From Clostridia bacterium (lineage in GTDB: Bacteria; Bacillota; Clostridia; Oscillospirales; CAG-272): a DNA stretch of 41,246 nt. The stretch is from NCBI GenBank assembly GCA_017502975.1, contig JAFVTV010000050.1, forward strand, positions 1-41,246, given 5' to 3'. This document shows, one piece after another, positions 1-41,246 of the stretch. The notes under the pieces were generated by a model, which was not told where the DNA came from, searched no databases, and worked only from the letters and a program-made list of their open reading frames with translations. Made by a program: the position numbers and the translations under genes. Position 1 is the stretch's first letter. The number at the start of each line of letters is the position of its first letter.

Positions 1-814
1 CAAGCTTCTTGTAGTCCTCGGGTCTGCCGTGCGCGCGGTAGTGCGCTGCAACCGTTTCATCGGTTTCCCAAATCGAGGAAAGGCAGGTCGTTTCGGTGGT
101 CATCACGTCAATGCCGTTACGGAAGTCGATCGGCAATTCCTTTACACCCGGACCCACAAACTCCAGCACGCGGTTCTTTACAAATCCATTTTCAAATGTA
201 GCACCTACAAGCGCGATCGCCACGTCGTGCGGGCCAATGCCTTTCTTTGGCTTGCCGGTCAGGTAAACAAGAACCACCTCGGGGCGGTTGATGTCGTAGG
301 TGTTTTTGAGAAGCTGCTTTACAAGCTCGGGGCCGCCCTCGCCAACCGCCATGGTGCCAAGCGCACCGTAACGGGTGTGGCTGTCAGAGCCAAGGATCAT
401 CGCGCCGCACTTTGCCATTTCCTCACGGGCAAAGGAGTGAATAACGCTCTGGTTTGCGGGCACGTAAATACCGCCGTATTTCTTAGCGGCGGAAAGACCG
501 AATACGTGGTCATCCTCGTTGATCGTGCCGCCAACCGCGCAAAGCGAGTTGTGGCAGTTTGTCATGGCATAGGGCATGGGGAACTCGGTAAGACCGCTTG
601 CTCTTGCCGTTTGAATGATACCAACGTAGGTAATATCGTGAGAGAGCATCGCATCAAAGCGAAGCTGAAGCTTATCTTCATTGCCCGAAAGATTGTGGGC
701 TTGCAGAATGGAATATGCGATGGTGTTTTTGCGTGCCTCGGCAGGGGAAAGTGTAGCTGTTGCGGCAGGCTTGCCGTCAACCAAATACACGCCGTGCTCG
801 GTTAATTTGACCAT
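1..814 (-). CDS. Aconitase-family hydratase (YbhJ-like), 3' part missing
   Basis: Reading the minus strand from the ATG at 814 gives an open frame of 271 codons that runs off the left edge of the window, so the C-terminal part is not visible. The protein has hallmarks of the aconitase superfamily: a TNCHNSLC segment near residue 85, the GSDSHT signature near residue 142, and an ETTCLSS segment near residue 250. The closest match I recognise is the group annotated as hydratase, like E. coli YbhJ, rather than citrate-cycle AcnA/AcnB or LeuC. A dehydratase or hydratase role on a carboxylic acid substrate is expected from the family, but the substrate is unknown. The start is supported by AGGAGGA 9 bases upstream (824-830) and a consensus promoter further up. 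It is transcribed away from the feo operon. Confidence 0.85.
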
Positions 815-847
815 TTGAAACAGTCCTCCTTGATAAACAATCACTTT

Positions 848-876
848 ATTATAAAATATAATACGTATAATGTCAA
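848..876 (-). promoter_or_regulatory. Consensus vegetative promoter for the hydratase gene
   Basis: On the minus strand TTGACA (876-871) and TATAAT (853-848) are both exact and separated by 17 bases. The predicted transcript would start about 25 bases before the ATG at 814. This is a perfect sigma-A/sigma-70 type promoter. Confidence 0.9.
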
Positions 877-966
877 GAATTAGCGGAGGATTTTAAGAGG
901 ATTTTTATTTGCCGCGGTGAACGCGTGCGCACTTTGCATAAAAACAGGGCGCCGCGCAGCCGCCTT

Positions 967-982
967 GTTTGGATAACCTAAC
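967..982 (+). promoter_or_regulatory. Degenerate GTTAG-N6-CTAAC box upstream of feoA promoter
   Basis: GTTTG-N6-CTAAC followed by AAATG. It matches the two stronger boxes of the feo locus in spacing and right arm, with one mismatch in the left arm. It lies 28 bases upstream of the feo -35 hexamer, so it may be a secondary site for the same repressor. It is inferred only from resemblance. Confidence 0.5.
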
Positions 983-1009
983 AAATGTAAAAAAATGCAA
1001 AAAAATAGA

Positions 1010-1038
1010 TTGACATTTCTTGCGGATCTCGCTATAAT
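1010..1038 (+). promoter_or_regulatory. Promoter of the feo operon
   Basis: TTGACA at 1010-1015 and TATAAT at 1033-1038 with a 17-base spacer, both exact. Transcription would begin around 1045, inside the operator at 1042-1057, so a bound repressor would block initiation or early elongation. Confidence 0.92.
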
Positions 1039-1041
1039 GAA

Positions 1042-1057
1042 GTTAGTTTAGGCTAAC
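1042..1057 (+). promoter_or_regulatory. Likely DtxR/IdeR-family iron operator
   Basis: Inverted repeat GTTAG-N6-CTAAC just downstream of the -10 hexamer. The 19 bases at 1043-1061 match the classical DtxR/IdeR box TTAGGTTAGGCTAACCTAA at most positions. Iron-loaded DtxR-type repressors control feo genes in many Gram-positives, so iron-dependent repression of feoAB is the natural reading. The regulator itself is not in the window. Confidence 0.75.
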
Positions 1058-1100
1058 AAATGCGCACTGAGCATCTGAAATTACAGTAAGGAGAAGCGTT

Positions 1101-1322
1101 ATGAAGACACTAAAAAACGTTGCAGTGGGTAAAACCGTAAGGGTTGTAAAGCTGCATGGCGAGGGCGCCATTAAGCGCCGCATTATGGATATGGGGCTGA
1201 CCAAGGGCGTTATGGTAACCGTTAGAAAGCTTGCCCCTCTCGGTGATCCTATGGAGCTTACTGTGCGCGGCTACGAGCTTTCGCTGCGTAAAGCTGATGC
1301 CGATATGATCGAGGTGGATTGA
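1101..1322 (+). CDS. feoA: Ferrous iron transport protein A
   Basis: A 73-residue protein of the usual FeoA size, with an SH3-like beta-barrel pattern typical of the family (MDMGLTKGVMVTVRKLAPLGDP in the middle, then a MELTVRGYELSLRK segment). FeoA is a small cytoplasmic accessory protein of the FeoB ferrous iron channel/transporter, thought to interact with its cytoplasmic domains. The start is fixed by AAGGAG at 1088-1093, 7 bases before the ATG. It is the first gene of the iron operon and lies 55 bases upstream of feoB. The intergenic gap carries a second GTTAG-N6-CTAAC box, so the pair is probably iron-repressed. The identification is firm from length, pattern and context. Confidence 0.93.
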   Translation: MKTLKNVAVGKTVRVVKLHGEGAIKRRIMDMGLTKGVMVTVRKLAPLGDPMELTVRGYELSLRKADADMIEVD

Positions 1323-1338
1323 TTTTTATTCTTTGAAT

Positions 1339-1354
1339 GTTAGCGGTTGCTAAC
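1339..1354 (+). promoter_or_regulatory. Second strong GTTAG-N6-CTAAC box, between feoA and feoB
   Basis: GTTAGC at 1339-1344 and GCTAAC at 1349-1354 form a perfect inverted repeat with the same GTTAG-N6-CTAAC geometry as the operator in the feoA leader, again followed by AAAAA. An operator inside the operon could act as a roadblock or control an internal promoter. No clear internal promoter was seen. Confidence 0.6.
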
Positions 1355-1377
1355 AAAAAACAAAAAGGAGAACGGAC

Positions 1378-3849
1378 ATGAATATAAGGATCGCACTTGC
1401 CGGCAACCCCAACTGCGGCAAGACCACATTATTTAATGCCTTAACGGGGTCCAATCAGTTTGTTGGAAACTGGCCCGGTGTGACGGTAGAAAAAAAGGAG
1501 GGAAGGCTGAAGCAGCGCGACGGCGTGGTCGTGACAGACCTGCCGGGCATCTATTCACTCTCCCCCTACACGCTCGAGGAGGTCGTGGCACGTAATTATC
1601 TTATCGAGGAGCGTCCTGATGCGATCCTCAACGTTGTTGACGGCACCAATATTGAGAGAAATCTGTATCTTACCACGCAGCTGACCGAGATCGGTATTCC
1701 CGTGGTCATTGCCATTAACATGATGGACGTGGTGAGAAAAAACGGAGACGTGCTGGATATTAAAGAGCTTTCTCGTCATTTGGGCTGCCCTGTGGTGGAG
1801 ATCTCCGCACTAAAGGGTGACGGCGTTATGGAAGCAGCAGATCTTGCCATTGATGCGGCAAAGCACGGCAAAACGCTGCCACGACACCTGTTTTCAGGGG
1901 AGGTTGAGCACGCGATCGCGCATATTGAGGAGGCAGCCGTGCACACCATGCCCGAGGAGCAGCAGCGCTGGTACGCCATCAAAATTTTTGAGCGTGACAG
2001 TAAGGTGCTTGAGCGCCTTGCACTTTCTCCCGAAAAAATGGCACATATAGAGGCTGATATCGTAGCGGCGGAAAAGGCGCTTGACGACGATGCGGAAAGC
2101 ATCATTACAAACGAGCGCTATAATTACATCGTGGGTGTCGTTGAAAAGTGCCTAAAGCGCAAAAATGCGGGCAAAATATCAATTTCCGAAAGGATCGACC
2201 GCGTGGTTACCAACCGTTTTGCGGCATTACCGATCTTTGCGCTCATCATGTTCCTTGTTTATTACATCTCTGTATCCACCGTTGGTACTTGGGTTACCGA
2301 TTATACCAACGACGGCTTGTTTGGTGATGGTTGGTATCTTTTTGGCATCGGCAGAAATGCTTATGAGGAAGCCATTGATGAATACGTTGCCGAAAACAAA
2401 ATTTTGGAGCAAGCGGCTGTTATAATTGCTACCAATAAGGCGACCAATAATGAAATCAAGGGTATAGATGATCTTACGGGTGCTCTTGGCAATATTTATG
2501 ATGCTGAAGCTGAGGATAAGCCTGATTTCGGCGCGTTTGAGGAGGCTGTCGGCTCCTATGGCGCACAGATCACCGCAGGCCTTGACGAGGCGGGTGAGTT
2601 CATTACTCTCGATGCTTGGCTTGAGGCTGAAATGGAGGGGGCGCCCGCCAATGACGAGTTTGGCATTTGGGTACGCGGTGTACCTCTTTTGGTTGGCAAA
2701 TTGCTCACATCCATGAACGCAGCACCTTGGGTCGAAAGCCTGGTGCTTGACGGTATTGTCGCAGGTGTTGGCGCGGTGCTTGGCTTTGTGCCGCAGATTT
2801 TGGTTCTGTTTATTTTCCTTGCGTTTCTTGAGGCGTGCGGCTATATGTCGCGTATCGCCTTTGTGCTTGACCGCATCTTTTGCAAATTCGGTCTTTCCGG
2901 CAAATCCTTTATCCCGATGCTGATCGGCACGGGATGCGGTGTGCCCGGTATTATGGCAAGCCGCACCATTGAAAACGAGCGTGATCGCCGCATGACGATC
3001 ATTACCACCACCTTTGTTCCGTGCGGCGCGAAGCTGCCTGTGATCGCTTTGATTGCAGCGGCGCTCTTTGACGGTGCGTGGTGGGTAGCACCCAGTGCCT
3101 ATTTCATCGGCATTGCCGCCGTTGTCGTGTCAGGCATCATGCTCAAAAAAACAAAGTCCTTTATGGGCGAGCCTGCTCCCTTTGTTATGGAGCTTCCCGC
3201 ATATCATATGCCGACATTTATTAACGTCATGCGCTCTATGTGGGAGCGTGGCTGGGCGTTTATTAAGAAGGCAGGCACTGTTATCTTGGCTTCTACCGTG
3301 CTTATTTGGATGTTTTCTACACTGGGCGTGGTTGACGGCAAGCTGTCATTTGATATCGAAATGGAGCTGCAAAACAGCTTTCTTGGGTACTTTGGCAAGG
3401 CCTTTCGTTGGATATTCATTCCGCTTGGCTTTGCGGGCATTGAAACAACGGTTGCCACCTTTATGGGCCTTGTTGCCAAGGAGGAGATCGTTGCGGTGCT
3501 CGGCGTGCTTGACTTTATCGATATGACACAGCTGGCGGCGTATTCGTTTCTTGTTTTTAATCTCCTGTGCGCACCCTGCTTTGCCGCAATGGGGGCGATC
3601 CGTCGCGAGATGAATAGCCCGAAATGGACTGCATTTGCCATTCTTTATCAATGCGGCTTTGCATACCTCATATCGTTCATTATTTATCAGATCGGCGCAC
3701 TGTTTGTTGCTGACGTCACGGCAAATGTCTTTGGCGTGATCGTGGCGCTTATCGCCCTCGCAGGGCTCGTATATATGCTGATTCGCCCCCAAGGGAAAGA
3801 AACAAGGCTTTCGAAGAAGGTCGTTGTCAGCACAAAGAAAAATATTTGA
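1378..3849 (+). CDS. feoB: Ferrous iron transporter FeoB, with enlarged extracytoplasmic loop
   Basis: An 823-residue protein with the FeoB layout. The N-terminal G domain carries GNPNCGKT (9-16), DLPG (54-57), NMMD (114-117) and SALKG (143-147). A helical spacer follows to about 270, then the membrane part starting near 281. Gate-type segments GCGVPGIMASRT and PCGAKLP are present. FeoB moves Fe2+ across the cytoplasmic membrane, with GTP hydrolysis in the G domain needed for activity. An acidic hydrophilic stretch at about 310-445 after the first membrane helix is roughly 100 residues longer than in classical FeoB and accounts for the larger size. The start ATG at 1378 has AAAAAGGAG about 7 bases upstream. 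It sits between feoA and a small Cys-rich membrane protein. Confidence 0.95.
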   Translation: MNIRIALAGNPNCGKTTLFNALTGSNQFVGNWPGVTVEKKEGRLKQRDGVVVTDLPGIYSLSPYTLEEVVARNYLIEERPDAILNVVDGTNIERNLYLTTQLTEIGIPVVIAINMMDVVRKNGDVLDIKELSRHLGCPVVEISALKGDGVMEAADLAIDAAKHGKTLPRHLFSGEVEHAIAHIEEAAVHTMPEEQQRWYAIKIFERDSKVLERLALSPEKMAHIEADIVAAEKALDDDAESIITNERYNYIVGVVEKCLKRKNAGKISISERIDRVVTNRFAALPIFALIMFLVYYISVSTVGTWVTDYTNDGLFGDGWYLFGIGRNAYEEAIDEYVAENKILEQAAVIIATNKATNNEIKGIDDLTGALGNIYDAEAEDKPDFGAFEEAVGSYGAQITAGLDEAGEFITLDAWLEAEMEGAPANDEFGIWVRGVPLLVGKLLTSMNAAPWVESLVLDGIVAGVGAVLGFVPQILVLFIFLAFLEACGYMSRIAFVLDRIFCKFGLSGKSFIPMLIGTGCGVPGIMASRTIENERDRRMTIITTTFVPCGAKLPVIALIAAALFDGAWWVAPSAYFIGIAAVVVSGIMLKKTKSFMGEPAPFVMELPAYHMPTFINVMRSMWERGWAFIKKAGTVILASTVLIWMFSTLGVVDGKLSFDIEMELQNSFLGYFGKAFRWIFIPLGFAGIETTVATFMGLVAKEEIVAVLGVLDFIDMTQLAAYSFLVFNLLCAPCFAAMGAIRREMNSPKWTAFAILYQCGFAYLISFIIYQIGALFVADVTANVFGVIVALIALAGLVYMLIRPQGKETRLSKKVVVSTKKNI

Positions 3850-3879
3850 TCGTAGCATCTTTTGAAAGGAGATGAAAAA

Positions 3880-4080
3880 ATGCTTGCATGGTTACAGCAA
3901 AATTGGGGAAATGTTGTCATACTCGGCGTCATTGCGCTGATCGTTGGTGCGATTTTGTTTTCCTATGTGCGCAAAAAGCGCCAGGGAAAGAGCACCTGCC
4001 TTTGCGGCTGCTCACAGTGTGCTATGCAGGGCATCTGTCATCAGCAAAAGAAAGGGAACGAGAATACGAAAGATAAGTAA
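3880..4080 (+). CDS. FeoB-associated Cys-rich membrane protein
   Basis: A 66-residue protein: an N-terminal membrane helix at about 10-30, a basic patch (RKKRQGK), then a short tail with five cysteines (40, 42, 44, 47, 53). This is the pattern of the small FeoB-associated cysteine-rich membrane proteins that follow feoB in many Firmicutes. Their exact role is unsettled; a helper role in Fe2+ passage or redox protection is usually proposed. The ATG at 3880 is chosen over an upstream in-frame TTG at 3862 because AAAGGAGAT lies at 3865-3873. It follows feoB by 30 bases and ends at a strong terminator, so it is the last gene of the operon. Confidence 0.85.
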   Translation: MLAWLQQNWGNVVILGVIALIVGAILFSYVRKKRQGKSTCLCGCSQCAMQGICHQQKKGNENTKDK

Positions 4081-4085
4081 AAAAC

Positions 4086-4124
4086 GGGAGTGGGGAGATC
4101 GTTTGACCTCCCCACTCCCATTTT
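4086..4124 (+). terminator. Terminator of the feo operon
   Basis: A perfect 12-bp stem (GGGAGTGGGGAG at 4086-4097 with CTCCCCACTCCC at 4108-4119), a 10-base loop, then ATTTT. An A-run before the stem means it could also work for transcripts arriving from the minus strand gene at 4151-4369. Confidence 0.9.
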
Positions 4125-4150
4125 CATATGCCAATACGGTATTGAAAAAG

Positions 4151-4369
4151 CTACCTTTTCTTCCAAAAGGAAAAGGCAAGGTAATCGGCGTTTTGCACCT
4201 CGCGCTCGTAGATATCCGCCGCGTTTACTGCATCGTGTAGATCTTTTGCGGTGTGTATCAGCTCACCGTGCTCGCCTAATTTTACCTGCATTTCGGGCGG
4301 AAGCGAGAAAAAGTATAGGGCACTGCTACGGCTGCCTCTTATGAGCTCATTTAAATTGTGATATCGCAT
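4151..4369 (-). CDS. Small conserved-type protein of unknown function
   Basis: A 72-residue acidic/hydrophilic protein starting MRYHNLNELIRGS, with a central segment YFFSLPPEMQVKLGEHGELIHT and a helical tail ending in FWKKR. I recognise this as a small Clostridia-type protein pattern (a run of residues in which 'YF.SLP' is followed by 'IHT...L'), but no function is known to me. The reading frame stays open upstream to 4510, but the ATG at 4369 is preferred because the conserved-looking segment begins there and a weak GAGGG lies upstream. It is convergent with the feo operon and divergent from the heavy-metal-associated gene at 4454, with 84 bases and a palindrome between them. It could be an expressed small protein; confidence is moderate because of its size. 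Confidence 0.6.
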   Translation of the reverse strand: MRYHNLNELIRGSRSSALYFFSLPPEMQVKLGEHGELIHTAKDLHDAVNAADIYEREVQNADYLAFSFWKKR

Positions 4370-4394
4370 ATTGCTGCCCTCAAGCGTGTGATTT

Positions 4395-4407
4395 GCGGCA
4401 GTGCCGC
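4395..4407. promoter_or_regulatory. Palindrome in the divergent intergenic region
   Basis: GCGGCA-G-TGCCGC is a perfect 13-base inverted repeat lying between the divergent starts at 4369 (minus) and 4454 (plus). Its position suits an operator shared by both genes. No consensus promoter was identified beside it. Confidence 0.4.
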
Positions 4408-4453
4408 GATGCGCTTTAACGGTAGTATGTGCGAGTGGGGAAAGGACTATGTT

Positions 4454-4711
4454 ATGATCGTAACAACGGTTAAAATAGACGGAATGATGTGCGGCATGTG
4501 TGAGGCGCATGTAAATGATGTGATACGCCGTACGTTTTCGGTAAAAACGGCAAAGGCCTCCTATAAAAAGGGGATCGCAGAGCTTGTCACCACTGAGGTG
4601 CCCGATATTGAAAAATTGCGCGCGGCAATCGTGGGTGTCGGATACCGTGTGCTTGAAATTTCACACAAGCCATATCAAAAAAAGAGTATTTTCTCCAAGC
4701 TTTTCGAGTAA
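4454..4711 (+). CDS. Heavy-metal-associated (HMA) domain protein
   Basis: An 85-residue protein with the ferredoxin-like HMA fold pattern of copper chaperones and P-type ATPase metal-binding domains. The motif GMMCGMCE places the CxxC pair at Cys13 and Cys16, followed by a helix (HVNDVIRRTF) and a second half with VPDIEKLRAAIVGVGYRVLE typical of HMA ends. It probably binds Cu+ or another soft metal in the cytoplasm and passes it on. The ATG at 4454 is chosen over an earlier in-frame ATG at 4358 because AAAGGA lies at 4441-4446 and the HMA domain starts right there. A short basic tail (KPYQKKSIFSKLFE) follows the domain. No transporter or CopY-like gene is adjacent. Confidence 0.85.
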   Translation: MIVTTVKIDGMMCGMCEAHVNDVIRRTFSVKTAKASYKKGIAELVTTEVPDIEKLRAAIVGVGYRVLEISHKPYQKKSIFSKLFE

Positions 4712-4776
4712 TTTGTCCTTAAGCTGTCTGCTTTCATAAGCAACGCATTTTTCAAACCTTATGTGACAAAAAATAA

Positions 4777-4805
4777 TTGACGGGCGCGCCCTTTTGTGCT
4801 ATAAT
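4777..4805 (+). promoter_or_regulatory. Promoter of the diaminopimelate dehydrogenase gene
   Basis: TTGACG at 4777-4782 and an exact TATAAT at 4800-4805 with a 17-base spacer. Transcription would start near 4812, about 28 bases before the ATG at 4840. Confidence 0.88.
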
Positions 4806-4839
4806 AAATGCATAAATTGTCCCCGAAAGGAATCTGAGT

Positions 4840-5826
4840 ATGAAAATTCGCATCGGTATTTTTGGTTACGGCAATCTTGGCCGTGGCGTTGAGGCAGCCA
4901 TTCGTCAAAACAAAGATATGGAGCTGGCGGCAGTATTTACCCGTCGCGATCCCGCAACGGTAAAGCTGCAAACGGCAGGTGTGCCTGTTTATCACGCTGA
5001 CAAGGCTCTTAAAATGAAAAACGAGATCGATGTGATGATCCTGTGCGGCGGCAGTGCGACAGACCTGCCCGAGCAGACCCCCCAGCTTGCCGCCCACTTT
5101 AACGTGGTGGATAGCTTTGATACGCACGCCCGCATCCCTGAGCATTTCGCAAACGTTGACCGTGCCGCAAGGGCAGCTAAAAAGATCGGCATTATTTCGG
5201 TTGGCTGGGATCCCGGTATGTTTTCCCTGAATCGCTTGATGGCAAGTGCCATTTTGCCCGAGGGCGAGGAATATACGTTTTGGGGCAAGGGCGTGAGCCA
5301 AGGACACTCCGACGCCATTCGCCGCGTGGAGGGCGTTGCTGACGGCAAGCAATATACTGTGCCTGTGGAGAGTGCGCTTGCAGCGGTGCGTAGCGGCACT
5401 GCACCTGTGCTTACCACGCGTGAAAAGCACACGCGTGAATGCTATGTTGTGGCAAAAGAGGGCGCAGACAAGGTGAGGATCGAAGAAGAGATCAAGTCGA
5501 TGCCCAATTACTTTGCCGATTACGATACCACAGTGCACTTTATTTCACAAGAGGAGCTCAACGAAAAGCACAGCGGTATTCCGCACGGCGGCTTTGTCAT
5601 TCGCAGTGGCAAAACGGGCCTTAACCGTGAGCATAATCATATTATCGAATACAGCCTTAAGCTTGATTCCAATCCCGAATTTACCGCATCGGTGATCGTG
5701 GCATACGCGAGAGCCGCTTACCGCCTTGCGGCAGAAGGGCAAAAGGGCTGTAAGACCGTGCTTGATGTGCCCCCCTCTTATATCAGTGCGGTGGCACCTG
5801 CCGTGCTTCGCAAAAATCTTCTATAA
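4840..5826 (+). CDS. ddh: meso-Diaminopimelate D-dehydrogenase
   Basis: A 328-residue protein of the usual Ddh length. It opens with an NADP-binding Rossmann motif (GIFGYGNLGRGVE, residues 6-18). Family stretches follow: LCGGSATDLPEQTPQLA, FNVVDSFDTHARIPEHF, GIISVGWDPGMFSLNR and GKGVSQGHSDAIRR. Ddh makes meso-2,6-diaminopimelate in one step from tetrahydrodipicolinate, ammonia and NADPH, bypassing the succinylase/acetylase and aminotransferase branches. The product feeds lysine and peptidoglycan synthesis. It has its own promoter 35 bases upstream and AAAGGAA before the ATG. It appears to be a single-gene unit convergent with the NUDIX gene. The identification is secure. Confidence 0.95.
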   Translation: MKIRIGIFGYGNLGRGVEAAIRQNKDMELAAVFTRRDPATVKLQTAGVPVYHADKALKMKNEIDVMILCGGSATDLPEQTPQLAAHFNVVDSFDTHARIPEHFANVDRAARAAKKIGIISVGWDPGMFSLNRLMASAILPEGEEYTFWGKGVSQGHSDAIRRVEGVADGKQYTVPVESALAAVRSGTAPVLTTREKHTRECYVVAKEGADKVRIEEEIKSMPNYFADYDTTVHFISQEELNEKHSGIPHGGFVIRSGKTGLNREHNHIIEYSLKLDSNPEFTASVIVAYARAAYRLAAEGQKGCKTVLDVPPSYISAVAPAVLRKNLL

Positions 5827-5833
5827 CAAAAAA

Positions 5834-5845
5834 GCCGCGCGCGGC
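5834..5845 (-). terminator. GC-only palindrome beside a T-run (possible minus-strand terminator)
   Basis: GCCGCGCGCGGC is self-complementary. Read on the minus strand it is followed by TTTTTTG, as in an intrinsic terminator, although the stem would be short. It would stop transcripts from the NUDIX side before they enter ddh. The same 10-base core recurs at 6812-6821. Confidence 0.45.
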
Positions 5846-5886
5846 CAAAGCGTGATGTTCTTAGCGGAGAATTGACATGATACGCG

Positions 5887-5934
5887 GTAGGGGCGAACTG
5901 TGTTCGCCCGCGGGCGTTCGCAGAACGCCCCTAC
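5887..5934. repeat. Double-hairpin palindromic repeat, 48 bases
   Basis: Ends GTAGGGGCG and CGCCCCTAC are perfect inverted repeats. Inside are two perfect 8-bp hairpins back to back: GGGCGAAC-TGT-GTTCGCCC (5891-5909) and GGGCGTTC-GCA-GAACGCCC (5912-5930). This is the form of the small dispersed intergenic repeats seen in gut Firmicutes. Copy number cannot be judged from one window. Confidence 0.75.
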
Positions 5935-5971
5935 GGATAGAAAAATTGCTCGGCAGTAAACAAATAATTAA

Positions 5972-6001
5972 CCCCAACAGATTTTTCAAGGTCTGTTGGG
6001 G
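5972..6001 (-). terminator. Terminator between convergent ddh and NUDIX genes
   Basis: CCCCAACAGA (5972-5981) pairs perfectly with TCTGTTGGGG (5992-6001). On the minus strand it is followed by TTAATTATTTG, and on the plus strand by TGTTCTATATT. It lies just past the NUDIX stop codon and may work in both directions. Confidence 0.75.
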
Positions 6002-6017
6002 TGTTCTATATTAAAAT

Positions 6018-6452
6018 TCACTTAGTATTGGTACGCCGCAAATATTCTTGAATCAATAAGGGTTGAATAAGCGGATAAGTCCATTCCGTGGGAAGATCAT
6101 TAAAGAAAGAGACGCTTTCCATTTCACTATGAAGTTCATTTTCGAATGACTGAATATTTGCGATAAATAGCATACCGTAGGTTTCCTCACCTGTTTGATT
6201 AACTCTATTCTTACCCGTAACAGAGTATACACAGATAGGAAATATGTCAAATTGTAACGCACCTGTTTCCTCATAAAGTTCCCGCTTGGCTGTTTGAATT
6301 ATCTCCTCGTTTGACTCTCTGTGCCCTCCGGGAATTTCATATGTGCTTCTATCTTTATGCTTACAAAATACCCATTGTCCATTGTGTTTAGAAATAATAA
6401 CCGCAAATTTTAGTGGTTTGTCGTCAACCTGTTCATAAAAGTTCACTTTCAT
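6018..6452 (-). CDS. NUDIX hydrolase
   Basis: A 144-residue protein with a complete NUDIX box at residues 43-65 (G-x5-E-x7-R-E-L-x-E-E-x-G), written as GGHRESNEE followed by KRELYEETGA. NUDIX enzymes cleave nucleoside diphosphates linked to another group and need a divalent metal held by the box glutamates. The substrate here is unknown. I place the start at the ATG at 6452 (MKVNFYEQVDD), because an AGGAG lies upstream and the homologous domain begins there. The more upstream in-frame ATG at 6488 has AAAGGG directly abutting it, which is too close. Its promoter may be as far as 6728-6756, with a palindromic element in between. Confidence 0.88.
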   Translation of the reverse strand: MKVNFYEQVDDKPLKFAVIISKHNGQWVFCKHKDRSTYEIPGGHRESNEEIIQTAKRELYEETGALQFDIFPICVYSVTGKNRVNQTGEETYGMLFIANIQSFENELHSEMESVSFFNDLPTEWTYPLIQPLLIQEYLRRTNTK

Positions 6453-6536
6453 ATAGCTCTCATCTCCTGCAACATCTTGTTTTCCCATCCCTTTATCGCC
6501 AGTTTCGCCTTTGTATTACAGCATTGCAAGCAACGC

Positions 6537-6717
6537 GGACTTCGGGCAAAGCCCATACCCCTAAGGGTGAGCCCGTCCTAAGGCTCTCTCCGGGAGGGAG
6601 CTGTCGCCGTAGGCGACTGAGGGAGAGTGCGTAACAAGAAAGTTGATACAACCCTAAAGTCACGCAGGCTCCTTCCACCGCTAACGCGGTCCCCCTCCCT
6701 CTCGGAGGGAGGCTTTT
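6537..6717. repeat. Composite inverted-repeat element (MITE-like)
   Basis: Two parts lie end to end. 6537-6578 folds as nested stems (GGAC/GTCC, CGGGC/GCCCG, ACCC/GGGT). 6580-6717 has imperfect terminal inverted repeats (AAGGCTCTCTCCGGGAGGGA at 6580-6599 against the reverse of 6696-6717). It also holds internal perfect hairpins GTCGCC-GTA-GGCGAC (6603-6617) and CCGC-TAAC-GCGG (6678-6689). No transposase is encoded. The open frames across it are low-complexity and look non-coding. The form suggests a non-autonomous mobile repeat inserted in the NUDIX leader. Confidence 0.7.
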
Positions 6718-6727
6718 CGTTAGCCCC

Positions 6728-6756
6728 ATTATAACACAAATCGGCAGAGAAAACAA
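6728..6756 (-). promoter_or_regulatory. Possible distant promoter for the NUDIX gene
   Basis: On the minus strand TTGTTT (6756-6751) and an exact TATAAT (6733-6728) are 17 bases apart. It points toward the NUDIX gene about 275 bases away, with the composite repeat between. The -35 match is poor. Confidence 0.4.
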
Positions 6757-6775
6757 GTTCTCTGCCGACTTTTTG
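6741..6775 (+). terminator. Intrinsic-terminator-like hairpin
   Basis: TCGGCAGAGAA (6741-6751) pairs with TTCTCTGCCGA (6758-6768) over 11 bp, followed by CTTTTT on the plus strand. No plus-strand gene ends here, so it may simply insulate mntP from outside transcription. It overlaps the possible NUDIX promoter. Confidence 0.7.
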
Positions 6776-6803
6776 TGCTTACAATTTCTCCGTTAAGAAC
6801 AAC

Positions 6804-6829
6804 AAAGAAAACCGCGCGCGGCTTTTTTT
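6804..6829 (-). terminator. Terminator after mntP
   Basis: CCGCGCGCGG (6812-6821) is flanked by A-rich and T-rich runs that extend the stem. On the minus strand it follows the mntP stop by 12 bases and is followed by TTTTCTTTG. The T-run on the other side suggests it may act in both directions. Confidence 0.65.
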
Positions 6830-6833
6830 ATGT

Positions 6834-7430
6834 TTAGCCGACCATGCCCTTGATAAAGATGTAAATGCCAATGATGACAAGAATAGAGCCGCCAAGGATC
6901 GTAGCCTTGCCCGAAAGCCCTGCACCGAATTTCTTGCCGATCAGCACGCCGCCAAGGCAGATCACAAAGGTTACAGCGGCGATCAGCGCAACTGCAAGGA
7001 GCGCCTGCCACACATCGTATTCTGCAATGGTAAAGCCAACGGAAAGCGCGTCTATCGAGGTAGCAATGCCCTGCACAACGAGCGCAACAAGGCTAAATTT
7101 TGCCACAACGCTCTCGTCATCGCAAAGTCCCGCGCGGCACGCCTTTATTCCCTCAAGCAGCATTTTGCCGCCGATAAAGGTAAGCAGCAGAAGCGCGATC
7201 CACGGAATAAATTTGGCAAACACCTCAAATTGTTCAGCAAGGGTGTGCACGCAAAGCCAGCCGATAAAGGGCATGAGCGCTTGGAACACAGCAAAGGTCG
7301 CGGCGATCAGCAGCATGCGGCGGCGCTTCATCGTGTGGTCAGCAAGGCCGTTCGCGAGTGACACCGAGAAGGCATCCATAGCAAGCCCTACGCCAAGTAA
7401 AATGTTAGTGAAAAAGAATTGAAAGCCCAT
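6834..7430 (-). CDS. mntP: Manganese efflux pump MntP
   Basis: A 198-residue integral membrane protein with six predicted helices arranged as two repeats. Each repeat carries the family's conserved aspartate motif: AMDAFSVSLANG (Asp19) and SIDALSVGFTIA (Asp127). MntP exports Mn2+ and protects against manganese excess. The ATG at 7430 is chosen over an upstream in-frame ATG at 7490 because AAAGGGGG sits 8 bases before it and the upstream codons fall in the riboswitch terminator. The leader holds a yybP-ykoY manganese riboswitch and a terminator, so expression should rise when Mn2+ is high. It is a single-gene unit with its own terminator. Confidence 0.95.
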   Translation of the reverse strand: MGFQFFFTNILLGVGLAMDAFSVSLANGLADHTMKRRRMLLIAATFAVFQALMPFIGWLCVHTLAEQFEVFAKFIPWIALLLLTFIGGKMLLEGIKACRAGLCDDESVVAKFSLVALVVQGIATSIDALSVGFTIAEYDVWQALLAVALIAAVTFVICLGGVLIGKKFGAGLSGKATILGGSILVIIGIYIFIKGMVG

Positions 7431-7458
7431 GCTTTTTCCCCCTTTTGATTTTGCAAAC

Positions 7459-7493
7459 AAAAAAACCCAAATGTGGCGCAGGAACCACACTTG
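7459..7493 (-). terminator. Riboswitch expression-platform terminator for mntP
   Basis: On the minus strand CAAGTGTGG (7493-7485) pairs with CCACATTTG (7476-7468) over 9 bp with one G-U, then GG and seven Ts. Its first arm overlaps the 3' end of the aptamer closing stem (CTCA at 7495-7492), so aptamer folding and terminator folding compete. This fits an ON switch. Confidence 0.88.
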
Positions 7494-7585
7494 AGTCTCG
7501 TAAATTAAAGCATGCCAGGCAACGTTGTGCCATTATGTTGACATACTGCACGGCAAAATGCCATGCTTACTACTCCCTCACAGGA
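7487..7585 (-). ncRNA. yybP-ykoY manganese riboswitch
   Basis: The minus-strand leader of mntP has the family landmarks in order: GGGAGTAG near the 5' end, an internal GTCAACAT, and ACGAGACTC near the 3' end. The same landmarks occur in the E. coli mntP leader (GGGGAGTAG, CGTCAACAT, GCGAGACC). A hairpin GCATGGC/GCCGTGC and a closing stem TGAG/CTCA are visible. This RNA class senses Mn2+ and controls manganese exporters; here it should prevent the terminator at 7459-7493 when Mn2+ is bound. Confidence 0.93.
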
Positions 7586-7594
7586 TACGCACGC

Positions 7595-7623
7595 ATTATA
7601 GCAGAATTTTTTTTACTTGTCAA
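7595..7623 (-). promoter_or_regulatory. Promoter of the mntP riboswitch transcript
   Basis: On the minus strand TTGACA (7623-7618) and TATAAT (7600-7595) are exact with a 17-base spacer. The start of transcription falls just before the aptamer. Confidence 0.92.
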
Positions 7624-7807
7624 GAGGTTTTTTGCCGAATTTTGATTTTGCATACTTTTTGTATGGCGAAACAACTGCATTTTTGCAAAAACGAGAAAAT
7701 GCGGCAAATTATTGAAAAAATACAAGAAACAAACTGCAAAAATTGGAAAAATAAACTCGAAAATTGGAAATTTTTTGCAAAATATAAAGTTTGAGGTCAA
7801 AGAAAGG

Positions 7808-7888
7808 CGAGGGGATGCACGCAAACCTGTAAGGCAAACACTTACGGGCCTGCAGGCAGTATGAGGCGTGCCGAAAACACTTGCGCCA
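7808..7888. other. GC-rich nested-stem element of unknown identity
   Basis: Within an otherwise AT-rich gap lies a GC-rich block that can fold as nested stems. The outer pair is GGCG/CGCC (7808 and 7885-7888 ends) and the middle pair GCACGC/GCGTGC. The inner hairpin is CCTGTAAG-7 bases-CTTACGGG, and a CCTGCAGG palindrome lies beside it. It could be a structured RNA, a leftover repeat element, or both. No promoter clearly serves it on either strand. I do not recognise it as a named RNA class. The rest of the 7624-7925 gap is A-rich and shows no gene. Confidence 0.4.
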
Positions 7889-7925
7889 ATGTTACTTTTT
7901 TTCTCGAAAATTCTCGAAAGTCCGC

Positions 7926-7954
7926 TTGACAAAATATACATTATATGTTATTAT
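7926..7954 (+). promoter_or_regulatory. Promoter of the purine operon
   Basis: Exact TTGACA at 7926-7931 and TATTAT at 7949-7954 with a 17-base spacer. Transcription would start near 7961, giving a leader of about 170 bases that contains the ZTP riboswitch. Confidence 0.88.
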
Positions 7955-7977
7955 AAAAAGCGTAAAAAACGGTTTCT

Positions 7978-8060
7978 GTGACTGACGGAATTGTGGGTCA
8001 CCACGGGGGAGCAGAAATAATAGCGAAATTTGCAATGCGGGTTTCGCGCCGACCGTCTGG
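7978..8060 (+). ncRNA. ZTP (pfl) riboswitch
   Basis: The leader carries the conserved blocks of the pfl motif: GTGACTGACGG, then CACCACGGGGGAGC, and CCGACCGTCTGGGC at the 3' side. GACGG pairs with CCGTC to close the first stem. This class binds ZTP/ZMP (AICAR monophosphate), which accumulates when 10-formyl-tetrahydrofolate is short. It turns on purine and folate genes. Its placement before purE, with glyA and both formyl-transfer steps downstream, agrees well. Confidence 0.93.
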
Positions 8061-8101
8061 GCACACTCGTTTCCAAACCAAGGAATCAGTGTGTCTTTTT
8101 T
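8061..8101 (+). terminator. Riboswitch expression-platform terminator
   Basis: GCACACT (8061-8067) pairs with AGTGTGT (8088-8094). An inner TTCC/GGAA stem and a T-run at 8096-8101 follow the same hairpin. The left arm begins within the conserved GGGC of the aptamer, so ligand binding and termination should exclude each other. Confidence 0.9.
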
Positions 8102-8130
8102 ACTTTGCATTATTTTGCGGAGGTGTTTAG

Positions 8131-8640
8131 ATGAAGAAAAAAGTTGGAATTATCATGGGTAGTGACAGCGATCTGCCCATTATGCGCAGGGCAGCTGATA
8201 CGCTGGCTGACTTTGGCGTGCCGTTTGAGGTGCACGTGATGTCGGCACACAGAACGCCCGACGCCGCTGCTCGTTTTGCGCGCAATGCACGCGAGAATGG
8301 ATTTGGTGCCATTATTGCTGCGGCGGGGATGGCCGCGCACCTTGGCGGTGTGATGGCGGCATATACCACGCTGCCTGTGATCGGCGTGCCCTGTAAGTCC
8401 ACCAATCTTGACGGTATGGATGCACTGCTTTCCACCGTGCAGATGCCCTCGGGCATTCCCGTTGCAACGGTTGCGATCAACGGCGCCGTAAACGCAGCAC
8501 TTCTTTGCTGTGAGATGTTTGCCATTACCGATGAGGAACTTGCCGCAAAACTTGCCGCAAAGCGTGCGGCTGATGAGGCAAAGGTGCTTGAAAAAAATGC
8601 CGCGGTTGAAGCAGAATTTGCTGCCTTCGCAAATCTTTAA
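8131..8640 (+). CDS. purE: N5-carboxyaminoimidazole ribonucleotide mutase
   Basis: A 169-residue PurE. The motifs MGSDSDLPIM (9-18), SAHRTP (38-43), AAAGMAAHLGG and MPSGIPVATV are all in place. The enzyme rearranges N5-CAIR to CAIR in de novo purine synthesis, using the carboxylate made by PurK. No purK is present in the operon, so it must lie elsewhere unless this PurE carboxylates AIR directly; the motifs look like the ordinary class I form. A charged helical tail (about 150-169) extends slightly beyond the core. GGAGGTG is 8 bases before the ATG. It is the first gene after the ZTP riboswitch and lies 12 bases upstream of the purF-like gene. Confidence 0.95.
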   Translation: MKKKVGIIMGSDSDLPIMRRAADTLADFGVPFEVHVMSAHRTPDAAARFARNARENGFGAIIAAAGMAAHLGGVMAAYTTLPVIGVPCKSTNLDGMDALLSTVQMPSGIPVATVAINGAVNAALLCCEMFAITDEELAAKLAAKRAADEAKVLEKNAAVEAEFAAFANL

Positions 8641-8652
8641 GGGGTGTAGTGT

Positions 8653-10077
8653 ATGGGCGGCTTTTTTGGCGTTGCGGCGCGACATGACGCGCTGACAGAT
8701 ATCTTTTTTGGTACAGACTATCATTCCCACCTCGGCACGGCACGTGCCGGCGTGGCGGTGTATGACCGCGAGGTTGGGCTTCAGCGTGAAATACACAATA
8801 TCAAAAACACTCCCTTTCGCACCAAGTTTGAGCACGTATTTGACGATATGAAGGGCAGTTCTGCCATCGGCTGCATCAGCGATGGCGAGCCGCAGCCCCT
8901 GCTTATTCGCTCTCATCACGGAACTTACGCTATTTGTAACATCGGTGCGATAACGAATGCAGATGAGTTGATCGAAAAATATTTCAAAACCAGCGGCGGG
9001 CATTTTGATGCGATGACGGGCGGCGCAGTCAATCCTACTGAGTTGATTGCCGCGCTGATCGACCAAAAGACAGATCTTGTCGAGGGTATTCAGTTTGCGC
9101 AAAGCGAGATCAAGGGCTCAATCACGGTGCTGATCTTGCGTGAAGGCGGCAGCATCATCGCCGCGCGTGACAAATTCGGACGCTTGCCGATGATTCTTGG
9201 CAAGGGAGATGACGCATATTGCGTGACCTTTGAGAGCTTTGCTGCGGAAAAGCTTGGCTATACGGTCTTCAAGGAGCTCGGTCCCGGTGAGATCGTGGAG
9301 ATCACACACGAGGGCACAAGGCAGCTTGTCGCCCCGGGCAAGGAAATGCGTATTTGCTCGTTTTTGTGGTCTTATTATGGTTACTCCCCCTCGGCGTATG
9401 AGGGCGTGAACGTTGAGGTCATGCGTTACCGCAACGGCGCGATCATGGCACAGGGCGAGAAGGGTGCGGGCGATTTGCCGCCGCTTGATTTTGTGGCAGG
9501 CATGCCTGATTCCGGCACCCCCCACGCCATCGGCTATGCAGGCGAGAGTGGGATACCCTTTGCGCGCCCTTTCCTCAAATATACGCCTACGTGGTCGCGC
9601 AGCTTTACACCCAATAAGCAGGTGGAGCGTAACCGCGTGGCAAAAATGAAGCAGGTGCCGGTAAAGGAATTGATAGACGGTAAGGATCTGATGTTTGTTG
9701 ATGATTCTATCGTGCGCGGCACGCAGCTCAAAAGCACCGTGGATTTTCTCTTTAACAGTGGCGCGAAGTCGGTGCACATGCGCTCGGCTTGCCCGCCGAT
9801 CATGTACCGTTGCAAGTATCTTAATTTCACGAGCGCCAAAAACGATATGGAGCTGCTCGCACGCCGTGTGATCCTCGAGCTTGAGGGTGAGGAGGGCGAA
9901 AAGCACATTGAGGAATACAGTGACGGCACCACCGAGCGCGGCCGCGCACTGCGCCGCGCGATCTCCGAGAAGATGCACTTTAATTCACTCGAATTTCAAT
10001 CACTTGAGGGTGTGATAAAGGCGATCGGTCTTGAACCGTGTAAACTCTGCACATATTGCTGGAACGGAAAGGAATAA
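8653..10077 (+). CDS. purF: Amidophosphoribosyltransferase-like protein lacking the glutaminase cysteine
   Basis: A 474-residue PurF relative. The C-terminal phosphoribosyltransferase half is intact, with the PRPP loop VDDSIVRG at 349-356. Cysteines at 235, 387 and 463/466/469 match the [4Fe-4S] ligand positions of Bacillus-type PurF. The N-terminal half is degenerate: it begins MGGFFGV instead of MCG. The usual HRGQ segment reads HLGTARAG and the LVHNGN segment reads [13 protein letters not shown] stop lies two codons before the ATG in frame, so no hidden cysteine start exists. Classical PurF makes phosphoribosylamine from PRPP and glutamine. This protein probably cannot hydrolyse glutamine in the normal way; it might use ammonia or be a regulatory paralogue. 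It is the only PurF-like gene in the operon. Confidence 0.88.
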
Positions 10078-10081
10078 AATT

Positions 10082-11131
10082 ATGCACAATCAATCGAAAT
10101 CTGAAAGCTACGCAGCCGCAGGTGTTGACATTACTGCGGGCTACAAAGCAGTTGAACTGATGAAAAAGCACGTTGCGCGCACCAAAAACGAGGGCTGCCT
10201 TGATGACGTTGGCGGCTTTGGCGGTTGCTTTGGTCTTAACATTGCCGGTATGGAGGAGCCTGTGCTCGTATCCGGCACTGACGGATGCGGCACAAAGGTC
10301 AAGCTTGCCATTTTAATGGACAAGCATGATACCATTGGTATTGATGCCGTTGCCATGTGCGTCAATGACATTATTTGTGTAGGCGCAAAGCCGCTGTTTT
10401 TCCTTGACTATATTGCTTGCGGCAAAAACGTGCCCGAGAAGATCGCCTCGATCGTTGGCGGTGTTGCAGAGGGCTGTGTGCAGTCGGGTGCCGCGCTGAT
10501 CGGCGGTGAAACTGCCGAGCATCCGGGCCTGATGCCTGTTGAGGATTATGACCTTGCCGGCTTTGCTGTTGGCGTGGTTGATAAGAAGAAGATCATTGAT
10601 AACACGAAAATGAGCGAGGGCGACGTGGTGATCGCGCTGGCATCCAGCGGTATTCACTCCAATGGCTTTTCTCTCATTCGCAAGGTGTTTGATATTGACA
10701 ATAACCCCGCTTCGCTGTATGTGGCGAATGAGGCGCTTGGCGGTAAGTCGGTTGCCGAAACGCTGCTTACCCCCACCAGAATCTACGTGAAATCGGTGCT
10801 GGCACTTCTCGAAAAGGTAGAGGTGAAGGGCATTTCTCACATTACGGGCGGCGGCTTTTATGAGAACATTCCGCGCAGCATCCCCGACGGGCTCTGTGCC
10901 AAGATCGATAAGAGTGCGGTAAAGGTGCTTCCCATTTTCGATCTCATTGCCAAAACCGGTAACATTCCCGAGCGCGATATGTATAACACCTATAATATGG
11001 GTGTTGGTATGAGCATTGTGGTGCCTGCCGATCAAAAGGACGAAGCGCTTGAGATCCTTCGCGCTCACGGTGAGGATGCATATCTCATCGGCGAGATCGT
11101 AAAGGGTGAGGATAAGGTGATCCTTCAATGA
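10082..11131 (+). CDS. purM: Phosphoribosylformylglycinamidine cyclo-ligase (AIR synthetase)
   Basis: A 349-residue PurM. Recognisable segments are [14 protein letters not shown] at the start, [14 protein letters not shown] in the ATP-binding region, [13 protein letters not shown] and [12 protein letters not shown]. The enzyme closes the imidazole ring: FGAM plus ATP gives AIR. The ATG at 10082 is preferred over an in-frame ATG at 10031, which lies inside purF, because AAAGGAA precedes it and the homologous sequence starts there. It follows purF by 4 bases and its stop overlaps the purN start by 4 bases (ATGA), so the two are translationally coupled. Confidence 0.96.
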
Positions 11132-11739
11132 GTAAAACGAAAATAGCAGTTCTCGTTTCGGGGGGCGGCACCAATTTGCAGGCATTGATCGATGCACAGC
11201 AAGGCGGCATCCTTAAAAACGGCGAGATCGTGCTTGTTATTTCAAATAACAGTGGTGCGTATGCGCTTACCCGCGCTGCGAATGCGGGCATTGCAACTTG
11301 CGTGATCTCCAAAAAGGAGTTTGGCTGTGCCGCGGCGTTTGAGGAGAAATTGCTTGCTACCTTAAAGGAGCAGGGAATTGAACTGATCGTGCTGGCAGGC
11401 TTTATGGTGATCCTCAGTCAGCGCGTGACCGATGCATATCCCGAGCGTATCATCAACGTACACCCCTCGCTCATCCCCTCCTTTTGCGGAGAGGGCTTTT
11501 ACGGGCTGCGTGTGCATGAGGCGGCACTTGGCTACGGCGTGAAGGTAACCGGTGCAACTGTCCACTTTGTAAACGAAATTCCCGATGGCGGCAGGATCAT
11601 TATGCAAAAGGCTGTCGAGATCCGCGAGGGTGATACACCCGAGGTGCTCCAGCGCCGCGTTATGGAAGAGGCGGAGTGGAAAATATTGCCCCTTGCAGTT
11701 GAGCAGGTAGCGGCAGAAATAAAAGAGAAGAAAGAGTGA
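11128..11739 (+). CDS. purN: Phosphoribosylglycinamide formyltransferase
   Basis: A 203-residue folate-dependent GAR transformylase. The N-terminal [12 protein letters not shown] loop binds the substrate phosphate. The active-site trio is visible: Asn110 and His112 in [11 protein letters not shown], and Asp153 in NEIPDGGRI. It transfers the formyl group of 10-formyl-tetrahydrofolate to GAR, the first of the two folate-dependent steps in this operon. The ATG overlaps the end of purM (ATGA at 11128-11131). The product of glyA, further down the operon, supplies the one-carbon unit. Confidence 0.95.
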
Positions 11740-11743
11740 AATT

Positions 11744-12454
11744 ATGGCATTGTTTGATTTGAAAAAGCTTCTGCGTGAAAATACATACCCCGGGCGTGGT
11801 ATTGTGATCGGCAGGTCAGCCGACGGCAAAAACGCCATGATCGCTTACTTTATCATGGGTCGCAGTGAAAACAGCCGCAATCGCGTGTTTGAGCGCTTTG
11901 AGGGTGGCATGCGTACCAAGGCATTTGATGAGAGCAAGCTTTCCGACCCGAGCCTCATTATTTATAACCCTTACCTTGCGCTTGCAGGCACGGACATCAT
12001 CACCAACGGTGATCAGACCAATACCATTTACGATCATATGGTAAAGGGCGAGAGCTTTGAGGATGCTTTGATGACGCGTGAGTTTGAGCCGGACTGCCCC
12101 AACTATACCCCCCGTATTTCGGGCGTTTGCTATTACGGTGACAAGGATTTTACCTATTCGCTCTCTATTCTCAAAAGCGCAAACGGTAATCCTGCGGTAT
12201 GTAACCGCTATTTCTACCGCTTTGCACCGCGCGCAGGCATCGGCCATTTTATCCACACCTATAAGTGTGACGGCAACCCGATCCCTTCCTTTTACGGCGA
12301 GCCTGAGGAGGTCGCACTCCCCAATACCGCTGAGGAGCTTTCTGAGCTTTTGTGGAAGAACCTGAACCCTGATAACAAGGTCTCGCTTTTTGTACGCTGC
12401 GTACCGCTTGACGGCAGCGCTCCCACCGAGATCATTACCAATAAAAATCAATAA
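11744..12454 (+). CDS. purO: IMP cyclohydrolase, PurO-like
   Basis: A 236-residue protein of the IMP cyclohydrolase family first known from archaeal PurO and also found in Clostridia. Landmarks are YPGRGIVIGRSADGK near the start, FIMGRSENSRNRVF, NGDQTNTIYDHM and the central TPRISGVCYYGD. It closes FAICAR to IMP, the last step of the pathway, which most bacteria perform with the N-terminal domain of bifunctional PurH. Here the stand-alone transformylase follows directly downstream, so the two halves of the PurH function are separate genes from different families. It starts 4 bases after purN. Confidence 0.9.
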   Translation: MALFDLKKLLRENTYPGRGIVIGRSADGKNAMIAYFIMGRSENSRNRVFERFEGGMRTKAFDESKLSDPSLIIYNPYLALAGTDIITNGDQTNTIYDHMVKGESFEDALMTREFEPDCPNYTPRISGVCYYGDKDFTYSLSILKSANGNPAVCNRYFYRFAPRAGIGHFIHTYKCDGNPIPSFYGEPEEVALPNTAEELSELLWKNLNPDNKVSLFVRCVPLDGSAPTEIITNKNQ

Positions 12455-12469
12455 GCGAGGCTGTTACAT

Positions 12470-13654
12470 ATGAAAGATTTTGAACTGAAATACGGCTGTA
12501 ATCCCAACCAAAAGCCTGCCAAGATCTACATGCATGACGGAAGCGAGCTTCCCATCAAGATCCTTTCCGGCAGACCCGGCTACATCAACTTTCTGGATGC
12601 TTTCAACTCTTGGCAACTGGTAAAGGAATTAAAGGAGGCTTTGGGGCTTCCCGCCGTCACGTCCTTTAAGCACGTTAGCCCCACCTCGGCGGCTGTTGGT
12701 GTAAAACTCTCCGACAAACTGAAAAAGGCATGCTTTGTAGAGGATATCGAGGGGCTTGACGATTCGCTCCTTGCCTGCGCTTATGCGCGTGCACGCGGTA
12801 CTGACCGTATGTGCTCGTTTGGCGACTGGGTGGCACTTTCTGATGTGTGTGACGTGACCACGGCGCAAATGCTCAAGCGTGAGGTTTCTGACGGTATCAT
12901 CGCTCCCGGCTATGAGCCTGAGGCGCTTGAGATCCTCAAGACCAAAAAGAAGGGCAATTACAATATCGTAGAGATCGATCCCAATTATACTCCCGATCCT
13001 ATTGAGAGAAAACAGGTGTTTGGCATCACCTTTGAGCAGGGCAGAAACAATTTTGAGATCAACGCAGCACTGCTGCAAAACATTGTAACCGAAAACAAGG
13101 ATATGCCCGAGAGCGCGGTGCGCGATCTGATCGTTGCCCTCATCACTCTCAAATATACGCAGTCCAATTCGGTTTGCTATGCCGTTGACGGACAGGCGAT
13201 CGGTGTTGGTGCAGGTCAGCAATCCCGCGTGCACTGTACACGTCTTGCAGGCGGCAAGGCAGATACCTGGTTCCTGCGTCAGCACGACAAGGTACTCGCC
13301 CTCCCCTTTAAGGAAACACTCGGTCGCCCCGATCGCGACAACGTCATTGACGGTTATATAAACCAAAACGAGGAGGACGTTTGCGCTGAGGGGAATTGGC
13401 AAAAGTACTTTACCGCACAGCCCGCTCCCTTTACCCGTGAGGAGCAAAGAGCGTACCTGGATACGATCAGCGGTGTTGCCTGCGGCTCGGATGCCTTCTT
13501 CCCGTTTAGCGACAACGTAGAGCGCTGCAAAAAGAGCGGTGTTAGCTACATCGCACAGCCCGGTGGCTCGATCCGCGATGATCTTGTGATCGAGTGCTGC
13601 AACAAATACGGCATGGCAATGGCATTTACCGGTATGAGACTCTTCCACCATTAA
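12470..13654 (+). CDS. AICAR transformylase, stand-alone
   Basis: A 394-residue protein equivalent to the C-terminal domain of PurH without the cyclohydrolase domain. It begins with ELKYGCNPNQKPA. The catalytic Lys67-His68 pair lies in SFKHVSPTSAA, and the end has YIAQPGGSIRDD and TGMRLFHH. It formylates AICAR with 10-formyl-tetrahydrofolate to give FAICAR, which the upstream PurO-like enzyme cyclises. Its substrate, ZMP, is the ligand of the riboswitch at the head of the operon, which gives a direct feedback link. It lies 15 bases after purO and has GCGAGG before the ATG. Confidence 0.93.
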   Translation: MKDFELKYGCNPNQKPAKIYMHDGSELPIKILSGRPGYINFLDAFNSWQLVKELKEALGLPAVTSFKHVSPTSAAVGVKLSDKLKKACFVEDIEGLDDSLLACAYARARGTDRMCSFGDWVALSDVCDVTTAQMLKREVSDGIIAPGYEPEALEILKTKKKGNYNIVEIDPNYTPDPIERKQVFGITFEQGRNNFEINAALLQNIVTENKDMPESAVRDLIVALITLKYTQSNSVCYAVDGQAIGVGAGQQSRVHCTRLAGGKADTWFLRQHDKVLALPFKETLGRPDRDNVIDGYINQNEEDVCAEGNWQKYFTAQPAPFTREEQRAYLDTISGVACGSDAFFPFSDNVERCKKSGVSYIAQPGGSIRDDLVIECCNKYGMAMAFTGMRLFHH

Positions 13655-13672
13655 TAGAAAGGATTTTTTAAC

Positions 13673-14911
13673 ATGAACTTTTTCGACGAACTTGCAAATT
13701 ATGATAAAGAGGTATTTGATGGGTGCAACCTTGAGCTGACTCGTCAGCGCCACAATATTGAGCTGATCGCCTCGGAAAATATTGTTTCCAAGGCGGTTCT
13801 TATGGCGGCAGGCACGGTGCTGACCAACAAGTATGCCGAGGGCTATCCCGGCAAGCGTTACTACGGTGGCTGCCACTGTGTAGATATCGTGGAGGATATC
13901 GCACGCGAGCGCGCAAAGAAGCTCTTCGGCGCCGAGCACGCAAACGTACAGCCCCACAGCGGCGCAAATGCCAATCTTGCCGTATTCTTTGCACTCTGCA
14001 ATCCCGGTGATACCGTTATGGGTCTGAACCTCGCACACGGCGGCCACCTTTCCCACGGCTCACCTGTTAACATTTCGGGCAAGTACTTCAATGTCGTGCC
14101 TTACAGCGTAAACGACGATACCGAGATGCTCGATTACGAGGATATTCGTCGCGTGGCGCTTGCGTGCAAGCCGAAGCTGATCGTTGCAGGTGCCAGCGCT
14201 TACTCGCGCACCATTGATTTTGAGGCGATCGCAAAGATCGCAAAAGAGGTTGGCGCTTACTACATGGTAGATATGGCGCACATCGCAGGTCTTGTTGCGG
14301 CAGGTCTTCACCCCTCTCCCGTACCCTATGCCGACGTTGTTACCACTACCACGCATAAGACTCTGCGCGGCCCGCGCGGCGGCATGATCCTTTGCCGCGA
14401 GGAGCTTGCAAAGCAGATCGACAAGGCAGTGTTCCCGGGTACGCAGGGCGGCCCCCTCATGCACATCATTGCCGCTAAGGCAGTTGCGCTTGGCGAGGCA
14501 ATGACTCCCGAGTTTAAGGAATATCAGAAAAACGTGAAGGAAAACGCTAAGGTGCTTTGCGAGTGCCTTAAGGATGCGGGATTCCGCATTGTTTCGGGTG
14601 ACACCGACAATCACCTCATGCTCATCGACCTTCGCCCCTTCGGTATTACGGGTAAGGAAATGGAAAGACGCCTTGATGAGGTACATATCACCGTTAACAA
14701 GAATGCGATCCCCAACGACCCCGAAAAGCCTTTTGTTACCAGCGGTATCCGTGTGGGTACGCCCGCCGTTACCAGCCGTGGCTTTGGCAAAGAGGAAATG
14801 CGCCTGATCGCTACCTGGATGCGCGACGTTGCCGCTGATTTTGAGGGCAACCGCGAGCGCATTGCAGGTGAGGTTATGGCTCTTTGCGAAAAATTCCCGA
14901 TCTACAACTGA
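13673..14911 (+). CDS. glyA: Serine hydroxymethyltransferase
   Basis: A 412-residue PLP enzyme of normal GlyA length. Landmarks: [57 protein letters not shown] and the PLP lysine Lys229 in [14 protein letters not shown]. It converts serine and tetrahydrofolate to glycine and 5,10-methylene-tetrahydrofolate. Both products serve the pathway: glycine is a substrate of PurD next door, and the one-carbon unit supplies PurN and the AICAR transformylase. Its inclusion in the operon explains why a ZTP riboswitch, a sensor of formyl-folate shortage, controls the set. AGAAAGGA lies about 10 bases before the ATG. Confidence 0.97.
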
Positions 14912-14929
14912 TATAAAAAGGAGCTTTTT

Positions 14930-16201
14930 ATGAAAATAATGGTCGTTGGTGGTGGCGGCAGAGAGCATGCCATCATTCGCTCGCTTCTCAAAAACCCTAA
15001 GGTTGAAACAATTTATGCAGTACCCGGTAACGGCGGCATGAAGGATGATGCCGTACTCGTGCCGATCGCTGCAACCGAAACCGATAAGATCGTTGCGTTT
15101 GCCGTGGAAAATAAGATCGATTATGCCGTTGTTGCACCTGACGATCCGTTGGTGCTGGGCACTGTCGATGCGCTTGCGGCTGTGGGCATTCCTTCCTTTG
15201 GCCCCAATAAGGCTGCGGCGATCATTGAGGGAAGTAAGGTCTTTTCCAAGAACCTGATGAAAAAGTACAACATTCCCACTGCGGGCTATGAGGTGTTTGA
15301 CGATCCGAAAAAGGCACTTGCATACCTTGAAACGGCAGAGATCCCGATCGTGGTGAAGGCAGACGGTCTTGCACTTGGCAAGGGCGTCATTATTGCCACC
15401 ACACGCGAGGAGGCTATGGATGCCGTGCACTCCATCATGGAGGATAAGGTGTTTGGCAAGAGTGGCAATCAGATCGTGGTAGAGGAGTTCCTCACCGGTC
15501 CTGAGGTGTCTGTTCTCGCCTTTACCGATGGTAAGACTATGGTTCCCATGGTATCCTCTATGGACCATAAGCGTGCCCACGATAATGATGAGGGCCTCAA
15601 TACGGGTGGCATGGGTACCATTGCCCCCAACCCCTACTATACCAAGGAAATTGCTGACCTTTGCATGGAAACCATCTTCCTGCCCACTATGGCGGCAATG
15701 AATGCCGAGGGCAGAACCTTTAAGGGGTGCCTGTACTTTGGCTTGATGCTCACCCCCAAGGGCCCGAAGGTGATCGAGTATAACTGCCGCTTTGGCGATC
15801 CCGAAACGCAGGTGGTGCTCCCCCTTCTTGAAAGCGATCTTCTCACCATTATGCAGGCGGTGACCGAGGAGCGCCTTGACGAGGTAGAGGTGAAATTCAG
15901 CAACGGTGCTGCTTGTTGCGTTGTTATGGCATCCGAGGGCTATCCCGGTAAGTACGAGAAGGGCTATCCGATCACGATGAGCGACGAGGCACGCCCCCAC
16001 GTATTCGTTGCGGGCGCATCTCTTAAGGATGGAACTGTCGTTACCAATGGCGGACGCGTGCTTGGCGTTACCGCGGTAGAGGATACGCTTGCCGGCGCGA
16101 TCAAAACAGCATACGCGCGTGTAAATGAGGTTCATTTTGACAATGCATTTTATCGCCACGACATCGGCAAACGCGCCATGGCGGCACTGACAAAGGAGTA
16201 A
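14930..16201 (+). CDS. purD: Phosphoribosylamine-glycine ligase (GAR synthetase)
   Basis: A 423-residue ATP-grasp enzyme of standard PurD length. It starts with MKIMVVGGGGREHAI. The ATP-grasp core shows VVKADGLALGKGV, the segment NTGGMGTIAPNPYY, and EYNCRFGDPETQVVLP. It joins phosphoribosylamine to glycine with ATP to make GAR, directly downstream of the PurF step and using glycine that GlyA produces. AAAAAGGAG precedes the ATG. It starts 18 bases after glyA and ends 3 bases before purL. Confidence 0.97.
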   Translation: MKIMVVGGGGREHAIIRSLLKNPKVETIYAVPGNGGMKDDAVLVPIAATETDKIVAFAVENKIDYAVVAPDDPLVLGTVDALAAVGIPSFGPNKAAAIIEGSKVFSKNLMKKYNIPTAGYEVFDDPKKALAYLETAEIPIVVKADGLALGKGVIIATTREEAMDAVHSIMEDKVFGKSGNQIVVEEFLTGPEVSVLAFTDGKTMVPMVSSMDHKRAHDNDEGLNTGGMGTIAPNPYYTKEIADLCMETIFLPTMAAMNAEGRTFKGCLYFGLMLTPKGPKVIEYNCRFGDPETQVVLPLLESDLLTIMQAVTEERLDEVEVKFSNGAACCVVMASEGYPGKYEKGYPITMSDEARPHVFVAGASLKDGTVVTNGGRVLGVTAVEDTLAGAIKTAYARVNEVHFDNAFYRHDIGKRAMAALTKE

Positions 16202-16204
16202 CAA

Positions 16205-19200
16205 ATGGTATTTAGAGTATATGTAGAGAAAAAGCCCGAACTGGCGCATGAGGCAAGCGGCCTTTTCTCGGAATTGAAAAATCTTGTTGGCATCTCGGCA
16301 CTGACCTCAGTGCGCGTGATCAATCGCTATGATGTAGAGAATACCGAAGCTGCACTTTTTGAAAAGGCAGTACGCACCATTTTCTCCGAACCCCAGCTGG
16401 ATATTGTCAGTGACGAGCTTGATGCTAAGGGCGGCATCGTCTTTGCGGTTGAGCCCCTGCCCGGTCAGTTTGATCAGCGTGCCGATTCCGCTGCGCAGTG
16501 CATTCAGCTGCAAAGCGGCGGTGACCGCCCCACCGTGCGCTCCGCAAAGGTCTACGTGCTTGGTGGTGAGCTTGCCGAAAAGGATGTTGCCGAGATCAAA
16601 AAGTTCGTGATCAACGCGGTAGAAAGCCGCGAGGCAAGCCTTGAAAAGCCCGAAACGCTTGCTGTGGAATACGCAATTCCTTCCTCGGTAAAAACCGTTG
16701 ATGGCTTTATTTCGCTTGATGAAAAGGGTCTTGCCGATCTGCTTGACAGCCTTGGTCTTGCGATGGATCTTGACGATCTTAAATTCCTGCAGGCGTATTT
16801 CCGTGACGAGGAAAAGCGCGATCCCACCATTACCGAGATCCGCGTGGTCGATACCTATTGGTCTGACCACTGCCGTCACACCACCTTCTCTACGCACATT
16901 GATGACGTAAAGATCGATGATCCTGCAGTTGCTGCCGCTTACGAGCGTTATCTCGCCGCACGCGTTGAGGTCTATGGAGAGGAGAAGGCTGCAAAGCGCC
17001 CCCAAACCCTCATGGATATCGCAACGATTGCAGGTAAAGTGCTCAAAAAGCGTGGGCTTCTCCCCGAGCTTGATGAGAGTGAGGAGATCAATGCTTGCTC
17101 CATTCATGTGACCGCAAAGGTAAACGGAGAGCCCGAGGATTGGCTCTTGATGTTTAAAAACGAAACGCACAACCATCCCACCGAGATCGAGCCCTTTGGC
17201 GGTGCGGCTACCTGTATCGGTGGCTGTATCCGAGATCCGCTCTCCGGTCGCGCATACGTGCATCAAGCAATGCGTGTGACGGGTGGTGGCGATCCGCGCC
17301 GTGCCCTTGCCGATACCATCCCCGGTAAGCTTCCCCAGCGTAAGCTTGCGCAAACAGCGGCGGCGGGCTACTCCTCCTACGGTAACCAGATCGGTCTTGC
17401 AACGGGTCACGTTGCCGAGGTCTATCATGACGGCTATATGGCAAAGCGCCTTGAGTGCGGTGCTGTGGTTGCCGCGGCTCCTGCCTCTAACGTGCGCCGC
17501 GAGCGCCCTGCCGCAGGTGACGTTGTCATCCTGCTTGGCGGTCGAACCGGCCGTGACGGTATTGGCGGTGCTACCGGCTCCTCTAAAAGCCACAATATGA
17601 AGTCCCTGACGACCATGGCTTCCGAGGTGCAGAAGGGTAACGCACCCGAGGAGAGAAAGATCCAGCGTTTGTTCCGCAATGCTGAGGTCACGCGCCTCAT
17701 TAAGCGCTGCAATGACTTTGGCGCAGGCGGTGTTTCGGTTGCCATTGGCGAGCTTGCCGACGGCCTTGCGATCGATCTTGATGCTGTTCGTAAAAAGTAC
17801 GACGGCCTTGACGGTACCGAGCTTGCGATCTCCGAGTCGCAGGAGCGTATGGCTGTTGTGGTTGAAGCAAAGGATGCGGATCAGTTTATTGCCTATGCTG
17901 AGAGTGAGAATCTTGAGGCATACCGCGTGGCTGTTGTAACCGAGGAGGCGCGTATGGTTATGACCTGGAAGGGGCAGACCATTGCCGATCTTTCCCGTGC
18001 GTTCCTTAACACCAACGGTGCAGATAAGCATACGGAAGTTCATGTAACCGAAAAGGATCTTGCCGCGCTCAGTGCGCCGCTTTACGGCTCGCTTCGCGAG
18101 ATGGCAGGCGACCTTAAAACCGCCAGCCGTCAGGGTCTTGTAGAGCGTTTTGACGGTTCGATCGGTGCGGGATCTGTTACCATGCCCTTCGGCGGCAAAA
18201 CGCAAAAGACACCCGCGCAATCCATGGCAGCCCTGCTGCCCGTTCTGCCCGGTGAAGCGACCGAGCAGGCAAGCGTCATGTCCTGGGCACTGGATCCCGA
18301 TCACATGAGCATTGACACCTACACAGGCGCACGTGCAGCCGTGTATCACTCCATGGCAAAGCTTGTTGCCGCAGGTGCTGATTATAAGCAGGCGTATCTC
18401 ACGCTTCAAGAGTTCTTTGAAAAGCTTCGTACCGACGCTACGCGTTGGGGCAAGCCCTTCTCGGCACTTCTTGGTGCAATGGATGCACAGCTTGAGCTTG
18501 GTGCCGCTGCAATCGGCGGTAAGGACTCGATGTCGGGTACCTTCCTTGATATGGATGTACCCCCCACACTCATTTCCTTTGCAATCGCGCCCATTGCGGC
18601 AGGGGATGTGATCACGCCCGAATTTAAGGCAGCAGGTCACCCCGTTTACCTCTTCGCACCCGACGAGGATACGGCAGAGTCGCAAAAGGCTGCTTGGGAG
18701 GCATTCTATGCGCTCCATAAGGCAGGCAAGGTCAAGGCTGCATGGGCTGTGGAAAACGGCATTGGCGAGGCTGTAATGAAGATGTCCTTCGGTAACAAGA
18801 TCGGCTTCAAGTCCGCCCAGTGCGATGATTGGCATTCTGCCGGTATGTACGGCTTTATCGTGGCTGAGCTCTCGGAGGAGGTAGAGAACATCTACGCCTT
18901 TAAGCTTGGCGAAACCACCGCTGAGGAGGTCGTTGACCTTGCAGGCGATAAGGCTACCATTGATGAGCTTCTTGCCATTAACGAGGCTGTGCTTGAGGGT
19001 GTATACCCCACCAAGGCAGAGCCCAAGGAAAAAACCGCTCCCATCTTTACTTATACTAAGGGCTTTGACGTAGCGCCTGCAGTGAAGTGTGCGCGCCCCA
19101 AGGTTCTTATCCCTGTATTCCCGGGTACAAACTGTGAGTATGATTCTGCCCGTGCCATGATGAATGCCGGTGCTGACGCAGAGATCGTGGTCATTCGCAA

Positions 19201-19894
19201 TCTTACCGCTGATGACGTGGCAAGAAGCGTGGAAACGATCTCGAAAAAGCTTGCCGAAAGCCAGATGGTATTTATCCCCGGTGGCTTCTCCGGTGGCGAT
19301 GAGCCCGATGGCTCCGCTAAGTTTATTACCGCATTCTTCCGCAATCCGGCAGTAAAGGAGCAGGTCACGCGCCTGCTTGACGAGCGCGACGGCTTGATGC
19401 TTGGTATCTGTAACGGCTTCCAGGCACTCATTAAGCTTGGTCTTGTGCCTTACGGTAAGATCATCGATACCGATGCAAGCTGCCCCACGCTTACATACAA
19501 TATCATCGGACGTCACCAATCTAAGCTGGTGCGTACGCGCGTGGCAACCAATAAATCTCCTTGGCTTGCAGCAACCAATGTGGGTGATATCTATACTGTG
19601 CCGATCTCTCATGGCGAGGGCCGCTTCCTTGCCGGCGATGAGCTTGTAAAGGAGCTTGCCGCAAACGGTCAGATCGCAACGCAGTATGTAGATCTTGCAG
19701 GCAATCCCACCATGGACAGTGCCTTCAACCCCAACGGCTCTGTTGCCGCAATTGAGGGTATCATTTCTCCTGACGGTCGCGTGCTCGGTAAAATGGGTCA
19801 CAGCGAGCGTATTGGTAAAGATCTTTACCGCAACGTCCTTGGCGAGTATGACATGCAGCTCTTTGCTTCTGCTGTCAAATATTTCAAAGGCTAA
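16205..19894 (+). CDS. purL: FGAM synthase, PurL and PurQ fused in one chain
   Basis: A 1229-residue FGAM synthase that carries the synthetase and the glutaminase in one polypeptide, as in the long PurL clade, rather than separate PurS, PurQ and PurL. A small N-terminal PurS-like part is followed by tandem synthetase halves, with landmarks SDHCRHTTFST, FKNETHNHPTEIEPFGGAAT and GAGSVTMPFGGKTQKT. The class I glutamine amidotransferase begins near residue 955 (VLIPVFPGTNCEYDS). Its nucleophile is Cys1069 in LGICNGFQAL and its catalytic histidine His1136 in ISHGEGRF. It converts FGAR, glutamine and ATP to FGAM. Thus this enzyme keeps an intact glutaminase while the PurF-like protein in the same operon does not. 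Last gene of the purine operon. Confidence 0.96.
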   Translation: MVFRVYVEKKPELAHEASGLFSELKNLVGISALTSVRVINRYDVENTEAALFEKAVRTIFSEPQLDIVSDELDAKGGIVFAVEPLPGQFDQRADSAAQCIQLQSGGDRPTVRSAKVYVLGGELAEKDVAEIKKFVINAVESREASLEKPETLAVEYAIPSSVKTVDGFISLDEKGLADLLDSLGLAMDLDDLKFLQAYFRDEEKRDPTITEIRVVDTYWSDHCRHTTFSTHIDDVKIDDPAVAAAYERYLAARVEVYGEEKAAKRPQTLMDIATIAGKVLKKRGLLPELDESEEINACSIHVTAKVNGEPEDWLLMFKNETHNHPTEIEPFGGAATCIGGCIRDPLSGRAYVHQAMRVTGGGDPRRALADTIPGKLPQRKLAQTAAAGYSSYGNQIGLATGHVAEVYHDGYMAKRLECGAVVAAAPASNVRRERPAAGDVVILLGGRTGRDGIGGATGSSKSHNMKSLTTMASEVQKGNAPEERKIQRLFRNAEVTRLIKRCNDFGAGGVSVAIGELADGLAIDLDAVRKKYDGLDGTELAISESQERMAVVVEAKDADQFIAYAESENLEAYRVAVVTEEARMVMTWKGQTIADLSRAFLNTNGADKHTEVHVTEKDLAALSAPLYGSLREMAGDLKTASRQGLVERFDGSIGAGSVTMPFGGKTQKTPAQSMAALLPVLPGEATEQASVMSWALDPDHMSIDTYTGARAAVYHSMAKLVAAGADYKQAYLTLQEFFEKLRTDATRWGKPFSALLGAMDAQLELGAAAIGGKDSMSGTFLDMDVPPTLISFAIAPIAAGDVITPEFKAAGHPVYLFAPDEDTAESQKAAWEAFYALHKAGKVKAAWAVENGIGEAVMKMSFGNKIGFKSAQCDDWHSAGMYGFIVAELSEEVENIYAFKLGETTAEEVVDLAGDKATIDELLAINEAVLEGVYPTKAEPKEKTAPIFTYTKGFDVAPAVKCARPKVLIPVFPGTNCEYDSARAMMNAGADAEIVVIRNLTADDVARSVETISKKLAESQMVFIPGGFSGGDEPDGSAKFITAFFRNPAVKEQVTRLLDERDGLMLGICNGFQALIKLGLVPYGKIIDTDASCPTLTYNIIGRHQSKLVRTRVATNKSPWLAATNVGDIYTVPISHGEGRFLAGDELVKELAANGQIATQYVDLAGNPTMDSAFNPNGSVAAIEGIISPDGRVLGKMGHSERIGKDLYRNVLGEYDMQLFASAVKYFKG

Positions 19895-19902
19895 TTAAAC
19901 TA

Positions 19903-19945
19903 AAAACACAGTGCATGTCCATTTGGGCATGCGCTGTGTTTTTTT
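19903..19945 (+). terminator. Terminator of the purine operon
   Basis: AAAACACAG, a T-G wobble, GCATG and TCC pair with GGG, CATGC and CTGTGTTTT over about 18 bp with a four-base loop, followed by a long T-run. It lies 8 bases after the purL stop and is the first strong terminator after the riboswitch. Confidence 0.95.
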
Positions 19946-20012
19946 CACCACACATTCAGTTCATTCATATACTGTCCTCGATAGTGTTTTTTTGAGAAAG
20001 GCGGGGGCGAAG

Positions 20013-21275
20013 ATGAACAAGATCGTGGTAAACGGCGGAGAACGGCTCTTTGGCGAGGTGGAGATAGGTGGTAGCAAAAACGCCGCGTTGCCCCTTTTGT
20101 TTGCAGGCATCTTAACAGGGGAAGTTTGCGTATTTTCTTCCTTGCCGCGCGTGAGTGACGTGTTGCTCGCACTTGAAATTTTGCGTGCGCTTGGCGCACG
20201 TATCCGCTTTGTTGAGGGTGGCGACGTTTGTATTGATTATGCGTCTATGCGCCCTGCCTTGCCGAGCGTGTGCTTAACGGGTGCCATTCGCGGGTCTGTG
20301 TATTTGCTGGGCGCCATGCTCGGGCGCTTTGGTAAGGCAAAGCTTGGCGGGGCGGGTGGTTGCGACTTCGGCTCTCGTCCGATCGATCAGCATTTGATGG
20401 GCTTTGCGGCACTTGGTGCCGAGGAGTATACCGAAAACGGCGCGCTGTGCCTTGTCGCAAGCGAGGGACTTTCCGGCGCTGATATTACGCTGAAAATGCC
20501 CTCTGTCGGTGCCACCTGCAATATTTTAATGGCGGCATGTGCCGCGAGCGGAAGGACTGTTATCCGTAATGCCGCCGCCGAGCCGCATGTGGTGGCGCTT
20601 TGCGAGTTTCTCACAAAGGCAGGGGCGCAAATCAGCGGAAAGGGAACGGATACGCTTACCGTTTACGGCGGAAAATCCTTGCACGGTTGTCAAATTACCG
20701 TGATTCCCGATATGATCGAGGCGGGTACGTATCTTTGCGCCGCCATGGCGGCAGGTGGGCGTGTTACGGTAAAAAACGTGATGCCCTCGCATCTTGGCGC
20801 GGTGCTCGATGTGCTACGGGAAATGGGAGCCACGCTCACGGTGGGGAAAACGCAGATCACACTAAGGGCACCGACACGCTGTCACGCAGTGACGGTACAA
20901 ACAGGGCCGTATCCTGCATTTCCAACCGATCTGCACCCGCAGTTTGCGGCACTCTTTGCCTTGGGTAGCCGTACGGCAGGAGAGGGGCAGATGGTTGAGC
21001 GCGTGTGGCAGGATCGCTTCCGTTACACTGAGGAGCTGGTAAAAATGGGGGCATCGGTTAAAATTTCAGGGGAACGTGCCACGTTTTTTCCTAAAATGCT
21101 AGCACCCGCCGTCGTGCGCTCGCCGGATCTGAGAGGCGGCGCTGCGCTTTTGCTTGCGGCTTTGTCTGTCAAGGGGCGCACTGAGATCACCAATGCCGCC
21201 ACCATAGGGCGGGGCTATGAGCATCTTGAAACCAAGTTCCGCTCACTTGGTGCTGACATTCGTGTGTTTGGCTAG
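20013..21275 (+). CDS. murA: UDP-N-acetylglucosamine 1-carboxyvinyltransferase
   Basis: A 420-residue MurA, the usual length. The substrate-binding GSKNAALP (near 18-25) and the catalytic Cys117 in AGGCDFGSRPID are present; the cysteine is the one attacked by fosfomycin in other MurA enzymes. It transfers enolpyruvate from PEP to UDP-GlcNAc, the first committed step of peptidoglycan synthesis. The frame is open upstream to 19911, but that part lies in the purine terminator. The ATG at 20013 with AAAGGCGGGG upstream and the conserved start MNKIVVNGG is preferred. It may be one of two MurA paralogues, as is common in Firmicutes. It stands alone between terminators. Confidence 0.94.
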   Translation: MNKIVVNGGERLFGEVEIGGSKNAALPLLFAGILTGEVCVFSSLPRVSDVLLALEILRALGARIRFVEGGDVCIDYASMRPALPSVCLTGAIRGSVYLLGAMLGRFGKAKLGGAGGCDFGSRPIDQHLMGFAALGAEEYTENGALCLVASEGLSGADITLKMPSVGATCNILMAACAASGRTVIRNAAAEPHVVALCEFLTKAGAQISGKGTDTLTVYGGKSLHGCQITVIPDMIEAGTYLCAAMAAGGRVTVKNVMPSHLGAVLDVLREMGATLTVGKTQITLRAPTRCHAVTVQTGPYPAFPTDLHPQFAALFALGSRTAGEGQMVERVWQDRFRYTEELVKMGASVKISGERATFFPKMLAPAVVRSPDLRGGAALLLAALSVKGRTEITNAATIGRGYEHLETKFRSLGADIRVFG

Positions 21276-21291
21276 TTATAATCGACAAACG

Positions 21292-21338
21292 GGTTGCCTT
21301 GTTTTAATGCTTTGGCTGAAAATAAGGCAGCCTTTTTT
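21292..21338 (+). terminator. Terminator after murA
   Basis: GGTTGCCTT (21292-21300) pairs with AAGGCAGCC (21324-21332) across a 23-base loop, with one T-G wobble, followed by six Ts. Confidence 0.82.
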
Positions 21339-21347
21339 CGTTTGCTG

Positions 21348-21377
21348 TTGACAAGGAGGGCTGTTTTATGGTAAAAT
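21348..21377 (+). promoter_or_regulatory. Promoter of the tetR-ABC operon
   Basis: Exact TTGACA at 21348-21353 and TAAAAT at 21372-21377 with an 18-base spacer. The downstream palindrome at 21376-21389 touches the -10 hexamer. Confidence 0.75.
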
Positions 21378-21389
21378 ATCAAGTGATAT
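21376..21389 (+). promoter_or_regulatory. Likely TetR-family autoregulatory operator
   Basis: ATATCA-AG-TGATAT is a perfect 14-base palindrome overlapping the -10 hexamer. A related TGATATAT follows at about 21398. Position and symmetry fit an operator for the TetR-type regulator encoded immediately downstream. Confidence 0.6.
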
Positions 21390-21419
21390 ATAACGAATGA
21401 TATATTAAAGGAGAAATGT

Positions 21420-21986
21420 ATGCCGCCCAAAGTAAAAATTACAAAAGAGGACATTATAAAAACAGCACTCCTGCTATTGCGAAAAAACGGTGCCGATGCG
21501 ATCAATGCAAGAAGCATTGCCGCAGCACTTGGATGCTCCACACAGCCTGTGTTTTCAAATTTTGCAACCATGGAGGAGCTGCAAGCCGCGGTTACAGTTG
21601 CTGCGCGTGAGCGTTATCTCGGATTTTTGCAAAACGAGGCACAGGAGGATAAATACCCGAAGTATAAAGCCTTTGGTATGGCGTATATTCGCTTTGCCAA
21701 GGAGGAAAAGGAGCTCTTTAAGCTGCTGTTTATGTGTGACCGCGGAGGAAAGGAAATTGAGCCGGGCGTTGATTTTGAAGCTTCGGTTGCAATGATCATG
21801 CAGGCAAACGGTGTGAGTGAGGAAAGGGCAAGGTTGATGCATCTTGAAATATGGACCTTTGTACACGGCATTGGCACGATGCTTGCTACTTCATTTTTAG
21901 AGCTTGATTGGGAGCTTATCAGCAATATGATAACAGATGTGTATCAGGGAATTCGAGCAAGGCACTTAGGAAAGGAGAGAGAATAA
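21420..21986 (+). CDS. TetR/AcrR-family transcriptional regulator
   Basis: A 188-residue protein with an N-terminal TetR helix-turn-helix at about residues 8-55 (ITKEDIIKTALLLLRKNG, then INARSIAAALGCSTQPVFSNF). A helical C-terminal ligand-binding domain lacks recognisable specificity motifs. Such proteins usually repress their own operon until a small molecule binds. It is followed with no gap by an ABC ATPase and its permease, so the exporter is the likely target and the exported compound the likely inducer. AAAGGAG lies 7 bases before the ATG. A palindrome over the promoter supports autoregulation. Confidence 0.9.
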   Translation: MPPKVKITKEDIIKTALLLLRKNGADAINARSIAAALGCSTQPVFSNFATMEELQAAVTVAARERYLGFLQNEAQEDKYPKYKAFGMAYIRFAKEEKELFKLLFMCDRGGKEIEPGVDFEASVAMIMQANGVSEERARLMHLEIWTFVHGIGTMLATSFLELDWELISNMITDVYQGIRARHLGKERE

Positions 21987-22715
21987 ATGGATGCAATTAA
22001 AATAGAGGGGCTTAGCAAACGGTATGGGGATCTTATTGCCGTGGATGGGCTTTCGCTATGCATAAAGGAGGGTGAGCTTTTTGCCCTTTTGGGAGTAAAC
22101 GGTGCAGGCAAAACCACTACGATAAAAATGCTTTCCTGCCTTACCGCGCCAACCCAGGGAGATGCCTATTTGCACGGGAACAGTATTTGCAAGGATACTG
22201 CGGCAGTCAAAACGCTGATAGCCGTATCCCCACAGGAAACTGCCGTGGCAAGAGGGCTTTCGGTGCGTGAAAATCTTCAACTGATGTGCGGCATCTACGG
22301 CTTTGAAAGTGATAAAAAAACGGCAAAAATAAAGGAGCTTACAGCACTTCTTGATCTCAAAGAGGTGATAGAGAAAAAGGCAGGCAAGCTATCGGGCGGC
22401 TATCAAAGGCGGCTCAGTATAGCAATGGCGCTGATCAGTGAGCCGAAGATCCTGTTTCTTGACGAGCCTACGTTGGGGCTTGATGTTCTGGCAAGAAGCG
22501 ATCTTTGGGATATCATTCGCTCGCTTAAGGGCAAGGTCACGATCGTTTTGACCACGCATTATATGGAGGAGGCGGAGGCGCTTTGTGACCGCATTGCAAT
22601 CATGAAGGATGGAAAATTGCTCATTTGTGATACCGCTGCGAATATAAAAGCGGTGGCGGGAACAGATAATTTTGAGCAGGCATTTGTTCAAATCGTAAAG
22701 GGGGCGGGGAAATGA
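21987..22715 (+). CDS. ABC transporter ATP-binding protein
   Basis: A 242-residue ABC ATPase. Walker A GVNGAGKTT is at 36-44, the signature LSGGYQ at 135-140, Walker B ILFLDEP at 155-161, and a switch histidine in TTHYMEEAE follows. It resembles ATPases of ABC-2 type (DrrA/CcmA-like) exporters for drugs, lipids or polysaccharides. The ATG follows the regulator's TAA without a gap, and its own stop overlaps the start of the permease by four bases (ATGA). The substrate is unknown. Confidence 0.93.
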   Translation: MDAIKIEGLSKRYGDLIAVDGLSLCIKEGELFALLGVNGAGKTTTIKMLSCLTAPTQGDAYLHGNSICKDTAAVKTLIAVSPQETAVARGLSVRENLQLMCGIYGFESDKKTAKIKELTALLDLKEVIEKKAGKLSGGYQRRLSIAMALISEPKILFLDEPTLGLDVLARSDLWDIIRSLKGKVTIVLTTHYMEEAEALCDRIAIMKDGKLLICDTAANIKAVAGTDNFEQAFVQIVKGAGK

Positions 22716-23452
22716 GAATGCTGACGTTTGCAAATAGAAACGCAAAGGAGATCATCCGCGACCCTCTCACACTGTTTTTTGGCCTCGGATTTCCCCTTGT
22801 GCTGATCTTGCTGTTGAGTGCAATTCAGGCGAATATACCGGTAGATCTGTTTGAGATCGCGCATCTTTCCCCCGGCATTGCGGTGTTTGGGCTTTCCTTC
22901 ATGACCTTGTTTTCCGCAACGCTTATTGCCAGGGATAGGAGCAGCAGCTTGCTGCAGCGCTTGTATACAACACCGCTGACACCCCTTGATTTTATCCTCG
23001 GCTACACCCTGCCCATCATCCCCTTTGCCGTGGCGCAAAGCATTTGCTGCTATCTCGTTGCCATTATCTTGGGGCTTGAGGTTACAGTCAATATTCTTGG
23101 TGCTGTTTTGTTTATCATACCAATCTCTGTTCTTTTCATAGCGCTTGGTCTGCTTTGCGGCAGTGTTCTCAACGATAAGCAGGTCGGCGGCATATGCGGT
23201 GCGTTGCTCACCAATCTCTCGGCATGGCTGTCGGGCACGTGGTTTGATCTTGAACTCGTTGGCGGTGTATTTAGAAAAATTGCATATGCGCTCCCCTTTG
23301 TACATGCCGTTGAATTGGAGCGTGCTGTTATCAGAGGAAGCTATGCCGATATTTTTCCGCATCTTTGGTGGGTGTTGGGATATGCCGCCGTCGCGCTTTT
23401 GGCAGCCGTGCTGCTATTTCTCAGACAGATGAAAAAGGGAAACGCAACGTGA
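22712..23452 (+). CDS. ABC-2 type transporter permease
   Basis: A 246-residue membrane protein with six hydrophobic segments and the ABC-2 permease layout. A cytoplasmic N-terminus (FANRNAKEIIRDPLTLFFGLGFP) leads into the first helix. A central segment reads LLQRLYTTPLTPLDFILGY, and the final helix ends in a basic tail. With the ATPase it would form an export pump, probably controlled by the TetR-type protein. Drug export is the usual guess for this gene order, but nothing in the sequence fixes the substrate. Confidence 0.92.
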   Translation: MRMLTFANRNAKEIIRDPLTLFFGLGFPLVLILLLSAIQANIPVDLFEIAHLSPGIAVFGLSFMTLFSATLIARDRSSSLLQRLYTTPLTPLDFILGYTLPIIPFAVAQSICCYLVAIILGLEVTVNILGAVLFIIPISVLFIALGLLCGSVLNDKQVGGICGALLTNLSAWLSGTWFDLELVGGVFRKIAYALPFVHAVELERAVIRGSYADIFPHLWWVLGYAAVALLAAVLLFLRQMKKGNAT

Positions 23453-23507
23453 TAAATTTCATTGCGTGAGGTAAGTTCACGCGATTCTAGAATAGGCTAA
23501 AATAACA

Positions 23508-23555
23508 AAAAAGAGCAAGCGTGTGAGGAATTTTCCTTTTAGGCTTGCTTTTTTT
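23508..23555 (+). terminator. Terminator after the ABC exporter
   Basis: AGCAAGC (23514-23520) pairs with GCTTGCT (23543-23549), with an inner GGAA/TTCC pair, and is followed by a T-run to 23555. It is preceded by an A-run, so it may work both ways. Confidence 0.85.
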
Positions 23556-23689
23556 GTACAATAAACCGATTGAGTGGTTTACATTTCTTAATAGGATTGA
23601 GTTTTGCTTTGCGCAATTTTTTGCCGACGGATAAGAGGAAAAGTCGAAATAACTGCCTTTTTTGGCGAGAAAATGTAAACAATATATAA

Positions 23690-23839
23690 ATTTTAAAACT
23701 TGCATGACATGCAAAAAGTTCTTTTTTTGCCGCGTTTGCTGATTTTATTTGAAAAAGTAGCCAAAACTGACGTTCGCATTTAAATTTTTTATCAAAATTA
23801 TCGATAAAATGTGACATTTTTTTTCAGATTTTAAAACTT
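23690..23839. promoter_or_regulatory. AT-rich control region with several palindromes and a direct repeat
   Basis: The gap before the polysaccharide locus holds three perfect inverted repeats: TTGCATG-A-CATGCAA (23700-23714), TTATCGATAA (23798-23807) and AAAATGT-G-ACATTTT (23806-23820). The 12-mer ATTTTAAAACTT occurs at 23690-23701 and again at 23828-23839, the second copy ending 2 bases before the promoter. No gene was supported in 23453-23983; minus-strand frames there are A/T-run artefacts. Binding of one or more regulators is likely. Confidence 0.5.
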
Positions 23840-23841
23840 AC

Positions 23842-23870
23842 TTGCTATTTAAATATTATTATGTTATAAT
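23842..23870 (+). promoter_or_regulatory. Promoter of the surface-polysaccharide locus
   Basis: TTGCTA at 23842-23847 and an exact TATAAT at 23865-23870 with a 17-base spacer. The leader to the ATG at 23984 is about 107 bases and includes inverted repeats TATCG-TTT-CGATA (23885-23897) and TCTCGA/TCGAGA (23922 and 23952). Confidence 0.75.
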
Positions 23871-23983
23871 AAAGAACAAGTATATATCGTTTCGATAATT
23901 TCCGACAAAAAATGCAACATATCTCGAATTTTATTCAAAGACGTTGCTTGATCGAGAAAAGAAATTGCAGAATGGAGGAAGCT

Positions 23984-24820
23984 ATGCCACTCAAGTTAAT
24001 TTATATCACCAAGGATCCAAGTGTGGCATTGGTTGCTGAAAAATTTGGAGTTGATCGTATCATGGTGGATCTTGAAACGCTTGGTAAAGAAGAGCGCCAA
24101 AAAAACATGAATACGGTCAAGTCACACCATTGTGTTGAAGATGTTCGCGCCATTTCAAGTGTGTTAACGACTTCACAGGTGCTAGTCAGGGTAAATCCTT
24201 GGAACGAAGCATCTGCTACTGAGATCGAATCTGTTATTTTGGCAGGTGCGGATCGAATCATGCTGCCAATGTGGAAGACCATGGATGAGATAAACTCATT
24301 TTTAAGCACTGTAAACGGCAGAGTCCATACCACTTTGCTTCTTGAGACTAAAGAGGCCGCCGATATCATTGATGAAGTTCTTGAACATCCGCTGTTGGAT
24401 GAGATCCATATCGGGTTGAATGATCTGCACCTTAGTTACGGGTTGACGTTTATGTTTGAACTTCTTTCTGGCGGCGTGGTTGAAGCTCTGTGCCAAAAAT
24501 GTAAGGCGAAAGGTATTCCGTATGGATTTGGCGGCATCGCCCGAATAGGCGAGGGAATGCTGCCTGCGGAGCGCATCGTGATGGAGCATTATCGGCTTGG
24601 TTCGTCGCGCGTCATCCTTTCACGAAGTTTTTGTAATACAGATGAGATAACCGATGTTGTGTTGATTGAAAATATTTTTTCTAAAAACATAGCATTGTTA
24701 AGGGAGTTTGAAGAAACTCTTATAACCAAATCCGAATTGGAATATAGCGAAAATGTTGAAGCAATAAAAAGCAGCGTGAATACAATCGTGCGTAAAATTA
24801 AGGAGAAAAATGCAAAATGA
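23984..24820 (+). CDS. HpcH/HpaI-type aldolase / citrate lyase family protein
   Basis: A 278-residue TIM-barrel protein of the HpcH/HpaI aldolase and citrate-lyase-beta superfamily. Typical features are LVRVNPW with the likely carboxylate-binding Arg, a metal-ligand Glu in LLLETKEAA and a metal-ligand Asp in IHIGLNDLHLSYG. Relatives reversibly join pyruvate or acetyl-CoA to an aldehyde or keto acid; the substrate here is not predictable. The ATG at 23984 is chosen over an in-frame ATG at 23912 because GGAGG lies 6 bases before it. Its stop overlaps the next start by four bases, coupling it to a PLP decarboxylase. It is the first gene of a polysaccharide locus, an unusual place for this family. 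Confidence 0.85.
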   Translation: MPLKLIYITKDPSVALVAEKFGVDRIMVDLETLGKEERQKNMNTVKSHHCVEDVRAISSVLTTSQVLVRVNPWNEASATEIESVILAGADRIMLPMWKTMDEINSFLSTVNGRVHTTLLLETKEAADIIDEVLEHPLLDEIHIGLNDLHLSYGLTFMFELLSGGVVEALCQKCKAKGIPYGFGGIARIGEGMLPAERIVMEHYRLGSSRVILSRSFCNTDEITDVVLIENIFSKNIALLREFEETLITKSELEYSENVEAIKSSVNTIVRKIKEKNAK

Positions 24821-26028
24821 AACAAGTGCAAATGAAACAACTTACCGAGCAAATAGGTGATGCCTTTTATTTGCTTGAAAGTGCACAATTCAGGCAGAAT
24901 TTTCTGGAGCTGAAATCTGAATTTGCAAGCATATACCCCAACTTCAACATTGCGTACTCCTATAAGACAAATTATACGCCAAAGCTTTGCAAAATCGTCA
25001 ATGAGCTTGGCGGCTTTGCGGAAGTGGTTTCTGATATGGAAATGGAGATTGCACTTCGCGTTGGCGTTGCTCCTCAAAATATTATTTGGAACGGCCCGTT
25101 TAAAAATGCCGAAAAGGTTGAACAGTTGCTTGTTATGGGTGGTACTGTGAATATAGACTCCGCATATGAGATCGATCTGATTGCGGAAATTGCGAAGAAG
25201 TATCCCGGTCAAAAGCTGAACATTGGCATTCGTTGCAATTTCGACGTGAACGATGGTGTGGTGTCGAGATTTGGCTTCGACATTGAATCTGAAGATTTTA
25301 GCCGTGCGCTGACATTGTTTGAAGATTATAAAAATCTTTATTTGATTGGTTTGCAATGCCACTTTGCCACGCGCAGGCTTGATACGTGGAGGCCCCGTGC
25401 GCAAGGCATGCTCGATTTAATAGATAAACTCGGCATTGTTCCCGAGCACATTGACTTGGGTGGTGGTTTGTTCGGTAAAATGGCAGATTCTCTCAAGGCG
25501 CAATTCGACTCTGAGATACCTACCTACAAGCAGTATGCACAAGCTGTTGCGCCGATTTTTGTCGAGCATTTCAAGAATACTGAAAATAAGCCGATGCTTT
25601 TGATTGAGCCGGGTAGCGCTCTTGTTGGGGACTGTATGCGTTTTGCGGCAAGAGTTGTGAATATCAAAGAGGTTCGTGGCAAGGCTATTGCAACCCTGCT
25701 TGGCAGTATTTATAATATCAATCCTACCTTGAACAAAAAAAATCCCCCCATTGAAGTATACCCAATGGGCGGTGAGCAAAAAGAATATGTAGATCTGGAC
25801 TTTGGTGGATTCACCTGTATTGAATCCGACTATCTTTACCGTCATTTTAATGGAAAACTTGCAAAGGGTGATATGGTCATGTTCGGTAATGTGGGATCTT
25901 ACTCAGTTGTTTTGAAGCCGCCGTTTATTTTGCCGAATTTCCCCATGATAGATGTTTGTGAGGGTGGGCTTGAGATCATTAAGCGCGGGGAAACGTTTGA
26001 CGATCTGTTTCATACCTTTTCGTTTTAA
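24817..26028 (+). CDS. PLP-dependent decarboxylase, DAP/ornithine/arginine type III fold
   Basis: A 403-residue fold-type III PLP enzyme like LysA and related decarboxylases. The PLP lysine is Lys50 in YSYKTNY. A glycine-rich phosphate-binding loop reads IDLGGGLFG, a conserved EPGSALVGD follows, and the catalytic cysteine motif appears as CIESDYL (Cys334). The usual HIGSQ motif reads CHFATRR, so it is not an ordinary diaminopimelate decarboxylase. It most likely decarboxylates an amino acid made nearby, or a carrier-bound or sugar-linked substrate. It overlaps the aldolase gene by four bases, and an aminotransferase lies two genes on. Together these suggest a dedicated small-molecule building block. 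Confidence 0.85.
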   Translation: MKQVQMKQLTEQIGDAFYLLESAQFRQNFLELKSEFASIYPNFNIAYSYKTNYTPKLCKIVNELGGFAEVVSDMEMEIALRVGVAPQNIIWNGPFKNAEKVEQLLVMGGTVNIDSAYEIDLIAEIAKKYPGQKLNIGIRCNFDVNDGVVSRFGFDIESEDFSRALTLFEDYKNLYLIGLQCHFATRRLDTWRPRAQGMLDLIDKLGIVPEHIDLGGGLFGKMADSLKAQFDSEIPTYKQYAQAVAPIFVEHFKNTENKPMLLIEPGSALVGDCMRFAARVVNIKEVRGKAIATLLGSIYNINPTLNKKNPPIEVYPMGGEQKEYVDLDFGGFTCIESDYLYRHFNGKLAKGDMVMFGNVGSYSVVLKPPFILPNFPMIDVCEGGLEIIKRGETFDDLFHTFSF

Positions 26029-26038
26029 GAGGTGAGGC

Positions 26039-26758
26039 ATGTGGTACTTATTAAATAAGTTTTTAAAGCGATTTATTGATGTGGTGCTTTGCTCGGTCGC
26101 GCTTATCCTTTTGATACCCGTGTGGTTGATCATTGCGATCGCCATTAAATGCGATAGTAAGGGTCCGGTTTTGTTTGCGCAGGACAGAAGAACCAAAAAC
26201 GGACGGATCTTTAAAATGTATAAGTTCCGTTCTATGGTAGTGAATGCTGAAAGCATGGGGGCAGGATTGTTTAATTACGAGAACGATCCTCGCGTAACAA
26301 AGGTAGGGCGCTTTTTGCGCAACACAAGCCTTGATGAATTGCCGCAGCTTTGGAACGTGATCAAGGGAGATCTTTCCTTGGTGGGACCAAGGCCCTGTGT
26401 GTCATACGAGCTCGGTGATTTTGATACGCTTAACAAAAAATACAAGAAGCGATTTGAGGCTCGCGGCGGTATTACAGGACTTGCTCAAGTGAAGGGAAGA
26501 AATGAAAACTCCTGGGATGAGAAGGTTACATACGACAATATGTATATCGACGAATTCAAAAAGCAAGGTGTATGGCTTGACATAAAAATTCTCGTTGGTA
26601 CAGTTGTTAGAGTGTTCAAGAAGGAAGATATTTACGAAGAAAAAAAGATTGAATCGATGAGTGACGCAGAAGCGGCTAAATTGGCAGAAGAGGAAATTAT
26701 TCGCATTGCGCACTTGCCTGACGAGAAGGAAGCACAGAGCATTGAAGTAATGAATTGA
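26039..26758 (+). CDS. Initiating sugar-phosphate transferase (undecaprenyl-phosphate)
   Basis: A 239-residue bacterial sugar transferase of the monotopic phosphoglycosyl transferase type. It begins with one membrane segment at about 10-35. The catalytic core follows, with [45 protein letters not shown] and [13 protein letters not shown]. These enzymes place the first sugar phosphate on undecaprenyl phosphate at the inner face of the membrane and so start each repeat unit. Which sugar is used cannot be told. The tail beyond about 200 is acidic and helical ([15 protein letters not shown]) and is longer than the core needs. GAGGTGAGG lies before the ATG; it follows the decarboxylase by 10 bases. 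Confidence 0.93.
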
Positions 26759-26769
26759 GAGGAAGGCTT

Positions 26770-27687
26770 ATGAAAACAGATGTAGCGAATAGATTTGTAT
26801 GGTACAAGGGTGAAATTGTCAATGTAAATGATGCAAAGATCAATATTCTTGCCCCTACTGCTCAGTTTGGCTTGAACGTATTTGAAGGTATTCCTTGTTA
26901 TTGGAACGACAATGAAAAACAGCTTTATGCGTTTCGGTTGGAGGATCATTATGAACGGTTGCTTCGATCTGCAAGGCTCATTCAGATCAACTGTCCCTAC
27001 ACAAAAGAGGAGCTTACAAAAGCATTCATAGATGTGATCAAGGCAAATGAATATGATGAAAATCTTTCCGTTCGTCAGACGCTGTTTGTTGACGGCTTTG
27101 GATCGTGGGGAAGTGAAGGCCCTACAGATATGTTTGTAGCACCGATTCCGAGAGGGAGAACGAGTGCAGAGTATAACAAGAAGGGCTTAAACGTTTGCGT
27201 AACAAGCTGGAGAAGGATCAGCGAGAACGCATTGAGTCCGCGTATCAAATGCGGCGCGAATTATATCAACAGCCGCTGTGGCCAGCGCGAGGCTTTGCGT
27301 AATGGCTATGATACTTGTCTTTTCCTCAACGAATTTGGTAAGGTGTCCGAAGGACCCGGCAGCTGCTTCTTTATGATTCGTGATCAAAAGGTTATCACAC
27401 CGGTGCACACCGATGCGGTGCTTGAGAGCATTACAAGGGATACTGTCATTCAGCTGGCGCGCAGCATGGGGTATGAAGTTGTTGAGCGCACGATCGATCG
27501 CACGGAGCTGTATACGGCAGACGAAGCGTTTTTGTGCGGATCGGCAATGGAACTCACTCCCGTTTTGAGCATTGACAGATATGAGCTTGGCGAAGGGCCG
27601 ATCACAAAGGCGCTTCACAAGGCATATGTAGATGCCGCAAGCGGTAAAAACGAACAGTTTAAGAATTGGTTGACTGCAATTTATTGA
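26770..27687 (+). CDS. Class IV PLP aminotransferase, branched-chain-aminotransferase-like
   Basis: A 305-residue fold-type IV PLP enzyme resembling branched-chain amino acid aminotransferases. Landmarks: QFGLNVFEGIPCYW near the start, RLEDHYERLLRSARL, the PLP lysine Lys160 in PRIKCGANYINSR, and FLNEFGKVSEGPGSCFF. IlvE-type enzymes swap amino groups between glutamate and branched-chain keto acids, while D-amino-acid and aminodeoxychorismate relatives share the fold. Its position inside a polysaccharide locus next to an aldolase and a decarboxylase suggests it works on a keto acid made by the aldolase. The ATG at 26770 with GAGAGGAAGG upstream is preferred over an in-frame TTG at 26755. Confidence 0.87.
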   Translation: MKTDVANRFVWYKGEIVNVNDAKINILAPTAQFGLNVFEGIPCYWNDNEKQLYAFRLEDHYERLLRSARLIQINCPYTKEELTKAFIDVIKANEYDENLSVRQTLFVDGFGSWGSEGPTDMFVAPIPRGRTSAEYNKKGLNVCVTSWRRISENALSPRIKCGANYINSRCGQREALRNGYDTCLFLNEFGKVSEGPGSCFFMIRDQKVITPVHTDAVLESITRDTVIQLARSMGYEVVERTIDRTELYTADEAFLCGSAMELTPVLSIDRYELGEGPITKALHKAYVDAASGKNEQFKNWLTAIY

Positions 27688-27697
27688 GGAGAATGGC

Positions 27698-28474
27698 ATG
27701 GAGCGCAGGTCACAGGATTACGTAAAGGGTCTGGTCTCGGTCATCACACCCGTTTACAATGCTGAAAAAGTAATAAAAAAGACACTTGAATCTGTGTTTG
27801 CACAGACATATAAAAACATTGAGATCGTTTTGGTTGATGATTGCTCAAAGGATGATTCGGCAGCAATAATAAAAGAGCTTCAAGAAACGCATGCGGAGAT
27901 CGTTTATTATCTTCAGCCGAGCAATATGGGTGCGGGTGCAGCAAGAAACAAGGCATTGGAACTGGCAAAAGGTCAATACGTTGCTTTTTTGGATGCGGAC
28001 GATCTATGGAAGCCGGAAAAAATAGAGAAACAGATATCTCAACTTTTAGAAAAGAACGGCTCGTTCTCCTTTACTGCAATTGAAATGATCGACGGTGATG
28101 ATAATATTATCAAACATAAGCGCAAGGTGAAGGAAGAAATCGACTATAAGTTTCTGTTATCCAACACCATGATTCCCACATCGGGTGTTTTGGTAGACCG
28201 TTGCGTAAAGGGGGACTTTCGCATGCATATAAGGCGTGGCGGACAGGATTATTCCACATGGCTGCAACTCTTAAGGGATGGTACAAAAGCATACGGCATC
28301 AACGAGGCTTTGGTTGGCTATCGTATCGATGGCGAATCGCTGAGCAGCAATAAGCTAAAGAGCATAAAGCAAATCTGGGAAATTCAAACACAGGATGAGG
28401 GAATCAGCAAAATAGCCGTCTGCTGGCATATTGTGCGTTGGTGCTGGAATTCAGTGAAAAAGTACGTTTTTTAG
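27698..28474 (+). CDS. Glycosyltransferase family 2
   Basis: A 258-residue GT-A glycosyltransferase. It opens with LVSVITPVYNAEKVIKKTLES, has the nucleotide-binding VLVDDCSKDDS, the metal-binding DADD in VAFLDADDLWKP, and a GGQDYSTWLQLL segment corresponding to the usual acceptor-site ED motif. It is a cytoplasmic or peripheral membrane protein that adds a sugar to the growing lipid-linked repeat unit. Donor and acceptor are unknown. GAGGAG stands before the ATG, 10 bases after the aminotransferase. Confidence 0.92.
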   Translation: MERRSQDYVKGLVSVITPVYNAEKVIKKTLESVFAQTYKNIEIVLVDDCSKDDSAAIIKELQETHAEIVYYLQPSNMGAGAARNKALELAKGQYVAFLDADDLWKPEKIEKQISQLLEKNGSFSFTAIEMIDGDDNIIKHKRKVKEEIDYKFLLSNTMIPTSGVLVDRCVKGDFRMHIRRGGQDYSTWLQLLRDGTKAYGINEALVGYRIDGESLSSNKLKSIKQIWEIQTQDEGISKIAVCWHIVRWCWNSVKKYVF

Positions 28475-28487
28475 GAGGATATCTGTA

Positions 28488-29603
28488 ATGGAACAACCGC
28501 TTAGCATACTCCATATACTAAGCAATCTTTCGCTGAAAAGTGGTGTTGCTTCTGTTGTCATGAATTATTGTCGACGGATAGATAGAGAGAAAATCAAATT
28601 TTCTTTTTTGTACTTTGATGAGGTTAATACGGAAACCTATATTGATGAACTGAAAAAATTAGGAGCGGATATTTATTTTGTCCCGAGAAAAGGTTTTTTA
28701 AAGGAGTGGAAAAGATTTTGCACAGAGAATTATGGCAGATATGATATCGTGCATAATCATCAGACCTTTTTGGCGCCGCTTTTGATAAGAGTAAAGAAAC
28801 AGTTGGGAGCTAAAAAACTACTGACACATGCGCATGCAACAAAATTCAGTGATACTAATATCAAAGGTATTCGAAACGGTATTCTGTCGTTTCCCAGCAG
28901 ATTTATCTCTGATGCCTTGGTAGCGTGTTCAAAAGATGCCGGGGTGGCGTTGTTTGGCAAAGCATTTAAACGCAAGGGAAAAGTAATTCACAACGCCATC
29001 AATACAGATGTGTTTATATATAACGAACAGTTAAGAACTGAAATGCGGAAAACGCTTGATCTAGGCGGTTCTTTTGTCATTGGGCATGTTGGAAATATGA
29101 CTCCACCGAAAAATCATAGTTTTTTGCTGGATGTTTTTCGGGAGGCCCTGCAGATTCGGCCTGACGCAAAATTACTCCTAATCGGCGACGGATATCTTAG
29201 AGCACAGCTTGAAGAAAAAATTGAAAAGCTGGGATTGCGGCAAAAGGTATTGTTGTTGGGGGTTCAATCCGATGTGTTCCGGTATTTTAATGCTATGGAT
29301 GTATTTCTGTTTCCCTCTCTTTTTGAAGGCTTGGGAATCGTTTTGGTAGAGGCTCAGACCAATGGTTTAAAATGTGTGTATTCTGATAAAGTTCCTATGG
29401 AAGCGGATTGCAATACAGCGAAGAATATTCGCCTCTCTCTAAAGGCACCTGCATATGAATGGGCAAAGCAGATTTGTTCGGTCCAAGAACGGACAAATAA
29501 TACGAAAGCAATACAACAAAATGGATACGATATATCCTTGGCGGCAAATGAACTGATTGAATATTATATTTCAGTGGTATCAGGAGATGATGATGCAACA
29601 TAA
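28488..29603 (+). CDS. Glycosyltransferase family 4 (GT-B fold)
   Basis: A 371-residue GT-B enzyme with the two Rossmann-like halves of GT4 proteins. The N-terminal half starts LSILHILSNLSLKSGVASV and includes VHNHQTF. The C-terminal half has VIGHVGNMTPPKNHSFLLD and the donor-binding FPSLFEGLGIVLVEAQ (E-x7-E pattern). It resembles capsule and exopolysaccharide glycosyltransferases such as the EpsF group. It adds one sugar of the repeat unit; which one is unknown. AGGAGG lies before the ATG. Its end overlaps the next gene by 11 bases. Confidence 0.92.
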   Translation: MEQPLSILHILSNLSLKSGVASVVMNYCRRIDREKIKFSFLYFDEVNTETYIDELKKLGADIYFVPRKGFLKEWKRFCTENYGRYDIVHNHQTFLAPLLIRVKKQLGAKKLLTHAHATKFSDTNIKGIRNGILSFPSRFISDALVACSKDAGVALFGKAFKRKGKVIHNAINTDVFIYNEQLRTEMRKTLDLGGSFVIGHVGNMTPPKNHSFLLDVFREALQIRPDAKLLLIGDGYLRAQLEEKIEKLGLRQKVLLLGVQSDVFRYFNAMDVFLFPSLFEGLGIVLVEAQTNGLKCVYSDKVPMEADCNTAKNIRLSLKAPAYEWAKQICSVQERTNNTKAIQQNGYDISLAANELIEYYISVVSGDDDAT

Positions 29604-30027
29604 AGAAGGCGTGGGAATCGCGATAAAATTTTATCGCTTTGAAAGGTGGTGTTATCTGCACCATTTAAAAATATTTGCAATATTTACTTATAGATTTATG
29701 CAAATTGTGCTTGGGTGCACAATACCGTATTCTGTTGAAATTGGTGATAACTGCGTCATTGCCCATTGGCATGGCATTGTAATTCATCATATGACAAAGA
29801 TTGGGCAAGGCACCGTATTGTACCAAAATGTAACACTAGGTGGCAGAAATGGAGAAAGAGGTCCTGACATTGGTAGCAACTGTGTAATCGGCGCGGGCGC
29901 TTGTGTGCTTGGTCATATCAAGGTGGGTAATAATGTGAAAATTGGTGCTAATGCGGTTGTGTTAAAAGATGTGCCGGATAATTGTACTGTTGTTGGTGTG
30001 CCTGCAGAAATTGTAGTGAGGTCATAA
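29593..30027 (+). CDS. Serine O-acetyltransferase-like hexapeptide acetyltransferase
   Basis: A 144-residue left-handed beta-helix protein. A short helical N-terminus (about 1-40, RFERWCYLHHLKIFAIFTYRF) leads into hexapeptide repeats, with HWHGIVIHHMTKIGQGTVLYQ and the loop NVTLGGRNGERGPDIG as in CysE. Short CysE-like proteins in polysaccharide loci probably acetylate a sugar or an amino group with acetyl-CoA; real cysteine synthesis is also possible. Three ATG codons occur in a row; the one at 29593 is chosen because AGGAG then sits 7 bases upstream. The start overlaps the previous gene by 11 bases. Confidence 0.85.
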   Translation: MQHKEGVGIAIKFYRFERWCYLHHLKIFAIFTYRFMQIVLGCTIPYSVEIGDNCVIAHWHGIVIHHMTKIGQGTVLYQNVTLGGRNGERGPDIGSNCVIGAGACVLGHIKVGNNVKIGANAVVLKDVPDNCTVVGVPAEIVVRS

Positions 30028-30029
30028 TT

Positions 30030-30965
30030 ATGATTAGCGTTGTGATGAGCGTTTATAATGAAAAAATAGAATGGTTAGAAGAAGCGATTGATTCAATTCT
30101 TCTCCAAACATATTCGAATTTTGAATTAATAATCATTGTTGATAATCCGTTATTGCCGGAGCATATTCGGAACTGTATTGAAAACAAAAGGGCGCAAGAT
30201 GCACGAATCGTTGTCTTATACAATGAATCCAATCTTGGATTAGCATTAAGTCTAAACAGAGGCATTTCAATTGCAAGAGGTAGTTATATTGCCAGAATGG
30301 ATGCGGACGATATTGCCTTTCCCGAGAGATTGCAGTGCGAAATAGATTATTTGCAGAAGCACGGTGTTGATATGGTATCTACGAATGCCGTGATCATTGA
30401 TGAAGAATCGCGAGAACTTCGAGAAAGAGAATCTTCACTGGAGAATCCAATGCAATTGTTGAGATATTCGAATAATATTGTACATCCGTCGGTTATGATT
30501 CGAAGTGATGTTATTCGCAAGGTGGGCGGTTATAGGAATTTTAAACGTTCCCAAGACTATGACTTGTGGTTAAGGCTAATAACAGCCGGATATCAGATCC
30601 GGACAATTGATGCACATTTGATGAAATATCGTGTGAGGTCATCAAGTATTACCAAAGAGGGAAGATTGGAGCAATATTATATCAATTTATATCAAAAGAA
30701 TTTGTATAGGGAGAGAATTCGTAAAGGGAGCGATTCTTTTTCGGAAGATCGGCTCAAGGCGTATTTGGCATCAAAGCGGATCACTGACAAGAAAAATCGG
30801 AGATGTATCAAAGCGGTAAATATTCTTGATAATCAAAAAGAGAATGTTTGGTTAAGGACAATTAAAGCTTTTTTAATTTTTCCTTCTGTGACAATGAGAA
30901 TAGTGATTAATAATCTTAAAAAAAGATATATGCTTTTCGTGAATAGGAGAGAGTATTTAAAATGA
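30030..30965 (+). CDS. Glycosyltransferase family 2
   Basis: A 311-residue GT-A glycosyltransferase. The N-terminal core shows ISVVMSVYNEKIEWLEEAIDS, ESNLGLALSLNRGI and the metal-binding DADD in ARMDADDIAFPERL, followed by the acceptor-site segment SQDYDLWLRL. The remaining ~100 residues are basic with a hydrophobic patch near the end, possibly for membrane contact. It adds one sugar to the repeat unit. The ATG at 30030 follows the stop of the acetyltransferase by 2 bases with GAGG upstream; the longer in-frame ATG at 29982 has no support. The stop overlaps the polymerase start (ATGA). Base use is clearly AT-rich. Confidence 0.91.
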   Translation: MISVVMSVYNEKIEWLEEAIDSILLQTYSNFELIIIVDNPLLPEHIRNCIENKRAQDARIVVLYNESNLGLALSLNRGISIARGSYIARMDADDIAFPERLQCEIDYLQKHGVDMVSTNAVIIDEESRELRERESSLENPMQLLRYSNNIVHPSVMIRSDVIRKVGGYRNFKRSQDYDLWLRLITAGYQIRTIDAHLMKYRVRSSSITKEGRLEQYYINLYQKNLYRERIRKGSDSFSEDRLKAYLASKRITDKKNRRCIKAVNILDNQKENVWLRTIKAFLIFPSVTMRIVINNLKKRYMLFVNRREYLK

Positions 30966-32236
30966 ATTTGTTGCTCTTGATCTTGCTTATATTAGAATTG
31001 CCTGTGATTTATTATATAAATGGCAAAAATATAGTCTCACCTTCGTTTATTGGGTGCTGTGGCTTCATTTTATCAGCTTTCGTTCTTAATCTTTCTGGGG
31101 ATTTTTTTCAATATGATATTCATGCATTCACGGTGTTTATCATTTTAATTACATTAATAATAATTCTCTTAGGAGAAAAGTTTGCAAATAAAATCGGCAC
31201 AACAAAATTTTCTCTTTATCGAGTTGAAGAACAAGAGAGTATTATTACGATATCTTCGTTTACATACATTGTATTATTTTTGTTCGTAATTGTAAGTGGT
31301 TATTTATATTTGCAAGATGCCTACGTATATTCTCTTAAAGTGGGGAATTCTGTTGGTGGGTATTTTAGCATAGCGCGGTATACAAGGTTTGTCGGAGGAT
31401 ACAGTCCGAGCACAATACTTGGTCAAGCAAGCGTTTTGTCTGAGAGCATTGTGTATTTTTGCATGTATGTTTTCTTTTATAATTTGGTTCTGTTTAAAAA
31501 AAGGAATCTAGTCACCCTGCTTCCTCTAACTGGGTTTGTATTTCATATATTGGTGAATGATGGTCGGTCGGCTATTATAAAATATTTTTGTGTTTCCTGC
31601 ATTATGTATTTTGTTATATACAAGCAAGCCAATGGATGGAAAAAGGAAGCAAATAAGAAATTGTTACGAATAGGAATATGTTCTGTTCTTGCATTTTTGG
31701 TTGTGTTCCGTATTTTGGGATACAGAACCGGCACCAGTATAAACAATGCTTTGTGGGATAACTTATCAGAATATTTGTCATCCGGTATAGTGGGGCTTGA
31801 TATAAGCACAACGGCAGAAGCAACTGGAAATCAAATATTTGGGCAAAACACATTTAAAGCGATTTATGAGACTTTGCGTGGATGGGGAGCAAATGTTCCG
31901 ATTATAAATGCAAATAGAGAATTTTTTTCTTTCGCACAAGGCACATCAAATGTGTATACCGGTATTGATGGATATATTCTGGATTTTGGCTTGATAGGTG
32001 CTTTTTTTGCTTTCTTCCTATGGGGGGCAGTGATTAAGTGGACAGAAAAAAGAGTTAAGAAGTGTGGCCTTTCGCTGATTTGGTTATATTTTATAGGTTT
32101 GCTATATTATCCCGTCACAATGCTTTCGATTGCGGGAGCAACCCATGTAGTTTTATGTATGCCAACGATTTACACAATCGTTTATTTGTGGTTGTTGCAA
32201 CAAGTCCTAATTTACAAAAGGGTAAAAGTCAAATAG
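30962..32236 (+). CDS. Wzy-like oligosaccharide repeat-unit polymerase
   Basis: A 424-residue multi-pass membrane protein with about ten hydrophobic segments. A large extracytoplasmic loop near residues 255-345 contains YLSSGIVGLDIST and a glycine-rich stretch. It has the layout of O-antigen/exopolysaccharide polymerases (Wzy, EpsG-like), which join repeat units outside the membrane. These proteins are very divergent, so the call rests on topology, size, low similarity to others and its place between glycosyltransferases, rmlA and a flippase. It overlaps the upstream gene by four bases and is AT-rich. Confidence 0.75.
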   Translation: MNLLLLILLILELPVIYYINGKNIVSPSFIGCCGFILSAFVLNLSGDFFQYDIHAFTVFIILITLIIILLGEKFANKIGTTKFSLYRVEEQESIITISSFTYIVLFLFVIVSGYLYLQDAYVYSLKVGNSVGGYFSIARYTRFVGGYSPSTILGQASVLSESIVYFCMYVFFYNLVLFKKRNLVTLLPLTGFVFHILVNDGRSAIIKYFCVSCIMYFVIYKQANGWKKEANKKLLRIGICSVLAFLVVFRILGYRTGTSINNALWDNLSEYLSSGIVGLDISTTAEATGNQIFGQNTFKAIYETLRGWGANVPIINANREFFSFAQGTSNVYTGIDGYILDFGLIGAFFAFFLWGAVIKWTEKRVKKCGLSLIWLYFIGLLYYPVTMLSIAGATHVVLCMPTIYTIVYLWLLQQVLIYKRVKVK

Positions 32237-32275
32237 CAAGTTATATATTGTCTAAATTAAGAAGAGGAAAAGCTA

Positions 32276-33304
32276 ATGGAAAATATACCGATCGTACAAA
32301 TTGGTGTAACGTATGATTATACGCGCTTTGAATGCCAACAAATGATGAGGCATTCGAGCAGCTTTTATTATTGTGATGATTTACATACCTCGTTAAGGGG
32401 ATGGAAACGAATAGTGTATAAAATTCACACTAGTAAAAAAGTAAATAGCATATTACATTTGCCTCTTCATAATCTGTGGGCGAAAGAGGTAATCACAAGC
32501 GATGTGGCAAAGAAGCTTAATGCTGATGAGAAGATCTGTTTTATATATCAAGGAGGACAAAGTTATTTAGATATAGATGCCTTTTCATATTTAAAAAAAT
32601 GCTATCCCAAAGCAATTCTGATATACAAGTACAATGATTTGGTGTCACTGAACGAACGCCTCTATCCCGGCTTTTTAGAGCGTTGCAAAAAACTTTTTGA
32701 TTTGATAATAACATATAACTCTGAAGATGCTAAGAAACATGGGTTAATTCTCTCTCCACCGTTGCTTTTTGACTATACGCACATTGCACCAAACGCCGAA
32801 CAAAAAAAGAGTGATATATTCTATGTTGGGCGTGCGAAAAATCGCCTTGATGAAATTATCCGCCTGTTCGAATTATGCAGGTCAAATGAGTTGATTTGTG
32901 ATTTTAATATAATCGATGTGGAACCAAGCCGGCAACTTTATGCAGATCAGATATCGTATAATCAGACTATTCCGTATGTGGAAATGCTCCAACGCGTGCG
33001 TAATACAAAATGTGTGCTGAATATAATTCAGAATGGGGCAAGGGGAATTACATTGCGGGATTATGAAAGTGTTGGTATGGGTAAAATTTTAATGACAAAT
33101 AACCATTATATCGAAGAAACTGATATGTTTGATCCAAATCAAGTAATATTTACAGATAGTGAAATTGATTTTAATAGAATACGTAATTATCAAGATACCG
33201 TTTGGAAGTGTTCAAGAGATAACAATGACGTAGAGCATTATTTGAAATGGATAAATGAACTTGTCAACAATATTAGTGATGAAAAACTTATACGGAGGTG
33301 GTAA
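32276..33304 (+). CDS. Putative glycosyltransferase (GT-B-like), weakly recognised
   Basis: A 342-residue soluble protein. I do not recognise a precise family. The second half has features reminiscent of GT-B capsule transferases: [21 protein letters not shown], a DVEPSRQLY segment, and [25 protein letters not shown], in which a donor-binding E is followed by a conserved-looking 'GK.L.T.N' run. Similar proteins occur beside polymerase and flippase genes and are annotated as glycosyltransferases. The ATG at 32276 has AGAGGAAAA upstream. It begins 39 bases after the polymerase; its stop lies 2 bases before the rmlA ATG. It is AT-rich like its upstream neighbours. Confidence 0.6.
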
Positions 33305-33306
33305 AA

Positions 33307-34191
33307 ATGAAAGGCATTATTTTGGCCGGAGGTTCCGGAACAAGACTCTATCCTTTGACCATCGTAACATCAAAACAATTATTGCCGGTTTACGATAAGC
33401 CCATGATCTATTATCCTTTGTCTACACTTATGTTAGCGGGAATCAAGGATATTTTGATCATTTCAACTCCCACCGATCTTCCCAACTTTGAAAAGCTTCT
33501 TGGAAACGGAAGCGATTACGGCATCAAACTTTCTTACGCCGTTCAACCCTCGCCCGATGGGCTGGCGCAAGCATTTATCATTGGTGAAGAATTTATTGGT
33601 GATGATGAGTGCGCCATGATCCTTGGCGATAACATTTTCTATGGCGGTGGCTTTGGCGAAAGACTTAGCAGGGCAAAGAATAACGCTTTAAACGGAAAAG
33701 CAACGGTGTTCGGTTATTATGTAAATGACCCTGAACGTTTTGGTATTATGGAGTTTGATGAAAACTTAAAAATACTTTCGGTTGAGGAAAAGCCGAAAGA
33801 GCCCAAGTCAAATTATTGTATAACGGGATTGTATTTCTATCCGAAGGGTGTTGCCCAAAAGGCAAAGCAGGTAAAGCCGTCTTGGCGCGGCGAGCTTGAG
33901 ATCACCACGCTAAATGATATGTATCTTCAAGAAGACAACCTTCAGGGTGTAATTTTGGGAAGAGGCTTTTCATGGCTTGATACCGGTACCATGGATTCTC
34001 TTGTGGAAGCTACTGAATTTGTTCAAATGGTTGAAAAAAGGCAGGGCGTAAAAATTTCCTCGCCCGAGGAGATTGCATATAAAAACAATTGGATCACAAA
34101 GGAAGAACTTTTGCGATCTGCCGAAAGGTACGGAAAATCTCCGTACGGCTTACATCTGAAAAACGTTGCGCAAGGAAAGTTTATATATTAA
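33307..34191 (+). CDS. rmlA: Glucose-1-phosphate thymidylyltransferase
   Basis: A 294-residue nucleotidyltransferase of standard RmlA size. The signature [11 protein letters not shown] is at the start, then [41 protein letters not shown] and [16 protein letters not shown]. It makes dTDP-glucose from dTTP and glucose-1-phosphate, the entry to dTDP-rhamnose and dTDP-amino-sugars. The ATG at 33307 is chosen over an in-frame GTG at 33298 because GGAGGTG sits at 33294-33300. Its partners rmlC and rmlB lie 4-6 kb downstream in the same orientation, while no rmlD is visible. Base composition returns to the average of the host here. Confidence 0.96.
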
Positions 34192-34216
34192 CAAGGCTTC
34201 CATATGCAGAGCATTT

Positions 34217-34264
34217 GTTTTATAAAACGGACAGGTCCTGAAGGAAGGATGCTTGTTAACAAGC
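34217..34264. promoter_or_regulatory. Two palindromes upstream of the flippase gene
   Basis: GTTTTATAAAAC (34217-34228) and GCTTGTTAACAAGC (34251-34264) are both perfect palindromes in the 122-base gap between rmlA and the flippase. No strong promoter or T-run accompanies them, though TTGTTA with TATAAA (34253 and 34274, 15-base spacer) is a weak candidate. Confidence 0.35.
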
Positions 34265-34313
34265 AACAATATTTATAAAATCCACCCGGAATGAGAGGCA
34301 AAGAATTTGAAGT

Positions 34314-35837
34314 ATGAGAAGTAAAAATGCAGCAAAAGCTCTTGTAATGCATTTGGGCTACGAGGTGCTTGTTTTCGCTCTCGGCATCATTTTTCCTCGG
34401 TTTATCATCCTTGAATACGGCTCGGAGATCAATGGCTTGACCGCTACCATTACCAGAGTTTTGTCCTTGATCAATCTGATTCAAGCCGGTGCTGTCGGTG
34501 CCGCTATATTTCAAATGTATAAACCGGTTGCGGAGAATGACTACGAGACGCAAAGCGCTATTCTGTATGCATCACGCCGTTTTTACAATCGAATAACTGT
34601 CGTTTATTTTGCGGTGGCATTGATCGCGGGCGTGTTTTACAGTTTCCATTTACACAACGAAACTCTTGGCTTTATAGAGATTCTGATTGCCTTCCTTATT
34701 TTGGCGATAAACGGCTCGGGCGCTTTGCTTTTCAATTCGATCTGCGACATCTATGTGTCATCGCATCAAAAGAAGTATTATCTTACCATCGCAATGCTTT
34801 GCGAGCAGATCGTAAGGTATCTTTGCCTTGTGATAGTGTTACTGCTTCATCTTCATTTCTTGTGCATATACATTGCCTATTTACTTGGTGGAGTTGTAAG
34901 TGTAGCAGTTAATTTGTATCTATACAAAAAGCTTTCTCGGGGGAGGATCACAAACGATCCCAAGAATAAGGATTATGAGATCTCCGACAGAAAATATTTA
35001 ATGATGTCCAGCGTTGGCAGTGAGGCTGTTACCGCCTCCCCCTCTATCATAATTACAACCTTTGTAAGCCTTGTTGCTTCAAGCGTGTTTTCTGTTTATG
35101 CAATGGTTTTCACTTCTATGAAAACCGTATTGAACTCTATTCAACTTTCTTTTTCGGCGATTTTCGGCAATCTTGTAAAAACTTCTGATGATGAGCATGT
35201 CGGTGAAGTGTATTCGGTAATAGAATACATAACCATTGCACTCGGTGCTGTCTGCGCGGCTTGTGTAGGCTATTTGCTTATTCCATTTATAAAATTGTAC
35301 ACGGCCGGTATTACAGATGCAGAGTATTTACATATTCAACTTGTGATTTTTGTTGTTGCGTACACCGCGATATTCGCCTTCAGAACATCGTTTTCCTATG
35401 TAGCGACGGTATACGGATTATTTAAACAGATCTGTAGGATCACGCTGTTTTTCGGGATTTTGGGAATTGTTGTGTCGGCACTGTGCGTTATATTTGCAGG
35501 TATGTCTTATGTTATGTGCGGCTTGCTTTTAAACCAGATCGGTTGTGCAGTATCAACGCTGTATGTTATAAAAAAGAACATTGGCTGGTATGATATAGTC
35601 CCGCTTCTTCGCAGAACGCTTGTGATGCTGTTGATGGCCTCGTGTGCGCTTTTCGTTTATTTCACGCTTACGCCTGTTATTACCTCTTGGATCGCTTGGG
35701 TAATATATGGGGTGATCTCGTTTGCTTTTGCAGGTGCTTTGTGGCTGTTGTATTCTGTTTTGTTTGAGCGTAGGATCCTGAAAGATATAGTAGCATACGG
35801 CAAAAAATTGCTGGCTAAAAGAAAATTGGCAGGCTAG
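34314..35837 (+). CDS. Wzx-like polysaccharide flippase
   Basis: A 507-residue integral membrane protein with about twelve to fourteen hydrophobic segments and the MOP/Wzx layout. The N-terminal segment FALGIIFPRFIILEYGSEING and the following helix pair resemble oligosaccharide flippases of Firmicutes capsule loci. It would move the lipid-linked repeat unit across the membrane for the polymerase. A TGA lies two codons upstream in frame, so the first possible start is the ATG at 34314; the nearest Shine-Dalgarno-like AGAGG is about 15 bases away, which is distant. A short in-frame-overlapping mini-ORF (34291) may couple translation. The tail is basic (KKLLAKRKLAG). Confidence 0.85.
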   Translation: MRSKNAAKALVMHLGYEVLVFALGIIFPRFIILEYGSEINGLTATITRVLSLINLIQAGAVGAAIFQMYKPVAENDYETQSAILYASRRFYNRITVVYFAVALIAGVFYSFHLHNETLGFIEILIAFLILAINGSGALLFNSICDIYVSSHQKKYYLTIAMLCEQIVRYLCLVIVLLLHLHFLCIYIAYLLGGVVSVAVNLYLYKKLSRGRITNDPKNKDYEISDRKYLMMSSVGSEAVTASPSIIITTFVSLVASSVFSVYAMVFTSMKTVLNSIQLSFSAIFGNLVKTSDDEHVGEVYSVIEYITIALGAVCAACVGYLLIPFIKLYTAGITDAEYLHIQLVIFVVAYTAIFAFRTSFSYVATVYGLFKQICRITLFFGILGIVVSALCVIFAGMSYVMCGLLLNQIGCAVSTLYVIKKNIGWYDIVPLLRRTLVMLLMASCALFVYFTLTPVITSWIAWVIYGVISFAFAGALWLLYSVLFERRILKDIVAYGKKLLAKRKLAG

Positions 35838-35863
35838 ATACAGTTTTGATTCATTGTTATTTA

Positions 35864-35889
35864 ATTCATTGGGGAATGAATGATTTTTA
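35864..35889 (+). terminator. Weak AT-rich hairpin after the flippase gene
   Basis: ATTCATT-GGGG-AATGAAT (35864-35881) is a perfect 7-bp inverted repeat followed by GATTTTTAG. The stem is AT-rich, so termination would be weak; it could equally be a binding site for the 35957 gene. Confidence 0.45.
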
Positions 35890-35956
35890 GTAAAGAAAGA
35901 GTGTGTGCCGGCAAAGGTGTCTGCAGCCCACATAAATAAAGGGAGGATATAAAAGT

Positions 35957-37087
35957 ATGTCTATTCAAGTTTTAAAGCCGAAATTTCATGTTGATGAGTG
36001 CCTTGACGCAGTGCGTGAGTGCCTTGAAAAGGGCTGGACAGGTATGGGATTCAAAACAGTTGAGTTTGAAGAAGAATGGAAAAAATATACCGGTCATAAA
36101 TATGCGTATTACTTAAACTCAAATACGGTGGGCCTTCATCTGGCTGTAAAGATTTTGAAGATGAACAACGGTTGGCAGGATGACGATGAGATCATCACAA
36201 CGCCTATTACCTTCGTTTCTACCAACCTTGCTATTGAATATGAGAATATGAAGCCCGTGTTTGCTGATGTGGATGAGTATTTGTGCATTGATCCCGAGGA
36301 TGCAGAGAAAAAGATCACCGACAAGACCCGCGCGATCATTTTCGTTGGTTACGGCGGACGTGTAGGTCAGCTGGAGAAAATCATTGCACTGTGCAAAAAA
36401 TACGGCTTGAAGTTGATTTTGGATGCGGCGCATATGTCCGGTACCCGTATCAACGGCGTGGTTCCCGGCACTCTTGACGGCGTAGACGTAACGGTTTATT
36501 CCTTCCAAGCGGTGAAAAATCTGGCAACAGGTGACAGCGGTATGATCTGCTGGGCTGATGAGAAGTCTGCCGAGCTCACCCGCATGCTTGCTTGGTGTGG
36601 AATTAATAAGGATACGTATGCACGCTCCAATAAGGGTACATATGCTTGGAAATACGATGTGGATTATATCGGCTATAAGTACAACGGCAATGCCATCATG
36701 GGCGCTATTGGCCTTGTACAGCTGAAGTACTTGGATGAGGAGAACGCTCGTCGCCGTGAGATCGTAAGGATGTACAATGAGGGATTCAAAAACAATCCCA
36801 AGATCAAGATCGTCCCTGCAAACTATGCAGATGAGTGCTCCTTCCACTTGTATGAGTTAATTGTTCCGGATCGTGAGGATCTTTTGAATAAGCTGGCTCA
36901 AAAGGGAATTAACTGCGGCGTGCATTACCGTGATAACACGGAATACAGTGTATTTGCTTTTGGGCACGGTACATGTCCAACTGCCCACGAGGTCAGCCAA
37001 CATCTCATCACCATGCCCCTTCATATGTGGCTTACGGATGAGGATGTGAAGAGCATTATTGACGGTGTGAACGAGTTTGTAAAATAA
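35957..37087 (+). CDS. DegT/DnrJ/EryC1 sugar aminotransferase
   Basis: A 376-residue PLP aminotransferase of the DegT family. It shows GWTGMGFKTVEFEEEW, LNSNTVGLHLAV for cofactor contact, ILDAAHMSGTRIN with the PLP-binding Asp, and the PLP lysine Lys187 in YSFQAVKNLATGDSGM. Such enzymes add an amino group from glutamate to a keto sugar bound to dTDP or UDP. RmlA and RmlB make dTDP-4-keto-6-deoxyglucose in this locus, and a GNAT acetyltransferase follows. The likely product is therefore a dTDP-amino-dideoxyhexose that is then acetylated. Which carbon is aminated is not clear. GGGAGG is upstream of the ATG. Confidence 0.92.
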   Translation: MSIQVLKPKFHVDECLDAVRECLEKGWTGMGFKTVEFEEEWKKYTGHKYAYYLNSNTVGLHLAVKILKMNNGWQDDDEIITTPITFVSTNLAIEYENMKPVFADVDEYLCIDPEDAEKKITDKTRAIIFVGYGGRVGQLEKIIALCKKYGLKLILDAAHMSGTRINGVVPGTLDGVDVTVYSFQAVKNLATGDSGMICWADEKSAELTRMLAWCGINKDTYARSNKGTYAWKYDVDYIGYKYNGNAIMGAIGLVQLKYLDEENARRREIVRMYNEGFKNNPKIKIVPANYADECSFHLYELIVPDREDLLNKLAQKGINCGVHYRDNTEYSVFAFGHGTCPTAHEVSQHLITMPLHMWLTDEDVKSIIDGVNEFVK

Positions 37088-37125
37088 GATCGTATTATAT
37101 TTCTATTGCGAAAGGAATTGATCTG

Positions 37126-37659
37126 ATGCAAAAGGTATTGCTCCGACCGATCGGTGTAGAGGATACGGATAACATTGTTCGCTGGCGTAATAGCGAACAA
37201 GTAAAAAGAAATCTGTTTTCTCAAGCCAATATTACGCGCGAAAGTCATCTTGAGTATCTTAAGCGTTTTGTTGAAACGGGAAGATGCAAGCAGTTTATTA
37301 TTGAGGTAGCAGACGCCCACTTGGATATCGGTACTGTGTTCATTAAGAATATTGATGAGGATAACAGAAAAGCGGAATTTGGTATATTGATTGGCGAAGA
37401 GTGTGCCAGAGGCAAGGGGTACGGAACTGCCGCAACTGATCAGATGTTGAAAATTGCATTTGAGCAATACAACATGAATCGAATTTATCTGCACGTTCTA
37501 GAGGAAAATATTGCAGGCATCAAGGCGTATCTGAAGGCAGGATTCATAAAAGAAGGGCTTCTGATAGAAGATTTCTGTCGCGGAGAACAATACCATAATG
37601 TTGTCGTGATGGGTATAACGCAACGTGATTGGATTCGCAAAAAAGAACACACTTTCTGA
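37126..37659 (+). CDS. GNAT-family N-acetyltransferase
   Basis: A 177-residue GNAT acetyltransferase. The N-terminal part VLLRPIGVEDTDNIVRWRN is typical of RimJ/RimL and PseH-like enzymes. The acetyl-CoA binding stretch reads ARGKGYGTAATDQML, and the final strands contain KAYLKAGFIKEG. It probably acetylates the amino group of the sugar nucleotide made by the DegT aminotransferase 38 bases upstream. The best analogy is with PseH- or FdtC-like steps, but the sequence does not prove the substrate. GAAAGGAATT precedes the ATG. Confidence 0.9.
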   Translation: MQKVLLRPIGVEDTDNIVRWRNSEQVKRNLFSQANITRESHLEYLKRFVETGRCKQFIIEVADAHLDIGTVFIKNIDEDNRKAEFGILIGEECARGKGYGTAATDQMLKIAFEQYNMNRIYLHVLEENIAGIKAYLKAGFIKEGLLIEDFCRGEQYHNVVVMGITQRDWIRKKEHTF

Positions 37660-37736
37660 AGAATTTATAATTAATTATTATTCTCTTATGCTCAAAAGGT
37701 AAGTGAAAAATTAAAAATATTCAACCTTTGTAAAAT

Positions 37737-38189
37737 GTGTATAATTTAAGGTTGGATAAATTGCTAAAGTATACATTTACCATGAACCCTGTTGTTCGTC
37801 AGGCTGCGCAGGAAGAGTTGGGTGACTGTAAGCAGATTCATATCATTGAGCCTGTAGAGGTGTTTGATTGCCACAACTTTGAGGCGCGCTCTTATCTGTG
37901 CCTGACTGATTCCGGCGGAATTCAGGAGGAATGTCCTTCCTACGGCGTACCGGTTTTGGTTATGCGAGATACCACCGAGCGCCCTGAGGGCGTAGAGGCA
38001 GGCACCTTGAAATTGGTTGGTACAAATGAAGAAACAATCTACCGTGCATTCTCTGAACTTTTGGATAACAGGGAAGCGTATGATAGGATGAGCAAGGCTT
38101 GCAATCCCTATGGCGATGGACGTGCGTGTAAGCGAATTGCCGATATTCTTGAATTTGGTGCTTACGAGCCTTGGACGGCATCGAAGTAA
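37737..38189 (+). pseudogene. UDP-N-acetylglucosamine 2-epimerase, C-terminal remnant
   Basis: A 150-codon open frame matches only the last third to half of the non-hydrolysing UDP-GlcNAc 2-epimerase (WecB/MnaA). The match runs from the NPVVR segment through RSYLCLTDSGGIQEE and VLVMRDTTERPEGVEAGT to NPYGDGRACKRIADIL. The family has about 370-380 residues with the main catalytic residues in the missing N-terminal half. The first candidate codon is a GTG at 37737, and neither it nor the ATG at 37782 has a ribosome binding site. The upstream 80 bases are AT-rich and unrelated. It is best read as the tail of a deleted gene left by recombination in the locus. Confidence 0.88.
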
Positions 38190-38279
38190 TGGAATAATTT
38201 GCTGTAATTACAGGGGAATATGTCACTTTTAGGTAGCATGATACGGCACGCGTATGTTTGAAAGAAGTGGAGGACCAAA

Positions 38280-38831
38280 ATGGGTAAATTTAAATTCACA
38301 CAAACAGAAATCAAGGATCTCTACATGATTGAGCCGACAGTTTTTGGAGACCATAGAGGATATTTTATGGAAACATATAATGCTCAGTCGTTTAAGGAGG
38401 CGGGGCTTGATTACATTTTTGTTCAGGACAACCAGTCCAGTAGCCGTAAAGGGGTTCTGCGCGGATTGCATTTTCAGAAAACGTATCCGCAAACAAAACT
38501 TGTTCGTGTTCTTAAGGGTGAAGTGTTTGATGTGGCAGTAGATCTTCGCAGGGACAGCCAAACATACGGAAAATGGGTAGGCGTGTTTTTGTCAGAAGAA
38601 AATAAAAAGCAGTTTCTTATTCCAAAAGGGTTTGCTCACGGTTTTGTGGTAACCAGCGATTATGCCGAGTTTGCTTACAAATGCGATGATTTTTATCATC
38701 CCGAGGATGAAGGCGGACTTCTGTGGAACGATCCGGATATCGGCATCGAATGGCCAAATGTTGGAGAAATTATTTTGAGCGAAAAAGACAAAAAGAATCT
38801 TACGCTTAAAGAAAGCCAATTTTCGTTTTAA
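38280..38831 (+). CDS. rmlC: dTDP-4-dehydrorhamnose 3,5-epimerase
   Basis: A 183-residue cupin of RmlC size. Landmarks are FGDHRGYFMETYNAQSF, QDNQSSSRKGVLRGLHFQ with the catalytic His, LVRVLKGEVFDVAVDLRR, and IPKGFAHGFVV. It epimerises C3 and C5 of dTDP-4-keto-6-deoxyglucose made by RmlB, on the way to dTDP-L-rhamnose. The reductase RmlD is not in this window. GTGGAGG is 7 bases before the ATG. It starts 91 bases after the epimerase remnant, and a CTGTAATTACAG palindrome (38202-38213) lies in that gap. Confidence 0.95.
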   Translation: MGKFKFTQTEIKDLYMIEPTVFGDHRGYFMETYNAQSFKEAGLDYIFVQDNQSSSRKGVLRGLHFQKTYPQTKLVRVLKGEVFDVAVDLRRDSQTYGKWVGVFLSEENKKQFLIPKGFAHGFVVTSDYAEFAYKCDDFYHPEDEGGLLWNDPDIGIEWPNVGEIILSEKDKKNLTLKESQFSF

Positions 38832-38845
38832 GGAGAGTAAAGACA

Positions 38846-39871
38846 ATGAAAAAAACGATTCTTGTAACGGGCGGTGCCGGATTTATAGGGTCAAATTTTG
38901 TCTATATGTTGCTTGAAGAACGTCCCGATTGGAAAATCGTTTGTGTGGATGCCCTCACTTACGCAGCCAACATCCATACACTCAATGGCGCGATGCAGCA
39001 TCCGAATTTTGTGTTTTACAAAGAGGACATTCGCAATCGTTCTGGTATTTTTGAGATCTTTGAGAAAGAGCACCCCGATATCGTTGTGAATTTTGCTGCT
39101 GAATCCCATGTTGACCGTTCTATTGAGAATCCCGGAATTTTTCTTGAAACCAATATTCTCGGCACGCAGGTTATGATGGATGCTTGCCGCAAGTACGGCG
39201 TGGAGCGTTTTCATCAGGTCGGAACTGACGAGGTTTACGGAGATCTTCCGCTTGACCGCCCCGATCTGTTTTTCCATGAGGATACACCCATACATACAAG
39301 CAGCCCCTACTCTACCTCTAAGGCAAGCGCGGATCTGCTTGCGTTGGCGTACCATCGCACCTATGGGCTTCCTGTGACTATTTCACGGTGCTCTAATAAC
39401 TACGGTCCATATCAGTTCCCCGAAAAGTTGATCCCCCTTATGATCAATAATGCTTCTCACGATAAGCCTCTCCCTGTGTATGGAGAAGGTCTTAATGTTC
39501 GCGACTGGCTTTACGTAAAGGATCATTGCTACGGAATTTTGGCAGTGCTCGAAAAAGGGAAAGTCGGTGAAGTATATAATCTTGGTGGGCATAATGAGAA
39601 GGCAAACATTGAAATAGTAAAGATCATCCTCAGTGAATTGGGCAAGCCGGAAAGTTTAATTACTTACGTTGCTGATCGCAAAGGTCACGATCAAAGATAT
39701 GCGATCGATCCAAGCAAAGCCAATAAAGAACTTGGCTGGGGGCCCACCACGATGTTTGCAGAAGGTATTAAACTTACGATCCAGTGGTATAAGGATCATA
39801 TGGATTGGGTGGAAGAGTGTACCAGCGGTGAATACGTAAAGTATTACGAGGAAATGTACGAAAAACGATAA
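38846..39871 (+). CDS. rmlB: dTDP-glucose 4,6-dehydratase
   Basis: A 341-residue extended short-chain dehydrogenase/reductase. The NAD-binding TGGAGFIGSNF is at residues 8-18. The segment AAESHVDRSI and the TDEVYG motif are present, and the catalytic YxxxK is YSTSK, followed by RCSNNYGPYQFPEKLIP. It turns dTDP-glucose into dTDP-4-keto-6-deoxyglucose, the branch point for RmlC and for the DegT aminotransferase. The start lies 14 bases after rmlC with AAGGAGAG upstream. Confidence 0.97.
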   Translation: MKKTILVTGGAGFIGSNFVYMLLEERPDWKIVCVDALTYAANIHTLNGAMQHPNFVFYKEDIRNRSGIFEIFEKEHPDIVVNFAAESHVDRSIENPGIFLETNILGTQVMMDACRKYGVERFHQVGTDEVYGDLPLDRPDLFFHEDTPIHTSSPYSTSKASADLLALAYHRTYGLPVTISRCSNNYGPYQFPEKLIPLMINNASHDKPLPVYGEGLNVRDWLYVKDHCYGILAVLEKGKVGEVYNLGGHNEKANIEIVKIILSELGKPESLITYVADRKGHDQRYAIDPSKANKELGWGPTTMFAEGIKLTIQWYKDHMDWVEECTSGEYVKYYEEMYEKR

Positions 39872-39895
39872 TTTATCACAAAGAGGGACTCATGT

Positions 39896-40984
39896 ATGTA
39901 CGAATTTAATATTGATATGCGAAAGCAAACAGTTTTTGTTACCGGCGCGGCCGGCTTTATTGGCTCTAATCTTGTGATGGAACTGATTCGCTCTGTGCCG
40001 AGCATTAAGATCGTGGGTCTTGACAATATGAACGATTATTACGATGTTTCTATCAAGGAATATCGACTTTCCAAGATCGAAAAACTTGTAGCAGAGTATC
40101 CCGACTGTGCGTGGGAGTTTGTTCGCGGCAATCTTGCTGACCGCGCGCTGATTGATGGTTTGTTTGAAAAACACCGGTTTTCAGTTGTTGTCAATCTTGC
40201 GGCACAAGCAGGCGTGCGTTACTCTATTACCAATCCGGATGTTTATATTGAGAGCAACATCATCGGCTTTTACAACATCCTTGAAGCCTGCCGCGCGACG
40301 ATGAATACCGATCATCCGGTAGAGCATCTTGTTTATGCATCCTCATCTTCCGTTTACGGAACAAACAAAAAGATTCCGTATTCGACCGATGACAAGGTGG
40401 ACAACCCTGTTTCACTTTATGCGGCAACCAAAAAGAGCAATGAGTTAATGGCACATGCCTATTCTAAACTTTACAACATTCCCTCAACAGGTTTGCGCTT
40501 CTTTACCGTTTACGGCCCTGCCGGCCGTCCCGATATGGCGTATTTTGGCTTTACCAATAAGTTGCTGAAGGGCGAAACCATTGAGATCTTCAATTACGGA
40601 AATTGCAAGCGCGATTTCACTTACGTTGATGACATTGTAGAGGGCGTCAAGCGCGTGATGCAATGCGCCCCCGAAAAGCAGACGGGTGAGGATGGGCTTC
40701 CGTTGCCGCCTTACCGCGTATATAATATTGGAAACAGCAGCCCTGAAAATCTGCTGGATTTCGTTACAATTTTGCAAGAGGAACTGCTCCGTGCAGGCGT
40801 GCTTCCCGCCGATTATGATTTCGAGGCACACAAAAAGTTAGTGCCTATGCAACCGGGAGATGTGCCTGTGACCTATGCCGATACCACTGCTCTTGAGCAA
40901 GATCTGGGCTTTAAGCCTGCCACCCCTTTGCGCACGGGGCTGCGCCGATTTGCGGAGTGGTATAAAGAATTTTACAAAGTATAA
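39896..40984 (+). CDS. NAD-dependent epimerase, UDP-glucuronate 4-epimerase-like
   Basis: A 362-residue extended SDR enzyme. The NAD loop is TGAAGFIGSNL, and LDNMNDYYDVSIKEYRL corresponds to the region of UDP-glucuronate 4-epimerases that recognises the nucleotide sugar. AAQAGVRYSITNP, the SSSSVYG strand and the catalytic YAATK follow, then RFFTVYGPAGRPDMA. It most likely converts UDP-glucuronate to UDP-galacturonate. That agrees with the UDP-glucose dehydrogenase gene that begins downstream. The ATG at 39896 has AGAGGG upstream; a shorter start at M8 is possible. Confidence 0.9.
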   Translation: MYEFNIDMRKQTVFVTGAAGFIGSNLVMELIRSVPSIKIVGLDNMNDYYDVSIKEYRLSKIEKLVAEYPDCAWEFVRGNLADRALIDGLFEKHRFSVVVNLAAQAGVRYSITNPDVYIESNIIGFYNILEACRATMNTDHPVEHLVYASSSSVYGTNKKIPYSTDDKVDNPVSLYAATKKSNELMAHAYSKLYNIPSTGLRFFTVYGPAGRPDMAYFGFTNKLLKGETIEIFNYGNCKRDFTYVDDIVEGVKRVMQCAPEKQTGEDGLPLPPYRVYNIGNSSPENLLDFVTILQEELLRAGVLPADYDFEAHKKLVPMQPGDVPVTYADTTALEQDLGFKPATPLRTGLRRFAEWYKEFYKV

Positions 40985-41065
40985 TTATGCCGAATCAGTT
41001 GCCATGGAGAAGCACTCGTAGGAACTGCAGGAACGCATCATAATTAATTTAAAAAGAAAGTGAGT

Positions 41066-41246
41066 ATGATGAAAATGAAAATTGCAGTTGCGGGGACCGG
41101 CTACGTCGGTCTATCTATGGCAGTTTTACTGGCACAGCACAACCAGGTTACTGCCGTTGACGTGATTCCCCAAAAGGTGGAGATGATCAACGCCAAAAAA
41201 TCTCCCATAAAGGACAAGGAGATCGAGGAATATCTGGCCACCAAGG
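41066..41246 (+). CDS. ugd: UDP-glucose 6-dehydrogenase, N-terminal part only
   Basis: Sixty codons are visible before the window ends. They encode [20 protein letters not shown], the N-terminal NAD-binding segment of UDP-glucose/GDP-mannose dehydrogenases, then a [15 protein letters not shown] strand-helix pair. The enzyme oxidises UDP-glucose to UDP-glucuronate, the substrate of the epimerase just upstream. ATG codons stand at 41066, 41069 and 41075; AAAGTGAG before the first favours 41066, though the domain begins at the third. The rest of the gene is off the right edge. Confidence 0.88.

Follow-up and report, generated by a model that had tools for sequence, protein, structure and literature searches.

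A PurF-type protein with a dead glutaminase domain, proposed to make phosphoribosylamine from free ammonia in Clostridia

PurF is the textbook glutamine-dependent entry to purine synthesis. Escherichia coli PurF without Cys1 is reported to make no use of glutamine and to retain the use of ammonia; the same text records, in Methanocorpusculum labreanum, a PurF duplicate (Mlab_0150) with serine at the active-site cysteine (PMC3261824). The synthase half can thus work alone. CPS1 is reported to keep a glutaminase domain that is dead and to use free ammonia (PMC4655335). For the single-domain bacterial NAD synthetase, a further report holds ammonia to be the physiological substrate, within a family that is partly glutamine-using (PMC3376133).

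Here we examine a PurF homologue encoded in a 41,246-nucleotide stretch of clostridial DNA (the window), and name PurF-type genes with a dead glutaminase domain purFd. From comparative sequence evidence, we consider it likely that purFd encodes the working first purine enzyme of its lineage, making phosphoribosylamine from PRPP and ammonia and not from glutamine. Cytosolic ammonia would reach the PRPP site directly, perhaps by way of the old glutaminase pocket, which would be left open without its glutamine-loop lid, and carbamoyl phosphate would likewise be formed from free ammonia by a CarB without CarA, in the manner of CPS1. The family is apparently a large one without earlier characterization; no report of it or of its CarB link was found in the open-licence PMC literature.

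The purine operon and the altered glutaminase domain

The operon of the window runs ZTP riboswitch–purE–purFd–purM–purN–purO–AICAR formyltransferase–glyA–purD–purL (Table 1), and a profile search bore out the initial annotation that purFd is its only PurF-type gene. Bifunctional PurH is replaced by a PurO-like IMP cyclohydrolase and a separate AICAR formyltransferase (11744–13654, + strand). ZTP riboswitches were detected in the window and at five of nine other, mostly operonic, purFd loci; an Rfam scan of stand-alone purFd loci gave no matches in 11 and one 6S RNA in 11 others.

Table 1. Features of the purFd operon in the window
Feature	Position	Strand	Basis or remark
ZMP/ZTP riboswitch aptamer, upstream of operon	7968..8069	+	RF01750, 57.8 bits
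purE	8131..8640	+	
In-frame TAG, two codons 5' of ATG	8647..8649	+	Codons before the ORF: GTG TAG TGT ATG
PurF homologue with dead glutaminase domain (purFd), 474 aa	8653..10077	+	Proposed ammonia-dependent phosphoribosylamine synthase
Gly codon at the catalytic Cys1 site	8656..8658	+	Alignment with family and canonical rows
HLGT replacing HRGQ, residues 26–29	8728..8739	+	Alignment with family
GCISD, glutamine loop R-Y-x-T deleted	8869..8883	+	Alignment with family and canonical rows
NIG replacing H-N-G (oxyanion-hole Asn lost)	8938..8946	+	Alignment with family
Fe-S ligand C235	9355..9357	+	Kept in 157/157
Remodelled flexible PRPP loop, 10 residues	9577..9606	+	Lys and Arg kept, Trp invariant
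PRPP loop DDSIVRGT, intact, residues 350–357	9700..9723	+	
Fe-S ligand C387	9811..9813	+	Kept in 157/157
Fe-S ligands C466 and C469 (CTYC)	10048..10059	+	Each kept in 157/157
purM	10082..11131	+	
purN	11128..11739	+	
PurO-like IMP cyclohydrolase	11744..12454	+	PF07826, 199.7 bits
Stand-alone AICAR formyltransferase	12470..13654	+	NF005492
glyA	13673..14911	+	
purD, phosphoribosylamine consumer	14930..16201	+	
purL, glutaminase motifs in place (GICNGFQ, SHGEGRF)	16205..19894	+	

The 8653–10077 frame has an unbroken translation that opens with MGGFFG. As the initial annotation stated, the ATG is preceded at a distance of two codons by an in-frame TAG; together with the intervening TGT, which is not a start codon, this rules out a hidden cysteine start. 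The described replacement of the catalytic cysteine by glycine recurs across the family, the HRGQ and HNGN segments are altered as claimed (to HLGT and, at residues 96–99, NIGA) and the PRPP loop is indeed intact. To these we add a further loss absent from the earlier list, the R-Y-x-T glutamine loop. We take the HNGN asparagine to have an oxyanion-hole role and the Arg-Tyr loop to bind glutamine. Where five cysteines had been placed at Fe-S positions, four align (C235, C387, C466 and C469), presumably the cluster ligands of the B. subtilis type. Against TIGR01134 the protein scores 161.9 bits, below the curated cut-off of 350, and it aligns with B. subtilis PurF (1ao0) over residues 3–402 (E = 3.4e-42), plus a weak C-terminal piece. 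The second PurF that the initial annotation proposed looking for was sought with TIGR01134 in the 83.9%-complete assembly from which the window comes; beyond purFd itself, matched in two pieces, the search gave only a short match of 35.2 bits in a 626-aa frame on another contig (C52).

To place these changes in a family, we gathered at least 581 confirmed purFd matches from named genome contigs, of which 80 were kept, and took other relatives from the genus and further genomes. The 158 distinct proteins became 157, the window's included, once one shorter than 440 aa was dropped, and were aligned with 21 canonical PurF sequences. The Cys1 site of the 157 reads Gly in 153 and Ser in three, is cut off in one and is Cys in none; it is Cys in all 21 canonical rows. 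The HRGQ arginine is leucine and the HNGN asparagine is valine, isoleucine or threonine in every member, and the R-Y-x-T loop is a gap in all 157, its Arg and Tyr being present in 21 of 21 canonical sequences. Equally constant are the four cysteines, three residues of the flexible loop (Lys, Trp and Arg) and every residue of the PRPP loop DDSIVRGT except its Ile, which is kept in 154. A sequencing error or pseudogene is ruled out by changes common to so many distinct members.

Because 79 members were found with the patterns MGG[FY]FGV[AT] and FFGTDYHS, the first of which contains the glycine, their Gly is partly due to the search; the 78 from profile or family searches carry Gly in 75, Ser in three and Cys in none, with the same losses. 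In 500 random pairs, identity averages 63% within purFd, 58% among canonical PurF and about 30% between the two, and the tree sets 62 purFd rows apart from 20 canonical ones by a branch with SH-aLRT 100.

The N-terminal domain is about as conserved in the dead form as in the live one (mean majority 0.705 in purFd against 0.723 in canonical PurF), which suggests that it is probably under selection. Such conservation would also fit a docking surface for a separate glutaminase that supplies purFd with ammonia, as CarA does on CarB, and most amidotransferases have a committed glutaminase. We regard this arrangement as unlikely on the evidence of gene neighbourhoods, although a partner encoded elsewhere in the genome may exist. 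No glutaminase gene was seen beside purFd: the window operon holds only the fused domain of PurL, whose GICNGFQ and SHGEGRF we take to be glutaminase motifs. Among 36 stand-alone purFd loci, the neighbour families recurring in at least four are an ABC-type transporter (six), an elongation-factor-like protein (five), CarB (four) and an RNA polymerase subunit (four), all but CarB named by eye and so presumptive, and no glutaminase was recognized among these four. Few stand-alone loci share any neighbour, so the purine context is missing there.

A purine setting is the rule in the 80 named loci, with purM within 400 nt 3' in 75, purE within 1.3 kb 5' in 68 and canonical purF in none. Canonical and dead-glutaminase purF are adjacent, in either order, at three other loci (L189, L201 and L203). 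The setting bears on a further alternative, in which the phosphoribosyl acceptor of purFd would be a different amine, or a different nitrogen donor would be used, bound in a remodelled N-terminal domain. Remodelling to other invariant residues (H24, S25, L27 and W314) is indeed seen in the flexible loop and in the old pocket, but purFd occupies the place of canonical purF in the operon, next to purM and together with purD, and PurD needs phosphoribosylamine. We judge this alternative very improbable.

Distribution and genomes without canonical PurF

Within its genus purFd occurs in 20 of 21 genomes (membership checked), one of the 21 having a canonical PurF over the cut-off. The wider survey covered 243 genomes of the class, drawn at a completeness of at least 92% with the window's own (83.9%) among them, and probably consisting mostly of metagenome assemblies. 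A purFd profile matched 71, which less three canonical cross-hits (G045, G066 and G221; about 210 bits) leaves purFd in 68 of 243; TIGR01134 is over its cut-off in 188–189. By best E-value, 21 of the 68, from 14 families, have no canonical PurF, a figure in which G064 is doubtful, its second and weaker TIGR01134 match (6.7e-44 to 1e-32) being maybe a canonical fragment, and in which the absence from G186 may be an assembly gap, because its near relatives have canonical PurF. The other 47 hold canonical PurF as well (G154, counted here on three matches with a best of 4.9e-80, has only a partial one), so purFd need not be the main PurF in those genomes.

The enzymes downstream of PurF accompany purFd throughout. 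PurD, PurL and PurM are present in all 21 purFd-only genomes; PurL and PurM were found in 25 of 25 genomes checked, these 21 included, with PurL over its cut-off in 24. PurD occurs in 211 of the 243 class genomes, including all 68 with purFd, and none of the 211 lacks every PurF homologue: by subtraction, 186 give a strong canonical hit, purFd occurs without one in 22 (the 21 and G154), and three show partial canonical-type matches only (G067, G090 and G192). At 1e-32, 26 genomes give no PurF match, and all of them fall outside the PurD-bearing set; six of the genomes counted as without PurF and 12 of those without PurD were derived from gaps in genome numbering. Because purFd appears to be the only PurF in 21 genomes with PurD, PurL and PurM, and because no PurD-bearing genome is without a PurF homologue, the purFd product very probably makes phosphoribosylamine.

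These counts also bear on the view of purFd as a regulatory or moonlighting paralogue, with phosphoribosylamine arising from a canonical PurF missed by the assemblies or from ribose 5-phosphate and ammonia. That two thirds or so of its genomes (47 of 68) hold canonical PurF speaks for this view, as do the three genomes (G100, G181 and G184) in which canonical purF adjoins purFd at the same locus and the PurF-independent phosphoribosylamine formation known in Salmonella; the same source states, however, that purine requirements had not been satisfied by any route independent of PurF (PMC3485032). Missed genes fit poorly with the numbers: 20 of 67 purFd genomes of at least 92% completeness (the window's own omitted) lack canonical PurF, where a rough expectation at 3–4% of genes missing is two or three, and G226, which belongs to the 21, consists of a single contig and has purFd inside its purine operon. 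The PRPP-site residues, moreover, are invariant. The paralogue reading strikes us as a little less plausible still than a docking glutaminase. The initial annotation had left free ammonia, a partner glutaminase and a paralogue with another role side by side; the genomes favour the first, and an unrelated role leaves the 21 purFd-only genomes unexplained.

On the PurF tree, many forks of which are weak, there are at least 13 changes between genomes with only purFd and those with both forms. Together with its apparent standing as sole PurF in 21 genomes, this suggests that purFd is apparently able to replace canonical PurF and that such replacement has happened more than once. Its range extends past the class, with 18 of 299 genomes in a phylum sample, 13 of them outside the class. 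In a plasmid collection 84 records gave a match and four were purFd, one from Peptoclostridium and three from Bacteroidota, all matching the window protein in the Gly, in the lack of the glutamine loop and in the PRPP loop; the Bacteroidota records carry genes such as eno or rplU and thus may be pieces of chromosome. Peptoclostridium acidaminophilum and Bacteroides finegoldii are among the named species with a homologue. At these four loci (L231, L232, L233 and L234) purFd adjoins pepT, with gcvT also present in the Bacteroidota; pepT was absent beside purFd from the other loci scanned.

Linkage to carB without carA and the nitrogen source

The case for free ammonia as the nitrogen source draws on the genes of pyrimidine synthesis. 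purFd lies with carB at 26 loci (22 distinct places, since L152 and L258 duplicate L082, L257 duplicates L149 and L261 duplicates L146), and carA is found at none, the upstream side of carB being in view in 17 of the 22 and carB running off the end of the stretch in the other five (L056, L059, L067, L146 and L182). Canonical purF lies with carB at four loci (three distinct), all four with carA. At L182, L249 and L250 carB is about 2–3 kb from purFd on the opposite strand. Seven stand-alone purFd genes in six genomes sit 15–92 nt 3' of carB on the same strand, with no carA beside carB; one genome, G451, has two separate carB–purFd pairs (L240 and L241). Operonic purFd often follows all or part of the series pyrC-carB-pyrK-pyrD-pyrF-pyrE-pyrB-pyrI-purE. 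The window's own genome has pyrC-carB-pyrK-pyrD-pyrF-pyrE mid-contig on C31 (L254, 4491–11965, − strand), where carB comes immediately 3' of pyrC and carA is missing; CarB is present and CarA was not detected in this assembly, 83.9% complete.

We surveyed CarA and CarB across whole genomes in 14 cases, chosen partly for carB linkage. The number of CarB over CarA is 1/0 in G000, G147, G233 and G061, 0/0 in G226, 2/1 in G182, G216, G094, G206, G154, G273, G351 and G428, and 3/1 in G451. The five genomes without CarA are exactly those among the 14 that are known to carry purFd and no canonical match, a result that again speaks against a docking glutaminase of the CarA kind. Where CarA is present, in nine genomes, its neighbour is a CarB other than the purFd-linked one; the five of these nine that were searched for canonical PurF (G182, G216, G094, G206 and G154) all have it, G154 as a partial match. 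The single contig of G182 has canonical purF, carA and carB together and a second carB beside purFd. One CarA could serve both CarB proteins in genomes with two. On the CarB tree the CarA-less proteins fall into two separate groups, so there was probably more than one event of CarA loss or of CarB recruitment.

Because purFd travels with a CarB that lacks CarA, its probable nitrogen source, judged from gene content, is free ammonia: two enzymes, each without a dedicated glutaminase and travelling together, are best explained in this way, and carbamoyl phosphate would then come from free ammonia too. The ammonia forms are found paired, as carB-purFd or pyrC-carB-pyrK-pyrD-pyrF-pyrB-purE-purFd-purM, and a purF-carA-carB arrangement can unite the glutamine forms. 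We lean, by a modest degree, towards the broader proposal that many anaerobes have switched both nucleotide pathways together from glutamine to free ammonia, the old glutaminase pocket maybe serving as the ammonium entry site. Many titles of the named-contig records with purFd refer to samples from rumen, caecum, colon or rectum, which are ammonia-rich places; in genomes with both PurF forms, our guess is that purFd may act as an isozyme for ammonia-rich conditions.

Implications and comparison with known systems

If this interpretation is right, free ammonia would feed purine synthesis, and perhaps pyrimidine synthesis, in many gut and rumen bacteria, metabolic models and predictions of auxotrophy would change, low-scoring 'amidophosphoribosyltransferase' annotations would be explained and the cells should be insensitive to glutamine analogues at the PurF step.

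The purFd product resembles PurF (TIGR01134; B. subtilis 1ao0, E. coli 1ecb) in its full-length homology, PRPP loop and operon position, and the B. subtilis type in its four Fe-S cysteines; it is unlike PurF in having lost Cys1, the glutamine loop, the HNGN asparagine and the HRGQ arginine. Mlab_0150, likened to purFd here by its description, is described as a relatively recent duplicate of its own species' PurF and is not taken as PurF (PMC3261824). The single-domain NAD synthetase has no glutaminase domain, a state said to be ancestral, whereas purFd keeps a dead one. CPS1 is also a glutamine amidotransferase that retains a dead glutaminase domain; it is a different enzyme of another amidotransferase class, so the likeness is one of analogy only, in which purFd would offer a testable bacterial parallel to CPS1.
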